Below, piece by piece: positions 1 through 63,477 of a stretch of 63,477 nt of DNA. The notes beneath the pieces were generated by a model. That model was not told the DNA's origin. It was given only the letters and a program-made list of their open reading frames with translations, and did no database searches. The stretch is taken from NCBI GenBank assembly GCA_031296305.1, contig JARLFZ010000009.1:1-63477 (forward strand). The letters are read 5' to 3'. The stretch comes from Occallatibacter sp. (lineage in GTDB: Bacteria; Acidobacteriota; Terriglobia; Terriglobales; Acidobacteriaceae). Made by a program: the position numbers and the translations under genes. How positions within the stretch are numbered: position 1 is the first letter of the stretch; every line of letters begins with the position of its first letter.

Positions 1-765
1 GTTCAGCCGATGTTCCTGCTTCGGCCCTCCGAGGCCCATCCACGTAAAGTTGTCGCGTTCGCGCGCCAGCTTCAGCATTTTGTGCTCGACCTCGATCTTG
101 ATCCGCTGGTTCACCAGCGGTGAAACCTGGTCAAGTTGCGGACCGAGCAAATAGTTCGTCCACGCCAGGAGTTGCGCCGTCTCCGCTGAAAATAATTCAA
201 TGATCGGATCGCTCACGTCCGGCAGTCCGACGCCCGCTTTTTGCGCGCCCAGGTGCGCCGGAGCGCCCCAGTAGGTTTCCTCGCAAATCAGCCACAAGCC
301 GTTCGCGATCTCGTCTACGAAGCGTCCCTTGCCTTCCAGGCACTCGGCGAGGATGAGGTGCTGCAGCATAGCGCGGCGGCCAAAGCTTTCGGCCTCGAAC
401 CGGCTGCGATTGCCGTTGCGCTTGAAGTCGAGAAATGTCGATGCCAGCAGCGCCTTCCAGCCCGCCTTCTGGTCGGCTTCTGCGCGGGCCACAACGGCCG
501 CGCGAATGTCGGCCGGAACCATCTCCCACGCCGCTCGCTCGCTCCACTTCGGATACGGATGCCATGCGCCCGGCGCCACCAGGTGGCCTTTGAGAAACGC
601 TTCCGTGTAGGTCGTCGTCAGCAAATCATGCGGCGCGGCCAGATGCGACTTCTCCTGGGGTGGCGAGCTCTCCTGCGCGGCCGGCGCAATTTTGCCCAGG
701 GAATGCAAAAACCTTTGCTGACCCGCGAGGGCAAGGCTCCCGGCTAGAAAATGACGACGATCCAT
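1..765 (-). CDS. Heparinase II/III-like protein, Tat signal, 3' part outside window
   Basis: The frame is open from an ATG at 765 to the window edge, giving 255 codons without a stop. The N-terminus has a Tat-like signal (MDRRHFLAGSLALAG). The following region, with LLTTTYTEAFLKGHLVAP and CEETYWGAPAHLGAQ, resembles the N-terminal alpha-helical toroid of heparinase II/III-type polysaccharide lyases common in Acidobacteria. The catalytic centre and C-terminal beta domain lie beyond the window. A GGGAGG ribosome binding site sits just upstream of the ATG. It is divergent from nikR with about 170 bp between them. The likely role is periplasmic breakdown of acidic polysaccharide, but the substrate cannot be read from this fragment. 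Confidence 0.7.
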   Translation of the reverse strand, partial: MDRRHFLAGSLALAGQQRFLHSLGKIAPAAQESSPPQEKSHLAAPHDLLTTTYTEAFLKGHLVAPGAWHPYPKWSERAAWEMVPADIRAAVVARAEADQKAGWKALLASTFLDFKRNGNRSRFEAESFGRRAMLQHLILAECLEGKGRFVDEIANGLWLICEETYWGAPAHLGAQKAGVGLPDVSDPIIELFSAETAQLLAWTNYLLGPQLDQVSPLVNQRIKIEVEHKMLKLARERDNFTWMGLGGPKQEHRLN

Positions 766-935
766 CAGTCCTCCCCGATTCGCGAGCAAGTATACAGGCG
801 CGGGCGCGTCGCGTTCTCCAAAGTCTGGCGCGGAGCCTCCATGCAAGACGAGAATCTCCGCGATCCGTGGCACGATTCCCGCCATCGCGCTATTCTGTTG
901 CTTCGCCTCAGGATATTTTTCGAGCAGGTGCGCGC

Positions 936-1397
936 ATGGGTGAATTAAGCAGAATCGGCATCGCCCTCGATTCCGATCTCCTCAAGAGGTTTGACCGCTC
1001 CATTGAAAAGAGCGGATATACGAACCGTTCCGAAGCTTTTCGCGACCTGATCCGCGACCGGCTGGTGCGCGAGCAGACCGCCGCGCCGGACGCGACCGTC
1101 GTCGGCACCGTCACGCTCATCTTCAACCATCACACCCATGGCATTACCGAGAAGCTCACTGAAGCGCAGCACGAACACCACGATCTGGTCGTTTCGACGA
1201 GTCACGCGCATCTTGACCTCGATTCCTGCCTTGAAGTGCTGATCGTCCACGGCAAGGCTGCGCGCGTCCGGCATTTTGCCGATCTTCTCATCGGACTCAA
1301 AGGCGTGCAGCACGGCCGGCTGGTGATGACCGTGCCCTCCCTCAATGCCGAGCACGAACACGAACGCTCACACGACCATCCGCACAAACACTCCTAA
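936..1397 (+). CDS. nikR: Nickel-responsive transcriptional regulator NikR
   Basis: The protein has 153 residues. An N-terminal ribbon-helix-helix DNA-binding domain covers residues 5-45 (IGIALDSDLLKRFD, then GYTNRSEAFRDLIRDRL). The C-terminal ACT-like nickel-binding domain keeps all four square-planar nickel ligands of E. coli NikR, here H79, H90, H92 and C98. A His-rich tail (HEHERSHDHPHKHS) is an extra. The start was placed at the ATG at 936 because the RHH domain begins there; the frame stays open further upstream. NikR normally represses nickel uptake when nickel is sufficient. The neighbouring convergent TonB receptor is a plausible target. Confidence 0.93.
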   Translation: MGELSRIGIALDSDLLKRFDRSIEKSGYTNRSEAFRDLIRDRLVREQTAAPDATVVGTVTLIFNHHTHGITEKLTEAQHEHHDLVVSTSHAHLDLDSCLEVLIVHGKAARVRHFADLLIGLKGVQHGRLVMTVPSLNAEHEHERSHDHPHKHS

Positions 1398-1469
1398 GAG
1401 AGTCCTGGCGCGTCTTTGCATCGTAACGAGTCGAACAAACTGCCATGGAGTCGATAACCGCGGCAATCG

Positions 1470-4103
1470 TCAAAAACTTCTTCCTATCGAGAACCGCAGC
1501 AGAAACGGTTCGGTGGGGTGGTTAACGCGTCCGAATCCCGGCGCGGCTGTTGGAGCGATTTGGTAGACATAGGCGTAGTCAATGTCGGCATCTTTACGGT
1601 TCAGCATATTCAAGAATTCGGTTGTAACATGCCATTTCTTGTTGAATTGATATCCTAGCTCGCCATTGAGCAACACCGTTTGACTCGACTGATAAAGTCC
1701 ATCCGAGCTCAGGTAGCGCGGGCCAAAGTAGCGCAGGCGCAAACTCGACGAAAAGCCTATGTAATCGTGCAATGCGACGCCCGATGAAATCACCACCCTG
1801 ACCGCTTCGGGCACAAGCTTGCCGCCGGGACCGCTCTCCTGCCAGTTGACGGCGCCATCCAGGGCGCCATTTACCGTCAGGGCAGCCTTGACGACGCTCT
1901 GCGCCGCATCGTCCGGATCGATCTGGGTAAACTGGGCCCTGGAGTCGGCAATATCGAAATCGACAGCCAGATGTTCCGTTGGCGTGTAGTAGTTTGCCCA
2001 TTCCAGGCCATAGCGGTTACTCGACTGTTCCGAAGCGGACGTGCCTCCGGTGTCGCCATCCTGCATCAGTTCGGAGTTACTGCGGAGATACCAGAGCGAA
2101 AGGGTGCTTTGCAGATGGGGGAGGGCCGTAGTGCGCACGCCGATCTCTCCGCCCTTGGTTTGGACCAGCGGCGGGATTTTCGCGGCAGGCGTATCGGGGT
2201 AAGGATTATCCGGCGAGACCGGTTCCACCTGTTGCGTTGCGCCACGCCCGTCGTTCGAGTGAAAACTGAATCCGCCCTGCAAATAGAACTCGGTATTGGA
2301 CCAGGGGCCGAGGATCAAACTTGCTTTGGGGCTAGGCAGGAACTTGGTGGCCGAGCCGGAGTTGGCCGCGTTCACATCGGCCGAGTAAGCCAGACTGGTG
2401 ACGACAAATTTTTCATCGTCGCCGCGCAGTGCCAGGACCGAACGGAATTTGCTCGCCCACTGGATCTTGTTTTCGACATACGCGCTGCCTATCGTGTCGG
2501 TAAAGTTATCCCGTTCCGTGGTCGCCGGCAAAGTGAGGCAGGTGGTTTCGGGAACCGTGGTCGTGGCAGTGGTGCCGTCGGGCAAAGTAAGGTCAAGAGT
2601 GATATCGGAGTTGGGGATGGTGACGCAGGTGGGCCCACTGGAACTGCCGGTGGGGAAGAAACTGGCGCCGCTGGCGGAATAGTCGGTTTTGGCCGCGCGC
2701 ACGCGATTTTCCGCCTGGTAAAGGCCGTTGTTGATCCAATCGTTACGGAGTTGCAGGCCGAAGGTATTTGACATCTTGCGGCCAAACCATGTGCTGAAGA
2801 CCGTGTGGTGTGCGTCAAACCCACCTACCCAGCGCCTGTCCTGCTGGTCGAACTGGTCGCCTTTGGTGTAGTCCACCAGATAGTACGTAAAATCGGAAAA
2901 CAAATTCATGTCGTAATAAAACATATAGGCCGAGATTCTCGATTCTGAATTGCCGCTTTGGCGATGCCACTCACCCTGCAAGCTATAACGCTGGCTGTGC
3001 CCGCCGTCAGAGGGGTTCAGTGTGCCGAAGAAGCCAACGACGGATTGGGCGGCAACGGGAATCTGATCGCTCGAGTTCCATTTTCCGTGGTAAGCGTGGG
3101 CCGTGACGCTGAAACCGTCGGTGTCGTCGCCCTGGCTGTAAGTCAGCAGGCCGTTGATTTTGTTAAAGCCGTCCGGATGCACCCATGGGCCGTCATAGTA
3201 GGTCTCTTCTCCGCCGTAGAGCAAATTGCCCGCACCGAGCTTTTGCGATACGCCGAAGACGGTTCGCCCATAGGTATGCGTGCCGCCTTCCACCTTGAAG
3301 AAGTTCTGAGGCAGCGTCTTCGCAAACTTCACACGGGCGTTTGCCGCCGAACTGAAGTTGCCGACGTTCGCGTAATAAGGGCCTTTCTCGAAGTCCACCC
3401 GCTGCACAAATTCCGGGATGACGGTGTTCATGTCCGAGTAGCCCTCACCGTGCGCGTGCGAAGGCAGATTCAGAGGCATATCGTCGAGAAAAATCGCGAT
3501 GTCCGTGCCATGGTCCAGATTGAAGCCGCGAAGATAATACTGGTTGGCTTTGCCGCCGCCGGCGTGTTGCGTGATGATGAGACCGGGAACCGTCTCCAAG
3601 ATTTCTCCCGAACGAAGAATCGGACGACTTTCGATTTCCGTTGCGCCCACCGTTCCCTGAGTGCCGGATTCGGCAATTCCGATAAGGTCATCCTCCCGGC
3701 CCTGCACGTTGATGGTGGTGCTCACGGAGCCCACTAGTAGAGAGATGCGCACCGGGGCCGGCGCGCCGGTGGTTGCGATGGTGACAAGGATTTCTTTGGT
3801 TTCAAAACCGGGCTTCGATACCGCGAGCCGATAATCGCCTGCCGCGAGTCCAGAAAAAATGAAGGAGCCGTTTGCGTCCGACTGTGTCGTTTTTTCTACA
3901 GTACCGTTCGCATTGCGAACCCGCACGGTAGCCCCGGCAAGCGCCGCGCCAGACGTGTCAACGACAGTACCGGAAAGCTGAGGCGGAGAAGTTCGATCAT
4001 TCGTAGCGACTGGCGTCTTCTGCTGTGCGGCAACCAGTGCCGGCAATCCAACGAAAAGCGCCGAAAGGACGAGTATTACGATTATATAATTAGTGCTACG
4101 CAT
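1470..4103 (-). CDS. TonB-dependent outer-membrane receptor, probable nickel/metal uptake
   Basis: This outer-membrane receptor has 877 residues. It begins with a signal peptide ending near ALVAAQQ. A carboxypeptidase-regulatory-like beta domain follows at about residues 45-115 (LSGTVVDTSGAALAGATV). Then come a plug domain at about 130-260 (RSGEILETVPGLIITQHAGG, FLDDMPLNLPSHAHGEGY) and a beta-barrel ending in the typical terminal aromatic (FSIGRSF). The N-terminal extra domain is common in Bacteroidetes and Acidobacteria receptors. It is convergent with nikR, and NikR-controlled TonB receptors for nickel are known in other bacteria (FrpB4 of Helicobacter), so nickel or a nickelophore is the inferred substrate. 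The ATG at 4103 is preferred over the GTG two codons upstream, because a -10 hexamer lies 8 nt before it. Confidence 0.85.
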   Translation of the reverse strand: MRSTNYIIVILVLSALFVGLPALVAAQQKTPVATNDRTSPPQLSGTVVDTSGAALAGATVRVRNANGTVEKTTQSDANGSFIFSGLAAGDYRLAVSKPGFETKEILVTIATTGAPAPVRISLLVGSVSTTINVQGREDDLIGIAESGTQGTVGATEIESRPILRSGEILETVPGLIITQHAGGGKANQYYLRGFNLDHGTDIAIFLDDMPLNLPSHAHGEGYSDMNTVIPEFVQRVDFEKGPYYANVGNFSSAANARVKFAKTLPQNFFKVEGGTHTYGRTVFGVSQKLGAGNLLYGGEETYYDGPWVHPDGFNKINGLLTYSQGDDTDGFSVTAHAYHGKWNSSDQIPVAAQSVVGFFGTLNPSDGGHSQRYSLQGEWHRQSGNSESRISAYMFYYDMNLFSDFTYYLVDYTKGDQFDQQDRRWVGGFDAHHTVFSTWFGRKMSNTFGLQLRNDWINNGLYQAENRVRAAKTDYSASGASFFPTGSSSGPTCVTIPNSDITLDLTLPDGTTATTTVPETTCLTLPATTERDNFTDTIGSAYVENKIQWASKFRSVLALRGDDEKFVVTSLAYSADVNAANSGSATKFLPSPKASLILGPWSNTEFYLQGGFSFHSNDGRGATQQVEPVSPDNPYPDTPAAKIPPLVQTKGGEIGVRTTALPHLQSTLSLWYLRSNSELMQDGDTGGTSASEQSSNRYGLEWANYYTPTEHLAVDFDIADSRAQFTQIDPDDAAQSVVKAALTVNGALDGAVNWQESGPGGKLVPEAVRVVISSGVALHDYIGFSSSLRLRYFGPRYLSSDGLYQSSQTVLLNGELGYQFNKKWHVTTEFLNMLNRKDADIDYAYVYQIAPTAAPGFGRVNHPTEPFLLRFSIGRSF

Positions 4104-4215
4104 GGACACACTTTATATGGAGGTTTGCGCCTGTTCCAGTGATTTTCGTCACACGATTTTCCAACTTGTGCTACTGAATGGGGCAATCATATTACGAAGT
4201 TTATATTCGTGCTAC
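4093..4215. promoter_or_regulatory. Three GTGCTAC heptamers around the receptor/cupin divergent promoter region
   Basis: GTGCTAC occurs at 4093-4099, 4168-4174 and 4209-4215 on the plus strand. The first overlaps codons 3-5 of the TonB receptor next to its -10. The heptamer differs by one base from the GTGTTAC half-site described for NikR operators of deltaproteobacteria (GTGTTAC-N13/14-GTAACAC). No perfect inverted partner is present; the best is GTAATAT-N14-GTAGCAC on the minus strand. A NikR operator is therefore only a candidate explanation. Confidence 0.3.
4112..4117 (-). promoter_or_regulatory. -10 hexamer TATAAA of the TonB receptor gene, leaderless position
   Basis: TATAAA on the minus strand, with 8 nt between it and the ATG at 4103. 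Transcription from it would begin at or next to the start codon. No convincing -35 was found at 16-18 bp. No Shine-Dalgarno sequence precedes the ATG. Confidence 0.4.
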
Positions 4216-4290
4216 CAATGGAATTTGTCCCGCGCCGTTGGCGGTGGAGAATGGATCCAGGCTCTCGCAACCCCATTGAAGGAGAAACAC

Positions 4291-4713
4291 ATGCGCCGAT
4301 TTTCCTGGCGTCGTTGGCCGGCTTTTGTGGCCGGCTTGCTCATCGCTGTCGCATATTTGTGGTCGCAGGCGCCGCAGCCGCGGCCACTGGCCATTCCGCT
4401 CACATGTTCCCAGGGCGATTGCCCGGTGCTTACGGGCGCCCCGCAAACCACGGGCTTGCGCAGCGGCTTTGTGCGCCTCAAGCCCGGTGAAACCGTGGGC
4501 TGGCACACCACCGGCAAGAATGAAGAAGCCCTGGTTGTACTGCACGGAAAAGGCAACGCGCTCATCGAAGGACCACGCGGCGCGCAGCCCGGCATGCCCT
4601 TTGTTGCTCCGGCGCTCGTCTACATTCCGCCCGACACGCGCCACAACGTGGAGAACACGGGAAGCGATCCGCTTGAATATGAATATGTGGTCGCACCAGC
4701 GAAGGCGCAGTAG
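4291..4713 (+). CDS. Exported or membrane-anchored cupin-domain protein
   Basis: The 140-residue protein has an N-terminal hydrophobic anchor or signal (WPAFVAGLLIAVAYLW) followed by a single cupin barrel. Cupin motif 1 is represented by LKPGETVGWHTTGKNEEALVVLHG and motif 2 by YIPPDTRHNVENTG, with metal-ligand-type histidines in each. The start at 4291 is chosen for the GGAG site at 4281 and because the hydrophobic segment begins there. It is divergent from the TonB receptor across the region carrying the GTGCTAC repeats, so the two may share control. Enzymatic function is unknown; small cupins can be isomerases, dioxygenases or sensors. Confidence 0.75.
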   Translation: MRRFSWRRWPAFVAGLLIAVAYLWSQAPQPRPLAIPLTCSQGDCPVLTGAPQTTGLRSGFVRLKPGETVGWHTTGKNEEALVVLHGKGNALIEGPRGAQPGMPFVAPALVYIPPDTRHNVENTGSDPLEYEYVVAPAKAQ

Positions 4714-4715
4714 GA

Positions 4716-5828
4716 CTACTTCGCGCTCGTCGCGGGTCGTGCCGCACCTTTGGCCGCAACTTTGCTTTGCGCTGGCAGCGAGCCTCGCGGAAAGTCCGTC
4801 GACCGCCGCACTACCAAACGAGTCTGGATCGGCCACTCCCGCTGCACAAACTTGGGATGGTCCGACTCGATGCCGGCGCGTAACGCCTCGACGGCCGCGG
4901 TCGCTAAATCCCTGCACGACATTTGCACCGTGGTCAGCGGCGGCAGCATGAACTGCGCAAGGTGAATGTCGTCGAATCCCACCACAGAAATATCCTTGGG
5001 AACCTGGTGCGTAGTTTCGTCCAGCGCATGGAGCACGCCGATGGCCGTCATGTCGTTTGAGCAGACGACCGCCGTGGGCGGCGCCGGCGTTTTCATTAAC
5101 TGCTCCATCGCCGCCTTGCCACTCTCCATGGTGTGCTTGCCTTCAACCATCGACGTGGCCGGAACCGTTAGTCCCAGTTCGGCCATCGCATTGCGGAAGG
5201 CGTCGCGACGTATCGCCGCTGTCCGCATTTGCAAAGGTCCCGAGATGAATGCGATCTGCCGGTGACCCAGCGCTGCCAAGTGCTGTACCGCCTCGCGAAT
5301 CCCGTCGCCGTAGTTCACCTTCAGCACGCGAACGTTGGGCAGCTCCGGTCCCGCATCCACGAACACCAGCGGAAATCCGTGGTCCACGAGCGTATGCACC
5401 AGCTCTTCTTCAATGCCGAAGGTCATTACTGCCACGCCATCCACGCTGCGCTGCAGCATGCGCCGGATGAGCGATTCTGTTCGTTCGGTGTTGTAGTTCG
5501 TCGAACCGATCATCACCTCGTAACCCTGCGCTACGGCCAGGTTCTCGAACTCCTGCACCAGCTCGGGAAAAAATGGATTGGTGATTTCGGAAACGATGAG
5601 GCCAAGAATGCGGCTGCGCCCCGAAACCAGCGCCCGCGCCTGGGTATTGGGGACGTAGCCCACGTCGTCGACGGCCTTCCACACACGCTTGGCCAGCTCG
5701 GGGTCGACCGAGGGGATACGATTTACCACGCGGGAAACGGTGGCAATGGAAACGCGTGCGCGCCTGGCCACGTCGTGAATGTTCACGTTTGCGCGGCGTC
5801 GCTGGGAGGATTTTTTTGACCGATCCAT
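4716..5828 (-). CDS. LacI-family transcriptional regulator
   Basis: The 370-residue protein has a LacI-type helix-turn-helix and hinge at residues 14-70 (NIHDVARRARVSIATVSRVVN). The periplasmic-binding-protein-like effector domain covers about 75-345 (ILGLIVSEITNPFFPELVQ, AFISGPLQMRTAAIRR, VVGFDDIHLAQFMLPPLTTV). The C-terminal tail is Ala/Lys-rich. Such regulators normally repress sugar uptake or catabolism genes and release DNA on sugar binding. No sugar operon adjoins it, so the target may be distant or itself. The gene ends 3 bp from the convergent cupin stop. A TACAAT hexamer lies 9 nt before the ATG. Confidence 0.9.
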   Translation of the reverse strand: MDRSKKSSQRRRANVNIHDVARRARVSIATVSRVVNRIPSVDPELAKRVWKAVDDVGYVPNTQARALVSGRSRILGLIVSEITNPFFPELVQEFENLAVAQGYEVMIGSTNYNTERTESLIRRMLQRSVDGVAVMTFGIEEELVHTLVDHGFPLVFVDAGPELPNVRVLKVNYGDGIREAVQHLAALGHRQIAFISGPLQMRTAAIRRDAFRNAMAELGLTVPATSMVEGKHTMESGKAAMEQLMKTPAPPTAVVCSNDMTAIGVLHALDETTHQVPKDISVVGFDDIHLAQFMLPPLTTVQMSCRDLATAAVEALRAGIESDHPKFVQREWPIQTRLVVRRSTDFPRGSLPAQSKVAAKGAARPATSAK

Positions 5829-5837
5829 GCGAAGAGA

Positions 5838-5843
5838 ATTGTA
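5838..5843 (-). promoter_or_regulatory. -10 hexamer TACAAT of the lacI-type gene, leaderless position
   Basis: TACAAT on the minus strand with 9 nt to the ATG at 5828. No Shine-Dalgarno sequence lies between. This fits transcription starting at or very near the start codon. Confidence 0.4.
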
Positions 5844-5968
5844 CGCTTTTCCCGGTGTTTCTCGTAGCGCTATCTGAAGGTCAGGCGGGAAAACGGCTCA
5901 AATACTGGGAGTTATGCGAATACGCGGATTTTGGAAGCCGCGTTTTTCCGGCGAAAATCCTAGAAACT

Positions 5969-5982
5969 GGTAAGCGTTTCCC
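5969..5982. promoter_or_regulatory. Candidate LacI-type operator
   Basis: GGTAAGCGTTTCCC is an imperfect palindrome centred on CG, with 4 of 6 half-site bases symmetrical. This is the usual form of LacI-family operators. It lies about 140 bp upstream of the LacI-type gene, which suggests autoregulation. Single-site evidence only. Confidence 0.3.
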
Positions 5983-6011
5983 GACTCTTCGGACCCTGTT
6001 GGTGGAAGAAA

Positions 6012-6491
6012 TTAGGGATGGTTTTGCCCGCCTGCCACAACCTCAAGCCCGTGCCGCAGGAGCGGCAGAATCGCTTCCAGACTCTCCTCAGCGCCGCGCT
6101 TGCTGCCGGGAAGATTCACGATGAGCGTCTTGCCGCGCAGTCCTGCCACGCCGCGCGAGAGCCACGCGAAAGCATTGCGCTCCGCGCCATTTGCGCGCAT
6201 CGCCTCCGCCAGTCCCGGCGCTTCGCGATCGATCACGCGCCGCGTCGCCTCCGGTGTGCGGTCGCGCGGCCCCAGCCCGCTGCCGCCCGCAGTCAGCACG
6301 AGCGCTGCACCCTTGCGGCCGAGTTCTTCAAGCGCCGCGGCAATCGCGTCTTCATCGTCGGGCAACAGCGCGGTGTCGATTTCGGCCTCTGGCCATGTGC
6401 CGCGCAGCAACGCCACCACTGCCGGACCAGCCGTATCGGTCATCTGTCCGGCCGAACAACGGTCCGAGATGGTGAGCACGGCAAGCAGCAT
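6012..6491 (-). CDS. mog: Molybdopterin adenylyltransferase (MogA/MoaB family)
   Basis: The enzyme has 159 residues, the usual size for single-domain MogA/MoaB proteins. It adenylates molybdopterin before molybdate insertion in Moco synthesis. The family signatures are present: LTISDRCSAGQMTDTAGP at the N-terminus, the nucleotide/pterin loop LTAGGSGLGPRDRTPEAT at about residues 66-83, and NLPGSKRGAEESLEAILP near the C-terminus. No other Moco genes are in the window. A TAGAAT hexamer sits 6 nt before the ATG with no Shine-Dalgarno, so the mRNA may be leaderless. Confidence 0.9.
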   Translation of the reverse strand: MLLAVLTISDRCSAGQMTDTAGPAVVALLRGTWPEAEIDTALLPDDEDAIAAALEELGRKGAALVLTAGGSGLGPRDRTPEATRRVIDREAPGLAEAMRANGAERNAFAWLSRGVAGLRGKTLIVNLPGSKRGAEESLEAILPLLRHGLEVVAGGQNHP

Positions 6492-6497
6492 GACCTG

Positions 6498-6503
6498 ATT
6501 CTA
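6498..6503 (-). promoter_or_regulatory. -10 hexamer TAGAAT of mog, leaderless position
   Basis: TAGAAT on the minus strand with a 6-nt spacer to the ATG at 6491. This places the expected transcription start on the start codon. Confidence 0.4.
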
Positions 6504-6508
6504 TTTCC

Positions 6509-7456
6509 TCATTGCGCCGGAAGCATCTTGATCGAGTGCAGCCACGTCTCCACCAGCTTGGGCCAGTTCATGATGGGGAGATCCCTCGGACGCAGTCCGA
6601 ATCCGTGTCCGCCTTCCGCGTAGATGTGCATCTCCGCGGGAACCTTGGCATTCTTCAATTGCATGAAATACACAATCGAGCTCTCAACGTGCGCGGTGTA
6701 GTCGTCTTCGGCTTGCAGAAGGAACGTGGGCGGCGTATTGGCGGTGGGCTGAATGTCGGGATTGGGCGCCAAGTTCTGGCTCGCAATCGACGTGTATCCG
6801 GGATAAATCACGACGGCGAAGTCCGGGCGGCAGCTCAGCGTGTCGGCCGCGTCGATGGCATCGTAGAGCCGCTTATCGTAATGGGTGCTGACGGCCACCG
6901 AGAGGTGCGCGCCCGCCGAGAATCCCATTACGCCCACGCGGTGCGGATCGATGCCCCACTCCTCGGCGTGCAGCCGCACCAGACCGACGGCGCGTTGTGC
7001 ATCCTGCAATGCGGCCGCTGACTTGGGATACGGCCCGCTATCCGGCACGCGGTATTTGAGCAGCACGCAATTGACGCCGATCTGATTCAGCCAGTCGCAA
7101 ACCTCCGTGCCCTCCAGATCCATCGACAGAATCTGATAGCCGCCGCCGGGAAACACCACGACTGCCGCGCCTGTGTTCTTGCCCTTCGCCGGAAACACCG
7201 TGATGGTCGGCGTCGATACATTGCCCAGGCGAATGTATGGCCGGCCTGCCATCATCTTCGTTCCGGCCGCATTCACATTGACCTCGGGCGGCGCGTCGGG
7301 TTTCGCGCCCGGCGCCGTTCCAGGCCAAATCGGCATGGTGACGAGTCCGGCTGGCGGCGTCCATCCCGGAGCGGGCGATGAGGTGGCGGCTGGGGATTGT
7401 GCCCACGTGCCAGCGGCACTCAATGCGGCTGCGGCAACAAGCAGTTTCTTGTTCAT
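6509..7456 (-). CDS. Secreted alpha/beta-hydrolase (acetylxylan esterase-like)
   Basis: The 315-residue protein carries a signal peptide (KKLLVAAAALSAAGTWAQ) and an alpha/beta-hydrolase domain. The oxyanion region is VVVFPGGGYQILSMDLEG. The nucleophile elbow is GFSAG (GVMGFSAGAHLSVAVS). The catalytic Asp is probably in LLQAEDDYT, and the His is in YAEGGHGFGLRP. This arrangement is typical of carbohydrate esterases annotated as acetylxylan esterase or BD-FAE-like. The start at 7456 is preferred because GGGAGAT lies just upstream and the signal peptide begins there. It follows the sulfatase gene on the same strand by 107 bp, so the two may act together on decorated polysaccharide. Confidence 0.82.
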   Translation of the reverse strand: MNKKLLVAAAALSAAGTWAQSPAATSSPAPGWTPPAGLVTMPIWPGTAPGAKPDAPPEVNVNAAGTKMMAGRPYIRLGNVSTPTITVFPAKGKNTGAAVVVFPGGGYQILSMDLEGTEVCDWLNQIGVNCVLLKYRVPDSGPYPKSAAALQDAQRAVGLVRLHAEEWGIDPHRVGVMGFSAGAHLSVAVSTHYDKRLYDAIDAADTLSCRPDFAVVIYPGYTSIASQNLAPNPDIQPTANTPPTFLLQAEDDYTAHVESSIVYFMQLKNAKVPAEMHIYAEGGHGFGLRPRDLPIMNWPKLVETWLHSIKMLPAQ

Positions 7457-7563
7457 GTTCGGGATCTCCCGGTTCGAATGCATTCCAAAGCCAAAATGTT
7501 CTTGCCCGAATCTGCTCAGCGACCATTGCAGCAGGGCATGTGCCTGTGCAACGCACGCCGCCA

Positions 7564-9048
7564 TCAGTAACGCGTGTGCCCGCTCTCTTTGTACTGATCG
7601 AGCAATTTCGTCAGCCGCGCGACAATGTCGGGTCGCTGCGCCCACAGGTTGTAGAGTTCACGCGGATCGTCGGCCAGATTGTAGAGTTGCCCCCTTACGC
7701 CATCCGCAGCCGGTTCCACTTCCACCGGCGGCGTGAATCCTCCGCTGCCCAAGCCCAGCTCCAGCTTCCAGTTGCCCTCGCGGATCGAGAACATGCCCGT
7801 GGTCGACAGCTCGATGATGTCTTTGCGAATGGGCGAGTGCGGTTGGCGCTCAAGCGCGGGCAGCAGATTGAAGCTGTCCTCGCCCGCATCCGGCGGCAGC
7901 GGGCGGCCGAGAATCGCAGCCAGCGTGCCCATTAGATCTGTGAGGGATGCCGTCTCATCGCACACCGAACCAGCCGGGATGTGTCCCGGCCAGCGGGCCA
8001 TGAATGGAATGCGGTGTCCGGCCTCCCAGATGTCAGCCTTCTCGCCGCGCCAGCCTGCATTGGCGCGATGCGGATAGGTCGCAATGTCCTGGTCGTTCCA
8101 CCATGCGCCGTTGTCGCTGGTCACAATCACCAGGGTGTTCTGGTCCATGCCCAGCGCGTGCACCGTATCCAGAACGCGGCCAATCATCGCGTCTACCTCG
8201 GCCACGTAGTCGCCATACAACCCCGCGCCCGATTTGCCTTTGTACTCTGCGAGCGGAACCCACGGCGTGTGCGGCGAGGGCATGGCGAAGTAGAGGAAGA
8301 AGGGCTGCTCCTTGTGCTGTGCGCGCTGGTGCAGAAGTTCGACTGCCTTATCGGTGAGCGTGGGCAACACCTGCGGGATGTCGAAGTGCGGGGCGCGCAG
8401 TCCCGGCCGGTAGTAATAGCCATGCGGTGTATTTGCGCCGGCGTCCTGGATCGTCGGCAGCTCCACCGCGTGGTCGTTCTCGAAGTAGAGATACGGCGCC
8501 ATATCGAGCGATGCGGGAATGCCGAAGTAATAGTCGAAGCCGTGCTGGTTCGGTCCAGGCGTGAGCGGCTTTGTGAAGTCGGTCTTCTCCGCGTTGCCAA
8601 GGCCCAGATGCCATTTGCCCACGCCGGCGGTGTAGTAGCCTTGGTCCTTCAGCATGGACGGCACCGTCATGCGACCCGGTTCGATCAGGTCCGGCGACTC
8701 CACGTTGAGCACACCCTTCTTCAGCCGTCCTCGCCAACTGTAGCGCCCCGTCAAAATGCTATAGCGGCTCGGCGTGCACACCGCGCTCGATGCATGCATG
8801 TCGGTAAACCGCATGCCCTGGCGCGCAAAGGTGTTGCAGTGCGGCGTGGGGATTGCGGAGTGCGCGTTGTATTCATCGATATCGCCCCACCCCAGATCGT
8901 CGGCCAGAATGTACACCACGTTTGGCCGGGCTGCATGGCTGCCCGCGGCGCGCGCCAACTTGGGCGCGATGGCCGGCGCGCTCAGCATGCATGCGGCCGC
9001 TCCTAGTCGCGCGCAGAACGCGCGCCGGTCTACTGCTCCAGTGCTCAT
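7564..9048 (-). CDS. Tat-exported arylsulfatase-type sulfatase
   Basis: The 494-residue protein has a Tat signal (DRRAFCARLGAAACML) followed by a sulfatase domain. The metal-binding N-terminus is NVVYILADDLGWGD. The sulfatase signature is CTPSRYSILTGRYSW, with the Cys that must be converted to formylglycine. Downstream active-site motifs include GKWHLGLGN and VIVTSDNGAWW. The Cys-type site needs a formylglycine-generating enzyme or anSME encoded elsewhere. Substrate specificity cannot be read from sequence. The ATG has a GGAG site upstream. The adjacent esterase downstream supports a role in removing sulfate esters from polysaccharide or host glycans. Confidence 0.9.
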   Translation of the reverse strand: MSTGAVDRRAFCARLGAAACMLSAPAIAPKLARAAGSHAARPNVVYILADDLGWGDIDEYNAHSAIPTPHCNTFARQGMRFTDMHASSAVCTPSRYSILTGRYSWRGRLKKGVLNVESPDLIEPGRMTVPSMLKDQGYYTAGVGKWHLGLGNAEKTDFTKPLTPGPNQHGFDYYFGIPASLDMAPYLYFENDHAVELPTIQDAGANTPHGYYYRPGLRAPHFDIPQVLPTLTDKAVELLHQRAQHKEQPFFLYFAMPSPHTPWVPLAEYKGKSGAGLYGDYVAEVDAMIGRVLDTVHALGMDQNTLVIVTSDNGAWWNDQDIATYPHRANAGWRGEKADIWEAGHRIPFMARWPGHIPAGSVCDETASLTDLMGTLAAILGRPLPPDAGEDSFNLLPALERQPHSPIRKDIIELSTTGMFSIREGNWKLELGLGSGGFTPPVEVEPAADGVRGQLYNLADDPRELYNLWAQRPDIVARLTKLLDQYKESGHTRY

Positions 9049-9162
9049 TGCCAGGGTCTCCGATGGTTTGCGAAGAGATTTTCTAACTTCGAGGCAATCA
9101 ATTTATATCGGGGCCAGCTTGCTCTTGTAAATAAAACCGTCGCGCGTCCGAGACGTGTGCTA

Positions 9163-9627
9163 TCAACTTGCGGCCACCTCTTCTCGCACCCGCACTAGCA
9201 GCCCACCCGCTTCGTGACGAAAAGCTACGGTGAGCGTGTTTTCTCCATGCAGCACCGAGCAAAGCCTGTCCGTCGCAATCGCCGACTCGGGAACCGTCAT
9301 GGAGCACGGCTGCGGCAGCGCAGATTTAAGCAGGCCTCCGATCATGTTCACAATTTCCCGCGTCGCGTCGAGCGTATCCGCCTCAACCACTGCCTCTACC
9401 GGCTGCATCAGCATCGCCGCCGTGGCCATATCCGCCAAATTCCTCGCCATCCGCACTTCAATGCGCCCGTTCCAATTCCCGAAGAGGCCCACGCTCACCA
9501 AAACATGCCCCGGGTCCACGCAGAATTCCTCGGCAAACGGAACGGTATCCATTTGCATGCCCAGCATCTGCTCCCAGAATTGCGCGTTGGCGCGCACCAG
9601 TGACTGCTCGTCGAGGCGAGACGGCAT
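9163..9627 (-). CDS. CheX-like chemotaxis phosphatase domain protein
   Basis: The 154-residue protein resembles CheX/CheC-fold proteins. The conserved ExxN-type active helix is represented by DATREIVNMIGGLLKSALP at about residues 85-105. A second segment, VRMARNLADMATAAMLM, is typical of the N-terminal half. CheX dephosphorylates phospho-CheY or related response regulators. No chemotaxis operon is nearby, and such stand-alone CheX-like genes are common in Acidobacteria. The start ATG is preceded by GAGG. A general two-component phosphatase role is inferred. Confidence 0.7.
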   Translation of the reverse strand: MPSRLDEQSLVRANAQFWEQMLGMQMDTVPFAEEFCVDPGHVLVSVGLFGNWNGRIEVRMARNLADMATAAMLMQPVEAVVEADTLDATREIVNMIGGLLKSALPQPCSMTVPESAIATDRLCSVLHGENTLTVAFRHEAGGLLVRVREEVAAS

Positions 9628-9852
9628 AAGAAAATCCTCATGTTCACAGCTGGCCTTTTCTTAGGCCTCTTTTATCCCTATCGGGCCGTTTTCATCGTGC
9701 ATTAAGTGCACCGCGAGCACCATGGTCATTCAAGAAAATGCCCTGTGCCGGACACACCCCAACATTGTGATTCAAATCACGTTTCACAGTGCTCTCTGGC
9801 ACATCCCGGCCCTTTCGCCGGTGACACGCTTCTGGAATATGAGGTGTATGCC

Positions 9853-10797
9853 GTGCGGGATTGTAACGGCCGCCGCTGGACGCATCCGGAAACCATTCTC
9901 GTCGCCACCGACCTGAGCGATCTGGACCACCTCATGCCAATTGCCCTCGAGGAGGCGGGCGATACCGGAGCCCGCCTCATTCTCCTGCACGTGCTCTCCA
10001 CGGCTTCGGTTTTTACCGCCGACGCCGCCGGGATGCCGTATTTCGACGCCGTTGGCGCCCTGGAGATCGCGGAGCAGATGATGCATCCCTGGTGCGAAGT
10101 TGCCGCCCGCCTTGGGATTTGCTGCGATTCCGCGGCCCGCGAAGGCCATCCCACACAACAGATTGCAGCCGCCGTTCGCCAGTTTCATGTGGACCGCGTG
10201 CTGCTGGGAACTCGGAGCCGGGGCAAGCTCGGCAGGTTGCTTATCGGCTCTGTAGCAGAACAAGTGCTGCGCTCGGTCTACCCCCCGGTCATGACCGTGG
10301 GACCCGAGGCTCATCTCCCGGTGGATCGGGGCGAGGAACGTGTCGTCCTGCATGCCACCACACTTCGAGAGACCTCTCGCCCGAGCGCGGCGCTTGCCTG
10401 CCAGGTAGCTACTGCCCAAAAGGCAAAACTCATTCTGCTGCACGTCCTGCCGTCCATCTCGGAGATGGAGCGCAAAGGCCTGCCCGCAGGGACGCGCTCC
10501 TCGGCCATGCTTGAGTTGCGCATCCTTGCCGCGCAAACCGGAGCCGATTGTTGCTCCGCCATCGAGCCGGTCGTCGCCCACGGTAATCCGACCATCGAAA
10601 TCCTCGCCCTGGCCGCCGAACGCCGCGCCAGCCTGATCGTGCTCAGCGCCACGCGCCGTCCAGCCTTTGAAGACATCACGCGCGACCGTACCGTCCACCG
10701 CGTGCTGGCCCACGCGCGCTGTCCTGTGCTCACGTTGCGTGAACAGCAGACCATGCCTGAGGAGACTCACGACCTCGCCGCCAACGCCCATCGTTAG
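9853..10797 (+). CDS. Tandem universal stress protein (two UspA domains)
   Basis: Two UspA domains are fused in about 314 residues. Domain 1 begins ETILVATDLSDLDHLMPIAL and contains the nucleotide-loop region GTRSRGKLGRLLIGSVAEQV. Domain 2 begins VVLHATTLRETSRPSAALA and ends HRVLAHARCPVLTLRE. The second domain has lost the clear glycine-rich ATP loop, so only domain 1 probably binds nucleotide. The start is uncertain. A GTG at 9853 with GAGG 8 nt upstream fits the domain boundary, while an upstream GTG at 9706 would add 49 residues with no family similarity. The role is stress survival, presumably cytoplasmic. Confidence 0.82.
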   Translation: MRDCNGRRWTHPETILVATDLSDLDHLMPIALEEAGDTGARLILLHVLSTASVFTADAAGMPYFDAVGALEIAEQMMHPWCEVAARLGICCDSAAREGHPTQQIAAAVRQFHVDRVLLGTRSRGKLGRLLIGSVAEQVLRSVYPPVMTVGPEAHLPVDRGEERVVLHATTLRETSRPSAALACQVATAQKAKLILLHVLPSISEMERKGLPAGTRSSAMLELRILAAQTGADCCSAIEPVVAHGNPTIEILALAAERRASLIVLSATRRPAFEDITRDRTVHRVLAHARCPVLTLREQQTMPEETHDLAANAHR

Positions 10798-10879
10798 CAA
10801 CCTGCGGTGGAAGTTCGGTTTTGGAAAGGGCGCGACGGAAGGCCTGCCTTTTCAAAGCCGCGAGTTTTTATGCAGGGTC

Positions 10880-13800
10880 TTACGCCGCGTCGCTGCCCGA
10901 GGATTCGGCCCCATGCCGAAGGGCGAGGTCGCTGGCGGATTTATGCGAGGAGAGACGTGTAAACGGCTGTAACCGCTTCAGGCACCGCTCGTTGAGGTAA
11001 CGCAGTTGGCGCAGAAGTGCCAATCCATCCTGCTTCCGTCCGCTGGCATGCGCGTTATAAATCTCCGCGGCCAGGGCGTGCAGTTGATTATGAAGGGTCT
11101 CGATGGCCACGAGGGAGGGCGACATCCCCCCCGGGGAAATTCTTCGCGCATCGAGCCACGCGCTGAGGCTGCATGAACCGGCATCAAGGGAGGGCAGACT
11201 GGGCCGCGTGCCTTGCAGGTACGCCAGTAAATGCCCGTACCACACGCGGTGTTCGACGATGGCGAATAGTACCGCCCGATTATTTGCGTGCACTGCCGGC
11301 ACCTCGACCCATCGCGGATCGGGGCGCCACGCGGCTGCCCAGGCTTGCAGCTCCTTAGCCGGCATGGGCTTGGCGATTCCGTATCCCTGTGCGAAATCGC
11401 AACCCAACTGAAGCAGCATCAGGCCGTGGTCCACCGTCTCTACTCCCTCCGCGATCACATGACGTCTGAAGGCCTCAGCCAATCCCAGAACGCCCTTCAG
11501 GATGGTCAGATTCTCCGGCTCATCGAGCATATCTCGCACAAAACTCTGGTCGATCTTCAAAATATCGGCGGGCAAGCGCTTCAGGTAGACCAGGGAGGAG
11601 TAGCCGGTGCCAAAGTCGTCCACACTGATCAGGACACCGGCGGCACGGCAGGCAGTGAGCACCTGGGAGCTGAGCGCCACATTCTGCAAGGCGCTGGTTT
11701 CCAGCACCTCAAGCTCCAGATGCGATGGCTTGACGCGCGGATGTGCCGCCAGCCGCGCGCACAAACGACTCACGAAATCCGGCTGCTGCAATTCGAACGC
11801 GCTCACATTCACGCTCACCGTCATTTCGAATCCGCTCTCCTGCCAGGCTTCCATTTGCGCGAGCGCGCTCTCGATCACCCAATTGCCGACCTCGACGGCC
11901 AGCGGATGGCCCTCGATGACGGGCAGAAACAAGCCGGGAGGTAACAGGCCGCGCTCGGGGTGTTGCCAGCGCAGCAAAGCTTCCGCGCCTATGACCTTCC
12001 CCGTGCGCATGTTCACCTTGGGCTGGTAGAAAAGCACCAACTCATTGGCAGCCAGCGCACGGCGGATGTGCTCGATGTTCTCATGGCGGCTGCGCGCCAT
12101 CAGATCGTGGCTGGGATCGAAGATGCAGAAGCGGTTCTTACCGGCCAGCTTGGCCTCGTAGAGCGCCTGCCCGGCCTGGCGCAACAGCATGTCGGCGTCC
12201 ACTTCCTCCGTTTGCGGATAAAAAGTCACGCCTGCGCTGGCCGTCACCCGCAGTGGTAAGTCTCCAATCTGTACCTCCTTGGCGGCAGCCTCGAGCATGC
12301 GCGTCAATGTGTGCAGACAGGCATCCCGGTCGGGCAGATCGAGAATCACGGCGGCGAACTCATCTCCGCCCAACCGCGCCAGCGTGTCTCCTTCGCGCAG
12401 TGCGCGCTTCATCCTGAAGGCCAGGGCCGTTAGCAGCGCATCACCGCTGGCATGGCCGTAGCCGTCGTTGATGGCCTTGAAAGCGTCGAGATCGAAACAT
12501 ACCACGCCGAGCAGTTGATTGCGGCGGTGTGCCTGCTCCATGGCCTGGCGCAAGCGGTCGGCAAATAGCGCACGGTTCGGAAGCCCCGTCAGCGCGTCGT
12601 AATGCGCGACAAGCTCCAGTTGCTGTTGGTGCTCCTTTACCTCGGTAATGTCGGTGAAGAGCCCCACGTATTGCTTCACCTGTCCATTGGCATCGTGGAT
12701 GGCGTCGATGGTGAGCATCTCCGCGTAGATGTCCCCATATTTGTTTCGATTCCAGATCTCCCCCGACCAGTGGCCATCCCTTGCGAGGGCGCTCCACATG
12801 TTCGCGTAGAACTCTTTCCTTTGCAGGCCCGATTGCAGCATGCGCGGATTGGTTCCCAGTGCCTCATCCCGTGTGAAGCCGGTAATGCGCGTAAAGGCGT
12901 CGTTCACCTCCAGAATCGTGCCCGAGGGATCGGTAATCACGATGCCTTCGCGGGCGCCGGTAAAAACCGTGGCAGCCAGCCGCAGCCGCTCTTCGGCCAT
13001 CTTCCGCTCGGTGATGTCCTCAGAGAAGATCACAATTCCGCCCACCGAGCCGTCGCCTGCACGCCAGGGAAGTATCTCGCGCCGGATCCATTGCACGCTG
13101 CCATCCGCCCTTGGCAGCGCTCGCTCGCTGCTCTCCACCTTCTCGCCCGCCAGGCAGCGCCGATGTTCCTCCCGCCAGCTCTCCGGAATTTCGGAGAAGA
13201 GCTCGTAATGCGAACGCCCGATGACATCGGTATCGCCAAAGGCATGCATCTTCAGCCATCGCCGGCTGACGGCGAGGTAGCGCATTTCGCGGTCCAGCAT
13301 GGCCAGTGCCGCCGGCGCGTGCCCAATGAACAATTGCAGCAATTCCTTGCTCTCACGCAGCGCGGCTTCAGCGAGCTTCACATCCGTAATGTCCTGAATG
13401 GTGCCGCGGAGCTTTCCAGGTCCTCCAAGGCTGTCGAACTCGATCCTACCCACCGCGCGCACCCATCGCACGGCGTTATCCGCATTGCGTACGATCCGAT
13501 GTTCCATCTCGAATCGGGGGCTCTTGTTTAAGGCTTCCCTTGTGAAGCGAGCTTCTACCGCGGCGCGGTCCTCCGGATGGACCAGGTCCATCCATTTCGA
13601 AGAGGAAAGATTGTAATCGGGGCCGACTCCCAGGATCTCTCTAAGGATGTCGGAGGCGCTCGACGCGCCCGAAGTGAGATCCTGGGTGTGGATGCCCAGG
13701 CCCGCGATTCGTTGCGCCTCCCGCAGGGTTTCCTCGCTCTCGCGCAGCGCGTCTTCCACCTGCTTGGCTTCTGTAATGTCCTGAATGGTGCCATGCATCG

Positions 13801-15292
13801 TGACCGGCCGCCCATCGCCGGCACGGGTTAGTTTGCCCAGACCGTGTACCCACCGTTCCGCCCCGTCGCTGTGACGAACGATGCGGTATACCTTGTCAAA
13901 GGTCTTGCCCTCGCCCAGAACTTCATCTGCTAAATAGGCGCCCATGGCCGAGCGGTCGTCGGGATGGATCAGATCCAGCCATCCGCCGACCGTGCGCTCG
14001 TAGGCGCGGTCGATTCCGAAGATTTCATCCATGACTTCCGAGCTAGACCATACCCCTGAAAGAACATCCAGATTGTAGCTGCCTAATCCCGCAATACTCT
14101 GCGCCTGGCGCAGCGAATCCTCGCTTTCGCGCAGTGCGGTTTCCACTAGCTTTCGTTCCGTGATGTCCTGAACCGTTCCCCGCAGAGCCAACGGCTTCCC
14201 TTGTGCATCGCGTTCCAAACGGCCGCGCACATGCGCCCACCGAATCGTGCCGTCCATCTTGCGGACAATGCGATACTCTCTATCGAAGGTTGAAACCTCG
14301 CCGGACAATTGCGCTTTGATCCGATCCGCCAACACGCTGCGGTCATCGGGATGAATGAGCGGCCAGATTGCCTCAAACCTGTGGTCGTCGCTCGCATCGA
14401 GCCCCAGCAGCGCATCCACTTGGGGTGAAGCCTTCCACATCTGGTTTGGGATATCCAGCAAATAGTTTCCTAATCCGGCAATCTGATGTGCATCGCGCAG
14501 CGACTCCTCGCTTTCGCGCAGTCTTACTTCCGCTTCCACGCGCTCGGTAACGTCAGGTGCGATTCCAAGCACACCGATGATTTCGCCTCCGGTGCCGTTG
14601 ATCGGGTATTTGCGATTGTCGATCCAGCGTTTCGTCCCGTCTTTCGCCGGCACCTGCTGGATTTCGCTCACTCGCCTGCCCTCGGCGAATGCCTTCTCCT
14701 CGAGCCTGTAATAAATGTCGGCAGTCTGTTCCGGATGATTGTCGTAGTCGGTGGTGCCCACCAGCTCGGTCCGCCCGCCATTGGCCTCAATCAGGTTCGC
14801 CAGGTTCCGGCTCGCGGCCAGAATCACATGGTTGCGATTCTTGATGTAGATGTAGTCGTTAGTGTCCTCAATCAGGGTTGTGAAGCTGGCGATCAGAATC
14901 GCGTCGCCGGGCTCAGTCACTTTCCGCGCGTCTTCCATCCACAAGTCGAGCTTGATCCCGTCGGCCTGCGTGTGCGTCTTGGCGTATCGTGCCTTCAGGC
15001 AGCGAATCCTTCCGTCGGCGTGACGGATACGCAGGTTCACCGAGCCTGAGGTATTGGTGCTGTTTTGGGAAAATAAAGTTTCAGCGAGGCTGGCATCCTC
15101 TGGGTGAATGCGATCCAGCAAATGGACGCTCGCAGTAAGAAAATCCTCGCGACTATAGCCGAGCAGGGCCTCAACATCTTCGCCAGCGGAAACAAGTCGC
15201 GGCGGAGATTTCAAATCGAAGCAGAAAGTTGCAACTGGCATCGGTCCCTGACCTTCTGCGTCCGCTTTCGCTTGTGCGAGGCAGCTTATCAT
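10880..15292 (-). CDS. Seven-PAS diguanylate cyclase/phosphodiesterase with C-terminal CZB domain
   Basis: This is a 1470-residue c-di-GMP signalling protein with no membrane segment seen. About seven PAS/PAC modules fill residues 20-900 (repeated VQDITERK, IQDITEAK and SEDITERK ends). A GGDEF domain at about 905-1065 has an intact RLGGDEFAAVI. An EAL domain at about 1085-1325 has intact [18 protein letters not shown] and AEGVET motifs. After this comes a chemoreceptor zinc-binding-like (CZB) region at about 1340-1445, with HRVW, CSLSAWL and HNQLH supplying the His/Cys/His/His pattern. Both catalytic domains look active, so the protein may switch between synthesis and breakdown. CZB suggests zinc or redox control. 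Confidence 0.9.
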   Translation of the reverse strand: MISCLAQAKADAEGQGPMPVATFCFDLKSPPRLVSAGEDVEALLGYSREDFLTASVHLLDRIHPEDASLAETLFSQNSTNTSGSVNLRIRHADGRIRCLKARYAKTHTQADGIKLDLWMEDARKVTEPGDAILIASFTTLIEDTNDYIYIKNRNHVILAASRNLANLIEANGGRTELVGTTDYDNHPEQTADIYYRLEEKAFAEGRRVSEIQQVPAKDGTKRWIDNRKYPINGTGGEIIGVLGIAPDVTERVEAEVRLRESEESLRDAHQIAGLGNYLLDIPNQMWKASPQVDALLGLDASDDHRFEAIWPLIHPDDRSVLADRIKAQLSGEVSTFDREYRIVRKMDGTIRWAHVRGRLERDAQGKPLALRGTVQDITERKLVETALRESEDSLRQAQSIAGLGSYNLDVLSGVWSSSEVMDEIFGIDRAYERTVGGWLDLIHPDDRSAMGAYLADEVLGEGKTFDKVYRIVRHSDGAERWVHGLGKLTRAGDGRPVTMHGTIQDITEAKQVEDALRESEETLREAQRIAGLGIHTQDLTSGASSASDILREILGVGPDYNLSSSKWMDLVHPEDRAAVEARFTREALNKSPRFEMEHRIVRNADNAVRWVRAVGRIEFDSLGGPGKLRGTIQDITDVKLAEAALRESKELLQLFIGHAPAALAMLDREMRYLAVSRRWLKMHAFGDTDVIGRSHYELFSEIPESWREEHRRCLAGEKVESSERALPRADGSVQWIRREILPWRAGDGSVGGIVIFSEDITERKMAEERLRLAATVFTGAREGIVITDPSGTILEVNDAFTRITGFTRDEALGTNPRMLQSGLQRKEFYANMWSALARDGHWSGEIWNRNKYGDIYAEMLTIDAIHDANGQVKQYVGLFTDITEVKEHQQQLELVAHYDALTGLPNRALFADRLRQAMEQAHRRNQLLGVVCFDLDAFKAINDGYGHASGDALLTALAFRMKRALREGDTLARLGGDEFAAVILDLPDRDACLHTLTRMLEAAAKEVQIGDLPLRVTASAGVTFYPQTEEVDADMLLRQAGQALYEAKLAGKNRFCIFDPSHDLMARSRHENIEHIRRALAANELVLFYQPKVNMRTGKVIGAEALLRWQHPERGLLPPGLFLPVIEGHPLAVEVGNWVIESALAQMEAWQESGFEMTVSVNVSAFELQQPDFVSRLCARLAAHPRVKPSHLELEVLETSALQNVALSSQVLTACRAAGVLISVDDFGTGYSSLVYLKRLPADILKIDQSFVRDMLDEPENLTILKGVLGLAEAFRRHVIAEGVETVDHGLMLLQLGCDFAQGYGIAKPMPAKELQAWAAAWRPDPRWVEVPAVHANNRAVLFAIVEHRVWYGHLLAYLQGTRPSLPSLDAGSCSLSAWLDARRISPGGMSPSLVAIETLHNQLHALAAEIYNAHASGRKQDGLALLRQLRYLNERCLKRLQPFTRLSSHKSASDLALRHGAESSGSDAA

Positions 15293-15818
15293 GGCGAATC
15301 TTCAAAAGGCTATGAACATATCGTAGGGCATAGCCACTTGCGATCGACCGCCCGCGCGGCAAAGCTTCATACAACTTTCCGTCAGATTGCCCCTCTATAG
15401 TGGCACAACACAGCAGGCAGGCCGTTTTTCAGGTGGTTTCGCCCGCCCCTGCGATTTTGCGCAAGGCACTCTTTTTCATCGCGCAAAGCAACTCTCCGTG
15501 GCCGCGGCAACACCTTGAGCCTCGGCAGAATCACCACCATGTTCAGTGGCTTTTTTGTTAAAGTCCTGTTTGCAAAACCGATTTGAACCAAATCGTGCAC
15601 TCTTTATCCACGGTTTTTTGTTGTATCTCGGGGTTCCACCCCGTTTATCCACGCGCCAATCCGGCTCAAACTTGGCATAATCGCTGCAAGAGCGCTTCCT
15701 GCGTGACTGTTCTAAAACGTCGTGGCGGGATGGGGAGCGCAATCGCATTCCGTGCCGCTTGGCGGAATTGAAAGCGCAATCCCCGGAACTGCCTCGCACT
15801 ACCTGTGGGAGCACACGA
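15293..15818. other. Intergenic region between the PAS/GGDEF/EAL gene and the MerR-TPR gene
   Basis: No gene is supported here. It holds two TTATCCACG sequences (15604-15612 and 15645-15653, DnaA-box-like, one mismatch to TTATCCACA). Between them is a 6-bp hairpin, CGGGGT-TCC-ACCCCG (15629-15643). A sigma-54-like promoter at 15673-15688 faces the MerR-TPR gene. Confidence 0.5.
15673..15688 (+). promoter_or_regulatory. Candidate sigma-54 (-24/-12) promoter
   Basis: TGGCATAATCGCTGCA keeps the invariant GG and GC with the exact spacing of TGGCAC-N5-TTGCA. Only two bases differ from consensus. It points at the MerR-TPR gene, whose GTG is about 130 nt downstream. No enhancer site was identified. 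Confidence 0.4.
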
Positions 15819-16760
15819 GTGACCACCTATCGGCGTCAGGACGTTTTGCGCATCTTCGAGATGAGTTCCCGTCAATTGCAAGCCTGGGAACGAGCCGGAT
15901 TGATCCCTCAACAGGAGATTTATAGCTTCCAGGATCTGGGGCAACTGCGCATCCTATGTGCGCTGCGTGCTGAAGACGTGTCTGCGGCCTCGATCCGCGA
16001 TTCCGTCCTGGCCATGAAAGCCGTCTCCGGCATGGCCAACCCGCTCCTCGAGACGCGCGTTGTGCGCACCGGTACGCGCCTGGCCTTCCGCCATCACGGC
16101 GCCATGGTCGACCCCATCCGCCGCCAGTTCCTGTTCGACTTCGAGCGCGGCAGCCAGCAAGCAATCGCCGCGGTTGCCGCGGAGCCGTCACCGCTGCGCC
16201 GTCCCGCGCCCGCAGGTCCGCGTGCCCTTCAGGAACGCTTTCTGGCTGCGGTCCGCGCCGAGGAAGCCGCCGATAAGCAACGCGCCATTTCCCTCTATGA
16301 GGAGATTCTCAGCCTCGATCCCGACTACGCCGCCGCCGCCATCAACCTTGGAACCATCTACTTCCATCTTCGCCAGTATGCCCGCGCTGAGGAGCTCTAC
16401 CGCCGCGCCACCGTGGCCGACCCCAATTATGTGCTGGCCTATTTCGATCTGGGCAACGTGCTGGATGAGCTCGAACGTCTCGACGAATCCATTGCCGCTT
16501 ATCTGAAGGCGGTCACTCTTTCCCCGGCCTACGCCGATGCCCACTACAACCTGGCGCTCGCCTATGAGCGTTGCGGCCAGCAACGCCCAGCGCTGCGGCA
16601 CTGGCGCGCCTATGTGAAGCTCGACAATCACGGACCCTGGGCCGATCACGCTCGCGGCCAGATTGGCAAACTGCTCAGCCGCGAAAAGCTCGCCATCGTC
16701 TCCCGCGCCAGCCGCTTTATCGCTCCGCGTAAAGGCAGAGCTGCATTGCGCCTCGCGTAA
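15819..16760 (+). CDS. MerR-type HTH / TPR repeat regulator
   Basis: The 313-residue protein has an N-terminal MerR-like winged helix (TTYRRQDVLRIFEMSSRQLQ, with AGLIPQQEIYSFQDLGQLR). A linker follows, and then three or more TPR repeats at about residues 150-280 (RAISLYEEILSLDPDYAAAA, AEELYRRATVADPNYVLAYF, SIAAYLKAVTLSPAYADAHY). This MerR-TPR fusion is a recurrent acidobacterial type of unknown target. The start is set at GTG 15819 because GGGAG lies 7 nt upstream; an in-frame TTG at 15759 would add 20 residues before the HTH. A sigma-54-like promoter lies upstream. Confidence 0.8.
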   Translation: MTTYRRQDVLRIFEMSSRQLQAWERAGLIPQQEIYSFQDLGQLRILCALRAEDVSAASIRDSVLAMKAVSGMANPLLETRVVRTGTRLAFRHHGAMVDPIRRQFLFDFERGSQQAIAAVAAEPSPLRRPAPAGPRALQERFLAAVRAEEAADKQRAISLYEEILSLDPDYAAAAINLGTIYFHLRQYARAEELYRRATVADPNYVLAYFDLGNVLDELERLDESIAAYLKAVTLSPAYADAHYNLALAYERCGQQRPALRHWRAYVKLDNHGPWADHARGQIGKLLSREKLAIVSRASRFIAPRKGRAALRLA

Positions 16761-16810
16761 GAAACGGCTCCCGCCCTTCGTCGAACTCAGGATGGCGACG
16801 ATCCTTATAG

Positions 16811-16981
16811 TCAGGCGGGATCTTTGGGGCGCGTTGCCTTCACAGCCGACAAAATCCCAATGCCGATCATGACGATTGCGCCCGCGAAAATCCAGTGCGA
16901 GGGCAAACGCATCAGGTGCGCGGCGTACACCAGCCCGGCAATCACGATTGCGAAGCCAGCGGCATAAAGTCCAAACGACAT
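16811..16981 (-). CDS. Small two-helix membrane protein
   Basis: The 56-residue protein starts at ATG 16981, with AAGGAG 5 nt upstream. It has two hydrophobic helices (FGLYAAGFAIVIAGLVYAAH and WIFAGAIVMIGIGILSAV) and a short basic tail (KATRPKDPA). No family was recognised. The strong ribosome binding site and clear membrane topology make it a likely real gene. It stands alone between the MerR-TPR gene and rel. Confidence 0.65.
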   Translation of the reverse strand: MSFGLYAAGFAIVIAGLVYAAHLMRLPSHWIFAGAIVMIGIGILSAVKATRPKDPA

Positions 16982-17222
16982 GTGAACTCCTTGGCCAGGT
17001 GCGCGCAGCGAAGCGGAATCTCGCACACTATCCCAGCCTCGCACCACGAGCGGACACGGGTCTGAGCAGTTCAGACCAGCCTATGCGTTTCTGATGCAAG
17101 GATGTCGCGTCCAGTGGCCCGGCCCGGCGATCAACCCACTCACTGGTTTCTTAATTGATCGTTCCTGGCAGGGAACTCGATAATCCACGAACGAGCTAGG
17201 AGTTGGCAGCTAGAAGCTGTCT

Positions 17223-19547
17223 TTAGACTTTCTGCGTCCGCTGCACCTGGCGCACGCCTTTTACGCGTTTTAGCCCTAACACCATGCGGTTCAGGTGGCG
17301 CACATCCTCGGCTTCGACGATAAACTCGATAATCGCTTCGCCTTCATCGTCGCGCTTCAGATCCACGCCGCGAATATCGGCATTTTCGTCGGAGATCACC
17401 GCGGTCAGCTCCTTCAGCATGCCGGTGCGGTCGTCGCAGAAGATGGTGATCTTGACCGGGTAGCGCTGCGGTTTGCCGGCGGCATCGGGCGTGCGCGACC
17501 ACTCCACGTTGATGCGCCGGTCGCTCTCGTAGAGCAGGTTCTGCACGTTGGGGCAACTGCGCGCGTGCACGGCCACGCCCTTGCCGCGCGTCACGTAGCC
17601 CACAATCTCCTCGCCGCGAATGGGGTTGCAACATCGCGCGCGATAGACGAGCAGATCGTTCTGGCCCTCCACCTCGAGCGATTCCGAGCTGGTGAGTTGC
17701 AGCCGGCGCACCGCGTCGGTGGTTCCCACTTCGCCCGGCTTGGTCTCCGTGTCCGGCTCGGTCTCCAGCAGCTTGTCGAATCCCGGCGCAACTTTGCGCA
17801 GCACCTGGTGCGCGGTGTTCTTTCCCTGGCCCAGTGTCGCCAGCAGATCCGATGCCGTGGCCACGCCGAACTCCTGCGCAACTCGGCTCAGATCCTGGTC
17901 GTCGATCTGCGTCATTGGCACCTTGAACTTGCGTGCCTCGCGCTCCAGCAGCTTTCTGCCGATCTCCACTGCCCGCTCTCGCTGGTCTTCGTTCAGCCAG
18001 TGCTTGATCTTGTTGCGGGCGCGCGGGCTCTTCACAAACGTGAGCCAGTCGCGGCTCGGCTTGTGATCCTTCTGCGTCACGATCTCCACGATGTCGCCGG
18101 TGCGCAGCTTGGTTCTCAGCGGCGCCATGCGCCCGTTGATCTTGGCCCCTACGCAGGTATGGCCCACCTCGGTATGAATCGTGTACGCAAAATCCACGGG
18201 CGTGGCGCCCGCCGGAACCACCACCACTTTTCCCTTCGGTGTGAAGGTGTAGACCTCGTCGGGAAAGAGGTCCATCTTCAGGCTGGAAAGGAATTCGTTG
18301 GGATCCGTCATCTCCTTTTGCCACTCGACGAGCTGGCGGATCCAGTTCAATCGCTCTTCGTCGCGGGCCGTTGGAGCGTCGCCGCCCGCTTTGTACTTCC
18401 AGTGCGCCGCAATGCCTTCCTCGGCGATGCGGTGCATCTCTTCGGTGCGAATCTGCACTTCGAACTGGTGTCCGCTCGCGCCCATCACCGTGGTGTGCAG
18501 CGATTGATAGCGATTGGCTCGCGGAATAGCGATGAAATCCTTGATGCGTCCCGGCACCGGCCGCCACAGCGTGTGAATCAACCCGAATACCGCATAGCAC
18601 GACGCCACGTCCTCGGTAATCACGCGCACGGCCAGCAAATCATACACCTGTTCGAATGAAACCTTGGTGCGCTCGATCTTCTGGAAGATGGAATAAAGGC
18701 GCTTGATGCGCCACTCGACGCGCGCCTGGACGCCGTTCTCGCGCAGTTGCTCGACGAGCGTATCCTCGACGCCGCGCAGGAACTGTTCGCCCTCAATGCG
18801 CCGCGCTTCCACGGCAGCCGACACCTGCTCGTAGCTCACGGGATCGGTATAGCGGAAGGCCAGGTCTTCGAGCTCACCGCGCACTTTGCCCATGCCCAGC
18901 CGGTGCGCGAGCGGTGCGTAGATATCGAGCGTCTCGCGCGCGATGGCTTCCTGCCGATCCGGTTTCAGATGCTCCAGGGTGCGCATGTTGTTCAGCCGGT
19001 CGGCCAGCTTGATGAGCACCACGCGCACATCGCTCACCATGGCCAAGAGCATCTTGCGCACGTTCTCGGCCTGCCGGTCTTCTCTATTGGCAAACTGGAT
19101 CTTGTCGATCTTGGTTACGCCCTCGACAATGTGCGCCACCTGGTCGCCGAATCGCTCGCCAATCTCTTCGCTCGTTGCCGGCGTATCTTCCACGGCATCG
19201 TGCAGCAGGGCGGCGGCGATGGCCGTCGCGTCCAGCTTCATCTCCGCCAGCACCTCTGCGACCTCGAGGGGGTGCACAATGTAGGGCTCGCCGCTGGCGC
19301 GCAATTGCCCCTCGTGGTGGCTCACGCAGAACTCCCACGCCTTTCGAATCAACGAGATATCTTCATGGGGCCGATTGGCATGGACCTGCCGTAGAAGGGC
19401 CTCAAAACGCTCCCCAATTGGCCGCGGACCAGGCTGCGGATTAGGGCGGCTAGCCGCTATGCCCGAGCTCACGGCCGGCACCGCTCCCGTTTCGCTTACG
19501 GGGGCGCTTTGAGCCTCGATTGGTTCGGTGTGGCGGGCGGTCGCCAT
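17223..19547 (-). CDS. rel: Bifunctional (p)ppGpp synthetase/hydrolase Rel
   Basis: The 774-residue Rel/SpoT homologue sets the stringent-response alarmone level. An HD hydrolase domain covers about residues 70-210, with intact HDAVEDT and LADRLNNMRTL. The synthetase domain at about 270-390 has RIKDFIAIPRANRYQSLHT, and its RxKD signature is the form seen in bifunctional enzymes. A TGS domain (VYTFTPKGKVVVVPAGATPV), a zinc-finger/helical region (RARCCNPIRGEEIVGY) and a C-terminal ACT domain (VKITIFCDDRTGMLKELTAV) follow. The N-terminal 50 residues are a low-complexity extension. A perfect TATAAT hexamer ends only 5 nt before the ATG, so the mRNA may be leaderless. Confidence 0.95.
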   Translation of the reverse strand: MATARHTEPIEAQSAPVSETGAVPAVSSGIAASRPNPQPGPRPIGERFEALLRQVHANRPHEDISLIRKAWEFCVSHHEGQLRASGEPYIVHPLEVAEVLAEMKLDATAIAAALLHDAVEDTPATSEEIGERFGDQVAHIVEGVTKIDKIQFANREDRQAENVRKMLLAMVSDVRVVLIKLADRLNNMRTLEHLKPDRQEAIARETLDIYAPLAHRLGMGKVRGELEDLAFRYTDPVSYEQVSAAVEARRIEGEQFLRGVEDTLVEQLRENGVQARVEWRIKRLYSIFQKIERTKVSFEQVYDLLAVRVITEDVASCYAVFGLIHTLWRPVPGRIKDFIAIPRANRYQSLHTTVMGASGHQFEVQIRTEEMHRIAEEGIAAHWKYKAGGDAPTARDEERLNWIRQLVEWQKEMTDPNEFLSSLKMDLFPDEVYTFTPKGKVVVVPAGATPVDFAYTIHTEVGHTCVGAKINGRMAPLRTKLRTGDIVEIVTQKDHKPSRDWLTFVKSPRARNKIKHWLNEDQRERAVEIGRKLLEREARKFKVPMTQIDDQDLSRVAQEFGVATASDLLATLGQGKNTAHQVLRKVAPGFDKLLETEPDTETKPGEVGTTDAVRRLQLTSSESLEVEGQNDLLVYRARCCNPIRGEEIVGYVTRGKGVAVHARSCPNVQNLLYESDRRINVEWSRTPDAAGKPQRYPVKITIFCDDRTGMLKELTAVISDENADIRGVDLKRDDEGEAIIEFIVEAEDVRHLNRMVLGLKRVKGVRQVQRTQKV

Positions 19548-19552
19548 GCTTC

Positions 19553-19558
19553 ATTATA
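19553..19558 (-). promoter_or_regulatory. -10 hexamer TATAAT of rel, leaderless position
   Basis: A consensus TATAAT on the minus strand with a 5-nt spacer to the ATG at 19547. No Shine-Dalgarno sequence is present. Confidence 0.45.
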
Positions 19559-19704
19559 GGCCGCTTGTCTTCTGCGGGCATGAATACGTCCGCTTGATCA
19601 CAGGATCGCCCCATTTCAGGCGGCCACAGGCCGCGTCGCGACAGAAATAGCACTCCAGTCCTTTGGCTCCCCGCCCGAGCAGTTTACCTTTGGGATGGGA
19701 GCCA

Positions 19705-21147
19705 ATGGCAAAGACCCACAAATCGGAGACGGCCGCGCCGTCACGCAAGCGCCGCGCGGAACCATCAACACCAATCGCCGCGCAGGGAAGCCCAGTTGCC
19801 GCATTCCCTCGTAGTGTGTCTGGCCTTGTGCCCCGAAATGTGTCCGCGCGCAGAGAATCTTCACCCTCCGATCGCGCCGCGTCTCGTCCATCCCCTGTTC
19901 TATCGCGGGCGGCGCCCGTCGGCGCTATCGTAAGCCGCCGCGCCGCGGACCATTTGCGCAGCGGCCATCTCTGGGTCTACGCGTCCGACGTTGTATCCGT
20001 CACGTTGCTAAAACCGGAAGATACGCTTCTGCCCGTCGCCGATCAGCGGGGAATCTTTCTGGGCACGGCGCTCTACAGTCCTCAATCGCAAATCGCGCTG
20101 CGGCTGGTCTCGCGCGAAGCGCTCGATCATGCCGCGTGGCTCAAACTGCTCGAAGCTCGTCTGCGCGTAGCCATCGAGCGCCGCCAGCCCATGCTCGACG
20201 CTGCCAACGACGCCTGCCGCCTTTGCTTTAGCGAAGCTGACGAGCTGCCCGGCCTCATCGTAGACAAGTATGGCGACCTGGTTGTTTTGCAATTCCTCGC
20301 CAAAGGATTGCTGACGGAAGGCGTGAGCGAGATATGCGTGCGCGTCCTGCGCGAGGAACTCGCGCCCGCGGCCATATTCGAGCGCCCCGATCCGCGCATC
20401 CGTGAGCTTGAGGGGCTGCCTGCGCCGGGCCCAGATCCTTTATGGGCCGCCGATGCAGCGCGTCCAATTGCCGCCACTGAGTTTCATTTGAACGGACTCG
20501 TATTTCACTACGACGCCAACGCCGGCCAGAAGACCGGAGCGTTTCTCGATCAGCGCACCAACTACGCAGCGGCGCGGGAATGGGCGCGACAACTTGGAGC
20601 AACGAATGCGGGTTGGGGCGGCCGCGCGCTCGATGTCTGCTGCTACCAGGGCGGTTTCGCGCTGCACCTTGCCCAGGTCTGCCGGCAGGTCACGGGCATC
20701 GACAGCTCGCGCGCCTCGCTTGAAGTGGCGGAGCGCAACCTTCAGGCCAACCGCGCGCGCATTTCCGGGGACGTCGACTGGATTGAGGCTGACGCTTTCG
20801 AGATTCTCCGCGACTGGTCGCAGGCCGGCGAAAAATTCGACGTCATCGTTCTCGACCCGCCAGCCTTCGCCAAAACCAAACGCGCCATCGAGGGTGCACT
20901 GCGCGGCTACAAAGAGTTGAACCTTCGCGCGCTCAAGATGCTGCGCCCCGGCGGTCTGCTCGTCACTTGCTCCTGCTCGCATCACGTGAGCTGGGCCGAT
21001 CTCGAATCCTCAGTGGCCGCCGCCGCAGCAGATGCCTCGCGTCGCGTGCGCCTCCTCGAGCGCCGTGGCGCCGCCCTCGACCATCCGGTGGTTCTCAATT
21101 TGCCGGAGACCGAATACCTAAAATGTTTGGTGCTTGAAGTGGAGTGA
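19705..21147 (+). CDS. Class I rRNA large-subunit methyltransferase, RlmI-like
   Basis: About 480 residues. After a variable, low-complexity first 70 residues there is a PUA domain (RRAADHLRSGHLWVYASDVV). An EEHEE-type central region follows (CRLCFSEADELPGLIVDKYG), then a Rossmann SAM-dependent methyltransferase. SAM motif I is ALDVCCYQGGFALHLAQ. Motif IV is VIVLDPPAFAKTK, and LLVTCSCSHHVSW carries the Cys-containing loop. RlmI methylates C1962 of E. coli 23S rRNA (m5C), so this is the inferred role. The start at ATG 19705 has a GGGAG site upstream; an in-frame TTG at 19663 would add 14 residues. Confidence 0.88.
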   Translation: MAKTHKSETAAPSRKRRAEPSTPIAAQGSPVAAFPRSVSGLVPRNVSARRESSPSDRAASRPSPVLSRAAPVGAIVSRRAADHLRSGHLWVYASDVVSVTLLKPEDTLLPVADQRGIFLGTALYSPQSQIALRLVSREALDHAAWLKLLEARLRVAIERRQPMLDAANDACRLCFSEADELPGLIVDKYGDLVVLQFLAKGLLTEGVSEICVRVLREELAPAAIFERPDPRIRELEGLPAPGPDPLWAADAARPIAATEFHLNGLVFHYDANAGQKTGAFLDQRTNYAAAREWARQLGATNAGWGGRALDVCCYQGGFALHLAQVCRQVTGIDSSRASLEVAERNLQANRARISGDVDWIEADAFEILRDWSQAGEKFDVIVLDPPAFAKTKRAIEGALRGYKELNLRALKMLRPGGLLVTCSCSHHVSWADLESSVAAAAADASRRVRLLERRGAALDHPVVLNLPETEYLKCLVLEVE

Positions 21148-21205
21148 TGCGGGGAACAAGGGCGCAACCAAGCTCCGGGAAAAAGCGTGCCAGCGCGGGC
21201 AGCCG

Positions 21206-21859
21206 TCAACGTCCGCGTGTTAGCCACCGGATCCATTCAAGAAACTTTAGCCGCCAGGTCTTCCTGTTCCGTAGTTCCCTCGTTCCCTGCGCGGGTTGCG
21301 CAACGGGGGGGCGGGTTGTCTGTGCCTGGCGGGTGGGCTCGGTCCCAGCCTTCAGTTCTGCGAGGGCCTGCTTCACTTGTGCGCGCAATGTCTCGGCTTC
21401 GAGCGCGCAGGAGCGAAGATACGCCGACACAGTCAGCCCGGCTTCTGCGGCGCGTCGATGCAACCGCTCGCATTCGGCCTTGCTCATGCGGACCGTCACA
21501 CTTGCCGAACGCAAATCGCGATCCGGCGCAGGAGCCGGTTCCCACACCGGTACGGGGTCCGCTGCAACGCCTTCCATCACAGCATCGGCAACAGCGTCTA
21601 AGCCCAAGCCGCCCGGCGGTATTGGCGATCCGTCGCTTCGGTAAGCCGACCGGTAACGCGCACGTGCGCGCAGGGCCTGCTCGTAGCTGAGTGATACCAC
21701 GTCTTCGCCCAGGTCGCTGGAGTTCCACAGTGGCGCATCGTCGGGGGAGTCAGATGGAGGCGAGGGCCGGGGGGAGGCAAGCGTGGCCAGCAGTCCCGCA
21801 AAACTGGAAAGAGAGGAAGAGGGCTGCGATGGAGCGGGCTGCTGCATGGCTTGGAGCAT
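21206..21859 (-). CDS. Hypothetical protein with MobC-like ribbon-helix-helix segment
   Basis: The 217-residue protein has a Pro/Ser-rich N-terminal half. A central segment (SASVTVRMSKAECERLHRRA, then AGLTVSAYLRSCALEAETLR) resembles the ribbon-helix-helix region of relaxosome accessory proteins such as MobC. A basic C-terminus follows. No relaxase, oriT or other plasmid gene is nearby, so mobilisation is unlikely and a chromosomal DNA-binding role is more plausible. GGAG precedes the ATG by 7 nt. Function unknown. Confidence 0.6.
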   Translation of the reverse strand: MLQAMQQPAPSQPSSSLSSFAGLLATLASPRPSPPSDSPDDAPLWNSSDLGEDVVSLSYEQALRARARYRSAYRSDGSPIPPGGLGLDAVADAVMEGVAADPVPVWEPAPAPDRDLRSASVTVRMSKAECERLHRRAAEAGLTVSAYLRSCALEAETLRAQVKQALAELKAGTEPTRQAQTTRPPVAQPAQGTRELRNRKTWRLKFLEWIRWLTRGR

Positions 21860-21991
21860 ACTGCCGCTCCGACCTGCATGCGTGAGAATTTTCCAACGAA
21901 ATTCGCGGTGTCATCCCGAATCGGACACGGCAATGCACCGATCCCAAATCGGCCCGCTCCCGCCGCCCCGATCATGGCGCTTCTGCCGCGT

Positions 21992-23377
21992 TCAGTTTGT
22001 CGCGGCTTGAGGCGCCTCGAGATCCGGCAGAATCCTTCCCGGCAAGCGTAGCATTGCGCTTATTGTCTCCGCGGGTTCGGGGCGCGAAAACAAATATCCC
22101 TGTCCGAAGCGGCAGCCCAGTCGCCGCAGCAGCATGTACTGCTCGTTCGTCTCGATCCCCTCCGCCACCACGTCCATGCCCATCACGCGCGCCAGCTCCA
22201 CAATCGTGCGCACAATCTGCAACGGCTGCTCGCCCTCGGTCATACGTGCCACAAACGAGCGGTCGATCTTGAGCACGTCGAAGGGCAGCGAATGCAGATG
22301 GTTCAGTGAGCTGTATCCCGTGCCGAAATCGTCCAACAGCAGCGAGACTCCCAGCCGTCGCAGGCTGCCTAGCACCTCCATGGCCGTGCCGGGATCGGGA
22401 ATCAGGCTGGACTCGGTCATCTCCAGACCAAGTTGCTGGCTTGAAACGCCGGTCCGGCGCAACAGCGCCTCCACATGATCGGCAAGGCCCTCGCGCGAGA
22501 ATTGCCGCGCCGAAAGATTCACGCACACCCGCGGCCCGGCCTGCTCGGGATCTTCGGAGCGCCACAGCCGCATCTGGTGGCAGGCCTCTGACAGTCCCCA
22601 GTCTCCTATCGGCAGAATCAGCCCGGTCTCCTCGGCAATGGGAATGAAATCCATTGGGGGAATGAGCCCGCGATCCGGATGCTGCCAGCGAATCAGCGCC
22701 TCAAGACCAATGATGCGCCGCGTGGTCAACTCGACCTCAGGCTGGTAATACAGCACAAACTGCTTCTTCTCCAACGCCTGCCGCAGGTCTGACTTGCGCG
22801 GCCAGATTCCAGTCACCGTCTCTATCGTGCGCTCATGCCGAAGGCGGTTTCCATTGAGCGCCTTGCGCAATCTGCGCAACTCGAGCTGGCCGGCTGCGAT
22901 ATCGGCAAGGCTCTCCAGCATGCGCAGCTCGGTCACCGCCATGGCCCGGCGCGGCTCACAGGAAAAGATCGTCAGCGTGCCCAGAATTTTGCCATCTACG
23001 GTGCGTACTGGAGCGCTGGCAAACGAAAGTGGATCGAGCCGGCGCAGCGGAAACCGTCGCTCCCGGTACTCGGGATCATCGTTGATGTTCGGGACCACCA
23101 CCGAGCCGTCCTCGGCCAGCACTCGCTCAAAGATCGATTGCTTCCGCGGCAGCTCCCGCACCGGCTCGCCCCAGTACGACTTGGTCCACACCCGGCTCTC
23201 GTCGGCAAACCCCAGCAAGACTGTGTCGGCTTTGAAATACTCAGCGGCCAGGCGCGTGATGGCGTCAAAGTTCGCCTCCGGCGCGGTGTCAAGAATCCCC
23301 GTCGAGGCCAGAGCTTTGAGCCTCGCATCCTCTTCTTGACCGTCCGATCTGCCAATCGCGAATTCCGCCTGTGGCAT
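21992..23377 (-). CDS. GAF-EAL cyclic-di-GMP phosphodiesterase
   Basis: 461 residues. An N-terminal GAF domain at about residues 20-170 ([36 protein letters not shown]) is followed by an EAL phosphodiesterase domain at about 200-445. The catalytic motifs are intact: [48 protein letters not shown] and AEGIETNEQ. There is no GGDEF domain, so it should only degrade c-di-GMP. The ATG at 23377 is chosen for GGAGAAGG directly upstream; a GTG at 23434 is less likely. The GAF ligand is unknown. Confidence 0.9.
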
Positions 23378-23647
23378 CACCTTCTCCAGGTCCCGCGAAA
23401 TTCCAACCGGCTCTCCGATGGAATGAGAGTGCACCCCGCTTGCTTTTGCCGGGATGGCCTACGCACGACGTATACGGTCCGCGCGGATCTCAAGCAACAA
23501 CGCCGCGGAAAGATAGGGCAGGCTGCCCAGTTCCGGGAATTGCCGTGGATTTCGTATCTCTTTTATCGGAGAAGATTCATATTTCATCAGGTTACGCCCG
23601 GAAATGCGCCGGTGGGTACGTGCGGCGGCGCCTGGAAGCGCCCGCAA

Positions 23648-25774
23648 TTACTTTTGCTTGTTGGTTTGTCCTGTTTCGGTCCAAAGAAACGTGAGTTGGT
23701 CGGTCCCGTCCTGGATCTCCTGCTCTACGCTCACTCCGGATGAGTGTCCACCGGCGACACTGTAGTGCAGCAGAATCGGCCGCCCGCTCGACGAATTCGC
23801 TTGCAGCAGCGCCGTCATCTTGCGCGCGTGCAGCGGATCCACGCGGGTGTCGCTGGCTCCGGTAAAGAAGAAGATCGCCGGATAAGCCGTATCTTTTTTC
23901 ACGCCTTGGTAAGGCGAATACTTGAGCAGATACGCAAACTGCTTCTCGTTGTCCGCCGACCCGTACTCCGTCGTCCACAACCGTCCTTCCTCGAACTTCT
24001 GGTAGCGCAGCATGTCGAGCAGCGGATAGCCGCACTCCACCGCCGCAAACAGATCCGGCCGCTGAGTAATCGACGCGCCCATCAGCAGCCCGCCATTTGA
24101 CCGGCCCATGATGGCGAAATGCGCAGTCGAGGTGTACTTGTTGGCGATCAGGTACTCGGCCGCGGCGAACCAGTCGTCGAAGACGTTCTGCTTCTTTTGA
24201 AACATCGCCTGCTGGTGCCAGCTTTCGCCGTACTCGTTCCCGCCGCGCAGGTTGGGCAGCGCGAACCAGCCGCCTTGTTCCATCCACCAGGCGTATTTCG
24301 GATTCCATTCCGGCAGCTCGCTGACTTCGAATCCGCCATAGCCGGTCATCAGCAGCCGTTCCGTTCCGTCCTGCTTCAAGCCTTTCTTGCCGGCAATAAA
24401 CATGGGCATGCGCGTGCCGTCCTTCGACGTGTAGAAGACCTGCTTCAGCTCATATTGGCTGGTGTCGAAGGGAACTTTGGGCTGGGCAAAGATGTCGCGC
24501 TTTCCTGTCAGTGTGTCGAAACGGTAGATGGTAGGCGGCGCAATAAATGACTCGAAACTGTAGAAACCGTAACGGTCTATGGTGCGGCCATAGACGACCG
24601 ATGCCGACCCGATGCCGTCGTACTCGACCGTGCCCGCCGCTTTGCCGTCAAGTGTATAAACGGCTGTCTCCGTCTTCACATCGTGCAGGCTCTTCACATA
24701 AATCCTGTTGCCCACGATGTTGAAGTCGTCGATCGCATCCTTCCCTTCCGGCACAATGGTGGTCCACACATCGGGCAGGATGCCGGGATCGGCTTTCAAA
24801 ATTCTCCCGTTGGGCGCTTTGTAGTCGGTCTTCACATACCACGCGCCCTTGGCATAATTAGCAGAAAACCGCGATTCCATGCCCCAGACAAGCACATCGA
24901 AAAACGAATTGGCTTTGGTCAGATCGCGAAACACAATGTCGACGCGCTTTGCCGGTACGCCGCGGTCGATCTCCGCCACCAGGTAGCGCGCATCGTCGGT
25001 CACATAAGCCAGAATCAAGTCGCTCGGGCCCAGCTCTTCGCCGCGAAACTCATTACCAAAAAGAAGAGCATCGTGGGAGATACGCTCGCCCCACCGGTGT
25101 TCGTACAAAAGCGAGCGCTTCGCGTCCATGCGTGAGTAAAAGAGCCCGTGCCCGTCCGGAGTAAAGCACACCGTAAGATAATTGGCGCTCGGCAGCTCAT
25201 CCTGCATCGCCTTCGCGGTCTTCACGTTGAATACATGCACTGTGGTTTCGTCCGAGCCACCCTCGCGTACCCCGTACGCTACCAGCGTTCCGTCACGCGA
25301 CACATCCTCAAGCATGATGGACGTGTTGGGGTCGCGGCTGAACTGCGCCGGATCTACGAGCCGTTTGTCTTTCTCTGCCCAGCCGTGGCGCATGTAGATC
25401 GAGGCCTGATCCTCGCCGGCCAGCAGCTTCATGAAAAACAAATTGTCACCGCGCGCGATGGGCAGCGTCCAGCTCGTCACGTGCTCCAACTGGTCAAGAT
25501 CGTCGGCGATCTGCGGGCGGATGCGTGCCTGCTCCATGTAACGCGCCGTGTAGGCGTTCTCGGCCTCGATAAAATCCTTCGTCTCCTGGCTCTGCGCATT
25601 CTCCAGCCACCGGTAGTTGTCCACGACCTTGGTACCGAAATAGTTGTCCGTTACGGGCAGCACTTGCGCGTCGGGCGGTGCCGGCAGCGTAATTCCGCCG
25701 TGCCCGTGAATCGTCTGGCCCGCAGCACCTGTCACCAGGAAACAAATTGCTCCAAAACCAAGAAAAAATCTCAT
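23648..25774 (-). CDS. Exported prolyl oligopeptidase family serine peptidase (S9A)
   Basis: The 708-residue protein has an N-terminal signal peptide (FFLGFGAICFLVTGAAGQ). An N-terminal seven-bladed beta-propeller follows, then a C-terminal alpha/beta-hydrolase catalytic domain. The catalytic triad is visible: Ser in MGRSNGGLLMGA (about residue 560), Asp in GASDTRVDPLHARKM (about 642) and His in VAGGHSSGVSVEQ (about 675). It cleaves short proline-containing peptides, probably in the periplasm. The start at 25774 is set by the signal peptide, since the upstream open frame is antisense to murJ. It is divergent from murJ with 70 bp between them. TATGCT lies 6 nt before the ATG. Confidence 0.9.
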   Translation of the reverse strand: MRFFLGFGAICFLVTGAAGQTIHGHGGITLPAPPDAQVLPVTDNYFGTKVVDNYRWLENAQSQETKDFIEAENAYTARYMEQARIRPQIADDLDQLEHVTSWTLPIARGDNLFFMKLLAGEDQASIYMRHGWAEKDKRLVDPAQFSRDPNTSIMLEDVSRDGTLVAYGVREGGSDETTVHVFNVKTAKAMQDELPSANYLTVCFTPDGHGLFYSRMDAKRSLLYEHRWGERISHDALLFGNEFRGEELGPSDLILAYVTDDARYLVAEIDRGVPAKRVDIVFRDLTKANSFFDVLVWGMESRFSANYAKGAWYVKTDYKAPNGRILKADPGILPDVWTTIVPEGKDAIDDFNIVGNRIYVKSLHDVKTETAVYTLDGKAAGTVEYDGIGSASVVYGRTIDRYGFYSFESFIAPPTIYRFDTLTGKRDIFAQPKVPFDTSQYELKQVFYTSKDGTRMPMFIAGKKGLKQDGTERLLMTGYGGFEVSELPEWNPKYAWWMEQGGWFALPNLRGGNEYGESWHQQAMFQKKQNVFDDWFAAAEYLIANKYTSTAHFAIMGRSNGGLLMGASITQRPDLFAAVECGYPLLDMLRYQKFEEGRLWTTEYGSADNEKQFAYLLKYSPYQGVKKDTAYPAIFFFTGASDTRVDPLHARKMTALLQANSSSGRPILLHYSVAGGHSSGVSVEQEIQDGTDQLTFLWTETGQTNKQK

Positions 25775-25830
25775 GAAAACAGCATACGCGTAGCCGCGGA
25801 TTGATTCCCCCGCCCCGCAGCTGCCCCTTA

Positions 25831-25836
25831 TAGAAT
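25831..25836 (+). promoter_or_regulatory. -10 hexamer TAGAAT of murJ, leaderless position
   Basis: TAGAAT lies 8 nt before the GTG start of murJ, overlapping TATAGA. No ribosome binding site is present between them. Confidence 0.4.
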
Positions 25837-25844
25837 CGTCTGCA

Positions 25845-27506
25845 GTGGCAAGCTCGCCCCCATCCCAGCCCCCCACCCCGCCATTGCCCAGCGCACGCTC
25901 ACGTTGGGCGCGATTTCTGGGCGCCCTCCATCCCACCCACGCACACAGCGTTTTCTCAGCCACTGTGGTGCTCATGGTGTCTACGTTTCTCTCGCGCATC
26001 ATCGGGCTGGTGCGGGTAAAGTACATCGTCTGGCTCTTCGGCCGCGGCGCCGATGCCGATGCCTTCAATGCCGCCTTCGTTCTGCCCGACATGATCTCCT
26101 ACTTCCTCGTCGGCGGCGCGGCCTCCATCGCCTTTGTCACCATCCTTACCCGCTATCGCGAGCAGGGCCGTGAGGACGAAGGCCGGCGTTCGCTCTCTGT
26201 CATTCTCACCACCATGTACCTGGTGCTGGGCGCGGCCATCGTGCTGGCCGAACTGCTCGCTCCCTGGTATGTGCGCTGGTGGTTCAACGGCTTCGACCCC
26301 GCCAAGGCCGCGCTGTGCATCATGCTGACGCGCATTCTGCTGCCCGCGCAGTTGTGTTTCTTCGCCGGAGGCGTCTTCGGCTCGGTGTTGCTGGTACGCA
26401 AGCAATTCAGTGTGCAGGCCGTGGCTCCGATCATCTACGGCCTCGGCCCCATCGTGGGCGGCCTGCTCCTGGTAAAGCGCATCGGCGTCTCATCACTCGC
26501 GGTGGGCACCGTGGCGGGAGCCATTCTCGGGCCGTTTCTCCTCAACTGGCTCTTCGCCCATCGCGCCGGCGCGCGCTATCGCGTTATCCTCGACTGGCGC
26601 GATCCAGGTTTGCGCGAATGGGTGCGTCTGTCTCTCCCACTCATGGCAGGCGTCTCGCTGGTTACTGCCGACAACTGGATCATCGCCCACTTCGCTTCCA
26701 CCATCGGCGGCGCAGTCTCGCTCATGAGCTACGCCAAGCAGCTTTTTTCGGCGCCCGTGTCCATGCTGGCCCAGGCCGCCGGCGCCGCTTCCATGCCGTT
26801 CTTCGCCAGCCTCTGGTCGCGAGAACGTCGTTATGAATTCGCCACCGGCGTCGCAGATTCCGTCTCGCGCGTGACCTCGCTCGGTTTGCTATGTGCTTCG
26901 GGAATGGTGGCGATGGGTTGGCCCGCCATCGACCTCGTCTTTACCGGCGGCCGTTTTTCACCCGCCGACGCGCGCCTGTGCAGTATCTACTTCGCCATCT
27001 TCTCGGTCTCCATTTTTCTCTGGTCGGCGCAGGCCATCTACGCGCGCGCCTTCTACGCCGCCGGAAACACCTTCGCGCCCATGGTTGCCAGCACCATCGT
27101 CACCGTTGTCTCGCTGCCCATCTACAACGCGCTCTTCCATTGGCGGGGCGCCACGGGCCTGGCACTTGCTTCAGACGCGGGCATCGCAATGCAGACCCTC
27201 ACCATTGCATTGCTTTTGCATCAGCGGCGCATGGTCTCCCTCGCCAGCCTGGATTATGCCGAGATGGGCCGCTGTCTGCTGGCCGCATTAACGGCCGGCG
27301 CCGGTACGGGTCTGCTCGCCTGGGGACTCAGCGATCTTTCCCGCCATCTGCCTGCCCTGGCCGCACTTCGCCACGCCCGCTATTGGACTGACGCAGTCAT
27401 TCTCCTCGCCGGCATCGCCGTCTGGACCCTCATCGTCAAGTGGACTCTGGAAAAATCAGGCTCCGCTTTGCCGCGCGTGGCCCTGCGCCGCCTCGGGCTG
27501 AGCTAA
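25845..27506 (+). CDS. murJ: Lipid II flippase MurJ (MviN)
   Basis: This 553-residue polytopic membrane protein of the MOP superfamily flips the peptidoglycan precursor lipid II across the inner membrane. The N-terminal core carries the family signature SRIIGLVRVKYIVWLFGRGA with DAFNAAFVLPDMISYFLVGG. About 14 transmembrane segments can be traced to the C-terminus. The first 30 residues are a Pro/Ser-rich cytoplasmic extension. The start is a GTG with no Shine-Dalgarno, but a -10-like TAGAAT lies 8 nt upstream. The gene is transcribed away from the prolyl oligopeptidase. Confidence 0.92.
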   Translation: MASSPPSQPPTPPLPSARSRWARFLGALHPTHAHSVFSATVVLMVSTFLSRIIGLVRVKYIVWLFGRGADADAFNAAFVLPDMISYFLVGGAASIAFVTILTRYREQGREDEGRRSLSVILTTMYLVLGAAIVLAELLAPWYVRWWFNGFDPAKAALCIMLTRILLPAQLCFFAGGVFGSVLLVRKQFSVQAVAPIIYGLGPIVGGLLLVKRIGVSSLAVGTVAGAILGPFLLNWLFAHRAGARYRVILDWRDPGLREWVRLSLPLMAGVSLVTADNWIIAHFASTIGGAVSLMSYAKQLFSAPVSMLAQAAGAASMPFFASLWSRERRYEFATGVADSVSRVTSLGLLCASGMVAMGWPAIDLVFTGGRFSPADARLCSIYFAIFSVSIFLWSAQAIYARAFYAAGNTFAPMVASTIVTVVSLPIYNALFHWRGATGLALASDAGIAMQTLTIALLLHQRRMVSLASLDYAEMGRCLLAALTAGAGTGLLAWGLSDLSRHLPALAALRHARYWTDAVILLAGIAVWTLIVKWTLEKSGSALPRVALRRLGLS

Positions 27507-27617
27507 AGTATTTTCACCTGAGGCGTAAGGAAAGAGCTTTGGTCGCTCGACTCTTGCGACATCTGCTTGTCAAGAGCCACGCTCTACGCGAATCTCCCAG
27601 CCTCTGAAGGGATTTCG

Positions 27618-28079
27618 ATGGCCATAACGATCAGATCTGCTGAAGACCATGACATTCCTGAGATGGCACAGATTCGCTCTGAAGAATGGGGGGACCATGC
27701 ATTCTGGAAAGATCGAATCGCCGGATATAAGCACGGTGAGCACTTTCCCCAACAAGCGCTGCCGGAACGCGCGGTCCTTGTTGCCATCGACGAAGGAAAC
27801 GTGGTGGGCTTCGCCGCAGGGCACAAAACGCGTCGATTCGATTGCGATGGAGAGCTGCAATGGATCAATGTTGCTGCGCAAAAACGAGGTCAAGGGATCG
27901 CTGACCAGCTAATTACGCGTATCGGGGCATGGTTCGTCGAGCAGAAAGCGAAGCGTGTCTGCGTGAACGTCGATCCTCGTAATGAGGCCGCGCGCCGGTT
28001 CTACGCCAGGTGCGGTGCCCGATCTCTGAACGAACATTGGATGATCTGGGACGATGCCCGATTCATGGGCGGCAGCTGA
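27618..28079 (+). CDS. GNAT-family N-acetyltransferase
   Basis: 153 residues forming one GNAT domain. The acetyl-CoA binding motif A is WINVAAQKRGQGIADQLITR (variant Q/RxxGxG/A), followed by the beta-5/alpha-4 segment NVDPRNEAARRFYARCGAR. The start at 27618 follows GAAGGGA and begins at the first beta strand (AITIRSAEDHDIPEMAQIR). The substrate is not predictable. It lies downstream of murJ by about 110 bp and converges on the bactofilin gene with a terminator between. Confidence 0.85.
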   Translation: MAITIRSAEDHDIPEMAQIRSEEWGDHAFWKDRIAGYKHGEHFPQQALPERAVLVAIDEGNVVGFAAGHKTRRFDCDGELQWINVAAQKRGQGIADQLITRIGAWFVEQKAKRVCVNVDPRNEAARRFYARCGARSLNEHWMIWDDARFMGGS

Positions 28080-28189
28080 ACCCAGCGACGGCACCCAGCG
28101 GAACTTGTGCAGCTGCAGTTCCTTGGGCCATGTGTCTTTGTTTGTGTCGCCAGATAAGCACTGCGAGGATTACCGGGCTCGTAAAAACA

Positions 28190-28222
28190 CAAGAGCGCCC
28201 TTGACCTGCAAAGGCGCTCTTG
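28190..28222 (-). terminator. Intrinsic terminator after the bactofilin gene
   Basis: A 10-bp perfect inverted repeat, CAAGAGCGCC / GGCGCTCTTG, with a 13-nt loop. On the minus strand it is followed by TGTTTTTA. It ends bactofilin transcription and may also act on convergent GNAT transcripts, though the plus side lacks a clear U tract. Confidence 0.8.
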
Positions 28223-28248
28223 CCAGACAGATGAATTGCGTTTGAGGA

Positions 28249-28761
28249 CTAGCCTACTTTCGACGCCTCGGGTGCGGCCGTGACAGCACTTTGGCTCGCA
28301 GCCGGAGGCGTCTGCCCCGGCTTGGCATCGGCTTTGCGGATATCGATTCCGCCCTTGAAGAACGCGCCATCTTCGATGCTGATGCGCGCCGCGGAAACAT
28401 CGCCGCTCAACGCGCCTTCGGCACGGATGTCCACGCGGTCCGATGCCGACACATTGCCGCGTACCTTGCCCATCACCACCACTTCGCGCGCGGTGACATT
28501 GGCGCCCACCGTGCCGTTGCGGCCGATGGTCACACGGTTGCCGGGCAGATTGATCGACCCTTCCACCTTACCGTCGATATACAGCGATTCCGTGCCCGAG
28601 ATTTCTCCCTTCACAAACAGGCCCTTGCTAATGACCGCCTGGTCGCCTGCAGGTGCTGCATTGCGGTTTGTCGTCTCAATAGTCGGCACTGCATGCGCAG
28701 GGGCCTGCACTTCCGGGCTGGGGGTGCCACGTAATGGCTCGTTCTGATTTGGTTTCCACAT
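28249..28761 (-). CDS. Bactofilin
   Basis: 170 residues with the DUF583/bactofilin right-handed beta-helix at about residues 40-140 (LFVKGEISGTESLYIDGKVE, RVTIGRNGTVGANVTARE, VRGNVSASDRVDIRAEGAL). It is flanked by disordered, Pro/Ala-rich termini, which is the usual layout. Bactofilins polymerise without nucleotide and shape cells or organise envelope enzymes. The start was set at ATG 28761 (MWKPNQNEPLRG), matching typical family N-termini; an in-frame TTG at 28812 would add 17 residues. The gene ends at a strong terminator. Confidence 0.88.
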   Translation of the reverse strand: MWKPNQNEPLRGTPSPEVQAPAHAVPTIETTNRNAAPAGDQAVISKGLFVKGEISGTESLYIDGKVEGSINLPGNRVTIGRNGTVGANVTAREVVVMGKVRGNVSASDRVDIRAEGALSGDVSAARISIEDGAFFKGGIDIRKADAKPGQTPPAASQSAVTAAPEASKVG

Positions 28762-29071
28762 TGCGCTCAAAGTAGGTTCCTTTTCTGTCCAATCGGGACT
28801 GGGGGATGCCAAGGCTACGCCAATGGCCTTAGCCCAAAAATAACAAAAACTATGCCAGGCGCGGCAATCGCGTGCGCCGCAATGATCCTGCGGCCGAAAT
28901 CCAGACGGAGTTTTGTTTCGTTTCGCCCGGATCGGCCGTCTCCCACATTCTACGGCAAAGCGCAGGCTCCTGCGCCCCTCCGCGACGCCTGAGTGTTGCC
29001 TTCCGAGTTGCCTGGAGTCACTTCTTCACTTTGGCGCACGCGAAATGAAGGGCAGGCTCTAATCTGAGCGT
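28762..29071. other. Divergent intergenic region, bactofilin/rnr
   Basis: No gene is seen in these 310 bp. It must hold the two divergent promoters. A -10-like TCTAAT at 29058-29063 lies 8 nt before the rnr ATG, again a leaderless arrangement. Confidence 0.4.
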
Positions 29072-31675
29072 ATGACCGATCGCGAACTCGTGGCGCGCAT
29101 CGCCGCCTCGGCCGGACGCAAGGCCGCTTACAAGCAGTTGGTCCGCGAACTGGGCCTGGGGGGCGGGCGTGAACGCCGGCTTCTCCTCGAGCAATTGGCC
29201 CGCCTCACTCTCCGTGGCCAGATCGTCCAGCTCGATCGCGAGCATTGGAGCATTCCCGGTGCTCCCTCCCGCTCGGGGTCGGCGTCGAGCAACAATTTAA
29301 TCACCGGCCGCCTCGATCTGCATCGCGATGGCTATGGCTTCGTGCGGCCGAATCGAAAATCCGGCGCGCCGGGATCAACGGGAACTGAAGATATTTTCAT
29401 CCCGCCCAACGAGATCGGCAGCGCCATGCAGGGCGACCAGGTCCTAGTCGATGTCGATCCGCCTAAAGCCGACGGCCGTATGCAGGGCCGCATCGTCCGC
29501 GTTCTCGAGCGCCGCAACGCCACCGTCGTCGGCACGTTTCACTACGCAGATCCAGCCCGCGGTCATCGGCAAAACGTCGTTATTCCCTTCGACGAGCGCA
29601 TGACCCAGCCGATCGTCATCCCTCCCGGCGCGGAAATCCCTCCCGCTGCCGCATCGGTTCCGCTGCATCGCGTTCTGGGCCGAGAAGCGCTTGCTCCTCG
29701 AAAACACGAAAGCCCGGAGAGTCTCGTCGTTGACGTCGAGATCACCAGTTGGCCCACGCCCACGCGTCCTCCCATCGGCCGCGTCGTCGAAATCCTCGGG
29801 GCTCACGACGATTTTGGCGTCGACGTGGAAATGATGATCCGCAAGCACCAGTTGCCGCGCATCTTTCCGGAGCACGTCCTCGCCGAGGCCCGCGCCGTCG
29901 CCCATCTCGACCCAAGCATCATTGCCCAACGCGCCGATTTCCGCGGCCTGCCCATCGTCACCATCGACGGCGAGACCGCGCGCGATTTCGATGATGCAGT
30001 TCTCGTCACCGATCGCGCCGATGGCGGCTACGAGCTGCAAGTCCACATCGCCGACGTGGCCGAATACGTCCAACCGAACTCTGGCCTCGATCTCGAAGCC
30101 CGCCTGCGCGGGAACAGCGTCTACTTTCCCGATCGCGCCATCCCCATGCTGCCGCAGGAGCTCTCCACAGATATCTGTAGCCTGCGTCCGCACGAAGACC
30201 GACTGGTCCTCAGTTGCATCATGCAGCTCGATGCAGCCGGCCGCATTGAAAGCTATGAAATCGTCGAAGGCGTGATCCGCTCCGCTGCGCGCATGACCTA
30301 CACCGAAGTTCACGCGATCATCGAAGGCGATGCCGAATCGCGCACGCGTTACGCGCCGCTCGTTGAGAACTTTGAGCGGATGAAAAAGCTCGCTGTCTTA
30401 ATGAACCAGCGCCGCGAGGAGCGCGGGTCCATTGATTTCGATTTGCCCGAGCCCGTCATCGAATTCGATGAGCACGGCCAGATGCGCGGCGTTACGCGTT
30501 CCGAGCGCACCTGGGCGAACCGCCTCATTGAAGAGTTCATGCTCGCCGCTAACGAATGTGTCGCCATTTGGATCGAAGATCTCGGCGTTCCTTCGCTCTA
30601 CCGCATTCACGAGAAGCCCGAACCCCGCCGCGTCGTCCAATTCGAAGAGCTCGCCGCCAGTTTTGGTTATTCTCTTGGTCTCGGACCGCTGCCCGTAAAA
30701 CGCGTAGTCACTCGCGGTGAGCGCCGCGACTCCCACGGCCGCGGCCGCAATCCGCGCGAGCACGAAGTCCCTGAAGACATCGCCGTCACGCCGCGCATGT
30801 ATCAAAAGCTTGCCGCGCGCATTGAGGGCAAGCCGGAAGAGCGAATCTTAAGCTACCTCATGCTGCGCTCGCTCTCGCAGGCCCGCTATTCCGAAGTCAA
30901 CGAAGGCCACTTCGCGCTGGCCGCGCCCACCTACACTCACTTCACCTCGCCCATCCGCCGCTATCCCGACCTCATCGTCCACCGCATCACCAAAGTGCTG
31001 CTCCGCGCTGGCGTGTCTGGCCGCAGATCCGTGACGCAGGCGCGTCTCGCTTCGCCCTGGTCGCATCCCAACGAGGGCCAAGCTCGATCCGTGGCATCTC
31101 ACCCTCAAAACAAATCCGCGGTCCCGCGCACTTGGGGACCGAGGAAGGAAAGCACGCCCCTCGCCACAGCCCCCATCCCCGAGCCCGAGCTCGCCCAAAT
31201 CGCCGACGAATCGAGCCAGGCCGAGCGCCGAGCCGCCGAAGCTGAGCGCGAGTTGGTCGAATGGAAGAAGGTGCGCTTCATGCAGGATCGCGTCGGCGAC
31301 GAGTTTGCCGCCCTCGTGCTCAACCCCGCCAAATACGGCCTCTTCGTCGAGCTCACCGATCTCTTCGTTGAGGGTCTCGTCCCTATTGACAGCCTTCGCG
31401 GAGACCGCTTCACCTGGCGCGAAAATACACACGAGATCGTGGGCGAGCGCACCGGCCGCCGTTTTCGCGCCGGCGACCGCGTCCAGGTCATTCTCGACCG
31501 CATCCTCGTTCAGGAACGTAAGCTGCAATTCGCGCTGGTTGAGGAAGAGCTTCCTCTCACCGGTCGCAAGCCCTCGCTCTCATCGTCGAAATCGAAGAAG
31601 AGCAAGCGCAAAAACACATCGCCGCCGCCCCCGGGCGGGAGCAAGCGGCGAACCAGAAAAGGCCGCAACCGCTGA
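29072..31675 (+). CDS. rnr: Ribonuclease R
   Basis: 867 residues. An N-terminal winged-helix region (ELVARIAASAGRKAAYKQLV) and cold-shock domains are followed by the RNB 3'-5' exoribonuclease domain. Its active site is ETARDFDDAVLVTD (about residue 303), and FTSPIRRYPDLIVHRI lies at its end. An S1 domain (about 740-823) and a Lys/Arg-rich tail complete it. RNase R degrades structured RNA. Between HRITKVLL and IADESSQAERRA, at about residues 646-705, the protein carries a longer, Ser/Pro/Arg-rich linker than E. coli RNase R. The DNA there contains a palindrome of the intergenic repeat family found elsewhere in this window. The insert keeps the frame and does not touch catalytic motifs. Confidence 0.93.
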   Translation: MTDRELVARIAASAGRKAAYKQLVRELGLGGGRERRLLLEQLARLTLRGQIVQLDREHWSIPGAPSRSGSASSNNLITGRLDLHRDGYGFVRPNRKSGAPGSTGTEDIFIPPNEIGSAMQGDQVLVDVDPPKADGRMQGRIVRVLERRNATVVGTFHYADPARGHRQNVVIPFDERMTQPIVIPPGAEIPPAAASVPLHRVLGREALAPRKHESPESLVVDVEITSWPTPTRPPIGRVVEILGAHDDFGVDVEMMIRKHQLPRIFPEHVLAEARAVAHLDPSIIAQRADFRGLPIVTIDGETARDFDDAVLVTDRADGGYELQVHIADVAEYVQPNSGLDLEARLRGNSVYFPDRAIPMLPQELSTDICSLRPHEDRLVLSCIMQLDAAGRIESYEIVEGVIRSAARMTYTEVHAIIEGDAESRTRYAPLVENFERMKKLAVLMNQRREERGSIDFDLPEPVIEFDEHGQMRGVTRSERTWANRLIEEFMLAANECVAIWIEDLGVPSLYRIHEKPEPRRVVQFEELAASFGYSLGLGPLPVKRVVTRGERRDSHGRGRNPREHEVPEDIAVTPRMYQKLAARIEGKPEERILSYLMLRSLSQARYSEVNEGHFALAAPTYTHFTSPIRRYPDLIVHRITKVLLRAGVSGRRSVTQARLASPWSHPNEGQARSVASHPQNKSAVPRTWGPRKESTPLATAPIPEPELAQIADESSQAERRAAEAERELVEWKKVRFMQDRVGDEFAALVLNPAKYGLFVELTDLFVEGLVPIDSLRGDRFTWRENTHEIVGERTGRRFRAGDRVQVILDRILVQERKLQFALVEEELPLTGRKPSLSSSKSKKSKRKNTSPPPPGGSKRRTRKGRNR
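31119..31141 (-). repeat. Palindromic repeat copy inside rnr
   Basis: CGGTCCC-N9-GGGACCG. Read on the minus strand, its loop is CAAGTGCGC, matching the loops CAAAAGCGA (49438-49446) and CAAATGCGA (60227-60235) of the intergenic copies. It lies in the extended linker between the RNB and S1 domains. Confidence 0.6.
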
Positions 31676-31716
31676 ACCTCAGCGCCTGCCAGCCCGTGCA
31701 CCTCTCCAGCGAACGC

Positions 31717-32082
31717 TTAGGCGCCCGCCTGTTTCTCGGCCAGCGGACCAATGACGGGAATGACAAACTTCCCGCCCTGAAATGCCTTGATGATGGCGAT
31801 GAGCCAGACGATGAAGAGCGCCAGCACCACCAACAAATGAAACGGCCACAGAATCCAGCCAACGAACGGCACAAAGGCCAATACCATGAGAATCATCCAA
31901 GCCACAAACCAGGTTGCCGCCAGAAAGATTGACTGCCAGGCATGGAATTTCACTTTGGGATTCGTGTTGAAAGGCGCAACCACCAGAAAGATGATTGCCG
32001 GGATGAAGGTCAGATAGGCGAGGCCGCTCGCGGCATCGTCGGAGAGCCCTGTGTTCGCCCCTGTTGCGTTTGGATCAGCCAT
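31717..32082 (-). CDS. DUF4870 membrane protein
   Basis: 121 residues. After a short polar N-terminus (ATGANTGLSDDAASGLAYLTF) there are three or four hydrophobic helices (PAIIFLVVAPFNTNPKVKFH, ATWFVAWMILMVLAFVPFVG, LLVVLALFIVWLIAIIKAF). The layout and the KFHAWQSIFL segment are those of DUF4870 proteins. Function unknown. GGAG precedes the ATG. It lies 156 bp downstream of a paralogous gene on the same strand, a tandem duplication. Confidence 0.8.
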   Translation of the reverse strand: MADPNATGANTGLSDDAASGLAYLTFIPAIIFLVVAPFNTNPKVKFHAWQSIFLAATWFVAWMILMVLAFVPFVGWILWPFHLLVVLALFIVWLIAIIKAFQGGKFVIPVIGPLAEKQAGA

Positions 32083-32238
32083 GGCAACTCCTTATTGGTG
32101 AAATTTTCCTGAGGGAAAGAACGCCACGCCCCGTCTGCGAACAGAGACATACCGTCTTCGCAGTCCCCGGGTCAGGCGCTGAACTGAGGGCACCAGAACA
32201 CAGCAACTCGCCCAAGCTTGTCAAGCGAAATCACGCGC

Positions 32239-32610
32239 TTACTTCTTCGCCTGCTGTTCCGCAAGCTCCCCGATCACGGGCAGCTTGAAGCGCTTGCCCA
32301 TCGCCGCATTCACCACGCACGCCACCCACACCGCAATCCAGAACAGCTCGAATGCTCGCCACACCACCATGTGCAGGATGGGCGAGAACAGTAGCGTAAA
32401 TATAAGCAAAAAGCCGAGCACGAGGCTCACCGCAAAGGCTCCAACGAACAGCAGAATCGATTGCCAGGAGTGGTAGCGTACATACGAGTTCCGGTTGTAC
32501 GGCTCCAGCACCAGGAAAACAATCGCCGGGGCGAACGTGAGATAGGCGATGGCGCCCGCCGCGTGGTCCGGGAGCACGAATGCGCCTTCGACAGCATCCG
32601 GTTTTACCAT
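32239..32610 (-). CDS. DUF4870 membrane protein (paralogue)
   Basis: 123 residues, a second DUF4870-type protein paralogous to the one encoded just downstream. Shared features are AGAIAYLTFAPAIVFLVLEP, VRYHSWQSILLF and the C-terminal FKLPVIGELAEQQ (compare FVIPVIGPLAEKQ in the other copy). Divergence between the two is substantial, so the duplication is old. AGGAGGAG precedes the ATG closely, giving strong translation. The family has no assigned function. Confidence 0.8.
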   Translation of the reverse strand: MVKPDAVEGAFVLPDHAAGAIAYLTFAPAIVFLVLEPYNRNSYVRYHSWQSILLFVGAFAVSLVLGFLLIFTLLFSPILHMVVWRAFELFWIAVWVACVVNAAMGKRFKLPVIGELAEQQAKK

Positions 32611-32793
32611 GGCATCTCCTCCTGGGATTGGGAAAGCAGTTCCGCGGTCCCGCAGCGGAGAGGGTGAAGCTGGGGCTGCCAGTAGAACAACCGCCCGCCG
32701 GACGCCTTGTCAAGCAGTTTCTCCGCGCCGCAATCGCCGCAGCCGGCTTCGTCTACCCACATCCAATACAATAGTTACGGGAGCATTTATCGC

Positions 32794-33066
32794 ATGGCGC
32801 ACATGGTCTTTTGCGTTCGCAATAAGAAGGAGATGGAGGGACTCGACGAGCCGCCCTTCGACTCCGAATTCGGCCAGAAAATTTACAAGAACGTCTCCAA
32901 GGCAGCGTGGGACGAGTGGCTCAATCGCCAGAAAATGCTGCTCAACGAGTACCGCCTGCAGCCCTGGCTGCCCCAGGCGCAGCAGTTCCTCGTCGAGCAG
33001 ATGGAGGAGTTCTTCTTCGGCTCCGGCTCGGCTCTGCCCTCGGAGTTCGTGCCGCCCGAGCACTAA
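32794..33066 (+). CDS. Fe(II)-trafficking protein YggX family
   Basis: 90 residues, the usual size. The family N-terminus is recognisable (MVFCVRNKKEMEGLDEPPF), with the single conserved Cys near the start. The helical body carries GQKIYKNVSKAAWDEWLNRQ and KMLLNEYRLQPWLPQAQQFL, and the C-terminus is negatively charged. YggX protects iron-sulfur clusters and is proposed to carry labile iron. The start at 32794 is chosen from family alignment. It is monocistronic, followed by tRNA-Pro. Confidence 0.88.
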   Translation: MAHMVFCVRNKKEMEGLDEPPFDSEFGQKIYKNVSKAAWDEWLNRQKMLLNEYRLQPWLPQAQQFLVEQMEEFFFGSGSALPSEFVPPEH

Positions 33067-33143
33067 CGCCGGGGCGCGGCATCGGTGTAAACTAAACAAG
33101 ACCCCAAAAGCCGGTCCGCCATGGTGGACCGGCTGCGTTATGT

Positions 33144-33220
33144 CGGGACGTGGCTCAGCCTGGTAGAGCACTCGCTTGGGGTGCGAGGGGTCGGCAGTTC
33201 AAATCTGCCCGTCCCGACCA
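33144..33220 (+). tRNA. tRNA-Pro (anticodon GGG), CCA encoded
   Basis: A 77-nt cloverleaf: acceptor CGGGACG/CGTCCCG, D-arm GCTC/GAGC, anticodon stem CTCGC/GCGAG with loop TTGGGGT (anticodon GGG), 5-nt variable loop, T-arm GGCAG/CTGCC with TTCAAAT, discriminator A and an encoded CCA. All stems pair fully. Confidence 0.97.
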
Positions 33221-33240
33221 TTGCATTGCATGCAGCAGAC

Positions 33241-33268
33241 GCGGCCTGAGGGCCGCATTTCTGTTTCT
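33241..33268 (+). terminator. Intrinsic terminator after tRNA-Pro
   Basis: GCGGCC-TGAG-GGCCGC (33241-33256) followed by ATTTCTGTTTCT. It lies 20 nt after the tRNA 3' end. Confidence 0.65.
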
Positions 33269-33294
33269 GACTGAACCACGAAGCACCCCAACCT

Positions 33295-33316
33295 GTCATC
33301 CGCCGCAGCGGATGAC
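33295..33316. repeat. Perfect 9-bp hairpin repeat
   Basis: GTCATCCGC-CGCA-GCGGATGAC, a perfect stem of 9 bp with a 4-nt loop. It sits between the tRNA and its partial copy. The GGATGAC arm recalls the CTCAGGATGACAT end of the interspersed repeats at 52931 and 61827. Confidence 0.6.
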
Positions 33317-33329
33317 ACAAATATCGACT

Positions 33330-33388
33330 GCGAGGGGTGCGAGGCGAAGCCGAGCCTTTCGGCAGTTCAAATCCGCCCGTCCCGACCA
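33330..33388 (+). pseudogene. Duplicated 3' half of tRNA-Pro (possible attachment-site scar)
   Basis: The segments GCGAGGGGT and TCGGCAGTTCAAATC plus CGCCCGTCCCGACCA repeat the 3' half of the tRNA-Pro at 33144-33220. They carry a 20-nt insertion after GCGAGGGGT and one substitution in the T-stem. There is no 5' half, so this is not a functional tRNA. Duplication of a tRNA 3' end is the usual mark of site-specific integration. No integrase remains nearby. Confidence 0.65.
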
Positions 33389-33509
33389 ATTAAATCGAAA
33401 ATCTGGAACGTCGCGCGGCTCGATGGTGGGCATTTTCATTGTCAATTCAATGAAGGTGAACTGGAGATGTGTTTTCCTGATCGTATTGTTCCTGGTGAGG
33501 TAAGAAAAC

Positions 33510-33725
33510 ATGTCGGTCAAGGTCTATGAAGGTGCTTTAGAGCAAGCCAAGAATGATCTCGAATGGATCACCCGCGAGTTTGAGAAGTTGCGCACACGGA
33601 AAGAGTTGCTCGAAAACTTCCTGGGTGCTTTGACACCATTAATCTCTAATCTCAATTTGGTCGACGATCCCGCCGCATCGCCAGAGTCTGCTGCACATGA
33701 AGCTCCGGCGCTGCAAGAGGGTTGA
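33510..33725 (+). CDS. Small coiled-coil hypothetical protein
   Basis: 71 residues (VKVYEGALEQAKNDLEWITR, then EFEKLRTRKELLENFLGAL). The first 50 residues form a charged amphipathic helix likely to be a coiled coil; the rest is acidic. A GGTGAGG site lies about 10 nt before the ATG. No family was recognised. It sits between the tRNA-Pro 3' duplication and the caspase gene, so it could be cargo of an old integrative element. Confidence 0.5.
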   Translation: MSVKVYEGALEQAKNDLEWITREFEKLRTRKELLENFLGALTPLISNLNLVDDPAASPESAAHEAPALQEG

Positions 33726-33913
33726 GTATAGGTCCGGCCTTTCCGTCAAAAATGGAACGCAAACGCAAGAGATGGCCCGCCCGTCGCCCGCGCCGCGCGT
33801 TCGCACCAGTGTGCCGTGCTGGAGGATTATGTTCCTCGTTCTTCATTGCTACGCTGTGAGGAATTGCGGCGCGATTTGAACGCCAGCCCTGCAAACGCGC
33901 AATCCAGCAGCGT

Positions 33914-36900
33914 TTACGGCTCAACCTTCGTATCCGCGCATGCGCCCTTGTCGCCGCCGTCGCACGCCTTGCGATAAAAGCTCAGCGCCTTGTTCTCGTC
34001 CAGCTCCACGCCCAGCCCGTTGCGATAAAGGTTGCCGAGGCTGCGGCACGCCGACGGCTCTCCGCCGTCGCAGGCCTTCTGGAAAAGGTTGGCGGACTGC
34101 ACCACGTCCCGGTCCGTCCCCCATCCATACTGATAGGCGTATGCCATCCACGTGCAACTGGCCATGATGCCGCTGCTGCAAACCTTGCGTTCGTAGGTCA
34201 ACGCCTGCACATCGTCCTGTGGCGCGCCGTCGCCTCCGTGCAGCACATTTCCATACACCATGCACGCCGTCATCTCTCCTCCGTCGCACGCCTTGCGGAA
34301 AATCTCTGTCGACGCGTCGTTATCCTTGACCGTGCCCAGCCCATTGCGCACCATGTAACCGAGCGCGGTGCAGCCCTTCAGGTCTCCGCCGTCGCACGCC
34401 TTGCGATAGCCGCTCAATGCATCGCTGAAGCTCGGCGCGGCATTCATGCCCTCGTGGTCCATAAAGTGGAACGACGCTATCCCGGTGCAGGCTCTTGGCT
34501 CACCGCCGTCGCAGGCCTGGCGCGCGGCCTCCATCGCCATGGCTTCATCCTTCCCCGTTCCCACGCCCGCGTAGTAGGTAAAACCCAGGTTCGAACAGGC
34601 CTGCATGATGCCGCCGTCGCACGATTTTTTCGTCAGAGCGAACATTTGCGCATCGTCCTTCTTGACCCCGATACCCGCGAAATACATGTAGCCGAGTTGT
34701 CCGCAGCTCCTGGCGTCGCCGGCATTGCAGTTGTCGCGGAACATGCCCGCCGCCGCCGCTTCATCCTTGGCCGCGCCTAGTCCATTCTCGTAGGCAAGCG
34801 CGGCGTTGAAGCAACCGTTTTTGTCGCCGCCGGAGCAGGCCTTCTTGTAAAGCGCCAGCGCGCGCGCCTCGTCTTTGGGAACGCCCTTTCCCCTCGACAG
34901 CAGGAACCCCTGCGCCGTGCACCCTTCCATGGCACCACCGTCGCAGGCCATCCCGTAAAATCGCGCCGCCTCCGCTTCGTTCCTGGCTACGCCGAAACCG
35001 CCCTCGAACATCGCGCCCAGCCCCAGGCAGCCTCGCGGCTGATTGCCTTCGCAGCCTTTGCGGTACAAGCCGATAGCAGCGGGTTCGTTCTTCGCAACGC
35101 CCAATCCGCTCGCCATCATGAATCCAAGTTGCACGCATCCCGCCAGGTTGTCGCCCTTGCATGCCGTGCGATACAGGTGCACCGCCTCTTCTTCGTCTTT
35201 GGTCACACCCAGCCCGTACCGGTACAAATCGCCCGCATTGTTACAGCCAATCATCTGTCCGGCGTCGCAGGCTTTGCGGTAAAGGCGCGCGGCTTGTGTC
35301 AGATCCCGAGGCACGCCCGTGCCGCGCACGTACATCAGGCCGAGGTTGTTGCAGCCGTTCATGCCCGTGCCGCTGACGTCGCATGCCTTGCGAAAGAACA
35401 CTGCCGCCTGGGACATGTCGATCGCGGTGCCTTTGCCCGACTCGTAGGCCAGGCCCATGTCGTTACATCCCGTTGCCGATCCGCCGTCGCACGCCTTGCG
35501 GAAGAGCGTAATGGCCTGCGCCGTGTCCTCCGCCACACCCTGCCCCGACTGGATCATCACGCCCACGTCGCTGCAGCTATCCATCTCACCGCCGGCGCAG
35601 CCCTTGCGAAAATACTCGACGGCCTGCGCGGGATCGCTAGCCACGCCGCGTCCGCGCAAATACATGCGGCCGACATTCTCGCAGCTCTTCATGAATCCAC
35701 CGTCGCACGCCTTGGTGTAGAGCGTCCTGGCTTGCGCGTAGTCCTGCGTCACGCCCGAGCCAAACTCGTAAATCGCGCCTAGCCCATTACAACCCACCAT
35801 CTCGCCGCCGTCGCATATTTTGCTGAACAGCGTCCTGGCCTGCGCGTAATCCTGCGTCACGCCGTGACCTTCGAGATACATCCTGCCCAGCCCGAAGCAG
35901 CCGCGCAGGTTGCCTTGAGTGCACGCGTCCCCAAAAAGACGCACCGCGCTCTCCAGATCCGGCTCAATCGCCTCTCCTGTCTGGTAGATGCCCGCCAGCA
36001 GCACGCACGCGCTGCTTACGTGCGCATCGCAGGCCCGCTGCGCCAGTTTCGAAGCTTGCGGCCCATCCGTGCCTCCGCCCAGTCCGGTGCGAAAGCTGCG
36101 CGCGGCCTGTTCGCATCCCCAACTGTCGCCGCCGTCGCACAGTTTCAGTGCCACGCTCCGCGCCGCGGGAAAATTTTTCCGCGGATCGTCGTCCTGCCAG
36201 TACCGATTCTGCTGCTTCTTCAGCTTGTCGAGTTCCAGGGCCTCATACTTTGTCAGCATCACGTCCGGGTTGGAGCTGTCCGCGGTGGTTGGTGTCGATC
36301 CCGCGCCCATGTGGATCACCAACTCCCCGCCCTCATCCAGATCGAACGATCCGAACAGCGGTGTCTGCTTCGAACCCGCAGCTACGGCGACTTCATGCTG
36401 CGCAAACGCGCCCAGTTGGCTCGAGGTCACAAAGCCCTCGCCGAAGTTATCCGCTTTGCCCGAAGTGAGTCCCTGGATCATAAGCCCGGTAAACAGCGAG
36501 TGATCCGGCAGCGGTCCGCTGTCGGCGGCAAGCTGGTCGCCTTGTGCGCTGGCAATTACCTTGCGGCTCACTTTGACCAGCATGTCCTTCTGAAACCGCG
36601 TATCGTCGCGGCTCGTGGAGAACTTGCTGCCCAGCGCCATGCCGCTATGGCAACTGTCCAGAACGACCAGGATGTGCGCGGCCGGCAGCGAGCTGATCGT
36701 CCGCAGCAGCTCTTCCACGTTGAGATAGTCGCTCCAGTGCTCATTCGCTCCCGATGCGCGCGCGTCCGCCGGCACAATGAACCCCACCGACCGCGTCTGA
36801 TCGCCAATCTTGTCGTTGCGCGTGGTGCCGTGGCCGGCGAAGAAAATCACCAGTGAGTCTTCGGGCTTCAAGCGGTTGCGAAGGTCGTCATCGATCAGCG

Positions 36901-37201
36901 AAATTATCGCCTTCTGCGTGGCGTTCTTCTCCGTCAGCGGTTCCACGGCGTACTCAAATCCAAATTTGCTGGTCAGCAACTTGGCAAATCCGGTGGCGTC
37001 GCTCACCGCCGTGCTCAGGATGGGCCAATTTTCGTAGTGATCGATGCCGATCGCCACCACATATTGGTGGCCGCTCTTTACCGCCGGCTCCTCGCTCATG
37101 GGCTGAAAGCCGCGTTGCGCCCGGCCCGCTTCCTGCGCTTGCATCGCGGCCGACGCCGCAGCCAGCAAGAGAATACCTGCCACTTTCCAGCGAATCGGCA
37201 T
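33914..37201 (-). CDS. Exported caspase-like (C14) protease with ~20 Cys-rich Sel1/Hcp-type repeats
   Basis: 1095 residues. A signal peptide (RWKVAGILLLAAASAAMQAQ) is followed by a caspase/metacaspase p20-like domain at about residues 45-300. The catalytic dyad is visible: His in VIFFAGHGTT (about 120) and Cys in VVLDSCHSGMAL (about 183). Residues about 340-1090 are a long solenoid of roughly twenty 36-residue Sel1-like repeats of the form ACDGG-x-GC-x-LG-x-MY-x-G-x-GV-x-KD. Each repeat has two Cys, as in the disulfide-stapled Hcp proteins of Helicobacter. A periplasmic or secreted location fits the disulfides. The start ATG at 37201 has AAGGA upstream. The substrate is unknown. Confidence 0.9.
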   Translation of the reverse strand: MPIRWKVAGILLLAAASAAMQAQEAGRAQRGFQPMSEEPAVKSGHQYVVAIGIDHYENWPILSTAVSDATGFAKLLTSKFGFEYAVEPLTEKNATQKAIISLIDDDLRNRLKPEDSLVIFFAGHGTTRNDKIGDQTRSVGFIVPADARASGANEHWSDYLNVEELLRTISSLPAAHILVVLDSCHSGMALGSKFSTSRDDTRFQKDMLVKVSRKVIASAQGDQLAADSGPLPDHSLFTGLMIQGLTSGKADNFGEGFVTSSQLGAFAQHEVAVAAGSKQTPLFGSFDLDEGGELVIHMGAGSTPTTADSSNPDVMLTKYEALELDKLKKQQNRYWQDDDPRKNFPAARSVALKLCDGGDSWGCEQAARSFRTGLGGGTDGPQASKLAQRACDAHVSSACVLLAGIYQTGEAIEPDLESAVRLFGDACTQGNLRGCFGLGRMYLEGHGVTQDYAQARTLFSKICDGGEMVGCNGLGAIYEFGSGVTQDYAQARTLYTKACDGGFMKSCENVGRMYLRGRGVASDPAQAVEYFRKGCAGGEMDSCSDVGVMIQSGQGVAEDTAQAITLFRKACDGGSATGCNDMGLAYESGKGTAIDMSQAAVFFRKACDVSGTGMNGCNNLGLMYVRGTGVPRDLTQAARLYRKACDAGQMIGCNNAGDLYRYGLGVTKDEEEAVHLYRTACKGDNLAGCVQLGFMMASGLGVAKNEPAAIGLYRKGCEGNQPRGCLGLGAMFEGGFGVARNEAEAARFYGMACDGGAMEGCTAQGFLLSRGKGVPKDEARALALYKKACSGGDKNGCFNAALAYENGLGAAKDEAAAAGMFRDNCNAGDARSCGQLGYMYFAGIGVKKDDAQMFALTKKSCDGGIMQACSNLGFTYYAGVGTGKDEAMAMEAARQACDGGEPRACTGIASFHFMDHEGMNAAPSFSDALSGYRKACDGGDLKGCTALGYMVRNGLGTVKDNDASTEIFRKACDGGEMTACMVYGNVLHGGDGAPQDDVQALTYERKVCSSGIMASCTWMAYAYQYGWGTDRDVVQSANLFQKACDGGEPSACRSLGNLYRNGLGVELDENKALSFYRKACDGGDKGACADTKVEP

Positions 37202-37589
37202 AAGGGAATCCTTCAAGCGAAATGGCCGGGGGACGAGGATGAATGCGTGCTATCCAGTATTGACGTTCATTTTAGCGCTCCGCGGGCTTATTCTCCGAGC
37301 GCATCTCCGTCCGCACTTGCTCCTGCCGCGCTCCTCCGGCACCTCGTTAAGCGCCGCATCTGCTTCATCCATAGGTTCCGCGCCCCGGAACCCGGTCTCT
37401 CGCGCGGTTGCATAGGGACTCAAATCCATTTATCTTGAATCATCAATCCGTTTTTATTGGGAGACGACGGCAACCGGCCTGCGCAAGCGAGCGCGAAGTC
37501 GTTTTTGAGCAAGTGCTTCGCCGTCAAGTGGGCTGTACTTCGGCAGCAACCTTCTCCCTGCACGACGCGTGGAGCAGAGAGGTGTGTCA
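37202..37589. other. Intergenic region upstream of the corrinoid operon
   Basis: No gene is supported in these 388 bp. I looked for a cobalamin riboswitch (B12 box) and did not find one. A GAGAGG ribosome binding site for the corrinoid protein is at its end. No clear promoter could be assigned. Confidence 0.4.
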
Positions 37590-38234
37590 ATGGCACTGAA
37601 TGTCGATCTGTACGATGCAATCCTGAACGGTAATGCCAAAAAGGCGCACGCTGCAACAGAAGCAGCCATCGCCGCAGGCGTTGAGCCCATGGCCCTCATT
37701 CAGGAGTCCATGGTTCCGGCTATGGATGAGGTTGGCCGTCTCTTCGAGTGCGAAGAGTATTTCGTTCCCGAGCTCTTGCTCGCAGGCCGTGCCATGAAGG
37801 GCGCAATGGAACTGCTCAAGCCGCTGCTCACTGCCGCCGGACAGAAAATGGCGGTCCGCGTCGTCATCGGCACCGTCAAAGGCGACCTGCACGACATCGG
37901 CAAAAACATTGTCGCCTCCATGCTGGAGGGGAGCGGATTTGAAGTCATCGATCTCGGCACCGACGTCTCGCCGGAGAATTTTGTCGCCGCAGTCGAACAG
38001 CGCAAGCCGCACGTGGTTTGCATGTCGGCGCTGCTTACCGTGACCATGCCGGCCATGAAGCTTACCATCGACGCGCTCCAGACCGCGGGTCTTCGCACGC
38101 AGGTCAAGGTGCTCATCGGCGGTGCGCCCGTCACGCACCAATACGCAAAGGAAATCGGCGCGGACGGCTACAGCGAGAACGCCAACGGCGCGGTCGGCCT
38201 CGTCAAAAACCTTCTCGCAGGAGAAGCCGCCTGA
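37590..38234 (+). CDS. Corrinoid (cobalamin-binding) methyl-carrier protein
   Basis: 214 residues, the standard MtbC/MttC/OdmA-type layout. An N-terminal helical cap domain (residues 1-85, VPELLLAGRAMKGAMELLKP) is followed by a B12-binding Rossmann domain. The cobalt-ligating motif is GDLHDIGKNIV (His at about 100), with the supporting GSGFEVIDLGTDV and VLIGGAPVT. It carries a methyl group on cob(III)alamin between two methyltransferases. It is the first gene of a four-gene operon: its TGA overlaps the next gene, and a reductive activator is encoded at the end. GAGAGG precedes the ATG. Confidence 0.93.
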   Translation: MALNVDLYDAILNGNAKKAHAATEAAIAAGVEPMALIQESMVPAMDEVGRLFECEEYFVPELLLAGRAMKGAMELLKPLLTAAGQKMAVRVVIGTVKGDLHDIGKNIVASMLEGSGFEVIDLGTDVSPENFVAAVEQRKPHVVCMSALLTVTMPAMKLTIDALQTAGLRTQVKVLIGGAPVTHQYAKEIGADGYSENANGAVGLVKNLLAGEAA

Positions 38235-39325
38235 CAAATCGCGACCTCTTTCTCCGCCTCGCCGCAGAAGGTCTGCGGATGCCCGTAGGCGCCGACCTCA
38301 TCTTGCACCAGGAACCGGACCCCGAGAACCTTCGCAACGACGGAGCCGCTCTGGGCCGCGTGATCGAGCATACAGCCCGCCGCTGGAATACTCCTCTCGC
38401 CATTCCGCTCATGGATCTGCGTCTCGAGAAGATCGATCTCCTCGCGCGCATCGGCGTCTCGGCCAAGGATGCAGACGCGTATCACTTCACCGTGCCACTC
38501 GATGATGCGACGCTGGCCACGCTCTGTGATGAGAAAGCCGGTTCCAGTTGTCCCGGCAGCACAGCGCGCGATGAGGCCTTGGAGTACATTGCATCGAAAC
38601 CCGACCTCATCTCTGCCGGCATGGCCATCGGTCCCTTCTCACTGGTCACTCGCCTCATGGCCGATCCCATTACGGCCACAGCCATGGCCGGCCGCGGCCA
38701 GGCTCCCGAGGACTCCGACGATGTGCGGCTTCTTTTTCAGTGTCTCCAGGCCGCTGAGGCCGCGGTCCATCGCTCCGTGCGCAGCCAAATCCACCACGGT
38801 GCGCGCGCAGTTATGATCTGTGAGCCGGCGGCGAATACTTCCTTCCTTTCTCCGCGCCAGCTCAAATCCGGCTCCAGCATCTTCGAGCGCCTTGTGATGG
38901 AGCCCAATCTTCGCCTCAAGGCCGTCCTCGACCAAGGCCATTGCGACCTCATCTTCCACGATTGCGGCGAGCTCATCGATCCCATGGTCAAAGCCTTCGC
39001 GCACCGTCTGCATCCTGTCATCCTCAGCCTGGGCGGTTCGCGCAAACTTTGGGAAGACGCGCGCCTCGTGCCTTCGGACGTGGTTCTCTATGGCAACCTT
39101 CCCACGAAATCTTTCTATTCGGATGGCGCCATGCCCATCGAAGAAGTAATCCGCCGCACCGAAGATCTGCTCGCGAACATGAATGCCTGCGGCCACCCCC
39201 ACATCCTCGGCTCCGAGTGCGACGTCCTATTCGTCCCCGAGGCACGCGATACAATTTTGAAGAAAGTGGATGCAATGATGGCCGTCACTGTGCCAGCCAA
39301 GCCTTTGCTGAAAGCTGATAGTTGA
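38231..39325 (+). CDS. Uroporphyrinogen decarboxylase-family corrinoid methyltransferase, probable CTG start
   Basis: About 364 residues of the UroD/MtaA-like TIM-barrel family. Conserved regions include MPVGADLILHQEPDPENLRN, ARAVMICEPAANTSFLSP, LIFHDCGELIDPMVKAFAHR and GSECDVLFVPEARDTI. The first two carry residues that bind zinc or position the substrate methyl group in relatives. Family members transfer methyl groups to or from the corrinoid protein. Homology runs up to TNRDLFLRLAAEG, whose only in-frame start-like codon is CTG at 38231, with AGGAG 8 nt upstream and a CTGA overlap with the previous stop. An ATG at 38279 would remove 16 conserved-looking residues. Confidence 0.85.
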   Translation: MTNRDLFLRLAAEGLRMPVGADLILHQEPDPENLRNDGAALGRVIEHTARRWNTPLAIPLMDLRLEKIDLLARIGVSAKDADAYHFTVPLDDATLATLCDEKAGSSCPGSTARDEALEYIASKPDLISAGMAIGPFSLVTRLMADPITATAMAGRGQAPEDSDDVRLLFQCLQAAEAAVHRSVRSQIHHGARAVMICEPAANTSFLSPRQLKSGSSIFERLVMEPNLRLKAVLDQGHCDLIFHDCGELIDPMVKAFAHRLHPVILSLGGSRKLWEDARLVPSDVVLYGNLPTKSFYSDGAMPIEEVIRRTEDLLANMNACGHPHILGSECDVLFVPEARDTILKKVDAMMAVTVPAKPLLKADS

Positions 39326-39336
39326 AAGCTGTTTCA

Positions 39337-40077
39337 ATGCGTCTCAAACTCATCCACTGCCAGGTCTTCACGCGCGAAGTCGAGCACGTCGTCTCCGGCT
39401 CCGCGCACACGGTCGATCTCGAATCCATTCCCATGGGCCTGCACTCGCTGGGCGTCGAGATGCGCCCTCACCTTCAGGAGCGCATCGACGCTGCGGACAG
39501 CGCCGGCTACGACGCCATCCTTCTCGGCTACGCGCTCTGCGGCCGAGGCACCGAAGGCCTCCGCGCCGGCTGCACGCAACTCATTCTTCCCCGCGCTCAC
39601 GACTGCATCGGCGTGCTCATGGGCAGCCGCCATCGCTACGCCTCATACTTCCAGGACCACCCCGGCGTCTACTATCGCTCGCCCGGCTGGGTCGAATTTC
39701 AAACTCCCGATCTCAAGCTCCAGCCCGCCTTCCCCGCGCAAAAAAATCCCATGGGCGAGCAGACCACGCTCGAAGAGTTCATCGCCAAATACGGCGAAGA
39801 CAACGGCCGCTTTCTCTACGAGCAGTTCTCCTCCTTCCGCCGCCACTACTCCGGCCTCACCTATATCTCCACCGGCATCGCATCGGACGAAGCCTGCCGC
39901 ACTCGCGCGCGCGCTGAAGCCGAAAAAGAGGGCTGGGCCTTCGAAGAGGTTCCGGGCTCGCTCACTCTCATCGAGCGCCTCGTCAACGGTCCCTGGGATG
40001 CTGCCGATTTTCTTGTCGTTGCGCCGGGCGCGCAAATCCGCGCCACGCTCGACGACGGCATTGTGGAAGCCGTATGA
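39337..40077 (+). CDS. DUF1638 protein of corrinoid methyltransferase operon
   Basis: 246 residues matching the DUF1638 type (RLKLIHCQVFTREVEHVV, DAILLGYALCGRGTEGLRAG, LPRAHDCIGVLMGSRHRY). Its Cys and His residues (CQV, YALCGRG, RAHDC) suggest metal or cofactor binding. DUF1638 genes frequently sit beside corrinoid proteins and reductive activators. The biochemical role is not established as far as I know. The gene overlaps the activator by 4 nt (ATGA) and follows the UroD-type gene by 11 bp, so co-translation is likely. Confidence 0.85.
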   Translation: MRLKLIHCQVFTREVEHVVSGSAHTVDLESIPMGLHSLGVEMRPHLQERIDAADSAGYDAILLGYALCGRGTEGLRAGCTQLILPRAHDCIGVLMGSRHRYASYFQDHPGVYYRSPGWVEFQTPDLKLQPAFPAQKNPMGEQTTLEEFIAKYGEDNGRFLYEQFSSFRRHYSGLTYISTGIASDEACRTRARAEAEKEGWAFEEVPGSLTLIERLVNGPWDAADFLVVAPGAQIRATLDDGIVEAV

Positions 40078-41645
40078 CCTGCGATCTTGTCCGCATCCGT
40101 CTCGAGCCGCTCTCCGTCGAGCTCAAACTCCCGCTCGGCAGCTCGCTCATCGCCGCCCTCGCCGCCCACGGCGTCGAATTCCCCTGCGGCGGCATGGGAG
40201 AGTGCAGCGGCTGCCAAGTGCGCGTGCTCTCGGGCTCGCTCCTCGTCACAGAGGCCGACTCCGCAACCTTGACTCCCGATCAACTCGCCAAAGGTTGGCG
40301 TCTCGCCTGCCAGGCGCGTGCGCATGAGTCTCTCGTCCTCGAATGCGGCCAGTGGCGCATGCAAATCCTCGCCGACGACAATCCGAGTGATCCGATCCCA
40401 AAGGTGGGCGCCCTCGCAACAATGGTTGCCCCATCCATTCCCGCAGTCATATCGAGGGAAAGGGCGGGAGACCAATCAGCATCGTCATCTCGCGGCCTCG
40501 CCGTAGCCATCGATCTCGGCACCACCACCATCGCCGCGCAACTCATCGACGCCTCTGGAAACGTGCTCGCCGTCGAAACCGCGCTCAATCCCCAGGCCGC
40601 CTTCGGCTCCGACGTCATGAGCCGCATTCGCGCTGCGCTCGAGGGCCAGGATCTCACAACGCCCATTCGAGTCGCACTTGGTCAGATCGTCGCGCGCCTC
40701 GCACGCGGCCGCGCATCGCAAGTCGCTGAAGTTCTGCTCGTCGGCAACACCGTCATGCACCACCTGTTTGGCTCGCTCGACGTCGAGCCGCTCGCGCACG
40801 TGCCCTTCCAGTCCCCGAATCTCGCCGAGCAGCGCTTCACCCCACGCGATCTCGGTTGGGACCTGCCCTCCGATTGCGTCGTCCGCTTCGCGCGCTGCAT
40901 CGGCGGCTTTATTGGCTCCGACATTCTCGCCGGCATTGTCGCTGCGGGCATCGCGCTTGGCGACGATCTCACTGCGCTCGTCGACCTCGGCACCAATGGC
41001 GAGATTGCGATCGGCAATCGCCACGGCATCGTCTGCGCCTCCACCGCCGCCGGGCCTGCGTTCGAGGCCGGATCTATTCGCATGGGCATGCGCGCCGTCA
41101 CAGGCGCCATTGCCTACGTCGCACTCGTTGATGGCACGCTCCGCCCCACCGTTCTTGGCGATGGAGCGCCGCGCGGCATCTGCGGCAGCGGCCTGGTCGA
41201 CGCCGTCGCCGCGGGGTTGCGGTCAGGTTCCATTCTCGCCAACGGCCGCATCGCCGATGGTTCAAAGAATTTCCCCATCGCCCTCCCCGTCGTCCTCTAC
41301 CAATCCGACATTCGCGAGCTGCAACTTGCCAAGGGCGCCATCGCCGCAGGTTTCCGACTCCTCCTCAAGCGCCTCGGCGCGCAGGTGAGCTCACTCCACG
41401 CCATTCATCTCGCTGGCGCCTTCGGCAATTACGTGCAAATCGAGAGCGCTCTTCGCATCGGCCTGCTTGAAGCGCCTCACTCTGTCATCCACGCCGCCGG
41501 AAACACCGCACTGCGGGGCGCAAAAATGCTCCTGCTCGCGCGGGAAGAACCCCAGCTCCCGCCTATTGAGCACGTGAGCCTCGCCGCCGACCCCGCTTTT
41601 CAGGACGAGTTCGCAGCCTGCATGACCTTCCCGGAGAATTTGTAG
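40074..41645 (+). CDS. Reductive activator of corrinoid enzymes (RACE): 2Fe-2S ferredoxin plus ASKHA domain
   Basis: 523 residues. A plant-type [2Fe-2S] ferredoxin domain is at residues 1-100, with the cluster Cys in FPCGGMGECSGC and WRLACQARA. An ASKHA ATPase-like domain (DUF4445) follows from about 140 (GLAVAIDLGTTTIAAQLID, ALVDLGTNGEIAIGN, CGSGLVDAVAAG). RACE proteins use ATP to re-reduce inactive cob(II)alamin to cob(I)alamin in the partner corrinoid protein. Its presence as the last gene shows that the operon forms a self-contained corrinoid methyl-transfer system. Confidence 0.93.
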   Translation: MTCDLVRIRLEPLSVELKLPLGSSLIAALAAHGVEFPCGGMGECSGCQVRVLSGSLLVTEADSATLTPDQLAKGWRLACQARAHESLVLECGQWRMQILADDNPSDPIPKVGALATMVAPSIPAVISRERAGDQSASSSRGLAVAIDLGTTTIAAQLIDASGNVLAVETALNPQAAFGSDVMSRIRAALEGQDLTTPIRVALGQIVARLARGRASQVAEVLLVGNTVMHHLFGSLDVEPLAHVPFQSPNLAEQRFTPRDLGWDLPSDCVVRFARCIGGFIGSDILAGIVAAGIALGDDLTALVDLGTNGEIAIGNRHGIVCASTAAGPAFEAGSIRMGMRAVTGAIAYVALVDGTLRPTVLGDGAPRGICGSGLVDAVAAGLRSGSILANGRIADGSKNFPIALPVVLYQSDIRELQLAKGAIAAGFRLLLKRLGAQVSSLHAIHLAGAFGNYVQIESALRIGLLEAPHSVIHAAGNTALRGAKMLLLAREEPQLPPIEHVSLAADPAFQDEFAACMTFPENL

Positions 41646-41777
41646 CGCCGGTCTCCGGGCCGACTGTCGTGCGGCCGCACTCGCCCGCACTCTCCAACGC
41701 GCTCCCATTCCGTGCACTCACCTCGCTTCGTTTGCTATCGTAGTCCTTTGCTTCGTAAGGAGAGCAGCAGCGCACCT

Positions 41778-43214
41778 ATGCCTCACCCACAAATCAAATT
41801 CGGTACCGATGGCTGGCGCGGCATTATCGCCGACGACTTCACCTTCGCCAACGTGCGCACCGCCGCCGAGGCCATCGCCGCCTACATTCACGCCCAGGAA
41901 GATCCGAAAAAAGGCCTCTCGATCGCCTACGACACGCGTTTCGGATCGAAGGCCTTCGCACGCGCCTGCGCTGACGTCGTCGCGGCTACCGGCATTCCCG
42001 TCCAGCTTGCCAACGCCGTCACGCCCACACCTGCGCTGAGCTTCGGCGTGCGTGAGCGCGGCGCAGCAGGCGGCATCATGATCACCTCGTCGCACAATCC
42101 CGCGCAGTGGAACGGCGTCAAGTACAAGGGCTGGTACGGCGGTTCCGGCAAGCCCAGCATGATCACGGCTATCGAGTCGTATCTCGGCCAGGCCGTTCCG
42201 CACGCGTCGCAACCCGCGCTCATTGTTGAAGTCGACTTCCTGCCCTCGTACCTCAAAGCCATTGAGAGCTTCGCCGATCTCGACCTCATCGCCAAGTCCG
42301 GGATGAAGTTCTGCATCGACTCCATGTACGGTGCTGGCGGCACCATCCTCTCCGCCATCTTTGGCCGCATTGGCGTGGCCAACGTTCCTATCCGCTTCAA
42401 TCCCGACCCGCTCTTTCCCGGCATAAACCCTGAGCCCATTGAGCCCAACATTCGCGCCCTCGGCGAAGCCACCGTCGCCAACCACTGCCAGGCCGGCCTC
42501 TGCACCGACGGCGACGCCGACCGCATTGGCGCGACGGATGAAAATGGCAACTTCGTCGATCCACACAAAATCTATTCCGTGCTGCTCAGTTGGGTTTTGA
42601 AGTACAAAGGCTGGCCCGGCGCCGTAACGCGCGCCTTCAACACCACAAAGATGCTCGACCGCATCGCGAAAAAATACAACCGCGAGCTCATCGAGCACGG
42701 CATCGGCTTCAAGTATGTCGTTGACCTGATGCTGGAGCGCCAAATCGTCATGGGCGGCGAGGAATCGGGTGGCATCGGCTTGCAGCGTCATCTACCTGAG
42801 CGTGACGGCCTGCTGAACTGCCTCCTGCTCGCCAACGTCATGGCTCAGGAAGGGAAAACTCTCGGCCAACTTGTTGCCGACTTGCAAGCCGAGTACGGCG
42901 AGCATCAGTACGGCCGCATCGATCTCCACATTTCCGACGACCAAAAGAACGGCGCCATCGCGCGCGCCCGCGCGCTATCTGTCGGCGACGCCAGCTTCGC
43001 CGGCATGCCCATCCTGCGCCAGGAAAATCTCGATGGCGTGAAGTTCTACCTCGACAATCCCGAAGCCAAAACCAAACCCAACGCCGCCGAAACCTGGTTA
43101 CTCCTCCGCGCCAGCGGCACCGAACCGCTCATGCGCATCTACACCGAATCCTGCTCCAAAGAATCCGTCGCCAAACTCCTCGAATCCGCGCGCAAATTCG
43201 CACTGGGAAAGTAA
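41778..43214 (+). CDS. Alpha-D-phosphohexomutase (phosphoglucomutase/phosphomannomutase family)
   Basis: 478 residues. The four-domain family is recognised by the phosphoserine loop MITSSHNPAQWNGVKYKG, the metal loop LCTDGDADRIGATDENG, the sugar-binding loop GGEESGGIGLQ and the C-terminal phosphate-binding loop LRASGTEPLMRIYTES. These enzymes interconvert hexose 1- and 6-phosphates for sugar nucleotide and cell-envelope synthesis. Whether glucose, mannose or glucosamine phosphate is preferred cannot be decided from the motifs. The start ATG at 41778 follows AAGGAGAG. It stands downstream of the corrinoid operon but has its own 130-bp leader. Confidence 0.9.
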   Translation: MPHPQIKFGTDGWRGIIADDFTFANVRTAAEAIAAYIHAQEDPKKGLSIAYDTRFGSKAFARACADVVAATGIPVQLANAVTPTPALSFGVRERGAAGGIMITSSHNPAQWNGVKYKGWYGGSGKPSMITAIESYLGQAVPHASQPALIVEVDFLPSYLKAIESFADLDLIAKSGMKFCIDSMYGAGGTILSAIFGRIGVANVPIRFNPDPLFPGINPEPIEPNIRALGEATVANHCQAGLCTDGDADRIGATDENGNFVDPHKIYSVLLSWVLKYKGWPGAVTRAFNTTKMLDRIAKKYNRELIEHGIGFKYVVDLMLERQIVMGGEESGGIGLQRHLPERDGLLNCLLLANVMAQEGKTLGQLVADLQAEYGEHQYGRIDLHISDDQKNGAIARARALSVGDASFAGMPILRQENLDGVKFYLDNPEAKTKPNAAETWLLLRASGTEPLMRIYTESCSKESVAKLLESARKFALGK

Positions 43215-43296
43215 TGCGCGGTAGGGCGCAGGCGATTCACACTCGTGCTACGCTACCATCTCTGCCTTCGTCCGCGCGCCCGCTGGCACGAAACCG

Positions 43297-44532
43297 CTAT
43301 TGTGTTGCCGGCGATCCCCAGTGCTGGACCGGCATTGCCGACGGCGCCGCACAGGCAGTGCGCTCATACCATGCAGCATGTAGGAGCCCCGGATGAATGT
43401 CGAAGCAGACCTCGTCGCCCGCGTGCGTATGCTGATATTCATCCTGTGACACGGAAACACTGTTTGCGCTGCGAAGCGGGCCCCAGGGGCCAAAGTCAAG
43501 GAAATAGTCCGTCGAGTCGCCGGCTGGATTCGTACGCAGGCCTACCACCTGCACTTCAAAGGCTGTGGCTTTCGCGTGATCCAGAAGCGTATCGCACGTC
43601 GCCATCAGGCCAAAGCCATACAAGATGCCGCAAACCGACACCAGAAGGTGGAAAACCCAATCTTGTGGTTTCTTGCAGCCAAGCTTGTAGAAGCCAAGTG
43701 CGAAAGCCAGCGTGGCGATGACCGCCGACGGCGCCAGCGCCGTGAGCGAGACAAAATTCATTCCGATCCCGCAAAAGGTAAGCCCCATGCCTGCGACGAG
43801 GGTTGCAATCCAGAGATTCGAGCGCGGGTTCTTCTGCCACGAAGTCAGGGCAAAGAGCAACGGTTGGCGGTTCAGCAAAAAAAGCACGGCAGCAGGGGTG
43901 AGCGCCAGAATAATAGCCGCCCAACGCCACTTGCCGTCAGCGGCCGACGCAACAATGGCGGCGGCAATGGCGACAGCAGTCAACGCAATGTTCCACCACT
44001 TGGCACGTCGCCATTTCTTCAACCGTTCTTCGGGTGTCGCTCCAAGTTCCGGATCCTGCTGGATCTCGGTGAACAGCTCCCGGCGATCCCGTTGGTCCAA
44101 ATCCGGCAATTGTTTTAGCCACGCGCGCAGCTCATCGCAGTCCAGCCACTGTCGGATGATGAGCGTCCCTCGGCCGTGTTTCATCTCCAGTTTCAAGATT
44201 GTGTAACCGCCCGTCGCGCTTGGCATGCGTACGGTGCGGAAGCCCTCGACCTCGCTCAAATCAACCGACCGCTCGCGAATTGCACCGCGCATTGCGATGC
44301 GTGACCCTTCGAACACCAGCCGCGAACGCAGCGCCAGCGCCAGCAAATACAATCCGGGTGCCAGCTGAATGACAGCCATCACCAGTGCAAAAATTGCCGA
44401 ATCTGTTTGTGTCCATGTCCACCACGCAAAGAAAACTCCTGTGCCGCTAAAAATCAGGCCTAACAGGAGGTAGGTGCGTCGTGGCACGTCCTTCAAACGA
44501 TGCTCATGCCGGCCGGGATCGATTGCCTGCAT
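43297..44532 (-). CDS. Hypothetical multi-pass membrane protein
   Basis: 411 residues, no family recognised with confidence. Two hydrophobic helices near residues 20-70 are followed by a soluble segment resembling a bacterial PH-like beta domain (LVFEGSRIAMRGAIRERSVD, LSEVEGFRTVRMPSATGGYT). Then come an acidic/basic linker and at least six more transmembrane helices at about 180-330. A soluble C-terminal domain (VQVVGLRTNPAGDSTDYFLD, DEVCFDIHPGLLHAAWYERT) ends it. It converges on the phosphohexomutase gene. Function unknown. Confidence 0.7.
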   Translation of the reverse strand: MQAIDPGRHEHRLKDVPRRTYLLLGLIFSGTGVFFAWWTWTQTDSAIFALVMAVIQLAPGLYLLALALRSRLVFEGSRIAMRGAIRERSVDLSEVEGFRTVRMPSATGGYTILKLEMKHGRGTLIIRQWLDCDELRAWLKQLPDLDQRDRRELFTEIQQDPELGATPEERLKKWRRAKWWNIALTAVAIAAAIVASAADGKWRWAAIILALTPAAVLFLLNRQPLLFALTSWQKNPRSNLWIATLVAGMGLTFCGIGMNFVSLTALAPSAVIATLAFALGFYKLGCKKPQDWVFHLLVSVCGILYGFGLMATCDTLLDHAKATAFEVQVVGLRTNPAGDSTDYFLDFGPWGPLRSANSVSVSQDEYQHTHAGDEVCFDIHPGLLHAAWYERTACAAPSAMPVQHWGSPATQ

Positions 44533-44722
44533 CGTTTGACCTCGCCGGCCCTTGCTCGAAGCAAAAACGTTGGCCGCTTCATGGAAAGAATGCGAGCAAA
44601 CGGCCCATCTTGTTTGGCCGCGTGCCCATTCTGAACGGGCTTCTCACGTTTAGGCTGGGATATTACCGGCCCCACCCATCCACAAGCAAGCCAAAGGCTG
44701 AAAGCCGATACCTCGCTGCCTT

Positions 44723-46204
44723 TCACTTCGGCTGCGACAACACCTGCATCCCCGGATGCTGCGGCAATCCCGTCGGTTTGTACTCGTAAGTGTCGCCGGT
44801 CTCCGCGCGCAACGCCGCCAACCGCTCCTTCAGGTGCGTTGTCAGTTCCTCGAATCCAGGCTTGCCATACAGATTGTGCGCCTCATCCGGATCCTTTTCG
44901 AGATCATAGATTTCAAACTCTTCTGGCTCCAGGAAAAAATCGATCAGCTTGTAGCGCTTAGTCCGCACGCCGCGGCACGGCCGCACATTTTCAAATCCGG
45001 GATACTCGTAGTACTCGTAGAGCCAATCTTCGCGCCACGGCACATCGGTTTTTCCTTCGGCCAGCGGCATCATGCTTTTGCCCTGCATCTCCGCGGACGT
45101 TGGCAATCCCGCAATCTCCATGAGCGTCGGCGCCATATCGAGATTCAGCACCATCTCGTCCGAAGTCGCCCCCGCCTTTACGCGCCCCGGCCACCGCACC
45201 ATCATGGGCACGCGAATCGACGGTTCATACATCACGCGCTTGTCGTATAAATGATGCTCGCCCAAAAGGAATCCGTGGTCCGAGCTCAGCACAATCGCCG
45301 TGCGATCCAGCAGCTTCTGCCGCTCAAGTTCCGCCATCACCGCGCCCACGTTGCGGTCGTTGTCTTCAACGCCCGCATAGTGATCCTTCACCAGCTCCTC
45401 GAGCGAGCGCGGATCGTCGGTGAATACCTCCGACCATCCAATCTTGTCGTCCGCATCGGCCACTGCGCGCGGCTTGCCCGCGTAGCCCGTTTGGTCCTCA
45501 TCAAATGTGGCTGGCGCGGGAATCGCCACGCCATTGAAATCGTTCACCAGATCCTTCGGCCGGTAGAACGGCGCATGCGGCGCATAAAACCACAAAAACA
45601 TACAGAATGGCTTCTCGCGTTTCTGCTTGAGCCACTCCACGGCCTTCTGCGTCAGCAGCGTGTCAACATATTCGCCTTCGTAGAGCGTCTCCGGTCCGTA
45701 CTTGCCCTTCACACCTTCGGTGATGCGCGGCCGGTAGTAATCCGCCTGCCCCACAAAACCGAAGTAGTAGTCCCAGTAGTGGTCCATCAGCGCGCCCGCC
45801 ACATGCGACTTGCCCAGAAACGCCGTCTCGTACCCAGCCTTTTGCAGCATGTCCGACACCAGCGGAAACCGCTCCGGCACCGTGCCCTCCACATTCGACA
45901 CTGCGCCTGTGGTGTGCGAGTAGAGCCCCGTCAGCATCGTGGCCCGCGATGGCAGGCACAGCGCATTCACCACGAACGCATTGTGAAATGTGCAACCTTC
46001 CGTGGCGATCCGGTCCATGTTCGGCGTGTGCAGAATCCGGTTGCCTGCCGACGAAAATTCATCGGCCCGCAGTCCCTCGCCCACAATGCACAAAATGTTC
46101 GGCCGCTCACTGTGCTCATCCAAGCCGCGCGCAAAACCTTCCAGCGCGCTCAAGCTCACCGCCGTCGCGCCCAACGCCTTCAACACCGTCCGCCGGCTTT
46201 CCAT
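44723..46204 (-). CDS. Tat-exported sulfatase (second copy)
   Basis: 493 residues with a Tat signal (SRRTVLKALGATAVSLSAL) and a sulfatase fold. The formylglycine site is NALCLPSRATMLTGLYSH (CxPxR), and further active-site pieces are FLGKSHVAG, FLWFYAPHAPFYRP and VLSSDHGFLLGEHHLYDKR. The last motif is typical of choline-sulfatase/iduronate-2-sulfatase-type enzymes. Maturation needs a Cys-type formylglycine-generating system not present here. It lies 58 bp downstream of tyrS on the same strand; read-through is possible but a functional link is not obvious. Confidence 0.88.
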   Translation of the reverse strand: MESRRTVLKALGATAVSLSALEGFARGLDEHSERPNILCIVGEGLRADEFSSAGNRILHTPNMDRIATEGCTFHNAFVVNALCLPSRATMLTGLYSHTTGAVSNVEGTVPERFPLVSDMLQKAGYETAFLGKSHVAGALMDHYWDYYFGFVGQADYYRPRITEGVKGKYGPETLYEGEYVDTLLTQKAVEWLKQKREKPFCMFLWFYAPHAPFYRPKDLVNDFNGVAIPAPATFDEDQTGYAGKPRAVADADDKIGWSEVFTDDPRSLEELVKDHYAGVEDNDRNVGAVMAELERQKLLDRTAIVLSSDHGFLLGEHHLYDKRVMYEPSIRVPMMVRWPGRVKAGATSDEMVLNLDMAPTLMEIAGLPTSAEMQGKSMMPLAEGKTDVPWREDWLYEYYEYPGFENVRPCRGVRTKRYKLIDFFLEPEEFEIYDLEKDPDEAHNLYGKPGFEELTTHLKERLAALRAETGDTYEYKPTGLPQHPGMQVLSQPK

Positions 46205-46262
46205 GTCTTCCTCGCTTGTTCTATCCCGGAACTGTCCCGCTTATGCTCGCGACGCGCATCGC

Positions 46263-47501
46263 TTACGCAATCACCGCCACCTTCGCCCGCTTGCCAAGCC
46301 GCACCGTCAGCCGCGCCGGCAGCTGCGCAGGAATCAGCAAACTCTCCACCACGTCGCCATCCACACGCACCGCTTTCTCGGCAATCTTGCGATTCGCCTC
46401 CGTGCCGCTCGCGGCCAGTCCCATCGCCACCAGCAGTTTCGGCAACCGAATCTGGTTTGCCTCTGTCCCGGCCACTGTTGCATGCGAGATCAGAACCTCT
46501 TCCAGGTCTTCGCTATCGCCCTTCTGCTGAAACATCCGCGCCCAATTCTCATCCGCGCTCGCGGCCACCGCTTCTCCGTGGAATCCGGCCGCAATCGTCC
46601 GCGCCAGTTTTTTCTTGGTCTCCATCGGATGCAATTTCCCGGCAGCGACCTCCGCCCGCATCGCCTCAATTTCACTCTGTTTCAGATCGGTCAGCAGCAC
46701 CCAGTACTTCCACATCAGTTCGTCGCTGATGCTCATCAGCTTTCCATACATCTCGCTCGCCGGCTCGTTGATGCCAATCGCGTTCCCCAGCGACTTCGAC
46801 ATTTTCTGCACGCCGTCCAGCCCCTCGAGAATCGGCGTCATCAGCACGATCTGCGGCTTCTGCCCGTACTGCCGTTGCAGTTCGCGCCCGCACAAGAGAT
46901 TGAATTTCTGATCCGTGCCGCCCAACTCCACGTCGCACTCCAGGCACACGGAGTCGTACCCCTGCATTACCGGGTACAGCAGCTCGTGCAGACTGATCGG
47001 CTGCTCGGCCTGGAAGCGCTTCGAGAAATCGTCGCGCTCCAGCATCTGGCTCACGGTAAAGTGCGCCGTCAGCCGCACCGTATCCTCATACCCCAGCTTG
47101 CCCAGCCACTCGCTGTTGTAACGTACCTCAGTTGCCTGGGCATCGAGAATGCGGAACACCTGCTCCTTATACGTCTCGGCGTTCTTGTCGATCTCCGCCC
47201 GTGTCAGCGGTTTGCGCGTCACGTTGCGGCCGGTTGGGTCGCCGATCAGCGACGTAAAATCGCCCACCAAAAAAATGACTGTGTGCCCCAGTTGCTGAAA
47301 GTGCCTGAGCTTGCGCATCAGCACCGTGTGCCCCAGGTGCAGATCCGGCGCTGTCGGGTCGAACCCCGCCTTCACGCGCAGCGGACGCCCCGTCTTGCGG
47401 CTCTCTTCCAGGCGCTCGCGCAAATCGCTCACGCGGATAATTTCCGCCGCGCCCTTCTCCAGCAAATCCATTTGTTCATCAACAGGTTTGAACGTGCTCA
47501 T
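46263..47501 (-). CDS. tyrS: Tyrosyl-tRNA synthetase
   Basis: 412 residues, class I aminoacyl-tRNA synthetase. The HIGH motif is DLHLGHTVLMRK and the KMSKS motif is KMSKSLGNAIG. The Tyr-binding segment carries ELLYPVMQGYDSVCL and VELGGTDQKFNLLCGREL. A C-terminal S4 RNA-binding domain includes NRKIAEKAVRVDGDVVE. The start at 47501 (MSTFKPVDEQ) is preferred because TATACT lies 10 nt upstream; an ATG at 47525 would add eight residues across that hexamer. It is divergent from the alaC leader. Confidence 0.95.
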   Translation of the reverse strand: MSTFKPVDEQMDLLEKGAAEIIRVSDLRERLEESRKTGRPLRVKAGFDPTAPDLHLGHTVLMRKLRHFQQLGHTVIFLVGDFTSLIGDPTGRNVTRKPLTRAEIDKNAETYKEQVFRILDAQATEVRYNSEWLGKLGYEDTVRLTAHFTVSQMLERDDFSKRFQAEQPISLHELLYPVMQGYDSVCLECDVELGGTDQKFNLLCGRELQRQYGQKPQIVLMTPILEGLDGVQKMSKSLGNAIGINEPASEMYGKLMSISDELMWKYWVLLTDLKQSEIEAMRAEVAAGKLHPMETKKKLARTIAAGFHGEAVAASADENWARMFQQKGDSEDLEEVLISHATVAGTEANQIRLPKLLVAMGLAASGTEANRKIAEKAVRVDGDVVESLLIPAQLPARLTVRLGKRAKVAVIA

Positions 47502-47511
47502 CTTGTTTTTC

Positions 47512-47517
47512 AGTATA
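47512..47517 (-). promoter_or_regulatory. -10 hexamer TATACT of tyrS, near-leaderless position
   Basis: TATACT on the minus strand with a 10-nt spacer to the ATG at 47501. No Shine-Dalgarno sequence was found before the ATG. Confidence 0.35.
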
Positions 47518-47549
47518 AATTCCATTGCATGCAGCAGCCGCTACCACGC

Positions 47550-47555
47550 TATAAT
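47550..47555 (+). promoter_or_regulatory. -10 hexamer TATAAT of the alaC leader
   Basis: Consensus TATAAT with a possible -35 TTGCAT at 47525-47530 (19-bp spacer, longer than ideal). The leader-peptide ATG is 6 nt downstream, so the transcript should start at that ATG. Confidence 0.5.
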
Positions 47556-47561
47556 CACTCC

Positions 47562-47633
47562 ATGCACCACCCCCTCCATCCCGCCTTCGCCATCGCCCGC
47601 GCGACCGCGGCTGCGGCGGCTCCGGCCGCCTAG
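47562..47633 (+). CDS. Alanine-rich leader peptide upstream of alaC
   Basis: A 23-residue reading frame (MHHPLHPAFAIARATAAAAA followed by PAA) contains 11 alanines, five of them consecutive. It starts 6 nt after a consensus TATAAT, so it would be translated from a leaderless mRNA. The gene 150 nt downstream is AlaC, a glutamate-pyruvate aminotransferase that makes alanine. Amino-acid-rich leaders before the matching biosynthetic gene are the hallmark of ribosome-mediated attenuation. A GGCGGC-TCCG-GCCGCC hairpin overlaps its last codons. No U-tract terminator is visible downstream, so the mechanism, if real, is not the textbook one. Coding status is inferred. Confidence 0.45.
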   Translation: MHHPLHPAFAIARATAAAAAPAA

Positions 47634-47782
47634 ACTTCGCCTCACCTCATCCCAAAATTCAGCGCACGATTCACAGGTCCCAGTTGTCAGCGCACGTCTG
47701 CCCACTGTCTACGATCCATTCGTCACGAACCGCGAATCATGCTCGCATAGTCCCTTAGTCCTTGTCTTACACTGGAGTAGCC

Positions 47783-48973
47783 ATGGAAGAGTTCTCTCGC
47801 ATTCAGCGCTTGCCTGCTTACGTTTTCAACATCACCGGCGAAATGAAAACCGCCGCGCGCCGCCGCGGCGAAGACATCATTGACTTTGGCATGGGCAACC
47901 CCGACGGCGCCACGCCCGCGCACATTGTCGACAAGCTTGTTGAAGCTGCCCGCAAGCCGCCCACGCATCGCTACTCCGTTTCGCGCGGGCTGCCGCGACT
48001 GCGCAAGGCCATATGTAACTGGTACCAGACGCGTTACGGCGTCGAGCTCGATCCCGAATCTGAGGCCATCGTCACCATCGGATCGAAGGAAGGCATCGCG
48101 CATCTTTGTCTCGCCATTCTCGATTCGCGCGACACGGTGCTCGTGCCTAACCCCTCTTATCCCATTCATATCTATGGCCCTGTCATTGCCGGCGCGCATA
48201 TCATTAGTGTCCCGGTCCACGATCAAGAGCAATTCCTGCAACAACTTGAGGACCTTATTCCGCGCATGACGCCGCGGCCCAAGGCGCTGATCGTCAACTT
48301 CCCTTCGAACCCGACGACGGAGTGCGTCGAGCTGCCGTTCCTGGCGCGGCTGGTTGAGCTGGCGCGCGAGCACGGCTTCTATCTCATTCAGGATCTGGCC
48401 TATGCGGACATCGCCTTCGATGGGTATAAGCCGCCGAGCGTCATGCAAGTTCCGGGCGCTAAAGAGGTTGCGGTCGAGTTCTTTACGCTGTCGAAGAGCT
48501 ACAACATGCCGGGATGGCGCGTGGGCTTCATGGTCGGCAACAAGAAGCTCGTCGGCGCGCTGGCACGGCTCAAGAGCTACTTCGATTACGGTACCTTCAC
48601 GCCTATCCAGGTCGCGGCGATCGCTGCGCTTGAGGGGCCGCAGGAGTGCGTCGCGCAGATCTGCGACATCTACCGGCGGCGGCGCGACGTGCTGATCGAA
48701 GGGCTCAACAAGGCTGGATGGCAAGTGGCTTCGCCTAAGGCGACGATGTTCGTATGGGCCAGAATCCCTGAGGCTTACCGCGAGCTCGGGTCGTTGGAGT
48801 TCTCGAAGCTCCTGCTCACCGAGGCCAAGGTGGCGGTGTCTCCGGGCATTGGCTTTGGCGAACATGGCGACCACCACGTGCGCTTCGCGCTCATTGAGAA
48901 CGAGGAGCGGACGCGGCAGGCGCTGCGGGGGATCCGGCAGATGCTGGCGAAGCCGGTGGCCTCGCGAGTGTGA
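47783..48973 (+). CDS. alaC: Alanine transaminase AlaC (class I/II aminotransferase)
   Basis: 396 residues, PLP-dependent fold type I. It closely resembles E. coli AlaC (YfdZ) along its length: [20 protein letters not shown] at the N-terminus, [47 protein letters not shown], the lysine region [20 protein letters not shown] and the C-terminal [20 protein letters not shown]. AlaC converts pyruvate plus glutamate to alanine plus 2-oxoglutarate. The start at 47783 has GGAG 6 nt upstream. An Ala-rich leader peptide at 47562-47633 suggests regulation by alanine supply. Confidence 0.93.
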
Positions 48974-49066
48974 GTGTGAAGTGTGAACCGCGAATGTGAA
49001 GTGTGCGGGAGATGGATTTTGCGCTTTTTGCTGTTGAAATCATGGAAGTTACATGGAATCAACACA

Positions 49067-49165
49067 AATGTTCGTTTTCGTGCTGCCTAAGAGGGGTCGA
49101 ATGTTCGCTTGGTAGCTGCCAAACACCCCCGGAATGTTCGCCTGGGGCTTCGCGATTTTTTGAGA
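49067..49165. repeat. Three direct repeats of exact 33-bp period
   Basis: AATGTTCG begins at 49067, 49100 and 49133. Units 1 and 2 also share GCTGCC at the same internal position (16-21) and a following AA. Unit 3 is degenerate beyond the first 12 bases. The period of 33 bp is about three helical turns. Confidence 0.7.
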
Positions 49166-49200
49166 CATATTCATCAGAATTGCGCGCATTCCGGGTGCGT

Positions 49201-49248
49201 GTGAAACGAGAATTTCGCGAATAAGCGCGCGCGTGAAACGAGAATTTC
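49201..49248. repeat. Two direct copies of GTGAAACGAGAATTTC
   Basis: The 16-mer occurs at 49201-49216 and 49233-49248, a 32-bp period, preceded in each case by GCGY. It directly follows the AATGTTCG repeats. Confidence 0.7.
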
Positions 49249-49426
49249 TCATAAACATGTCAAAACAGGCCATAGGGGCGCTTTTTGGGCCTAAAATGGC
49301 GTGTTTTGGGGTTGAGAAAGCGTTTACTCGGACAAAAACGGTTTGAAATGCTTGCGGCAATGCCGCGTGGTTCCGAGATCGAGGGCGCTGCCAGGCGGTT
49401 TCGGCCGGCAGAGGCGCGGAGTGTCT

Positions 49427-49457
49427 CCCCCGGTCTCCAAAAGCGAGAGACCGGGGG
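49427..49457. repeat. Palindromic intergenic repeat, CCGGTCTC type
   Basis: A perfect 11-bp stem, CCCCCGGTCTC / GAGACCGGGGG, with the 9-nt loop CAAAAGCGA, followed by GCACC. Two related copies are at 60217 and 60304, and a shorter one lies inside rnr at 31119. Confidence 0.75.
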
Positions 49458-49669
49458 CACCCTCAGCGTGGATTTGGAGCGTCGAGACCGGGGCACCGTC
49501 GGCGTAGTTTTGGCGCGTCGAGAGCGAGGGCGCCCCGCCGTCCCTTCAAGAAAACCCTTCCGCTTTCCGGCTCGCGCAGTGTAGCCTTAGGCCCGGTCCA
49601 TTTGGCCCACGCGGAGCTTTACGGGCCAAACCATCTCAACCAACAAACATTCCCCGAGGAGGAGAAATC

Positions 49670-49948
49670 ATGAAATTCATGGTGGTGTGGAAGACTGCGC
49701 CCGGTAAGTACAAGGCTGCGGTTGAACAGTTTTTGAAGACGGGCGCCCCGGCGCCGAGCGGAGGCAAAACCTTGGGCCGCTGGCACGTTCCAGGGTCAAC
49801 GCTGGGCTGGCACCTGATTGAAGCGAGCGGCCCGGAAGCTCTCTCCGAACACGCGGTGGAATGGGCAGACGTTCTGGAGTTGGAAGTCCATCCCGTGATT
49901 GAGGACGCCGAAGCCGGAGCCGCTGCGAAGAAGGCGCTCGGTAAATAG
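49670..49948 (+). CDS. DUF3303 domain protein
   Basis: 92 residues, a ferredoxin-like (dimeric alpha-beta barrel type) fold expected. The DUF3303 pattern is visible: MKFMVVWKTAPGKYKAAVEQ, then GRWHVPGSTLGWHLIEAS and EWADVLELEVHPVIEDAEA. Function unknown. AGGAGGAG lies 6 nt before the ATG. It is followed by a repeat hairpin and an intrinsic terminator, so it is a single-gene transcript. Confidence 0.85.
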   Translation: MKFMVVWKTAPGKYKAAVEQFLKTGAPAPSGGKTLGRWHVPGSTLGWHLIEASGPEALSEHAVEWADVLELEVHPVIEDAEAGAAAKKALGK

Positions 49949-49964
49949 CCCGTGTGCCCGGTTG

Positions 49965-49999
49965 CCCATCCTTTCCGCGTTTTTTGCGGAAAGGGTGGG
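49965..49999. repeat. Hairpin repeat CCCATCCTTTCCGC type
   Basis: CCCATCCTTTCCGC (49965-49978) pairs with GCGGAAAGGGTGGG (49986-49999) over 14 bp with one G-T pair and the 7-nt loop GTTTTTT. The CCCA/TGGG ends match the hairpin repeats at 52863 and 61723. Confidence 0.65.
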
Positions 50000-50025
50000 A
50001 GAGCGCGCAACGCGCTCTTCATTTT
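50000..50025 (+). terminator. Intrinsic terminator after the DUF3303 gene
   Basis: AGAGCGCG-CAA-CGCGCTCT, an 8-bp GC-rich stem, followed by TCATTTTT. Confidence 0.75.
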
Positions 50026-50336
50026 TCGAAGAATCAAGGACGCGGCGAAGCCGCGATGAAACCTCGCGCCCGCAATCCCTCAACTTGGAAAGCTCACCGC
50101 CGGATGTGACGCGTTTGAGCACGGCCCAGCGTTCTGTTGCAAATATTTCACATAAAAGACCTTACTTCGGAATATCAGCTAGATTTTCGTTATTGTCTCG
50201 CAGTTGGATTGCCGGAAATTGCGTCAGGTCTAATCCCGATCCCGCATTAGTAACGGGGAAGGCGCAGATTTTGCTTCCAATTTGTCAACCAAAGTGTAAA
50301 CTGATCACGCCAAAGAATCATCGAGGGGGGCAGGTA

Positions 50337-51146
50337 ATGGGCAAGTGGAAGAACGCGCCGGTCGTCTATGTCATTGTTCAAGTGAGGTATAGCCCCGTTC
50401 TCAGCCTCAAGACATATGTTCCGCAAATTCAAGAGAACTTTCGCCGTAATGGGTTTCCTGCGTTCGATTCCCGGTTTAACTTTCAATTAGCGTTCTCCAT
50501 CCCGCCGCCTCCTGAGCCCGAACCTGCTGAACCCGCCATCCCGCTGGCGCGTACCCTGTCTTATATGTTCTCAAATCGCGATCGGAGCCAGAGCTTCGTG
50601 CTTGAAGAGAATGGCCTGACTCTCCACGTCACGGATTACCTAGACTTCAGTTGGTTCCTTGATTTGTTTCTAACGCACCTAGAGCATATTCATGGAGTGA
50701 TCAGCCCAGACTCCTCCGAGAGAATTGGCCTGCGCTACATCGACGCAGTATTGCCGAAGCCCGGCTCAGAGGTGAAGGAATACCTGATCCCTGCTGTTCT
50801 CGGACTATCCGAGCAGCCTGTAGAAGGTTCTGTGCAGCACTCCTATTCGGAAACGATGCTTCTCAACGGGAATACATCGACAATCTCTAGAATCATCGCC
50901 CGGAGCGGGAAAATTGCTTTCCCTCCAGATATGGTTGGTCTACCTGTGCAGATCAATTCGCGATTCACAGAATACGAAGGCACCCATGCCCTAGTTGATA
51001 CGGATTCATTCCAAACCACTCGTTCTCCAATGGAAATCCAGAAACTGAGGGACACACTGCATCAACTACATGAAAGCGTCGAGAACGCCTTCGATGCTGT
51101 CACCACCGATTTCGCACGTGCGGATTGGAAACAGGAGAAGCCATGA
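50337..51146 (+). CDS. TIGR04255-like protein, first gene of an accessory cassette
   Basis: 269 residues. The N-terminus (KNAPVVYVIVQVRYSPVLSL) and the central SQSFVLEENGLTLHVTDYLD with ERIGLRYIDAVLP are typical of the sporadically distributed TIGR04255 family. Function is not established. Base composition and codon use are less GC-rich than the flanking genes, suggesting transfer. The ATG at 50337 follows GAGGGGGGCAGG. Its TGA overlaps the next ATG by 4 nt, so the cassette is translationally coupled. Confidence 0.75.
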   Translation: MGKWKNAPVVYVIVQVRYSPVLSLKTYVPQIQENFRRNGFPAFDSRFNFQLAFSIPPPPEPEPAEPAIPLARTLSYMFSNRDRSQSFVLEENGLTLHVTDYLDFSWFLDLFLTHLEHIHGVISPDSSERIGLRYIDAVLPKPGSEVKEYLIPAVLGLSEQPVEGSVQHSYSETMLLNGNTSTISRIIARSGKIAFPPDMVGLPVQINSRFTEYEGTHALVDTDSFQTTRSPMEIQKLRDTLHQLHESVENAFDAVTTDFARADWKQEKP

Positions 51147-51826
51147 GCCAGTATCTCCAGAGCGTGCTAGACACTCCTAGGATTGCGCAAGTCGCACATC
51201 CAGAGGTGTATGTGCAACCCCGCACCTTTTCAACCGGAAGCGCCTTCACGACCAGCCAACTCGCTGCTGCCGCACTATGCGTTCTCGCCCTGTCTGCGCC
51301 AACGGGAGTAACATCCGCTTACAATCTCGCGCGTTCAACCCAGCGATTGGTTCAGATACCCCTCTACGACACCACGACGGACGAGCGTGGGATTTCTGAT
51401 AGGAACCTGAGGTCGCGAGTCAGTGTGATAAGGGCAGCGTTGGGAGTTTCTATTTCAGATTTATCCCTTATTTTTGACGTCTCGCGACAGGCGATCTACA
51501 AGTGGCTCGCAGGTGGAGGATTGTCGAGTCTTAACCAGGAAAGGTTCGAAGACTTGTTTCTTGCCGCTGGCATTCTCGTGCCGCTTTCGAGTTCCGAGGG
51601 GTGGTCATTCAATCGGAGAAGAGATAGAGCGGGACAGACTTTGCTGGGGGCCCTTCGAGAGGGGAAATCAGCGAAGTTGTGGGCTCAAGATGTTGCTTTT
51701 CTTCTTGAAGATGAGCGGAAGCAACGGGGCTATATGGATCAGATTTTGAGCTCACACCAAGGGTCGCTGCCGACTGCGCGAGAGTTGGGGGTGCCAGTGC
51801 TCAATGAGCAAAGCGACCAGAGGTGA
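51143..51826 (+). CDS. HTH-domain protein of the accessory cassette
   Basis: 227 residues, no named family recognised. Residues about 90-130 contain a helix-turn-helix of XRE type (SRVSVIRAALGVSISDLSLI, then FDVSRQAIYKWLAGG). An Ala-rich hydrophobic helix (SQLAAAALCVLALSA) lies near residue 40. The gene overlaps the TIGR04255-like gene by 4 nt and the third gene by 23 nt. It could regulate the cassette or act as a DNA-targeting subunit. AT-rich codon use matches its neighbours. Confidence 0.7.
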   Translation: MSQYLQSVLDTPRIAQVAHPEVYVQPRTFSTGSAFTTSQLAAAALCVLALSAPTGVTSAYNLARSTQRLVQIPLYDTTTDERGISDRNLRSRVSVIRAALGVSISDLSLIFDVSRQAIYKWLAGGGLSSLNQERFEDLFLAAGILVPLSSSEGWSFNRRRDRAGQTLLGALREGKSAKLWAQDVAFLLEDERKQRGYMDQILSSHQGSLPTARELGVPVLNEQSDQR

Positions 51827-52667
51827 TCCACGAGAGGGAATAAGAGGACAGGTCCTATTGACACAAGGCGAGATAATTGAACTCGATGCGAGTTTTGTGT
51901 CGTCCGATTTTCCTGGCGCGATCGAAAGCTCGTCACAGACTGGGCTAGCAATCGTGGTGAGTCACGATTGTGACATCGACGCCGCCGCCGATAGGGATCC
52001 ATTAGTCGAGTTCATTCCTTTAAAAAGAGTAAAGAAGCTAGATCGGGCGAAAACACACACCAAGAGCGCACGTAGTCTCCAGTTCGAAGCAAAGAACAAC
52101 GAAGTTAACCGGACTGAGTTCTTTGAAGCCGAGGCACCGTCAAAATTCTCTTTGGGGAAATCGCTTTTGTGGGGTCAGGACTTCTTGCGCCCCTACTCGA
52201 TTGACTCCGAACAGCTCTTGGAACTCGTTGATTGGCTTTCCGCCCGATACCGTAGAGCCGCACTGCCCAACGAATTTGAGAATCGGTATAAGCGAATTCG
52301 TGGACAGTTCTGGGACTTAGTACGAAATTTCAACCACGAACTCTTGGCAGTTCTGTTTCTTTTTGATGACGGACAAGAAAATCGAGACTGCAAAAAAGCG
52401 GAGCCGTACGTTCTGAGCATTCTGTTGATACATCCCGGTACTGAGCCTACCACTTCATTTGAGCCGCTAATTCAGAAGATAATTGATCTGTTCGACTCCC
52501 AGTATGGTGCGGATTCTCATCCTGAACAAGCCGGGATTGAGATTCGGCACTGCACTGCAATGTCGGAGTTTGTTTTGCCGCTTGCTGCATATCGGAGGGC
52601 CATTCACCATCGCATAGAATGGTTGAGCTACGAGTCCGATCCCCCCGGTCCGGTAGTCGGCGTCTAA
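51804..52667 (+). CDS. Unknown protein, third gene of the accessory cassette
   Basis: 287 residues, not recognised. Near residue 50 it has the conspicuous motif GLAIVVSHDCDIDAAADRDP, where a buried strand leads into His-Asp-Cys-Asp, a plausible metal or catalytic site. The C-terminal half is mixed alpha/beta (YVLSILLIHPGTEPTTSFEP, AGIEIRHCTAMSEFVLPLAA). There is no signal peptide or membrane segment. It overlaps the HTH gene by 23 nt, so tight co-expression is expected. Candidate functions include a toxin or defence effector; this is inference only. Confidence 0.65.
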   Translation: MSKATRGDPREGIRGQVLLTQGEIIELDASFVSSDFPGAIESSSQTGLAIVVSHDCDIDAAADRDPLVEFIPLKRVKKLDRAKTHTKSARSLQFEAKNNEVNRTEFFEAEAPSKFSLGKSLLWGQDFLRPYSIDSEQLLELVDWLSARYRRAALPNEFENRYKRIRGQFWDLVRNFNHELLAVLFLFDDGQENRDCKKAEPYVLSILLIHPGTEPTTSFEPLIQKIIDLFDSQYGADSHPEQAGIEIRHCTAMSEFVLPLAAYRRAIHHRIEWLSYESDPPGPVVGV

Positions 52668-52790
52668 GCAGGTCGCACGGTCGGTAGCGTGCCCAATGTG
52701 CCGATGAAATTCCGCAAATTCGCACTCACAAACGCCCATTCCTTCCCATCTCGCCCCACAGGCCGCCTCAAAACACTCCCCCGCCGTCCT

Positions 52791-52808
52791 GCTAGACTAC
52801 CCGCACTA
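52791..52808 (+). promoter_or_regulatory. Orphan extended -10 promoter copy
   Basis: CTGCTAGACTACCCGCAC, identical over 18 bp to 61335-61352 in front of the small gene at 61354. It contains TGCTAGACT (extended -10). Here it is followed only by a short open frame that runs into repeats. Confidence 0.35.
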
Positions 52809-52862
52809 TGGGGCAACCGCCCGTGGCCTGATACAAGGCCGGTGGGTTGAGGGCCGTGCGAT

Positions 52863-52888
52863 CCCACATCTCAGAAGCGAGATGTGGG
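52863..52888. repeat. Hairpin repeat CCCACATCTC type
   Basis: A perfect 10-bp stem, CCCACATCTC-AGAAGC-GAGATGTGGG. It is preceded by GGGTTGAGGGCC and TGCGAT, a flank shared with 53111-53135 and 61710-61722. Confidence 0.7.
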
Positions 52889-52930
52889 GCGCCCCGGATC
52901 GTGGTTGGGTGAAATCGCTAGAGGCAAAAA

Positions 52931-52999
52931 CAAAAGCAACCGCAGGTCCTTCGACTCGTGGGCCGCACTCTGCGCGGCCCACTCCGCTCAGGATGACAT
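52931..52999. repeat. Interspersed repeat CCTTCGACTCG...CTCAGGATGACAT
   Basis: It shares the left end AAAAGCAACCGC and GGTCCTTCGACTCG and the right end GCTCAGGATGACAT with the copy at 61827-61896. The centre differs, but each is a hairpin (GGGCCGC/GCGGCCC here). Confidence 0.7.
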
Positions 53000-53071
53000 T
53001 CTGGTGAGCGCAGGGTTTTATCGCGGCTTCGCCGCGTACGCTGTTTTTCGAAAAATGTGGGGGCGGGTTTT

Positions 53072-53092
53072 GGCGCGGCTGAAAGCCGCGCC
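53072..53092. repeat. Hairpin repeat GGCGCGGCT-GAA-AGCCGCGCC
   Basis: A perfect 9-bp stem followed by CTGATACAAGG. A near copy is at 61615-61635 and a partial one near 61665, both also followed by CTGATACA. Confidence 0.7.
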
Positions 53093-53337
53093 CTGATACA
53101 AGGCCTGTGGGTTGAGGGCCTTGCGATCCCACATCTCGGAAGCGAGAAACCGGGGCCATTCTTTTAGACTGGAATAGTTTTCCATGAATGCCGATAGTAC
53201 GTGGGATTTTTGTCGTGGCGTCCGGCCTGAACGGTGATTGCGAAGAAACACGGCGGAAAAATTTGAATTGACTCCGAAATTGGCTAGGGCACCACGTTCC
53301 ACGTGCGCCTGCTTGTTTCGGCAGTTGGGGGACTGGA

Positions 53338-54549
53338 ATGCAGAGACGTATCCTCTTTGTCGACGATGAACAGAATCTTCTTATTGACCTGAAGCGGACT
53401 TTTCGCCCTATGCGAAATCTCTGGGAGATGGAGTTCGCTCCCAGTGGAGACGAAGCTTTACGTTTGATGTCGCTTGGCGAGTTCGACGCAGTGGTTACCG
53501 ACATGAGAATGCCCGACATGTCGGGAGCCGATCTGCTTAACGCGATTCAGGAGCAATGGCCGGGGACGGTGCGCATTATTCTCTCAGACCAGGCCGACAA
53601 GGAAACGGTCATGCGGTCCATTGCGCCCGCGCATCATTTCCTTGCGAAACCGTGCGACCCGGAACAACTGCGCGCAGTGCTGGAGAAGGCCCTGGCACTA
53701 ACGGACCTGCTTCAGAACGCTTCGCTCAAACGTTTCATCTCCAACATGAAGAGTATTCCCAGCTTGCCTTTGCTCTATCAGCAGGTGACGAGCGAACTCC
53801 ATTCGGAAGACCCTTCGTCTGCGCGGATTGGTGAGATTATCGCGCAGGATATGGCGATGGCCGCGAAGATTTTACAAATCGTCAACTCCGCCGCATACGG
53901 CTTGCGCGCCGAGATATCGGAACCAAAGCAAGCGGCAATCTACCTGGGGCTGAACACAATACGGGCGCTGGTTCTTTCGCTCAGCATATTCTCGGCTTTC
54001 GATCCCGATCTGCTGGGACCCGGGCAGGCTGAGCACCTGTGGGAACATGCCGTCTCCGTCAGCAAGTTTGCAAGGTTGATTGCGACTTGCGAGGGAATTG
54101 GCGGACGTGATTTGGATCCCTACATCAGCGCCGGACTGCTGCACGACATTGGCATGCTGATCATGGCGTCAGCCGGCCCTGAAGACTATCGCCGGATCGT
54201 GGCAACCGCCGCCGCAACCGGCACTCGCCTGGATGCTCTGGAGTTGGAGGAATTCGGCTGCACTCACGCCGAGGTTGGGGCGTATCTGCTGGGAGAATGG
54301 GGGCTGCCTAACGAAATTGTGGAGGCCGTCGCCTGGAATCATCGCCCGTTGGACAGCCCGGTGACCGAATTCTCGACGCTGGCGGCAGTTCATGTGGCGA
54401 ATGCTCTCGATGCGCAGCAACACCCTGAGCGCGGGTATATGGATGCGAATATCGACCACGCGTTTCTCACTCGGATGGGGCGAGACAACCGGCTGGAATG
54501 CTGGACGCAACGGTGCATGGAGCAAGTTGCGGCAGAAGTGGCTTCGTGA
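53338..54549 (+). CDS. Response regulator with HDOD output domain
   Basis: 403 residues. A receiver domain occupies residues 1-120 (ILFVDDEQNLLIDLKRTF). The phospho-acceptor Asp is in AVVTDMRMPDMSG, and the conserved Lys is in FLAKPCDPEQL. An HDOD domain covers about 130-330 (SIPSLPLLYQQVTSELHSED, AAKILQIVNSAAYGL, ISAGLLHDIGMLIMAS). HDOD proteins are regulators related to HD phosphohydrolases, often linked to c-di-GMP and motility. Several HD residues (HDIG) are retained, so residual hydrolase activity is possible. No histidine kinase is adjacent. Confidence 0.9.
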   Translation: MQRRILFVDDEQNLLIDLKRTFRPMRNLWEMEFAPSGDEALRLMSLGEFDAVVTDMRMPDMSGADLLNAIQEQWPGTVRIILSDQADKETVMRSIAPAHHFLAKPCDPEQLRAVLEKALALTDLLQNASLKRFISNMKSIPSLPLLYQQVTSELHSEDPSSARIGEIIAQDMAMAAKILQIVNSAAYGLRAEISEPKQAAIYLGLNTIRALVLSLSIFSAFDPDLLGPGQAEHLWEHAVSVSKFARLIATCEGIGGRDLDPYISAGLLHDIGMLIMASAGPEDYRRIVATAAATGTRLDALELEEFGCTHAEVGAYLLGEWGLPNEIVEAVAWNHRPLDSPVTEFSTLAAVHVANALDAQQHPERGYMDANIDHAFLTRMGRDNRLECWTQRCMEQVAAEVAS

Positions 54550-54657
54550 TCGAAAAGCCGGCTTGTAGTGATCTTTGCCCGTGGAGGCTCGTGGGGACAG
54601 GAGATCGCAGGCGCGGGGTTTTTGCTCGGGATGACTTCGGATTGTTGTGGCTCAAGG

Positions 54658-55632
54658 CTACGAGGGTTTCTTTATGAGGCATTTTGCGGCCAGGTCGATG
54701 CATGGGCAGCGCTGGTACTTGTTGTATACGAGCATGCACGGACAGTTGAATTTGAGGCCGTAAATGAAGAGCCCCAGAATCAGGTAGAGCAAATAGTAGA
54801 TGGGATGCCACAGTAGGCTCAGAGCCCACACAACGATCATCATTCCGGATTTGGAGCGATAGGAGAAGGCGACTTTCTCGGGCGTCAGGCTGTATCCCAG
54901 ATAGAGATGAATGGCGAAGAGGAGAATGATGCTGGGGAGGGTTATGCCTTGCCAGATGAAATAGCCGAGCAGGCAGATGGCCGCGAGTTTGATGGCAACG
55001 GCGTAGAAGCCGCCGATGGTGGGCGCTAACATGTGTACGCTTTCCTGATAGGAGATGTAACCGGGCAGCACGCGGCTGAGCTCTCTTTCTTCAGCGCGGG
55101 CGCGGGCAATCATGAGCGGCAGAATGACGAGAGTGGTGATGGTCATGGTGATCCAGTTGAACATGATGAAGCTCGCGCTCCAGCACCAGAGCAGCAGGGA
55201 TGCGTACATGGGGTGGCGGGCGAGCGCGTAGGCACCGGCCGAGATGAGCTTGTGATCCTGCTTGATTTCAATGCTGTCGGACCACATGGCGTGAATGTTG
55301 AATTTGGCCCAGATGTGCCAGACGACGGCCAAGAGAATGAGAACCGCTCCGACTGCGAAATAAATGGATTGCAGAGCGGCGGTCATTTTGATTTGCCCGA
55401 AGCTGTGACTCCAGAAGGGAAACAGCACCGCAATGCAAATGATCATCTCGCGGCTTGAAAACGGGTGCGCAATTTTCTTGGCGACCCTGGGCGCGGTGCG
55501 AGCGTGCTCGAGGAATTTGAGCGCGGCGGCGATCAATAAGACAACGGCGGTGAAATAGATGACGCTCATTCCGGCGATGAAGAAAAATGGCGCGCTGGAC
55601 TGATTGGCGATGCGCTGAATTAGATCGTGCAT
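54658..55632 (-). CDS. ICMT/PEMT-type membrane methyltransferase
   Basis: 324 residues with about eight hydrophobic helices. The central region carries the isoprenylcysteine methyltransferase-like signature: HKLISAGAYALARHPMYASL (the RHPxY motif) followed by RARAEERELSRVLPGYISYQ. A C-terminal membrane part ends with a Cys-rich cluster (FNCPCMLVYNKYQRCPCIDL), unusual for the family. The gene overlaps the upstream radical SAM gene by 13 nt, so the two enzymes are co-expressed. Substrate is inferred to be a lipid or membrane-associated group. Confidence 0.82.
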   Translation of the reverse strand: MHDLIQRIANQSSAPFFFIAGMSVIYFTAVVLLIAAALKFLEHARTAPRVAKKIAHPFSSREMIICIAVLFPFWSHSFGQIKMTAALQSIYFAVGAVLILLAVVWHIWAKFNIHAMWSDSIEIKQDHKLISAGAYALARHPMYASLLLWCWSASFIMFNWITMTITTLVILPLMIARARAEERELSRVLPGYISYQESVHMLAPTIGGFYAVAIKLAAICLLGYFIWQGITLPSIILLFAIHLYLGYSLTPEKVAFSYRSKSGMMIVVWALSLLWHPIYYLLYLILGLFIYGLKFNCPCMLVYNKYQRCPCIDLAAKCLIKKPS

Positions 55633-57098
55633 GACAGCTTGTCCTTCTCTTCCATTGTTTGGCCGACTTCAAGTCCGCGCAGGGCGGCCAGGCGGGTTTG
55701 TTCCAGATCTCCGCGATAGAACATATTGAAAGTGTCGAAGGGGATGAGGCGCTTGCCGTCGGGATGCGCGATATGGATGCAGCTCTTTTTGACGCTGCGG
55801 ACGTCGAAAGCCTGGGCATCGATGAACTGAACGATGAGTACGCGAAAGATGTTCTTGTATCCCATATCCTTGCGCAGCGCGAACTTGGGCAGGCAGCAGG
55901 CGAGCTCTCGGGGCAGGCTCAAGAGCAGCTCGCGCAACGTAGAGGCCTGCGCGCTGGGCGAATGGTTGGTGGCGAAGAGCTTGAAGATTTGATTGCGCAA
56001 ACCCTCCTCCTGCTCATAGACGATGGTGTTTCTGGCGCCGTCGATCAGGAGTTCCGGTGGCAGCATGCCGGTGAGCGGAATGGTCTTGCCGTCCATTTTG
56101 ACGGCGTAGGCCATGGCGAGCGAATCGGGATGGCAGGGAACGGGGATGAGATCTTCGGGCTTGAAGAGGCTGGTCTGCTCGATGATGCGGCGACGCACCT
56201 CGGTGAGCGTGAGCCTGTGCTCGGCGCTGTTGAAGCCAAGCATGCGGCCCGCTTGCTGGATGGGCTGAAAAGTGACTCCGCGCACCGCGGGCTGGGTGAG
56301 CGCGAAATCGATGATTGCGCCGAGCTCGTTGTCGTTGACGCCGCGCTTGACGGTGACCACGAGCGTGGTTGAAATACCGAGGCGGTTCAGACGCTCGAGC
56401 GCCTTTTCGCGCATGCTGCGCAGATCGGCGCCGCGTAACTGCATGAGTGGGTCGCGCTGGAAGGAGTCGAATTGCAGATAGAGTTCAAGATCCGGCGCGG
56501 ACGCGGCGAGGCGCTTGGCAAACTCCTCATCCTGCGCGATTCTGATGCCATTGGTGTTGACCATGAGGTGGCGCATGGGCCGCTGCTGGCACATCTCGAT
56601 GATGCGGAAAAAATCCGGATGCAGCGTCGGCTCTCCGCCGGAGATCTGCACCACGTCGGGATGCTTTTCGTTGCGTACGATGCAATCGAGCATGGCTTCA
56701 ATTTGCTCGAGCGTGCGGTACTCGCTGCGGTGCTGCCCGCTGCCTGCGTAGCAGATGGGGCAGGTTAGATTGCACGCGTCACAGATTTCAATGAGCGCCA
56801 CGCAGCTATGCTGCTCGTGATCGGGACAGATGCCGCAGTCGTAGGGACAGCCGTATTTCACGGGCGTGTTGTAGACCATGGGCTGCTCGGGAGTTTTGAT
56901 AAAGACTTCGCGCGAGCGACGATAGTAATCCACGTCGTCGGCCACAAGGACGCGCTCGTGCCCATGCTCGGGGCAGCGCTTAAGCATCCAGACCTTGTTG
57001 TCTTCAAAGACAATTTTCGCGTCCACACGCCGGTAGCAGGTGGAGCAGATGGAGATGGCTACGTCGTAAAACAGATAGGGCCGGAGCTTTTCCGTCAT
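55620..57098 (-). CDS. Radical SAM protein, Tes/MJ0619-like (candidate membrane-spanning lipid synthase)
   Basis: 492 residues. An N-terminal Cys-rich region (ICSTCYRRV, C18 and C21; RCPEHGHERV, C42; GCPYDCGICPDHEQHSC, C84-C99) precedes the radical SAM cluster motif CNLTCPIC (C109, C113, C116). SGGEPTLHPDFFRI and a C-terminal segment ending IAHPDGKRLIPFDTFNMFYR follow. This arrangement matches the MJ0619/Tes family, whose archaeal member joins two lipid tails to make tetraethers. The N-terminal Cys resemble the rubredoxin-like and auxiliary cluster sites of Tes. Acidobacteria make iso-diabolic acid and branched tetraether lipids, so a role in membrane-spanning lipid synthesis is inferred. GAGGGG precedes the ATG. 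Confidence 0.82.
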   Translation of the reverse strand: MTEKLRPYLFYDVAISICSTCYRRVDAKIVFEDNKVWMLKRCPEHGHERVLVADDVDYYRRSREVFIKTPEQPMVYNTPVKYGCPYDCGICPDHEQHSCVALIEICDACNLTCPICYAGSGQHRSEYRTLEQIEAMLDCIVRNEKHPDVVQISGGEPTLHPDFFRIIEMCQQRPMRHLMVNTNGIRIAQDEEFAKRLAASAPDLELYLQFDSFQRDPLMQLRGADLRSMREKALERLNRLGISTTLVVTVKRGVNDNELGAIIDFALTQPAVRGVTFQPIQQAGRMLGFNSAEHRLTLTEVRRRIIEQTSLFKPEDLIPVPCHPDSLAMAYAVKMDGKTIPLTGMLPPELLIDGARNTIVYEQEEGLRNQIFKLFATNHSPSAQASTLRELLLSLPRELACCLPKFALRKDMGYKNIFRVLIVQFIDAQAFDVRSVKKSCIHIAHPDGKRLIPFDTFNMFYRGDLEQTRLAALRGLEVGQTMEEKDKLSCTI

Positions 57099-57175
57099 TC
57101 AAATCCCCTCGGGTAGCCGCGCATTCAGCCTCTTTCAATCGACAAGCTCTTGGAGCCGTAGAGTCTATATTCTTT

Positions 57176-57721
57176 TCAATTCAAATAGAACATACGGGAA
57201 ACCAACCTGTCGCTCAAAGCCTTTTCCACGCCATCTACCAAGCCGTGTATCTTCCAAGCATCCGCTTCATCGCCTGCATCGACGTTGTATGGAATCCAAT
57301 TCTCCTCCCCCGACTCCTGCCACACCAGCGCGCCATCCAGTCTCATCAGCCGAACAGAATCGTTGATGAGGAATGCCATCCGTCCTGTCTTTGCTGTTGG
57401 CGCCGGCTCCTCAGTCTCACTCAAAACGGTGATAAAAAGAACCGCATCCTCGCCCGCTGCTTCCTTGCCAACGTGAGCGCCGATCTTCGTCTTCCACGGC
57501 TTTTCGTTGATAGCCTCGGCGACTTTCCGCGCCAGATCGGCTGAGTCCAGATGATGCGAGGGAGACGCATTCGTGACCTCGACCCGGATATTCTGAACGC
57601 CATCGAGCCTATTGCGAACGGGCGGAGGCGGCTCGTGGGATGGCAACGGTGGCAAAAAGCAAGCTCCGCAAGCCAGAATCGCCAACACGCCGGCTATCGT
57701 GAGCAGTTTTTTCTTCAACAT
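57176..57721 (-). CDS. Putative lipoprotein
   Basis: 181 residues. The N-terminus (LKKKLLTIAGVLAILACGAC) is a lipoprotein signal with a plausible lipobox ending at Cys. A Pro-rich spacer (LPPLPSHEPPPPVRNR) follows, then a mixed alpha/beta domain (NIRVEVTNASPSHHLDSADL, LFITVLSETEE, RLMRLDGALVWQESGEENW). It resembles small LpoB/CsgG-type lipoproteins only in layout. The start at 57721 is chosen because the signal begins there. It is the last of three same-strand genes with two small membrane proteins. Confidence 0.65.
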   Translation of the reverse strand: MLKKKLLTIAGVLAILACGACFLPPLPSHEPPPPVRNRLDGVQNIRVEVTNASPSHHLDSADLARKVAEAINEKPWKTKIGAHVGKEAAGEDAVLFITVLSETEEPAPTAKTGRMAFLINDSVRLMRLDGALVWQESGEENWIPYNVDAGDEADAWKIHGLVDGVEKALSDRLVSRMFYLN

Positions 57722-57765
57722 ACATTTGCTTCTTTCCCCGGCGTGCTCTGGGGATGCCAGGAACA

Positions 57766-58062
57766 CTATTCGTGCTTGTCGCTCTTTGTATCATCTGGTT
57801 CTTCACGAGGAACGACCGATTGTGACACTTCTTCTCCAGAGCCCCCAAAAATCGAAAGTGTCACATAGACCGCAAACGTCAACATCAGGCCGGCGATCGA
57901 AACGCCGAATGCGATGAGCCCCAGAATCGCTGAGAAATCGCTGCTGCGGCCGGACGGAACAATGGACGTGATTCCGCACAGGCCCAGCGAAACTCCCAAC
58001 GCAATCGCCAGCACCACAACGATCTTTTTGAATGGAATTCGATCAATCAGCCGCTTGCTCAT
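57766..58062 (-). CDS. Small membrane protein (paralogue A)
   Basis: 98 residues with two or three hydrophobic helices (KIVVVLAIALGVSLGLCGI, FSAILGLIAFGVSIAGLMLT) and an acidic C-terminal tail (EEPDDTKSDKHE). GAAGGACG precedes the ATG. It is recognisably related to the next gene upstream (KLVAVMALGLLAGIGLCGL), so the pair arose by duplication. Function unknown; probably co-transcribed with the lipoprotein. Confidence 0.65.
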   Translation of the reverse strand: MSKRLIDRIPFKKIVVVLAIALGVSLGLCGITSIVPSGRSSDFSAILGLIAFGVSIAGLMLTFAVYVTLSIFGGSGEEVSQSVVPREEPDDTKSDKHE

Positions 58063-58116
58063 AACGTCCTTCCTCAGGCCATGGAGTTTTCGCCGCTTTA
58101 CGCCTCTTTTCAACGC

Positions 58117-58389
58117 TTATTGTTGTCGATCATTTTCGTCTCTGGACTGCGAGCTTCTGAAGATCGCGGCCAGAAGCCAGGCGGCGAGCGATACGACCAG
58201 GCCCAGGGCGAAGAGGGCCATCACGAGGATGGACACGCCATCGAGGGGGCCCACACCGAACTCTACCTTGCTCTTTCCAACGCCGGCCGCTGCCAGTCCG
58301 AAGTCGAGCCCGCATAGTCCTATGCCGGCCAGAAGGCCTAGCGCCATCACGGCGACGAGTTTTGCAAATGAAAAGCGTTTCTCGGTCAT
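58117..58389 (-). CDS. Small membrane protein (paralogue B)
   Basis: 90 residues with two clear hydrophobic helices (KLVAVMALGLLAGIGLCGLD and SILVMALFALGLVVSLAAWL) and a charged C-terminal tail (SSQSRDENDRQQ). GAAGGGA precedes the ATG by a few bases. Shared features with the adjacent gene are the N-terminal K-(hydrophobic)-GLCG helix and overall length. Function unknown. Confidence 0.65.
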   Translation of the reverse strand: MTEKRFSFAKLVAVMALGLLAGIGLCGLDFGLAAAGVGKSKVEFGVGPLDGVSILVMALFALGLVVSLAAWLLAAIFRSSQSRDENDRQQ

Positions 58390-58416
58390 ATATTCCCTTC
58401 GCGGGGCGATGCGAGG

Positions 58417-59175
58417 TTATCGCGTGCTGCCGGCTCCGGCCTGGAGTCTCGCGCTAAAGCGCGACCGGGTTTCTTCGCAGAGCAGACAAAGTATCGCCGC
58501 CACGCAGCACCATTGAATCAAATTCATTCCGCCAATGAGCGGCTGCGGTTTCCAGAAGTCGATGAAGATGCGCCAACCAAGATAACTCGCCATGAAAATC
58601 CTGAAGCGGGCGCCGTCGGGGAGGTTGATTTTTCGCGACAGAACAATTCCGAGCAGAAGCAAAAAGAGAATTTCGTAGATCTGCACGGGATGCCGACCCA
58701 CGCCATCGCCAAGGTCGACGGCCCAGGGAAGCGTGGTGGGGGTTCCATAGGTGTCGTCGGCGAGGCCGGCGAGCAGGCAGCCCACGCGGCCCACCGCAAT
58801 GCCCACGCACAGCGGTAACACCAACAGGTCGCCGGTGCGTTGCCGGATTCCGCCCAGCTTTTTCGCGATCAGCACGCCCAGCCATCCGCCCAGCAGACCG
58901 CCGACGATTGTCTTTCCGCCCGGCGTGATGAGCAGCTCAAAAAATCTTCCGCTCCGCCAGGCTGCGAACGCCGCGGGCCACTGTTCTGCGATGCCCAGTA
59001 AGCGGCAGCCGACGAGCGCGCCGACGGTTGCGCCGGCCAGCACCGTCCAGCGCTGCGGCTCGGCCACCACGTCGCCCTTGCGCGCGCGCTGCCAGCGAAA
59101 GACCGCGAACCCGGCTACGTAGGCCAGCGTCTCCAGCACGGGGTGCCAGGCTGGATGAGAACCAATGGGAATCAC
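58417..59175 (-). CDS. Prolipoprotein diacylglyceryl transferase-like protein (Lgt family)
   Basis: About 252 residues with at least six membrane helices. The Lgt family is indicated by GGKTIVGGLLGGWLGVLIAK, the catalytic-core-like GRVGCLLAGLADDTYGTPT and the HPVQIYEILF motif (family HPxxLYE). Lgt adds diacylglyceryl to the lipobox Cys of prolipoproteins. The N-terminus looks shorter and some family residues are altered, so this may be an Lgt paralogue. GTG at 59175 is chosen because TATACT lies 7 nt upstream and similarity begins there; an ATG at 59235 would add 20 residues. Confidence 0.75.
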   Translation of the reverse strand: MIPIGSHPAWHPVLETLAYVAGFAVFRWQRARKGDVVAEPQRWTVLAGATVGALVGCRLLGIAEQWPAAFAAWRSGRFFELLITPGGKTIVGGLLGGWLGVLIAKKLGGIRQRTGDLLVLPLCVGIAVGRVGCLLAGLADDTYGTPTTLPWAVDLGDGVGRHPVQIYEILFLLLLGIVLSRKINLPDGARFRIFMASYLGWRIFIDFWKPQPLIGGMNLIQWCCVAAILCLLCEETRSRFSARLQAGAGSTR

Positions 59176-59182
59176 TGCGGAT

Positions 59183-59188
59183 AGTATA
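59183..59188 (-). promoter_or_regulatory. -10 hexamer TATACT of the lgt-like gene, leaderless position
   Basis: TATACT on the minus strand with a 7-nt spacer to the GTG at 59175. No Shine-Dalgarno sequence is seen. Confidence 0.35.
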
Positions 59189-59357
59189 GGACCGCTACGG
59201 GTCGTGGACGCAGTTTCGTGTCTGAGGTCCAACATGCGCCAACGCTGTTTGCGGATGTGTCCAACTCATACCGTGGTATTGGTCGATACCTTCGTCCAAT
59301 AGACTCGCCGCCGCACATCTGCGAATCTCGCTTTGAACGATTTCAGAGGAGAATGAA

Positions 59358-60155
59358 ATGGCGACAAAAGGAAAAATCCTGGTGCTGGTCTCGAGCGGTT
59401 ACGGCTTGCCATTGAAAGAGGGCAAGGTTTATGCCGGCGCTGGTTACTATCTCAACGAGCTGACGGTTCCGACTCGCGCCCTGATGGGGGAAGGCTACGA
59501 GATCACTTTCGCCAACCCCAAAGGCAACACGCCGCAACTGGATCTGCATTCCGCTGTCCCCGATTTCTTCGGCGGGGATGAGGTCAGGCTCCAGGACTAT
59601 TTCAAATTTCGCGACAGCTTGACCGGGCTCAAGAATCCAACGCGCATTTCGGATGTGATCGCGTCGGGCCTGGAACAGTATGACGCAGTTTTCGTGCCCG
59701 GCGGACATGGGCCGATGGAGGATCTTCTCGATGATCCCGACGCTGGCATGGTGATGAGGCACTTTCACGAAACAGCGAAGCCCACGGCGGTGCTGTGCCA
59801 TGGACCGATTTCACTGCTCTCGGCGCTTCCCGAGTCGAAGGAGTTTGTCGCCGCGTTGGCGGCGGGCGATGCCGACGGAGCGCGGGCAAAGGCTCAAGGA
59901 TGGATCTATGCCGGATATAAGATGACGATCTTTTCGACGGCGGAAGAGCAACAGCGGGAACCGCTTGAGATTCGCGGCAAGGTTCTGTTCTACCCGGACT
60001 TCGCATTGCGTACTGCAGGCGGCGACGTAAGTGCGGTCGCTCCATGGGGGAGCTACGCGCTGCAAGATCGCGAGTTGATCTCGGGTCAGAATCCGTTCTC
60101 GGATCAGGCGCTGCTGAAACTTCTTCTGCCGGCGCTGGAGGCTAGGAAGAAGTGA
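59358..60155 (+). CDS. DJ-1/PfpI family protein (Hsp31/HchA-like)
   Basis: 265 residues of the class I glutamine-amidotransferase-like DJ-1/PfpI superfamily. The nucleophile elbow is AVLCHGPISLLSA, with the reactive Cys followed by His, preceded by FVPGGHGPMEDLLDDPD. Size and the N-terminal extension resemble Hsp31/HchA-type glyoxalase III or deglycase enzymes acting on methylglyoxal. GAGGAG precedes the ATG by 7 nt. It stands alone on the plus strand, followed by an 87-bp tandem repeat and the alpha/beta hydrolase. Confidence 0.87.
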   Translation: MATKGKILVLVSSGYGLPLKEGKVYAGAGYYLNELTVPTRALMGEGYEITFANPKGNTPQLDLHSAVPDFFGGDEVRLQDYFKFRDSLTGLKNPTRISDVIASGLEQYDAVFVPGGHGPMEDLLDDPDAGMVMRHFHETAKPTAVLCHGPISLLSALPESKEFVAALAAGDADGARAKAQGWIYAGYKMTIFSTAEEQQREPLEIRGKVLFYPDFALRTAGGDVSAVAPWGSYALQDRELISGQNPFSDQALLKLLLPALEARKK

Positions 60156-60216
60156 GTCGATCAGTCGGCCGGGCTATTCTGCGTTGGATCTAGCCTTGGG
60201 GCTGTTGCTGGGATAT

Positions 60217-60390
60217 CCCCGGTCCCCAAATGCGAGGGACCGGGGGCACCGTCCGCACAAGGGGACCGGAAGACATCCCTCAGCGGCTAAAGCCCCGCGA
60301 CTTCCCCGGTCCCCAAATGCGAGGGACCGGGGGCACCGTCCGTCCAAGGGGACTGGAAGACATCCCTCAGCGGCTAAAGCCCCGCGACTT
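60217..60390. repeat. Two tandem 87-bp units containing the CCGGTCCC palindrome
   Basis: Unit 1 is 60217-60303 and unit 2 is 60304-60390, with only a few differences. Each begins with a perfect 10-bp hairpin, CCCCGGTCCC / GGGACCGGGG, with the loop CAAATGCGA. Then follow GCACCGTCCG, GACATCCCTCAGCGGC and TAAAGCCCCGCGACTT. As 87 is a multiple of 3, a frame stays open through it, but it is not coding. Confidence 0.85.
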
Positions 60391-60477
60391 TTGCGGTCTT
60401 TGAGGCACGGCTGGAGCCGTGCCCTTTCAAAGCACGTTTATGAGATGGGCTCTAGAGTTAACGGAAAGGAACATTCG

Positions 60478-61341
60478 ATGAAATATCCGACGGTATATCG
60501 CTCCATGAAAATCGATGGGCTTTCCATTTTCTATAGAGAGGCTGGTCCCAAGGATGCGCCCACATTGCTTCTGCTGCACGGGCTGCCGTCCTCGTCGCGC
60601 ATGTTCGAGCCGCTCTTCTTGCGATTGTCGGATCGCTATCATGTGGTGGCTCCGGATTATCCCGGCTTCGGACACAGCGACTGGCCGGATGCGAAGACGT
60701 TCGCGTACACGTTCGATCATTACGCCGAGATCATGAATCATTTCTCCGAGGCGCTAGGGCTCTCGCGCTACACGCTCTACATGCAGGATTATGGCGGGCC
60801 GGTGGGATTTCGCATGATCCTGGAGCATCCGGAGCGCGTGGAAGCGCTGATTGTTCAAGATGCGGTTGCGCATAATGAGGGCCTGGGCGCGAATTGGAAG
60901 ACGCGTCGCGAGTTCTGGGCGGATCGCGCGCCGAACGAAAGCGCGCTGCGCGCGAATTTGCTCGGGTTGGCGGCGACACGCACTCGTCATGTGGGCAACG
61001 ACGAGAATGTGGAACGCTACGATCCCGATCTGTGGACGGATGAGTTTTATTTTCTCAATCGGCCCGGGCAGGCTGAGATTCAGAGCGATTTGTTCTACGA
61101 CTATCGAACCAATGTGGACGCGTATCCGAAATGGCAGGCGTGGATGCGTGAGAAGCAACCGCGATTGCTGGTGATATGGGGCAAGTATGAGCTCTCATTC
61201 GACCCCGGAGAGCCCGAACGTTATCGCAAAGATGTGCCGGATGCGGAAGTGCACGTTGTGGACGGCGGTCATTTTGCATTGGACACGGCAGCAGATGAAG
61301 TCGCCGCGTTGGTGCGGGGATTCCTCGGCGCCGCCTGCTAG
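60478..61341 (+). CDS. Alpha/beta hydrolase, epoxide hydrolase/haloalkane dehalogenase type
   Basis: 287 residues. The oxyanion HG motif is LLLLHGLPSSSRMFEPL. The nucleophile is probably Asp in LYMQDYGGPVGFRM (QDxGGP type, not a Ser). The acid is in VIWGKYELSFDPGE, and the His is in VVDGGHFALDTAA. These mark the epoxide hydrolase/haloalkane dehalogenase branch. The actual substrate is unknown. The ATG at 60478 is chosen for AAAGGA just upstream; the frame continues upstream only through the 87-bp repeats. Confidence 0.87.
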   Translation: MKYPTVYRSMKIDGLSIFYREAGPKDAPTLLLLHGLPSSSRMFEPLFLRLSDRYHVVAPDYPGFGHSDWPDAKTFAYTFDHYAEIMNHFSEALGLSRYTLYMQDYGGPVGFRMILEHPERVEALIVQDAVAHNEGLGANWKTRREFWADRAPNESALRANLLGLAATRTRHVGNDENVERYDPDLWTDEFYFLNRPGQAEIQSDLFYDYRTNVDAYPKWQAWMREKQPRLLVIWGKYELSFDPGEPERYRKDVPDAEVHVVDGGHFALDTAADEVAALVRGFLGAAC

Positions 61342-61344
61342 ACT
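61339..61344 (+). promoter_or_regulatory. Extended -10 TGCTAGACT of the small gene at 61354
   Basis: TAGACT preceded by TGC, with a 9-nt spacer to the ATG at 61354. It overlaps the stop codon of the alpha/beta hydrolase gene. The 18-bp context is duplicated at 52791. Confidence 0.4.
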
Positions 61345-61353
61345 ACCCGCACC

Positions 61354-61566
61354 ATGGCCGATGCGAGTTGGATGGAGTACGAACTTTTCTGCCCGGTGTG
61401 CAACGCCCACTTTAAGCAGTTGGTGGTGTTGCACAAGGTGCCGGAGGACTTCGATATCACGCCCTATCTGGACGGGTTTGTGAAGAACCACGACCATAAG
61501 GCCTGGCAGGAGGCGCAGCGGAAGAAGGCGGAGGCCGGCGGCTCCAAAGACGAGCCGGAGGCGTGA
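61354..61566 (+). CDS. Small zinc-ribbon-like hypothetical protein
   Basis: 70 residues. Only one CxxC pair is present (ELFCPVCNAHFKQLVVLHKV), together with a His-rich helix (DGFVKNHDHKAWQEAQRKKA) and an acidic tail. It may form a metal site with the CxxC and His, or dimerise through it. The ATG lacks a ribosome binding site but has an extended -10 (TGCTAGACT) 9 nt upstream, so the mRNA may be leaderless. It begins 12 bp after the alpha/beta hydrolase stop. Function unknown. Confidence 0.6.
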   Translation: MADASWMEYELFCPVCNAHFKQLVVLHKVPEDFDITPYLDGFVKNHDHKAWQEAQRKKAEAGGSKDEPEA

Positions 61567-61722
61567 CTCGACCCGGCAGGGGCTGAAGCCCCGGATCAGT
61601 TTATGGTGGTTTTCGGCGCGGCTGAAGGCCGCGCCCTGATACAAAGCGATACCGAGAGCAACATGCGGCGCGGCTGATAGCCGCTTCCTGATACATTACG
61701 TTCGAGTTGAGGTTCGTGCGAT

Positions 61723-61757
61723 CCCACCCTAAACGCACAAAGCGCGTTTAGGATGGG
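61723..61757. repeat. Hairpin repeat CCCACCCTAAACGC type
   Basis: CCCACCCTAAACGC pairs with GCGTTTAGGATGGG with one mismatch. The flank GAGTTGAGG and CGTGCGAT matches the repeats near 52845 and 53115, so stems differ while flanks are conserved. Confidence 0.65.
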
Positions 61758-61826
61758 GCAACTGCCCGCGTAATTTTTTGCGGCGTCCGCGGACCCCTTC
61801 GATTTCGATCACTGCGGAAGACAGAT

Positions 61827-61896
61827 GCAAAAGCAACCGCGGGTCCTTCGACTCGCTCGGGCGCATTTCATGCGCCCAAACTCGCTCAGGATGACA
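61827..61896. repeat. Interspersed repeat CCTTCGACTCG...CTCAGGATGACAT (second copy)
   Basis: Same ends as the copy at 52931-52999. Its centre is a perfect 8-bp hairpin, GGGCGCAT-TTC-ATGCGCCC. Confidence 0.7.
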
Positions 61897-62140
61897 TGCG
61901 ATTTTTGATTGCACCGCGGTCGATGCAAAACGCTGCCGCTGCCGCAGGAAGAATCTGCTTGGTGGAGATTTGTTTGGGTTTTTTGCGGGCTGATTGCTGG
62001 TCAAATCGGATCGTTGATCGAGCAAATTCCGTGATTGACGCTGAAAAGTCGCGACAATGCACCAAGGTTGGTGAAATCCACAAATTTACTTGATTTTTGC
62101 ACTTGCTTCCACAGATTGAACGGACGTAATGTCTCTTCAA

Positions 62141-63054
62141 CTGATGACCCGTTAGGGTATCGGAGTTGGTTGCCGGAAGGCTGGAAGAAAAGACAGCCGG
62201 CGCAAGCCGGAAGTTGATCGCCAGCAAGGTTGACGGAGTGGACAGCCGGTGAGAACCGGAGGATGGCCGTTAGCCCGGACAGAGGGTGAAACCTGAGGCG
62301 CAAGCCGCAGAGGGATCGCTGGACGCACCAGAGGTTACAAGTGAGGGCGCAAGCCCACGGTTGTTCAACTGGAAAGATTCCGGAAGATGCAAGGGCCGGT
62401 GGAAACGGAATACTCATCGACGGCTTCGCCGGCGATGCAAGGTTCGGTTGAAACAAGGAGTGCATCAGAGGCTCAGCCGGAGAAGGAGCCACGAGGCGCA
62501 AGCCGAGAGGTTCACGGCCGGTGAAGACGGAGGGTGAAGCAGCCGGTGCAAACTGGAGGCGGAGCCAGCCGGAGGGCAGGGGCAGCATAAGGCGCAAGCC
62601 GAATGAAGCCGCCAGCCGAGCCAAAGGACGGCGTCCGATGCGAATCGGAGATAGGTCGTCGGCCTAGCCGGAGGAAGGCTCTGTTCGGCGCAAGCTGGAT
62701 GGTGCCAGGATTGTTGGGCGCAAGCCCGATGAAACCAGGATCGTCAAGCGCAAGCTTGATGGATCGCCGAAGGTCGAACGGAAGAGCGGAACAGCCGATG
62801 CGAGTCGGAGGTTTGCAGCCGGTCGAGCCGAAGACACGAAACCGATCCGAGCCGGAAGGTTGGCCACCGGTCGAGCTGGAGTGCAGGGCACTGACGCAAG
62901 TCGGAGTTCTGAAAGCCAGCGCAGCCAGAGGTAGCGGCGCCAGCGAAAGCTGGAGGGCGGCCACTGGGGTAGCCGGAGGATGCAGCACCGACTGTACTGC
63001 GAGTGATCAAGATTGAAACGCCAGAGGCTTCGGTCTCTGGCGTTTTCAATTTTT
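62141..63054 (+). ncRNA. Candidate large structured RNA: ~49-nt-periodic GNRA hairpin array
   Basis: Small hairpins recur at 62147, 62197, 62246, 62297, 62345, 62396, 62448, 62495, 62543, 62591, 62635, 62684, 62714, 62744, 62795, 62842, 62891 and 62940. Most spacings are 44-52 nt. At least 14 have 3-6 paired bases closed by a GNRA tetraloop, for example CCGGC-GCAA-GCCGG, CCGGT-GAGA-ACCGG, CCGAT-GCGA-ATCGG, TCAAGC-GCAA-GCTTGA and CCAGC-GAAA-GCTGG. Stems differ in sequence but keep pairing, which argues for selection on structure. GGA-rich purine linkers separate them. A strong terminator ends the array. The period is not a multiple of three and no coding frame covers it. I know of no matching RNA family. 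The 5' end is not determined. Confidence 0.7.
63016..63054 (+). terminator. Intrinsic terminator with UUCG loop, end of the hairpin array
   Basis: AAACGCCAGAGGC-TTCG-GTCTCTGGCGTTT, a 13-bp stem with one G-U pair closed by a C(UUCG)G tetraloop. It is followed by TCAATTTTT. This is one of the strongest intrinsic terminators in the window. Confidence 0.9.
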
Positions 63055-63103
63055 GGGGACTTTTTTCGCGTGAGCCGGAGTTTCTTCCGTTCTGCGAACT
63101 TCG

Positions 63104-63157
63104 CTAACACCGCTAACTCCGCCAACGCCACTAACACCGCTAACTCCGCTGACACCA
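63104..63157. repeat. Six 9-bp tandem repeats
   Basis: CTAACACCG, CTAACTCCG, CCAACGCCA, CTAACACCG, CTAACTCCG and CTGACACCA. An 18-bp pair is exactly duplicated (repeats 1-2 equal 4-5). It lies between the array terminator and the rhodanese-like gene. Confidence 0.8.
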
Positions 63158-63197
63158 CTTGCTTTTCCCGGCAGTACACTGGATGCGGAGAATCCTT

Positions 63198-63477
63198 ATG
63201 CGATTGGGTTGGAGTGAAAGGGCAGGCGTCTTCGCCGCTCTCATGTTGTTGTGTTTTGCTGCGGGCGGGATGCGCGCCGCGGGCCAGTGGGCTGCGCCGT
63301 CGCCCTCGAGCGCGTCGTCTATTCCAACCTCAATGCTGCTTCAGCCGGAAGAGCTGAACCGGCTGCTGCAAACTCCGACTGCGGAAAAGCCGCTGGTTTT
63401 GCAGGTGGGCTCGCGGGTGTTGTTTGACCAGGCGCACATCCCGAAGTCTGAGTTCGCCGGGCCGGGCTCGCAGGATG
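63198..63477 (+). CDS. Exported rhodanese-like protein, 5' part
   Basis: The frame is open from ATG 63198 to the window end (93 codons). A signal peptide (RAGVFAALMLLCFAAGGMRA) is followed by the start of a rhodanese-like domain (LLQPEELNRLLQTPTAEKPL, VLQVGSRVLFDQAHIPKSEF). The active-site Cys loop is outside the window. GCGGAG lies about 7 nt before the ATG. It is transcribed in the same direction as the hairpin array but separated from it by the terminator. Confidence 0.75.
   Translation, partial: MRLGWSERAGVFAALMLLCFAAGGMRAAGQWAAPSPSSASSIPTSMLLQPEELNRLLQTPTAEKPLVLQVGSRVLFDQAHIPKSEFAGPGSQD

Follow-up and report, generated by a model that had tools for sequence, protein, structure and literature searches.

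Near the end of the window (the whole 63,477-nt stretch of Occallatibacter DNA analyzed here), a sequence-only reading had picked out about 17 GNRA-capped hairpins repeated roughly every 49 nt and had proposed that they form a new, large noncoding RNA. The locus raises the question of whether this array is an RNA gene at all and, if so, what such an RNA would do in its host.

RESULTS

The array in the window

We found 17 GNRA hairpins of at least 3 bp in window positions 62139 to 63054 (dinucleotide shuffles: mean, 2.65; maximum [max], 9), in agreement with the number first reported. The accompanying figure of at least 14 perfect stems was slightly high: with G-U pairs allowed, 13 hairpins have at least 4 bp (mean, 0.97; max, 5 in 300 dinucleotide shuffles), and 10 have at least 5 bp (mean, 0.30; max, 2 in 300 dinucleotide shuffles). 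On the minus strand of 62101 to 63060, no GNRA hairpin with at least 4 bp was found. Two of the 17 hairpins (62505 and 62854) are out of phase and may have arisen by chance. The ~49-nt period was recovered as well, with loops mostly 49 nt apart and some irregular stretches or gaps; two 30-nt steps (62690-62720-62750) interrupt the spacing. The 957-nt array stretch folds at z = -8.4 (20 shuffles), and purines make up 63% of the array plus strand versus 48% of the window overall.

The array of ~49-nt units extends from 62172 to 62986 on the plus strand, and hairpin scans and unit alignments divide each unit into a GNRA-capped hairpin (A) and a conserved purine-rich element (B). Hairpin scans placed A hairpins CCGGC-GCAA-GCCGG at 62197 to 62210 and TCCGAT-GCGA-ATCGGA at 62634 to 62649, both on the plus strand like those that follow. 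Scans together with ortholog alignment identified CCGGT-GCAA-ACTGG (62543 to 62556; helix 6), CCGAT-GCGA-GTCGG (62795 to 62808; helix 13), CTGAC-GCAA-GTCGG (62891 to 62904; helices 14 and 15), and CCAGC-GAAA-GCTGG (62940 to 62953; helices 16 and 17). GC/AU changes among orthologs mark CCGGT-GAGA-ACCGG (62246 to 62259; helix 1), where they are compensatory, and GGGC-GCAA-GCCC (62345 to 62356; helix 4). An internal landmark, ATACTCATCGACGGC..GGCGATGCAAGGTTCGG (62409 to 62447, plus strand), consists of near-invariant columns in the ten-ortholog alignment. The same kind of alignment indicates that the three plus-strand A hairpins at 30-nt steps (62681 to 62762) represent two extra 30-nt copies; among nine aligned orthologs, L021 has one extra copy and the other eight have zero.

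Distribution of the array

In a plain DNA search, 17 of 60 related genomes contained matches to the array. Sixteen relatives were fetched, and 15 of them had 7 to 16 GNRA hairpins (at least 4 bp) in their best 900 nt on the array strand, the exception being L033 with one; the opposite strand had 0 to 5. We then used two models, R1 for the 49-nt unit (76 units) and R2 for the upstream block plus the RNA start (30 rows). R1 matched 47 of 80 genus genomes at an E value of ≤1e-3, and among 250 family genomes it matched 14 at ≤1e-4, namely 12 within the genus and 2 in genus g22. R2 matched 66 of the 80 genus genomes, including 35 of the 42 good ones, with one copy in 61 of the matching genomes and two in 5. 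One of the 66 (G010) is counted only via the tRNA-type cassette described below. G030 is without an R2 match, and its array, which R1 does match, begins at the contig end. In genomes without an R1 match (G250 and G371), a degenerate array lies between the block and the terminator. Where two array-gene blocks occur in one genome, they may stand in tandem ~0.87 kb apart (G034, L104) or ~3.4 kb apart (G470, L129, and G014, L130).

An exact-pattern scan of named genomes returned 34 stretches, 32 of them titled Acidobacteriota, including Occallatibacter savannae AB23 (contig NZ_QFFY01000002.1, locus L163) and two Terracidiphilus MAGs; the other two (Clostridia and "Ca. Taylorbacteria") score only 13 to 17 bits with R2. 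Terracidiphilus gabretensis has been moved to Occallatibacter (PMC12935467). The exact 17-base core occurred, among 399 class genomes, in 8 of 14 genus members and in one genome elsewhere (G146, 7.4 bits with R2). Homologs were found in two genera only. In g22, the gene has a short form of about 270 nt with a few units (L174/L076 in G616 and L175/L079 in G605), a similar promoter, and a terminator of the same kind. No array match that might indicate a viral or plasmid origin was found in 50,697 phage or 72,556 plasmid records. The array is a gene family present in most genomes of the genus, usually in one copy, and its promoter-like, array, and terminator-like sequences are conserved together.

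Predicted promoter block, RNA start, and terminator

The earlier start of 62141 was set too late, as a conserved promoter/operator block begins at 62058. The block opens with an operator-like inverted repeat, TGCACCA-N4-TGGTGA followed by AATCCACA (62058 to 62082, plus strand; pattern scan and alignment). Even with up to 3 mismatches allowed, the scan finds it only once in the window, where chance would give 0. It is kept in most of 30 aligned loci and absent as such in L045 and L067. Next comes a conserved core, TTTGCACTTGCTTCCACAG (62096 to 62114, plus strand; alignments), whose exact copy is unique in its own genome; one 2-mismatch copy lies on another contig. Across six genomes searched at ≤2 mismatches, the core occurred only at the array gene, except for one two-mismatch site in G000. 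The core is invariant in the 30-row alignment because rows were selected for exact TTTGCACTTGCWTYCACA, and R2 was made from these rows.

We compared promoters by anchoring copies on CACA(G/A), which is present in 65 of 66 copies (L031 is without the anchor). The predicted -35 element is TTGCTT (62103 to 62108, plus strand), in which TTG and the final T recur in all 65 anchored copies, a count partly favored by a copy-finding model built from rows chosen for the -35 stretch. The predicted -10 element, less favored in this way, is TAATGT (62127 to 62132, plus strand); its A2 and T6 are kept in 65 of 65 copies, and it takes the general form (T/C)ANNNT, with a first base of T in 45 and C in 20 and variable inner positions. 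The spacer between the -35-like TTGNNT and the -10-like element is 18 bp in every anchored copy. We take TTGNNT, 18 bp, and (T/C)ANNNT to be the pattern of a housekeeping-type bacterial promoter. A strict promoter consensus scan of the window region found none; thus, the promoter claim rests on comparison among copies. The predicted transcription start is 62139 on the plus strand, 7 nt past the -10 element and placed to within 2 nt, where the base is A in 30 of 30 rows of the gapped alignment and in 31 of 65 copies counted ungapped from the anchor.

Upstream of the array gene, ATCCACA is followed 31 bp later by another site of the form (A/T)T(C/T)CACA, this one overlapping the -35 element, and the inverted repeat and repeated CACA-type sites are probable regulator sites. 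An IMG/VR viral contig, 3300036790_000802 (L170:12939-13009 and L204:1216-1286), has the whole operator/promoter block. The sequence downstream of the block differs there from the array and folds no better than shuffles (z = -0.1); by eye, it resembles a short reading frame for a membrane protein, ribosome site included. Since the viral contig has the block ahead of unrelated sequence, the block is supported as a DNA element rather than an RNA element. A phage gene may thus come under the same regulator as the array RNA.

The conserved 5' sequence of the RNA (62141 to 62163, plus strand; 30 loci) contains a predicted hairpin, CUGAUGACCC-GUUA-GGGUAUCGG, which showed no covariation support in these loci (84.1% of cells pair versus 84.0% in shuffles). 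At the other end, the UUCG-capped terminator noted earlier reappears as a predicted intrinsic terminator of 14 pairs on the plus strand (63015 to 63046) with a T-rich tail to ~63055. A GCC(A/G)G-type terminator was picked by script in 57 of 66 copies.

Coding potential, strand, and neighbors

Protein coding was considered and rejected, as 133 of 147 pairwise gaps against nine orthologs are not multiples of 3. Long stop-free frames do run along the minus strand (207 amino acids in the window), as would be expected if the array were a DNA-level repeat or a spurious antisense ORF and not an RNA gene; however, a purine-rich plus strand would by itself keep minus-strand frames open. GNRA hairpins of at least 4 bp number 500 on the plus strand and 5 on the minus strand of 58 loci. 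The folding surplus is also larger on the plus strand, the gaps break the frame, and a conserved terminator-like hairpin lies on the plus strand, all of which makes the DNA-repeat or antisense-ORF explanation very improbable. With promoter-like and terminator-like ends, frame-breaking gaps, and structure under selection, window positions 62139 to 63054 likely constitute a noncoding RNA gene that stands on its own, flanked by a predicted promoter and a predicted terminator.

In the window, the array is preceded by an abhydrolase gene and followed by a frame that clusters with a rhodanese-like protein in four loci (Pfam match just under the cutoff). Neighbors at other loci include redoxin, cytochrome c, isochorismatase, and TyrRS, and a protein resembling an MFS transporter lies downstream of the array in eight loci. 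The ten neighbors scanned further comprised RDD, a DUF7385 match below the cutoff, and two without a match. That flanking genes differ among loci suggests that the array RNA, if transcribed as we infer, likely acts in trans.

Other repeats lie elsewhere in the window. At 60216 to 60390, ahead of the abhydrolase gene, an 87-nt unit occurs twice in tandem (96% matches), together with an inverted repeat, GGTCCC..GGGACC. Just downstream of the array terminator, about six copies of a 9-nt repeat, CGCTAACAC, span 63097 to 63159 and can also be read as 18- and 27-nt units. A 36-nt tandem repeat (2.4 copies) is found at 49447 to 49535. The unit model gave one weak single match on the minus strand at 28969 to 29021 (18.5 bits; E value, 0.021), possibly by chance or from a lone unit.

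Structure and covariation

Comparisons of units, of 629 hairpins, and of ten orthologs all upheld the earlier statement that stem sequences vary while pairing is kept. In the 629 hairpins (58 loci), pairing past the three selected pairs exceeded column shuffles at positions 4 to 12, with weaker pairing at positions 6 and 7, where purine-purine oppositions are frequent; arms paired below shuffles at position 13 and above them at position 14. Over positions 4 to 11, 57% of cells pair in register, versus 24 to 38% when the arms are slid. The 76 R1 units, picked from 139, were all required to have at least 3 bp adjoining the loop; evidence free of this selection comes only from the outer pairs and from the ortholog alignment.

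Ten orthologs were aligned by sequence alone, with pair lists from RNAalifold on the same alignment sorted by the analyst into A and other pairs. Changes on both sides occurred in 29 of 81 A-hairpin pairs (15.2 in shuffles and 2 to 6 when slid). Double-change cells numbered 72 in A pairs (25.1 in shuffles and ≤8 when slid), a value reached by 0 of 500 shuffles; related sequences are not independent, and the shuffles leave shared ancestry in. These results strongly support a GNRA-capped hairpin whose stem has a purine-rich point inside it and a further helix outward of that point. Related genomes do carry homologous arrays with compensatory stem changes, the pattern that the sequence-only reading had said to look for.

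Folding was examined in 15 of the 58 RNAs (12 shuffles each). Plus-strand z scores ranged from -1.6 to -20.3 and were below the minus-strand scores in all 15. The weak folders were L133 (z = -1.6) and L127, in which the minus strand was equal by raw energy. The unit HMM gave 0 or 1 match in 10 of the 58 array RNAs. With few units in some RNAs and weak folding in others, the hairpin module is evidently not equally kept everywhere.

Element B, with the consensus GCCGGC-nnn-GCC-RRARGR-NGCAA, is conserved in sequence. A second hairpin within it (CCGGC-nnn-GCCGG) was rejected: pairing over 76 units was 70.0% versus 69.5% in shuffles (175 of 500), and double-change cells numbered 19 versus 15.2 (73 of 500). 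The proposed pairing did beat slid versions (20 to 41%), as consensus-derived structures tend to do. A grid search between successive A hairpins found no clear B helix. In the ortholog fold, 70 of the 143 non-A pairs were counted, the other 73 (terminator, long-range, and others) being left out. Double changes were seen in 5 of these 70, a number reached by 54 of 500 shuffles, with a slight excess in cells (10 versus 4.9) and score (0.159 versus 0.142), reached by 1 of 500 shuffles each. Because B pairing is no better than in shuffles, we treat B as a sequence element. Within each unit, then, one half (A) keeps shape and the other (B) keeps sequence.

A shape-keeping hairpin beside an element that keeps its sequence without clear covariation is what a loop and its receptor would look like. 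This fits an architectural RNA, the main rival to the explanation we prefer, in which GNRA loops dock into helices of neighboring units or molecules to give an RNA-only particle or filament; a candidate receptor would be, for example, the conserved CCGG-containing B element. One tight receptor would favor a single loop type, but the loops of the 629 hairpins are mixed (GCAA, 285; GAAA, 113; GCGA, 97; GGAA, 53), and no receptor motif was identified in the array. The RNA also varies about twofold in length, which a fixed cage would hardly allow. There is precedent in GOLLD, ROOL, and OLE, large bacterial RNAs that form RNA-only complexes as described in PMC12286853. On balance, we regard the architectural explanation as unlikely.

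Array length and unit number

We kept 58 of the 66 copies as the RNA set, no family-type terminator having been picked by script in the rest (L030, L109, L112, L125, L129, L129b, L130, and L130b); L030 does show such a terminator in alignment. The terminator found for L104b belongs to the next copy, so that this locus was cut at a set length and excluded from the length test, which left the period the same. For the resulting 57 loci, the distance from predicted start to terminator ranged from 517 to 1157 nt. The best period of these lengths in a scan from 20 to 120 nt was 49.5 nt (R = 0.51), a strength matched anywhere in the scan by 0 of 2,000 uniform random-length sets. In 34 less similar representatives, the best period was again 49.5 nt (R = 0.43). 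Nearest spacings between hairpins of at least 4 bp (58 loci) were most often 49 nt (122 of 443), followed by 50 (58), 48 (49), and 51 (31). Blocks gained or lost among aligned orthologs measure ~47, 62, and 60 nt. The 60-nt block consists of two 30-nt copies, and thus not each event was exactly one unit. Together, the length period and the block gains and losses indicate that the array expands and contracts in approximately unit-sized steps.

Regular units behind their own predicted promoter and terminator might also be expected of a precursor cut into many unit-length small RNAs that act separately. The stems differ between units, however, so that no shared seed region is evident, and we consider such a precursor improbable.

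Cassettes with a similar start

A second kind of locus with an R2 match was found in G447, G017, and G010 (L171, L172:2695-2885, and L173). In the three cassettes read, a promoter and a terminator similar to those of the array gene surround ~75 nt that are the reverse complement of a degenerate tRNA, and the predicted cassette transcript is antisense to a degenerate tRNA-like gene. By DNA search, near full-length relatives of the cassette were also present in G446 (C265) and G469 (C272), for 5 of 80 genomes; in most of the other 66 genomes matching the cassette, the match covers just the tRNA part or some portion of the array block. In G446, the tRNA-type cassette and the array are on one strand, with the cassette ~2 kb upstream. 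The first ~25 nt of the cassette resemble the array RNA start: CAGTTGGTGACCC..GGGATTGG in the cassette (L172) is nearly equal to CAGTTGGTGACCC..GGGAATTGG in the array RNA (L032), and this holds in several species. The array gene may have arisen from a tRNA-type cassette or may have captured cassette ends.

Comparison with known RNAs

A search of the window against Rfam 15 gave no covariance-model match to the array and only a tRNA elsewhere. In six relatives, the same database returned only a TPP riboswitch elsewhere and nothing on the array, and for positions 61900 to 63200 it returned only one match, with an E value of 4.5, on the minus strand. Acido-1 (RF01686) and Acido-Lenti-1 (RF01687), noncoding RNAs from Acidobacteria according to PMC2864571, had no match in the window or the six relatives at Rfam cutoffs and none in 61900 to 63200 at E values up to 5. 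A literature search with most subscription journals outside its coverage, including parts of PMC2864571 and PMC12286853, returned no description of the array RNA. Hairpin covariation, folding, and the lack of an Rfam family covering the array all support the earlier view of a large structured RNA. We consider the array RNA to be a large, lineage-specific structured RNA that may be sponge- or scaffold-like.

GOLLD, ROOL, and OLE are likewise long, structured, and bacterial, with functions that are obscure or partly known, whereas the array RNA is built of modular tandem units in variable number and has no Rfam match. In GOLLD, as PMC12286853 describes it, the 3' part is conserved and the 5' part less so, and the RNA is often encoded near tRNA islands.

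CRISPR arrays share hairpins at regular spacing, but the repeats of the array RNA are not near-identical, and its stems covary with compensatory changes. Type III toxin-antitoxin RNAs (ToxI and its kin) have ~35- to 50-nt tandem repeats with their own promoter and terminator. The array RNA resembles them in both respects but has more units, with stems that diverge between units. No toxin-like gene was found downstream or nearby among ten neighbors scanned, and the neighbors are not conserved.

CsrB, CsrC, and RsmZ are free-standing RNAs in which many short hairpins present repeated sites, and the array RNA is similar in these features. In contrast, its loops are GNRA rather than GGA, its units are 49 nt long, and the whole RNA is longer than they are, with no CsrA match in the genus. 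The sequence-only reading had likened the array to CsrA/RsmA-binding RNAs on the basis of roughly three dozen GGA triplets. The count was accurate (39 GGA in the window RNA), and over 58 loci GGA is mildly enriched (1,854 versus 1,594 in shuffles), which, with the many hairpins, would suit a CsrA/RsmA sponge like CsrB and RsmZ. However, A(N)GGA is not enriched in the same loci (772 versus 829 in shuffles), and 495 of the 629 loops are GCAA, GAAA, or GCGA, without GGA. CsrA (PF02599) itself had no match in any of the 80 genus genomes, of which 42 are good, and none in the genome that carries the window (84% complete); as a control, the search matched in 3 of 14 known genomes. The comparison therefore fails, and because none of the 80 genomes match, a CsrA sponge is refuted unless an unrecognized CsrA-like protein exists. 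We consider it scarcely credible.

Hfq, on the other hand, matched in 79 of the 80 genus genomes. A genome often had three matches to this family, of which one was canonical and the others divergent. A CrcZ-like Hfq sponge would have its protein partner at hand, but the expected motifs are depleted in the RNAs of 58 loci: (ARN)3 was seen 80 times versus 218.6 in shuffles, AAN3 4 times versus 14.7, and UUUU ahead of the terminator 14 times versus 55.5, with no (ARN)4 in the window. Divergent Hfq-like proteins may have other site preferences. Even so, we give an Hfq sponge only a slight chance.

DISCUSSION

The array is conserved, its stems covary, and its length changes unit by unit. A free RNA with many shape-kept modules, tolerance of length change, and a promoter that appears to be regulated is most readily understood as a multivalent binder. 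We tentatively favor, at somewhat less than even confidence, an RNA gene whose ~15 GNRA modules would bind many copies of one partner and so titrate or gather it. The partner would most likely be an RNA-binding protein that reads the hairpin shape and perhaps the adjoining purine-rich element. According to this model, a DNA-binding regulator at the conserved operator-like sites would set the level of the array RNA, each unit would offer one binding site, and unit number would tune binding capacity. We count in favor of multivalent binding the tolerance of copy number, from array forms of 517 to 1157 nt to the ~270-nt form in g22; a role as structural filler would likewise accommodate a varying number of units. 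Transcription of the RNA, its multivalent binding, and its action in trans are read here from comparative sequence evidence.

It is also possible, if doubtful, that the array RNA is a self-assembling or partner-condensing bacterial RNA polymer in which A hairpins alternate with receptor-like B elements. Its length would then change by whole 49-nt units, having grown from a ~270-nt ancestor like the g22 form. Such a polymer, if real, would be a bacterial counterpart of repeat-built architectural RNAs.

Large bacterial RNAs of unassigned role are few, and those with solved structures have proved to be unexpected RNA machines. The pairing of a shape-keeping with a sequence-keeping element provides a concrete search image for a partner of the array RNA. 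Moreover, dozens of related species form a natural length series of about 10 to 24 unit lengths. Because this series is modular and at least one cultured host has the array gene, the dependence of function on valency is directly testable.
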